A stretch of 8,855 nucleotides of DNA, from NCBI GenBank assembly GCA_030619985.1, contig JAUXAI010000050.1:1-8855 (forward strand). The letters run 5' to 3'. Below, piece after piece: positions 1 to 8,855 of this stretch. This stretch comes from a bacterium (GTDB lineage: Bacteria; UBP18; UBA7526). Position numbers and translations under genes: made by a program. The notes under the pieces were generated by a model. That model was not told the origin of the DNA. It did not search any database and saw nothing but the letters and a program-made list of their open reading frames with translations. Positions within the stretch are counted from its first letter, which is position 1, and every line of letters begins with the position of its first letter.

Positions 1-432
1 TGGGAATTGATGAATCAGATCTTCACCTGGGATGGGGTAGAGGAACTCTATCTTGGGGGAAGGATTAATATCCTTGAGCATCCGGAGTTTAAAGACTTAG
101 CCAGGTCAAAGTCCATTTTCCAGGCCTTAGAGGAGAAGAGAGTATTGGCCGAGGTCTTGAGTAGAACTGCCCCCAGCGAGGGAGTAAGGGTCTTAATCGG
201 AAAAGAGACCAGATGTAGAAAGATTAGAGACCTGAGTCTGGTAACCTCTACTTATAGAATAAATGGTAGACCGGTAGGGGTCCTGGGAATAATTGGCCCC
301 AGAAGAATGGAATATTCAAAGGTCGTTTCTCTCGTCGATTTCATGGCCAAGATGGTAAGCAAGGTTCTAACAAATTTAAGTCATACCACTAAATCCCTCT
401 CAGAAGAGAAGGCGGAAAGAGATGTCAGATAA
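1..432 (+). CDS. hrcA: HrcA heat-inducible transcription repressor, C-terminal part (5' end outside window)
   Basis: HrcA represses class I heat-shock operons by binding the CIRCE operator, and its activity depends on GroEL. The frame is already open at base 1 (W-E-L-M-N-Q), so this is the C-terminal ~143 residues of a protein usually near 340 aa; the winged-helix DNA-binding domain is cut off. Family features visible are YLGGRINIL near the start, the GVRVLIGKE segment, and [36 protein letters not shown], the conserved C-terminal block (given here as the stretch at about bases 235-345). The gene ends TAA and overlaps grpE by 11 nt. The hrcA-grpE-dnaK-dnaJ context confirms the call. It would be expected to regulate this same operon; no CIRCE (TTAGCACTC-N9-GAGTGCTAA) is visible inside the window, so the operator must be upstream or absent. 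Confidence 0.95.
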
Positions 433-979
433 GAGAAAGAAGAAGCCAAGAGGAAAATTGGCGCAGCTCAAGAGCGAATTGGATCAGATTCAGCACGAAT
501 TGGAGAAGGAACGCAGATTAGCCTCTGAATATAAAGAGCATCTCCAGAGGCTAGCGGCAGACTTCGAAAACTATAGAAAGAGAGTAAAAAAAGAAAGAGA
601 AGACTTTGTCAAATTTTCAAAAGAGGATTTAGTTTACGAACTTCTACCCATCCTGGATAACTTCGAGATGGCCCTCCATCATGTAAAGAATACCACAGAG
701 CCCAAAAAGATAATAGAAGGAATAGAATTGATAGAGAGGCAGTTCCACAATATCCTGAAGAAGGAGGGTTTACAAGTTATTGAGACCAAAGGAAAGAAGT
801 TCGATCCCCATATCCATGAGGCAATAATGCATGAGGAGACCGATAAACATCCTGAAGGACTTATCATTGAGGAACTGCGCAAAGGATATACCCTGGGTGG
901 TAAAGTAATCAGACCCGCTCAAGTGAAAGTTGCAAAGAAACGCGAATTAACGCGAACTGAAAAACAGAAAACGGAATAA
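422..979 (+). CDS. grpE: GrpE nucleotide exchange factor
   Basis: GrpE is the cytosolic homodimeric exchange factor that releases ADP from DnaK. The 185-aa product has a charged N-terminus, a long coiled-coil helix (about residues 10-60, [17 protein letters not shown]), the family core [16 protein letters not shown], and the C-terminal beta domain with [20 protein letters not shown] and a [18 protein letters not shown] ending. The ATG lies within hrcA (11-nt overlap), implying translational coupling; only a weak GGAAAGAG precedes it. The family normally ends near VKVAK. Here a further tail, [13 protein letters not shown], follows, and it is encoded by a CGCGAAT-type repeat that also supplies the stop codon; a near-identical tail occurs in YqeY of this window. 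The tail is therefore probably acquired and dispensable for GrpE function (inference). Confidence 0.97.
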
Positions 980-1024
980 ACAGGACGCGAATCAACGCGA
1001 ATAATTCGCGAGAATTCGCGTTAA
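938..1024 (+). repeat. CGCGAAT decamer compound repeat at the grpE 3' end
   Basis: ACGCGAAT-type units recur with 10-nt period. One pair at 940-957 lies inside the last codons of grpE. A second pair at 985-1004 lies after the stop, and two inverted units (TTCGCG) follow at 1005-1024. The 984-1002 and 1004-1022 halves form an imperfect palindrome (19-nt arms, 4 mismatches). The distance between the two direct pairs is 45 nt, against 46 nt in the copy at yqeY. No T-run follows, so it is not a standard terminator, but the transcript could fold strongly here between grpE and dnaK. Confidence 0.85.
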
Positions 1025-1051
1025 GTCATTATTTAACATTCAGCAAAATAG

Positions 1052-1069
1052 ATTCGCGAAAATTCGCGT
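1052..1069 (-). repeat. Inverted CGCGAAT decamer pair before the dnaK RBS
   Basis: ATTCGCGAAAATTCGCGT is the reverse complement of the paired decamer seen at 940-957 and 985-1004. It ends 2 nt before the dnaK Shine-Dalgarno. In mRNA it could pair with either upstream direct copy and so influence access to the dnaK start (inference). Confidence 0.75.
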
Positions 1070-1071
1070 CA

Positions 1072-1077
1072 AGGAGG
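1072..1077 (+). promoter_or_regulatory. Ribosome-binding site of dnaK
   Basis: A full AGGAGG lies 8 nt before ATG 1086, one of the best Shine-Dalgarno sequences in the window. It sits directly downstream of the inverted CGCGAAT pair, which fits the need for high DnaK output relative to GrpE. Confidence 0.85.
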
Positions 1078-1085
1078 AATAAAGA

Positions 1086-3047
1086 ATGGCTAAGGTAATC
1101 GGAATTGATTTGGGAACAACAAACTCTGTAGTCTCTATTATGGAAGGAGGAAAGCCGACAGTCATCGCTTCTTCTGAGGGCCCAAGGACTGTTCCTTCTG
1201 TGGCCGCCTTTACTAAAACAGGGGAGAAGTTAGTTGGCCTTCCTGCCAAGAGGCAGGCCATCACTAATCCAGAGAATACCGTCTTTTCCATCAAGAGATT
1301 GATGGGTCGGCGCTTCCATGAGGAAGAGGTGGAGAGGGATAAGAAGATACTACCTTTTGAATTAGTAGAAGGACCCCATAACGATGTGAGAGTTAAAGTA
1401 AAAGACAAGGTCTATTCACCTCCGGAGATATCGGGTATGATTTTGGCCAAGATGAAAGCGGAGGCAGAGAGATATTTAGGAGAAAAGGTTACCCAGGCGG
1501 TGGTTACGGTCCCCGCCTATTTCCGGGATGATCAACGCCAGGCCACTAAGGATGCTGGTAGGATCGCTGGACTGGAGGTGTTAAGAATTGTTAATGAACC
1601 CACCGCCGCCTCTTTAGCCTACGGATTGGATAAAAAGGAAGAAGAGAAGATTGCCGTCTTCGATCTGGGCGGAGGAACCTTTGATATCTCCATTTTAGAG
1701 AATATGGGTGAAGGTGTCTTTCAGGTAAAATCTACCAATGGGAATACCCACTTAGGAGGAGACGATCTCGATCAGAAGGTAATCGATTGGCTCTGTGAGG
1801 AGTTCAAGAAAGAGCAGGGGATCGACTTGAAGCAAGACAGAATGGCTCTCCAGAGATTAAAGGAGGCCGCGGAGAAGGCAAAGTGTGAATTGTCCACTAC
1901 CCTGGAAACAGAGATCAACCTTCCCTTTATCACTGCAGACCAGACCGGGCCCAAGCATCTGGTTAAGAAACTGACCAGAGCCAAGTTGGAGCAACTGATT
2001 TCAGATATCGTTGAGAAGACCATCGGGCCCTGCGAACAGGCCCTGGCAGATGCCAAACTATCCCCCTCTGATATTGACGAGGTAATTTTGGTTGGTGGTC
2101 AGACCAGGATGCCTTTGGTAATAGAGACGGTGAAGAAGATATTTGGTAGGGAACCCCATAAGGGAGTTAATCCAGACGAGGTAGTGGCTGAGGGAGCAGC
2201 TATCCAGGCCGGGGTATTGACTGGTGAGGTTAAGGATGTTTTGCTTTTAGATGTTACTCCCCTTACCCTGGGCATTGAAATCCTGGGAGGAATCAGAACT
2301 CCCCTTATCTCCAGGAATACCACCATCCCCACCAAGAAATCCCAGATCTTCTCTACCGCAGCAGATAATCAGCCAGCGGTAACCATCAATGTCCTTCAGG
2401 GAGAGAGGCAGATGGCCACAGATAATAAGTCCTTAGGAAAGTTCGATCTGGTCGGCATTCCTCGGGCACCGAGAGGGATTCCCCAGATCGAGGTTACCTT
2501 TGACATCGATGCCAATGGTATCGTCCATGTCTCTGCCAAAGACTTAGGAACGGGAAAGGAGCAGTCCATAAAAATCACCTCTCAGAAGATGACGGAAGAA
2601 GAGATTGAGAAAGCGGTCAAGGAAGCCGAGTCAAAAGAGGCTGAAGATAAGAAGAGGAAGGAAGAGGCAGAGGTAAGGAATCAGGCAGACACCTTAGTCT
2701 ACGCTACAGAGAAGTCTCTAAAGGACTATGGGGATAAGGTGAGTGCTCCTGAGAAGAAGAAGATTGAGGATGCTTTGAATAACCTTAAAGAGGCCCTGAA
2801 AGGAAAGGATATAGAAAAGATTAAGAAGGCCTCTGAAGAGTTGGGCAAGGCCTCTCATAAATTGGCAGAGGAGGTCTACCGGGAAGCTCAGAAGAAGGCC
2901 ACCGAACAAGCAAAGAAGGCCAAAGAAGAGAAACCTAAGGAAGAAAAGAAACCACCGCCTGAAGGCGGGGTGCCGCCAAAGGCGGCAAGAGAAGACATAG
3001 TAGAAGCAGAATACAAAGAGGAAGAGGAGAAGAAAGAAGAGAAATGA
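1086..3047 (+). CDS. dnaK: DnaK (Hsp70) molecular chaperone
   Basis: ATP-dependent cytosolic chaperone working with DnaJ and GrpE. The 653-aa length is normal. The nucleotide-binding domain shows [11 protein letters not shown] (4-14), [18 protein letters not shown] (141-158), the phosphate-2 motif [14 protein letters not shown] (189-202) and [11 protein letters not shown] (333-343). The interdomain linker is [10 protein letters not shown] (384-393), followed by the substrate-binding beta domain and helical lid. Residues of about 80-105 ([17 protein letters not shown]...) match the extra segment of E. coli-type DnaK that Bacillus-type proteins lack, which points to a diderm lineage. The tail keeps the bacterial EDIVEAEY block but ends in EEEEKKEEK. 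Just before it is a Pro/Gly segment ([14 protein letters not shown]) encoded by two GC-rich dyads. The start is fixed by AGGAGG 8 nt upstream. Confidence 0.99.
2955..2987 (+). repeat. Tandem GC-rich dyads inside the dnaK tail
   Basis: Two perfect small hairpins stand next to each other: CCGCC-TGAA-GGCGG at 2955-2968 and TGCCGCC-AAA-GGCGGCA at 2971-2987. The arms are cross-compatible. They encode the Pro/Gly/Ala stretch of the DnaK tail, a variable disordered region. The GC content is far above that of the surrounding purine-rich lysine/glutamate codons. They may be an inserted palindromic repeat or an intragenic RNA structure; function is unknown. Confidence 0.6.
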
Positions 3048-3118
3048 TGACAGTGATGTTAAAAAATGATAGCAGTGATGGTTTTATTACCGTAATCAGA
3101 TTTTTATCACTGTAATCA
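3044..3118. repeat. Direct and inverted ACAGTGAT repeats between dnaK and dnaJ
   Basis: ATGATGACAGTGATGTT (3044-3060) is repeated imperfectly about 22 nt later (3066-3083, GCAGTGATGG). ACCGTAATCA (3089-3098) recurs as ACTGTAATCA (3109-3118), 20 nt later. ATCACTGT at 3106-3113 is the exact reverse complement of ACAGTGAT at 3050-3057, so the gap can fold into a long hairpin with a loop of about 48 nt. It occupies almost the whole 90-nt gap and begins at the dnaK stop codon. Confidence 0.7.
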
Positions 3119-3120
3119 CT

Positions 3121-3135
3121 CTGAGCGAAGCGAAG
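3121..3135 (+). repeat. CTGAGCGAAGCGAAG module before dnaJ
   Basis: This 15-mer ends 2 nt before the dnaJ ATG and recurs with one mismatch (CTGAGCAAAGCGAAG) at 7705-7719 before the cvpA-like gene. In both places it follows a separate repeat tract ending in ACT. Here it replaces a clear Shine-Dalgarno: only GAAGAG touches the start codon. It may be a mobile or amplifying leader module (inference). Confidence 0.6.
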
Positions 3136-3137
3136 AG

Positions 3138-4301
3138 ATGACTATTAAGCGTGATTATTATGAGATACTGGGCATAGATCGGAATGCCTCCTCAGATGAG
3201 ATAAAGAAGGCCTATAGAACCCTGGCTCTTCAGAACCATCCAGACAAGGTGCCCCCAGATGAGAAGAAGGAGGCAGAGGAGAGATTTAAGGAGATATCCG
3301 AGGCCTATGCTGTTCTCTCTGATCCAGAGAAGAGGCCCACCTATGATCAGTTTGGCCATGCGGGCATCGATGGACAATATACCTACCAGGATATCTTTCG
3401 GGGTGCCGACTTTGGAAGTATATTTGGGGGAAGAGGCTTTGAGGATATCCTGAGGGGCTTTGGCCTTGGAGGGACATTTGCTGATATCTTCTCTGAGTTC
3501 TTCGGTACCCGGGTAGAGAGAAGGGCTCGTCGGGGAGCAGACTTAGAATACCCCCTGGATATCACCTTAGAAGAGGCAGCAAGGGGATGTGAGAAGAAGA
3601 TAAATATCTATCATACCGTCACCTGCCCCACTTGTAAGGGGAGCGGAGCAAAGCCGGGAACGGGAAAGAGGACCTGCCCCCAGTGCCAGGGAACGGGGCA
3701 GATAAGGTATACTCAGGCCTTCTTTACCTTCTCTCAGACCTGCCCCCAGTGTCGAGGAACGGGTGAGGTAATTGAGGCAGCCTGTGGCCAGTGTCATGGA
3801 AGAGGAAAGATCAAGAAGGCCTCCAAGATATCTTTAAAGGTTCCTTCCGGTGTGGATACCGGAACCTCGATCAGGGTAAGGGGCAGAGGGGAGGCGGGAG
3901 AACTCGGTGGTCCATCTGGTGATCTCTATGTCACCATTCGTCTAAAACCCCATAAGATATTTGAACAAGAGGGAAGCGACCTCTACTGTGAAGTACCCCT
4001 CAGTTTCGCCACTGCTGCCCTGGGAGGGGAGATTAAGGTGCCTACCCTTGAGGGAAAGGTTACCATGAAGATTCCTTCCGGGACCCAGACAGATAAAGTC
4101 TTCAGACTGAAGGGAAAAGGGGTCCCTTCTCTCCACGGCCATAGTAAGGGAGATGAGTACGTAAAGGTCATTATCCAAGTACCTACTCGATTGAACGAGA
4201 AACAAAGAGAAATCTTAAAAGAGTTTGCTCAGGCAGGCGGCGAGAAGCTCTCTGTCTCCAAAAAGAGCATCCTTGATAAGATAAAAGATACCTTTAAATG
4301 A
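3138..4301 (+). CDS. dnaJ: DnaJ (Hsp40) co-chaperone
   Basis: DnaJ delivers substrates to DnaK and stimulates its ATPase. The 387-aa protein is a complete type I J-protein: J domain (residues 6-71, DYYEILGIDRNAS, with HPD at 34-36 and KRPTYDQFGH at its end), Gly/Phe region (about 85-125, FGSIFGGRGFEDILRGFG), zinc domain with four CxxCxGxG repeats (CPTCKGSG 163, CPQCQGTG 180, CPQCRGTG 202, CGQCHGRG 216), and the C-terminal substrate-binding and dimerisation domains. The ATG gives the expected short N-terminus. There is no strong Shine-Dalgarno; the repeat module GAGCGAAGCGAAG directly precedes the start. The stop overlaps the rsmE start (ATGA). Confidence 0.99.
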   Translation: MTIKRDYYEILGIDRNASSDEIKKAYRTLALQNHPDKVPPDEKKEAEERFKEISEAYAVLSDPEKRPTYDQFGHAGIDGQYTYQDIFRGADFGSIFGGRGFEDILRGFGLGGTFADIFSEFFGTRVERRARRGADLEYPLDITLEEAARGCEKKINIYHTVTCPTCKGSGAKPGTGKRTCPQCQGTGQIRYTQAFFTFSQTCPQCRGTGEVIEAACGQCHGRGKIKKASKISLKVPSGVDTGTSIRVRGRGEAGELGGPSGDLYVTIRLKPHKIFEQEGSDLYCEVPLSFATAALGGEIKVPTLEGKVTMKIPSGTQTDKVFRLKGKGVPSLHGHSKGDEYVKVIIQVPTRLNEKQREILKEFAQAGGEKLSVSKKSILDKIKDTFK

Positions 4302-5053
4302 GACGCTTTTTTGTTGAAGAGGGAAATATTAAAGAAAATAAAGTCATCATAAAAGGGGATGAGGCAAGACATATCGCCCAGGTCTTAAGACTCGGAGAGA
4401 AAGACAGAATAAAAGTCTTCACCAGGAAAGGAAGAGAATACTTAATCGAAATTAGAGAAGCGAGCAAAAAAGAAGTAATCGGAAAAATTCTAAAAGGAAC
4501 AAAACTAAAGACTGAACCGAGGGTTTCTATAACCTTGGTCCAAGGATTGCCTAAGAAAGACAAGATGGATTTCATCGTCCAGAAGGCCACGGAACTGGGA
4601 GTAAAGAAAGTAATTCCAGTCATTACCCAGAGAACGATTGTAAAACTCGATAGAGAGAAAGCGAAAGCGCGCCAGGTTCGCTGGCAGAGGATCGCTTTAG
4701 AGGCCACAAAGCAATCCGGCAGAGCGATCATCCCAGAAGTCGATGGAGTAACCACTTTTGTTCAATCACTCAACAATATAAGTGAAGAAAATTTGAATCT
4801 CATCCCCTGGGAAGAAGAAGAAACTACTTCTCTGAAAAAGGTTTTAAAACGTCATACATCACACATCTCACATCCCACATCCCAGATCACTGTCTTCATT
4901 GGACCAGAAGGTGGATTCACCCTTGAAGAAGTAAGGGCAGCAAAGGAGAGAGGGGCGATTCCGGTAAGCCTTGGACCAAGACTCTTGCGCACCGAAACTG
5001 CGGGTCTGGCCACTTTAGCCATGATTCTGTATGAACTGGGTGACCTGGGATAA
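4298..5053 (+). CDS. rsmE: RsmE, 16S rRNA m3U1498 methyltransferase
   Basis: RsmE is a SPOUT-class, SAM-dependent methyltransferase that makes m3U1498 in 16S rRNA of the 30S subunit. The 251-aa protein has an N-terminal PUA-like domain with HIAQVLRL (25-32), then KKDKMDFIVQKATELGV (86-102), RWQRIALEATKQSGR (128-142), and the trefoil-knot motifs IGPEGGFT (201-208) and LGPRLLRTETA (225-235). Its ATG overlaps the dnaJ TGA as ATGA, so translation is probably coupled. In Bacillus and Clostridium prmA precedes rsmE; it is missing here. The loop just before the IGPEGG motif, residues 186-196 (HTSHISHPTSQ), is encoded by five 7-nt repeats and looks foreign to the family. Confidence 0.97.
   Translation: MRRFFVEEGNIKENKVIIKGDEARHIAQVLRLGEKDRIKVFTRKGREYLIEIREASKKEVIGKILKGTKLKTEPRVSITLVQGLPKKDKMDFIVQKATELGVKKVIPVITQRTIVKLDREKAKARQVRWQRIALEATKQSGRAIIPEVDGVTTFVQSLNNISEENLNLIPWEEEETTSLKKVLKRHTSHISHPTSQITVFIGPEGGFTLEEVRAAKERGAIPVSLGPRLLRTETAGLATLAMILYELGDLG
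4853..4887 (+). repeat. Intragenic heptamer tract in rsmE (five CNCACAT-like units)
   Basis: Five consecutive 7-nt units end in ACAT or AGAT (CATACAT, CACACAT and so on). Because 7 is not a multiple of 3, the units fall in all three codon phases and yield the mixed peptide HTSHISHPTSQ. The tract is 35 nt, the same length as the tract before mtaB. It maps to the variable loop before the catalytic knot, where an insertion would be tolerated. Confidence 0.75.
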
Positions 5054-5054
5054 A

Positions 5055-5089
5055 GTTTACGGTTAACGGTGTACGGTTTACGGTAAACG
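5055..5089 (+). repeat. Five GTNNACG heptamers filling the rsmE-mtaB gap
   Basis: Five perfect-phase 7-nt units with consensus GTNNACG (NN = TT, TA, GT, TT, AA) run from 2 nt after the rsmE stop codon to the base before the mtaB ATG. The whole 36-nt gap is this tract plus one base, so no Shine-Dalgarno is present. Removing the 35 nt would leave TAA-A-ATG, a normal tight junction, which suggests insertion or expansion between two previously adjacent genes. Confidence 0.9.
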
Positions 5090-6394
5090 ATGAAAGAACA
5101 GAGAAGTGTTGCCTTTCATACCCTGGGTTGTAAGGTAAATCAATACGATACCCAGGCCATGATAGAGGCCCTGGCAAAGGATTATAAAATAGTATCTAGC
5201 GAAGAGAAGGCAGATATCTACATTATTAACACCTGTACGGTTACCAGTCGAGCCGATCAGAAGTCCCGTCAATATATAAGAGGCATTATCAGAAAGAATT
5301 CAGAGGCCTTTGTTGCTGTTACTGGTTGTTATGCTCAAAGGCTACCCGAAGAGATCGCCCGAATTCAAGGGGTAGACTTAATCTTAGGGAATGAAGAGAA
5401 GAATGGAATTGCCTCCGTTCTTGATCAAGCGGGAAAGAACTCCAGGCCCGAAGTCTTTGTGGAGAATATTGACTCTCGCTCAAGATATGATACCCTGAAA
5501 GTAACCAGACACCAGTCTCATTCCCGGGCCTTCGTCAAGATACAAGATGGCTGCCAAAACTATTGTTCCTACTGTATCATCCCTTATGTTCGGGGAAAGC
5601 AGAGGAGCCGACCCTTAAAAGATACCTTGGAGGAGATTGAGGGGCTGGTAAGAAACGGCTTCAGGGAGGTCGTCTTAACCGGCATTCGTTTGGGCTCCTG
5701 GGGTCAAGACCTAAATGGCAGAGTCACTCTTGCTACACTCTTAGAAAAGGTTTCTGAAATAGAAGACTTAAAGCGTGTTAGATTAAGTTCTATAGAACCC
5801 AGGGACTTGAGTGAGGAATTGATAGACAGAATTGCCCAGCTTCCCAAGGTCTGCCGCCATCTCCACATTCCCTTGCAGAGTGGAGATGGTAAGGTCCTAA
5901 AAGCAATGAATCGACCTTATGATACTTTCTATTACCAGGATTTGATAGAGAGAATCAGGGAGAAAATTAAGGGGGCGGCGATTACCACTGATGTTATGGC
6001 CGGCTTCCCCGGGGAAGGAAAAGGGGAGTTTGAAAATACCTATAATTTTGCTTACCAGATGAAGTTTTCTAAGATGCATATCTTTAGATACTCTCCTCGT
6101 CCCGGAACCCCCGCCACCCAACTTAAAGGAAAGGTGAGAGAGCAAGAGATTAAGAAAAGGAGTAGAAGATTATTAGAATTATCTTCAAAGATGCAAGAAG
6201 GGTTCAACCGGTCATTTTTAGGCGAGACCTTAGAAGTTCTTGTGGAGAGAAGAAAAGAGAGCGATTGTTTAACTGGTCTTACAGATAACTATATAAGGGC
6301 AGTCTTTGATGGCCCAGAAAACTTGGTAAATAAGATAGTAAAAGTAAAAATTACCCAGATCGAGAAAGGATATGTCATAGGAAAGCTGATGTGA
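5090..6394 (+). CDS. mtaB: MtaB, tRNA t6A37 methylthiotransferase
   Basis: MtaB is a radical-SAM enzyme that converts t6A37 to ms2t6A37 in tRNAs reading ANN codons. The 434-aa protein has the UPF0004 N-terminal domain with cluster cysteines C14 (HTLGCKVNQYD), C49 (INTCTVTSRAD) and C80 (TGCYAQ). The radical-SAM motif is C155-x3-C159-x2-C162 (DGCQNYCSYCIIPYVRG), and a C-terminal TRAM domain starts at about 370. HTLGCKVNQY and CTVTSRAD separate MtaB from MiaB and RimO. The start is forced: a TAA lies in frame at 5084-5086, and MKEQRSVAFHTLGCK matches family N-termini. There is no Shine-Dalgarno, since the heptamer tract abuts the ATG; initiation may rely on coupling to rsmE. The stop overlaps the next gene (GTGA). 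Confidence 0.96.
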   Translation: MKEQRSVAFHTLGCKVNQYDTQAMIEALAKDYKIVSSEEKADIYIINTCTVTSRADQKSRQYIRGIIRKNSEAFVAVTGCYAQRLPEEIARIQGVDLILGNEEKNGIASVLDQAGKNSRPEVFVENIDSRSRYDTLKVTRHQSHSRAFVKIQDGCQNYCSYCIIPYVRGKQRSRPLKDTLEEIEGLVRNGFREVVLTGIRLGSWGQDLNGRVTLATLLEKVSEIEDLKRVRLSSIEPRDLSEELIDRIAQLPKVCRHLHIPLQSGDGKVLKAMNRPYDTFYYQDLIERIREKIKGAAITTDVMAGFPGEGKGEFENTYNFAYQMKFSKMHIFRYSPRPGTPATQLKGKVREQEIKKRSRRLLELSSKMQEGFNRSFLGETLEVLVERRKESDCLTGLTDNYIRAVFDGPENLVNKIVKVKITQIEKGYVIGKLM

Positions 6395-6735
6395 AAGAAT
6401 GCCTTTTCTGTAAGATTATAAAGAAGGAGATCCCAAGTGAAATAGTCTATGAGGATGATAGACTGATTGCCATAAAGGACATCAGCCCTCAGGCGCCGGT
6501 CCATCTTTTAATCATTCCCAAAAAGCATGTCTCAACCCTCTTAGATTTGAGTGAGGAGGACAAGGAACTAATAGGCCACGTCTATTTAGTGGCCAATAAA
6601 TTAGCTAAGGAAAAATCCACTGCCCAGTGCGGCTTTAGAATTGTAGCCAACTGTGGTCCGGATTCTGGCCAGGAGGTCTTCCACATCCACTTCCATCTCT
6701 TGGGAGGAAGGAAACTCGGCTGGCCCCCTGGTTAA
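6391..6735 (+). CDS. HIT-family (HinT-type) nucleotide hydrolase
   Basis: This is a small purine-nucleotide phosphoramidase or hydrolase of the histidine-triad family, 114 aa, the usual size for HinT. Visible are the zinc-type cysteines C4 and C7 (ECLFCKII), KEIPSEIVYEDD, the core PVHLLIIPKKHVSTL, and the catalytic triad motif HIHFHLLGGR (H98, H100, H102), with H102 followed by LL as expected. The start is GTG, overlapping the mtaB TGA as GTGA; no in-frame ATG fits the conserved N-terminus. An AGGA lies 8 nt upstream inside mtaB. A HIT gene at this position, between mtaB and rpsU, is also known from clostridial clusters. Confidence 0.95.
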   Translation: MKECLFCKIIKKEIPSEIVYEDDRLIAIKDISPQAPVHLLIIPKKHVSTLLDLSEEDKELIGHVYLVANKLAKEKSTAQCGFRIVANCGPDSGQEVFHIHFHLLGGRKLGWPPG

Positions 6736-6740
6736 TTCAG

Positions 6741-6772
6741 TTGATAAGTTAATAAATTAACTAGTTGATAAG
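6741..6772 (+). repeat. TTGATAAG octamer tract after the HIT gene
   Basis: There are four 8-nt units in phase: TTGATAAG, TTAATAAA, TTAACTAG, TTGATAAG. The first and last are identical. It begins 5 nt after the stop codon and is AT-rich. I checked it as a promoter, but no well-spaced -35/-10 pair stands out. Confidence 0.65.
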
Positions 6773-6784
6773 TCAAAAGTTGCT

Positions 6785-6878
6785 CGGTTACGGTTAGGGT
6801 TAAGATGCCCGTTTCGGCTACGTTATTCGGTTACGTAACCGTAACCCCTAAACGATACGGGCTTCGTTACCGTAACCC
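6785..6878. repeat. CGGTTA dyad cluster upstream of rpsU
   Basis: Three 6-nt units (CGGTTA, CGGTTA, GGGTTA; 6785-6802) are followed by complementary copies. GGTTACGGTTA at 6786-6796 pairs exactly with TAACCGTAACC at 6836-6846. GCCCGTTTCG at 6807-6816 pairs 9 of 10 with CGATACGGGC at 6853-6862. The two helices cross (first-with-first, second-with-second), which is an H-type pseudoknot order. CGGTTACGTAACCG (6828-6841) is a perfect palindrome, and GTTAC-C-GTAAC (6866-6876) is a further small dyad. This fills most of the rpsU leader. Confidence 0.65.
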
Positions 6879-6880
6879 TT

Positions 6881-6894
6881 CGACGTACGACGTA
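6881..6894 (+). repeat. CGACGTA heptamer pair before the rpsU RBS
   Basis: Two exact 7-nt copies of CGACGTA end 3 nt before the rpsU Shine-Dalgarno. This is the same unit length as the tracts at rsmE, mtaB and cvpA but with a different sequence. Confidence 0.6.
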
Positions 6895-6897
6895 AGA

Positions 6898-6903
6898 GGG
6901 AGG
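6898..6903 (+). promoter_or_regulatory. Ribosome-binding site of rpsU
   Basis: GGGAGG lies 9 nt before ATG 6913. An out-of-frame ATG at 6909-6911 lies between the two and would give only ten codons before TGA; the conserved MAKIEVRE start selects 6913. Confidence 0.75.
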
Positions 6904-6912
6904 TGTTTATGA

Positions 6913-7161
6913 ATGGCGAAGATAGAAGTGAGAGAGCATGAGTCCATTGAAGAGGCCCTGAGGAGATTTAAAAGGGCACTCCAGAAATCGGGCATCCTCT
7001 CTGAGGCAAAGAAGAGAAGGAATTATGAGAAGCCCTCTGAAAAGAGAAGGAGAAAGAAGATTGAGGCCGAAAAGCGCCGCAGGAAGAGACTCGCCCGAGC
7101 AAGGAGGGACAGAAGGGAAAGAGGAAGAGGAAGGAGAGGAGGAGGGGGAGGGAGAAGATGA
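6913..7161 (+). CDS. rpsU: 30S ribosomal protein S21
   Basis: S21 is a small basic protein of the 30S platform near the anti-Shine-Dalgarno end of 16S rRNA. The sequence has the typical core [20 protein letters not shown] (residues 10-29) followed by [15 protein letters not shown]. At 82 aa it is longer than the common 58-71 aa forms because of an Arg/Gly tail ending [13 protein letters not shown]. That tail is encoded by an unbroken 48-nt purine tract which also contains the yqeY Shine-Dalgarno, so part of the poly-Gly may be imposed by the RBS (inference). The stop overlaps the yqeY start as ATGA. The rpsU-yqeY pairing is common in bacteria. Confidence 0.95.
7111..7158 (+). other. 48-nt homopurine tract across the rpsU/yqeY junction
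   Basis: Every base from 7111 to 7158 is A or G, ending at the A of the yqeY ATG. It contains GGAGGAGGGGGAGGGAG, both a strong Shine-Dalgarno region for yqeY and a G-rich stretch able in principle to form a two-layer quadruplex or a triplex. Much of it follows from the general purine bias of the coding strand. Confidence 0.7.
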
Positions 7162-7649
7162 AATTAAAGGAGAAGTTGAACGAGGATATGAGGAAGGCCT
7201 TAAGAGAAAAGGATACTCTGAGGCTCTCCACCATCCGCCTTCTCTTGGCAGCAATTAAAAACTTGGAGATCGCTAAGGGAAAGGATAAGGAGCTGAAAGA
7301 GTCTGATCTCATAGGGGCTTTGAGCTCTGAAGCCAAGAAGAGGAAAGAGTCAATTGAGGAATATAAAAAAGGTAAGCGAGAAGACTTGGTGGAGAAGGAG
7401 ACGAAGGAACTTGAGATCATTAAAGAATATCTGCCCAAAGAACTTTCTCCAGAAGAACTAGGAAGAATAATAGAGGAGACGATTGAAGAAATAGACGCAA
7501 AGGACCTTAAGGATATGGGGAAGGTAATGGGCGCTGTCATGGAAAAGATTAAGGGAAGGGCAGATGGTAAGGTAGTCAATCAGATGGTGAGAGAAAGACT
7601 CACAAAACGCGAATCTACGCGAATAACAGAAGCAGATGAACCTAAATAA
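7158..7649 (+). CDS. yqeY: YqeY/GatB-like domain protein
   Basis: YqeY proteins resemble the tRNA-binding C-terminal domain of GatB. Their role is not settled; a link to tRNA-dependent amidotransfer is inferred from that similarity. The sequence has [19 protein letters not shown] (1-19), [18 protein letters not shown] (26-43), [31 protein letters not shown] and [26 protein letters not shown] (about 121-146), all conserved family blocks. At 163 aa it exceeds the usual ~148. The surplus is the tail [14 protein letters not shown], encoded by the CGCGAAT decamer element that also provides the TAA, exactly as in grpE. The ATGA overlap with rpsU and the purine-rich RBS indicate coupled translation. 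Confidence 0.94.
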
Positions 7650-7670
7650 CCAACGCGAATCTACGCGAAT
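7605..7670 (+). repeat. CGCGAAT decamer compound repeat at the yqeY 3' end
   Basis: The 19-mer AACGCGAATCTACGCGAAT occurs exactly twice, at 7606-7624 (inside yqeY) and 7652-7670 (after its stop). Each copy is two ACGCGAAT units 10 nt apart. The arrangement, spacing (46 nt), phase and enclosed TAA match the element at grpE 938-1002, whose spacing is 45 nt, so the two look like copies of one element of 63-64 nt. Confidence 0.9.
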
Positions 7671-7671
7671 T

Positions 7672-7706
7672 GTAAACTGTTCACTGTTCACTGTTCACTC
7701 CCGACT
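7672..7706 (+). repeat. Five heptamers (GTTCACT type) before the cvpA-like gene
   Basis: There are five 7-nt units in phase: GTAAACT, three exact GTTCACT, then CCCGACT. The 35-nt length and five units equal the tracts at 4853-4887 and 5055-5089, though the unit sequence differs. It starts 1 nt after the decamer element. Confidence 0.85.
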
Positions 7707-7719
7707 GAGCAAAGCGAAG
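7705..7719 (+). repeat. CTGAGCAAAGCGAAG module before the cvpA-like gene
   Basis: This is the second copy (14 of 15 identical) of the module found directly upstream of dnaJ at 3121-3135. It runs into the ribosome-binding site GGAGGGG at 7719-7725, which is unusually close (about 4 nt) to ATG 7728. Confidence 0.6.
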
Positions 7720-7727
7720 GAGGGGAG

Positions 7728-8411
7728 ATGAGCTGGTTGGATGGAGTAATCGTTATCGCTTTAGCCTATGGCCTGATCAGAGGCTTATTCAAGGGATTCT
7801 TTAGAGAGGTCTTTCAGCTCTTAGGTATCATATTAGCCATCATCATCGCCTTTCATCACTTCCAGACCCTAGGGAATTACTTAGTAAGCCTCTTCAATTG
7901 GCCAGTCATGGTAGCCAATGGCGTTGGGTTCCTTTTAATCTCTTTTATTGTTGCCGGAGTCTGCTATCTCTTGGGCCTCTTCTTACGCCGGGCAACCAGG
8001 TTCCTGGCCATAAGGTGGCTGGACATGATTGGAGGAGGAGGATTCGGAGTCTTGAAACTGGCTCTCATCATAAGCCTCCTTCTGAATGCCTCCCTCCTCC
8101 TTTCTTCACCCCTCCCCAGCATGAAAGAAAGATTGAAAGACGAATTCAATAAGACCCTTCTGGTAGAACCCATAAGGGGCCTGGCCCCAGCCTTTTACAA
8201 TTTAGTAGTCAAGGTAATTCCTTTTGGGAAGAAATTCGAATATCAAAAGTTCTTTCCCAAAGTTCCGGCCCTTCCCAAGAAAAACCAGGAAGCCATGGTG
8301 CGCAATAAAATCAAGGAGATGTTGAAAGAAAAACTGGATCGAGAGACGATGGAGACCCTGGTAAAAAAGGAATTAGCAAGGAAAAGGTGGGGGAGATCAA
8401 AGAAGCCTTGA
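7728..8411 (+). CDS. CvpA-family membrane protein (zero-frame product)
   Basis: CvpA-type proteins are inner-membrane proteins with about four transmembrane helices; the E. coli member is needed for colicin V production, but the general role is unclear. Helices are visible at about residues 5-20 (VIVIALAYGLIRGLF), 28-45 (EVFQLLGIILAIIIAF), 60-85 (VANGVGFLLISFIVAGVCYL) and 103-125 (GGGGFGVLKLALIISLLL). The opening DGVIVIALAYGLIRGLFKGFFREVFQ fits the family start (read as positions 7740-7815). The soluble C-terminus is a charged helix. The zero frame ends KRWGRSKKP at TGA 8411, giving 227 aa. The helical reading clearly continues in the -1 frame to 8530, so this stop probably reflects a frameshift site, a mutation or a sequencing error. 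Confidence 0.88.
   Translation: MSWLDGVIVIALAYGLIRGLFKGFFREVFQLLGIILAIIIAFHHFQTLGNYLVSLFNWPVMVANGVGFLLISFIVAGVCYLLGLFLRRATRFLAIRWLDMIGGGGFGVLKLALIISLLLNASLLLSSPLPSMKERLKDEFNKTLLVEPIRGLAPAFYNLVVKVIPFGKKFEYQKFFPKVPALPKKNQEAMVRNKIKEMLKEKLDRETMETLVKKELARKRWGRSKKP
8363..8369 (+). promoter_or_regulatory. Candidate -1 frameshift heptamer A AAA AAG in the cvpA-like gene
   Basis: In the zero frame the codons are GTA AAA AAG, so bases 8363-8369 read A AAA AAG, the same heptamer as the E. coli dnaX frameshift site, in the correct phase. A GGAG at 8351-8354 lies 8 nt upstream, resembling the stimulatory Shine-Dalgarno of dnaX; purine-rich DNA makes this common. Downstream I find only a weak CAAGG/CCTTG stem (8377-8381 with 8406-8410). 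Slippage would give a 267-aa product instead of 227 aa. Confidence 0.4.
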
Positions 8412-8530
8412 AGAAATCGATTGATGAGATTGAGATGGGAGAACTTAAAAAGAGATTGAAGGCGGAGATAGAAAAGATTGAGATAGATCAAATCTTAAAG
8501 GAATTGGTCAAAGAGGGAGATAAATCTTAA
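8369..8530 (+). pseudogene. Continuation of the CvpA-like C-terminus in the -1 frame
   Basis: Read from GGA at 8369, this frame gives GISKEKVGEIKEALKK and further lysine/glutamate/leucine helix to DKS and TAA 8530, 53 codons in all. It joins smoothly to METLVKK of the upstream frame, and its composition and codon use match it. It has no good independent start (GTG 8387 and an ATG inside are possible but lack support). A seventh A in the run at 8363-8368 would fuse the frames without any slippage, so loss of one A (real or from sequencing) is the main alternative to programmed frameshifting. Confidence 0.7.
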
Positions 8531-8533
8531 CGA

Positions 8534-8638
8534 ATCCCGTTAGACCTAAATAAATCACAGGTGTAACAGGAAAAAATGATTTTTATAAAAAATAGGATAT
8601 TTGCAGGATAAAAATTGAGAAAGGAGGTCTAACGGGAT
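8534..8638 (+). promoter_or_regulatory. Perfect 14-nt inverted repeat enclosing the leader and RBS of the downstream gene
   Basis: ATCCCGTTAGACCT (8534-8547) and AGGTCTAACGGGAT (8625-8638) are exact reverse complements separated by 77 nt. The right arm includes the 3' part of the Shine-Dalgarno (AAGGAGG, 8621-8627) and the first two bases of the ATG at 8637. Base pairing in mRNA would hide the start. The intervening 77 nt are AT-rich and hold direct repeats CAGGAAAAAATGA (8567) and CAGGATAAAAATTGA (8604). It could be a translational switch, an operator-like DNA site, or the footprint of an inserted element. Confidence 0.7.
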
Positions 8639-8855
8639 GAAACTGGAGAGAATCTATAGATTGGCAGTGGAAAAGGGAATGGCAAATGATCCCAGGGGAA
8701 AGAGAGAGGTAGAAAAAGTCCTAAAGAGGCGAAGGAAAGAATATGATAAGTTACCAAAGGAAGAAAAGAGGGACTTCGATTTAGAGAAACTCAACCATCC
8801 CTATAGCGATACCAGGATACTCTATGGGGATCCAGATAAAGAAATCAAGACCTTC
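8637..8855 (+). CDS. Probable NIF3-like protein, N-terminal part (3' end outside window)
   Basis: An open frame of 73 codons starts at ATG 8637 and is cut by the window end. It begins MKLERIYRLAVEKGMANDPRG, continues with a charged helix (KREVEKVLKRRRKEYDKLP), then LNHPYSDTRILYGDPDKEIKTF. From memory this resembles the N-terminus of the longer bacterial proteins annotated as NGG1p-interacting factor 3 (NIF3)-like, thought to be dinuclear-metal proteins; the metal-binding histidines would lie beyond the window, so the family is not proven. AAGGAGG ends 9 nt before the start, a strong RBS, but it is overlapped by the inverted repeat. It is 106 nt after the -1 frame stop of the cvpA-like gene. 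Confidence 0.6.
   Translation, partial: MKLERIYRLAVEKGMANDPRGKREVEKVLKRRRKEYDKLPKEEKRDFDLEKLNHPYSDTRILYGDPDKEIKTF

Follow-up and report, generated by a model that had tools for sequence, protein, structure and literature searches.

The short repeats at the gene junctions of an 8,855-nt stretch of bacterial DNA (the window) are best read as dispersed non-autonomous elements that draw on a shared pool of repeat units and are partly adapted to translational coupling. The window is the whole of contig C31 of a MAG (1.25 Mb, 84% complete) belonging to a UBP18-type lineage, and its gene order is hrcA-grpE-dnaK-dnaJ-rsmE-mtaB-HIT-rpsU-yqeY-cvpA-orf-nif3, where the first ten names were assigned with Pfam and the nif3 label comes from the initial sequence reading. 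Within the reach of their contigs, five relatives have the same order (L091 to L095, labelled for instance UBP18_UBA7526 or with MAG names that refer to cold seeps or hydrothermal sites). The genome search yielded six genomes of one family, the source included; all others were related at domain level alone. The congener G002, used for most comparisons, has a median protein identity of 92% to the source genome (reciprocal best hits).

Genome-wide counts were made on 730 kb of the 1.25 Mb, taken as stretches. TRF detected 287 arrays in 187 of the 444 gaps of at least 20 nt (42%), compared with 3-10 arrays in first-order (dinucleotide-type) shuffles. Array density in gaps was 2.8 per kb in the source genome versus 0.24-0.48 per kb in 75 other genomes, which contained about 7 times fewer gap arrays; two congeners had 2.5 per kb each, and 3.2 and 3.7 per kb in gaps shorter than 1500 nt. 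The shuffles and the 75 control genomes contradict the possibility that the repeats are no more common than intergenic composition would give, and composition is ruled out as their cause. Our gene caller misses some same-strand genes, so that some of the 'gaps' hold real genes, which dilutes these effects rather than creating them. An assembly artefact was also ruled out, because independent assemblies repeat the same junction arrays (the yqeY-cvpA array in L092 and L094, the dnaK-dnaJ repeat in L091, L092 and L095) and tracts within coding sequence hold the frame. The arrays have units of 7-10 nt and are approximately 30-37 bp long where the unit is 7 or 8 nt. Period 7 accounts for 44 of the 287 intergenic arrays; at higher stringency, over the whole sample and with doubled periods included, 87 were counted.

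In the window, each of the six gaps for which the sequence-only reading had reported repeats does hold a tandem or an inverted repeat at the coordinates it gave. The four start/stop overlaps it counted were also confirmed, and a fifth had been overlooked: a short conserved ORF (8387-8530, + strand; 91-98% identity in L091 and L094), located between the cvpA-like gene and the nif3 cassette, overlaps the cvpA-like gene. The grpE-dnaK junction (939-1076, +) contains the decamer ACGCGAATNN in two sense and two antisense pairs just 5' of the SD AAGGAGG. Pattern matching on C31 placed the sense pairs at 941-956, within the tail of grpE, and at 986-1001 (both +); the antisense pairs, of the ATTCGCGNNATTCGCG type, lie near 1003-1021 and 1053-1070. 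In the predicted MFE fold (-30.3 kcal/mol) the outer sense and antisense copies are paired. L091, L094 and L095 have unrelated sequence or repeats at this junction. The L091 gap (about 1445-1820) carries an extra ORF-like stretch between repeats, MNKKAIDELSNKIIGIAIEIHKTLGPGF..., which we take to be of the GxxExxY type. The dnaK-dnaJ junction (3048-3137, +; fold z -4.0) consists of an inverted repeat, CAGTGATG..(loop)..ATCACTG, followed by a minihairpin of a covarying family (CTCT-GA-GC-GAA-GC-GA-AGAG, +) directly 5' of the dnaJ ATG (3138); it is kept in L091, L092 and L095 and replaced in L093 and L094.

Between rsmE and mtaB (5055-5089, +) there are five heptamers, GTTTACG GTTAACG GTGTACG GTTTACG GTAAACG, and the ends of the tract are inverted (GTTTAC/GTAAAC). 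In L091, L092, L094 and L095 the site is a stop/start overlap, ATGA. Three heptamer tracts of exactly five units had been claimed; in gaps this holds only for the rsmE-mtaB tract, as the array at 7676-7699 has 3.4 perfect units and the one at 4852-4890 (+; ACATCNC, approximately five units by TRF) lies inside the rsmE coding sequence, in a protein linker. The HIT-rpsU junction (6736-6912, +) begins near the stop with an octamer array of AGTTGATA (6739-6781, +), continues with a nested inverted repeat (GGTTACGGTTAGGGTTA.. / ..TAACCGTAACCC) and ends with the SD GGGAGGTG; the octamer array is common to L091, and L092, L093 and L094 differ. A longer nested inverted repeat of the GGTTAGGGTAAGGTAGTGGGTTTGG..CCAACTACCTAACC type was seen within other gap elements, as if elements inserted into elements (window 6736-6912; L042 3609-3857; L061 7368-7569; L075 16093-16337). 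The yqeY-cvpA junction (7605-7727, +) has two ACGCGAATNN pairs (7608-7623 and 7654-7669, +, pattern match), the GTTCACT heptamer array at 7676-7699 (+, TRF) and, 3' of it, a hairpin (CTCCC..GGGAG, +) that contains the SD; it is kept in L092 and L094 and replaced in L091 and L093. The repeat reported at 8531-8636 before nif3 is not tandem, and a 14-bp inverted repeat does bracket this gap. It belongs to a 103-bp cassette, TCCCGTTAGACCT...AGGTCTAACGGGA (8535-8637, +), flanked by CGAA and TGAA. The right arm of the cassette overlaps the SD AGGAGGT, and its last base, A, forms with the adjoining TG the nif3 start codon (8637-8639). The cassette is present in L094; L091 is without it and has a TTAATG overlap there.

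The repeats had been described as packed against the following start codon. Over the genome sample, arrays were most over-represented directly behind the preceding stop codon: 51 lie within 0-5 nt of it, where 14.3 were expected. A weaker excess was seen at 10-30 nt ahead of the next start (68 arrays, about 44 expected), and the 10 nt adjoining the start are depleted. Arrays close to the stop share a consistent orientation (100 against 5), of which those close to the start are the reverse complement (87 against 18). Where a gap holds two arrays, the left and right arrays matched as inverted copies in 46% of cases, compared with 11% when partners were permuted. Many gaps are thus inverted repeats whose arms are tandem-repeat arrays, an arrangement missed in the earlier description as phased tandem repeats. 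The association with gene borders is only partial: similar arrays are found, and get swapped, within coding linkers as well.

The units are many, yet they come from a shared repertoire. The 730 kb contained 47 heptamer, 56 octamer and 20 decamer majority units. The ACGCGAATNN and GTNNACG families each have a fixed core and two free positions per unit; both occur in all six family members, and they were found in 4 of 284 and 1 of 110 other genomes, respectively. Among G002 arrays, 61% of those with heptamer and 60% of those with octamer units use a unit also used in the source genome (8% and 3%, respectively, with letter-shuffled units), a sharing that is partly due to conserved arrays.

Comparison of orthologous sites revealed extensive turnover. 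At 224 orthologous junctions of the source genome and G002, 54 were short in one genome and a gap in the other, a number that may include gene-start miscalls, since a few were seen among the examples. Of 101 arrays compared with G002, 22 were conserved, 48 were replaced by a different array and 31 had no array in G002 (23 lost, 8 with a junction shorter than 20 nt), so that individual arrays are indeed absent or swapped in relatives, as a sister-gap comparison had been expected to reveal. One junction was found in three states: a ATCAGTGATCGG-type element in the source, a TGGATAGT-type element in G001 and a 12-nt junction in G002. In 35 of 46 pairs of diverged orthologous gaps, an arm paired better with its partner from its own genome than with that of the other genome (p = 5e-6), indicating that both arms change together. 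The different repeat words at the same spot in relatives point to an unusual moving or rewriting process. The literature that we searched, the older STRR papers excepted, yielded no account of repeat units being exchanged at orthologous sites.

The clearest cases of replacement are in-gene tracts, as their flanks can be aligned. Arrays with periods 7, 8, 10, 11, 14 and 16 numbered 70 in genes compared with 15 in codon-shuffled genes. The linker of RsmE has four heptamer families in six genomes: ACATCNC (window and L095), GTAAACG (L091), GATCCNG (L092 and L093) and ATCACCG (L094), the last interrupted by an inserted GC hairpin. GC-rich hairpins of approximately 25-40 nt were seen in frame inside coding heptamer arrays in the L094 rsmE linker and in the G002 orthologue of L081 gene 17. 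We read through the comparison with G002 ourselves, leaving out low-complexity arrays and period-11 arrays of peptide-like character; of the 17 comparable in-gene arrays, about 8 had another array in their place, 6 were conserved and 3 were absent, and G001 added about 5 further replacements. In L054 gene 3 the unit length itself shifts at one site, from an 8-mer to a 7-mer. The arrays being lineage-restricted, present or absent between sisters and often replaced by another unit, the proposal of an active genome-wide process is supported.

The pattern noted earlier is therefore real and larger than first described, and it includes a class of cassettes that rebuild the start codon. These cassettes have YCCCG...CGGGR boundary arms of 11-13 bp, and the SD lies within or directly beside the right arm. 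Among 38 cassettes followed by TG, the end of 24 coincides with a called start codon, so that the last base of the cassette completes RTG; the counts may include a few duplicates of one copy type, because neighbouring 20-kb stretches and near-identical copies were left unmerged. The outermost base is complementary to the base that opens the start codon (T with ATG in 15, C with GTG in 23), a pairing built into the search by the exact arms it required. An exact 4-bp flank match, mostly TGAA, was found in 29 of these 38, where TGAA might in part stem from the sequence around stops (TGA) and starts (RTGAA) instead of target duplication. Identical flanks in 5 of 11 cassettes without a following TG (four TCAA, one TTGA) are suggestive of true duplication. 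At the arrays target duplication was not evident. Empty cassette sites are stop/start overlaps, as in AAAAGATGAACGAG versus AAAAGATGAATCCCG...CGGGATGAACGAG and in the nif3 junction of the window versus L091. Hairpins of 50-51 nt of the CCCCGCACC/CCCCGCCCC kind, located away from start codons and most with TCAA or TTGA on both sides, were seen in L047, L059, L063, L183 and L033 and possibly form a separate subfamily. The minihairpin NNC-GA-NN-GRA-NN-GA-GNN occurred 116 times in sense and 25 times in antisense orientation in 754 gaps; for 59 copies the distance from their end to the following start is below 10 nt. Five of its stem positions pair above shuffled expectation, and its 3' arm holds an SD-like sequence. 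The core, GCGAAGC, is known to form a DNA minihairpin of unusual stability.

An effect on translation initiation had been suggested for the repeats in general. Folds with z < -2 were predicted for 33% of gaps, compared with 2% of coding and 18% of control sequence, but array gaps (30%) did not exceed array-free gaps (34%). As array gaps are not extra-structured and the dnaK SD is predicted to be open, nothing supports a part for the arrays as such in translation. The idea that they serve generally as RNA-structure elements found no support either, and it is safer to regard them as having spread with no demonstrated function. For the SD-containing hairpins the suggestion is plausible. Stems of at least 11 bp joining stop to start were found in 19 of 355 gaps (0.9 expected), and a role of cassettes and minihairpins in translational coupling is plausible from the stems and the placement of the SD, the coupling itself being our inference.

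We consider it probable that the window repeats as a whole represent lineage-wide small non-coding elements, copied in trans and partly engaged in coupling. The set comprises elements of about 35-250 nt between co-directional genes throughout the lineage. They would spread by a trans-acting copy process, which could resemble transposition or be gene conversion templated by other copies; unlinked loci share unit families and the inverted arms match, and slippage by itself accounts for neither. They would persist mainly where harm is low, at stop/start junctions and in protein linkers. In cassettes and minihairpins, selection may maintain a hairpin in the RNA by which the ribosome-binding site stays masked up to the arrival of the ribosome translating the preceding gene, in which case coupling would survive the splitting of a stop/start overlap. 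No RVT_1, Y1_Tnp, DDE_Tnp_1 or Cas1 genes were found in the six incomplete genomes; a reverse transcriptase, a RAYT-like Y1 enzyme, DDE_Tnp_1 and Cas1 were accordingly set aside as candidate engines. Tentatively, one could imagine a trans-acting system that rewrites tandem tracts in place without any of these enzymes, keeping position and rough length; the unit would then be exchanged for a word of the genome's repertoire in both arms at once, even inside genes.

The concerted change of the arms, the fixed positions at which gap and in-gene tracts shift their units, the unremarkable structure of array gaps and the lack of transposase, RT or Cas1 among the families tested would also fit neutral local mutation, in which slippage builds and homogenises tracts and quasi-palindrome template switching copies them into the opposite arm, as in fast minisatellites, with neither transposition nor function. 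We regard this as unlikely, since the sharing of unit families between many unlinked loci and between genera greatly exceeds chance, one site changed its unit length (L054 gene 3), elements are gained cleanly at stop/start overlaps, and cassettes are flanked by TGAA or TCAA. Simple slippage as the sole cause is insufficient given the recurring families and inverted arms. All the elements might instead be MITEs of one or more lost insertion-sequence families, the arrays being the appearance of their terminal repeats; inverted arms, 4-bp flank duplications, empty sites and sizes of 48-374 bp agree with this. It is nevertheless quite doubtful: arm sequences vary widely while the architecture is constant, target duplication at arrays is not convincing, single arrays in coding linkers often have no inverted partner, and the search for four families in six incomplete genomes yielded no transposase-bearing element. 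A regulator-binding role has been proposed for the TAACTGA repeats of marine Beggiatoaceae (PMC4679880). Arrays as sites for RNA- or DNA-binding regulators, with the repertoire reflecting many regulators, would account for the conserved core with two free positions (ACGCGAATNN, GTNNACG), the length of about 4-5 units and the fixed orientation to genes, but orthologous genes switch families between congeners and the same families occur inside coding linkers, making this explanation highly improbable.

In form the elements resemble heptameric STRR-type repeats, and they differ in repertoire, inversion and in-place replacement. The likeness to cyanobacterial heptamers suggested by the sequence-only reading extends to dispersed tandem units of 7 nt (44 of the 287 intergenic arrays here) in few copies, mostly intergenic and between co-directional genes, with a patchy taxonomy. 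In the accessible parts of the reports, GGGNATC of Xanthomonas and Nostoc (PMC4692102) and TAACTGA of marine Beggiatoaceae (PMC4679880) involve one or few unit sequences per genome, with no mention of inverted arms or unit swapping. Here, 730 kb hold many heptamer, octamer and decamer units, the two sides of a gap carry arms in opposite orientation, and orthologous sites, some of them in genes, trade one family for another. MITEs likewise are non-coding, with inverted termini (here the cassette arms and the inverted array arms), short flank duplications and empty sites in relatives, and a tandem-repeat-containing MITE is reported from Porphyromonas gingivalis (PMC4596501). Unlike MITEs, the elements described here have varied arm sequences, a right arm that holds the SD and a last base that completes the start codon, and no cognate transposase was found in the searches of the six incomplete genomes, which included DDE_Tnp_1 and Y1_Tnp. 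In coupling hairpins, for which an RNA unfolding model has been reviewed (PMC12548453), a stem from the upstream stop hides the downstream SD or start, as in the stop-to-start stems above; here, by contrast, the putative coupling hairpin recurs as a cassette scattered over sites that were once stop/start overlaps.

Rickettsia palindromic elements are small repeats, in families defined by sequence, that are inserted in frame into protein linkers. The in-gene arrays also sit in linkers, but relatives differ in the unit that a given linker carries. Intergenic repeats of heptamers are on record from several bacteria, and the present lineage may bear on their origin: it supplies dense before/after pairs (empty, one unit, another unit) in congeners of about 90% protein identity, so that slippage, transposition and templated rewriting can be separated by sequence. 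The cassettes, which supply both a ribosome-binding site and the missing base of the start codon, would represent a selfish insert that splits overlaps and leaves the operon unbroken.

Gene co-orientation in these genomes was extreme. Strand switches occurred in 7 of 630 adjacent gene pairs in the source, 17 of 499 in G002 and 1 of 124 in G001; the control loci had 118 in 733. Across seven consecutive 20-kb stretches of one G002 contig there was a single opposite-strand call. The sign of the GC skew agreed with the gene strand in 55 of 55 contig stretches (L031-L090, G001 and G002 sample).
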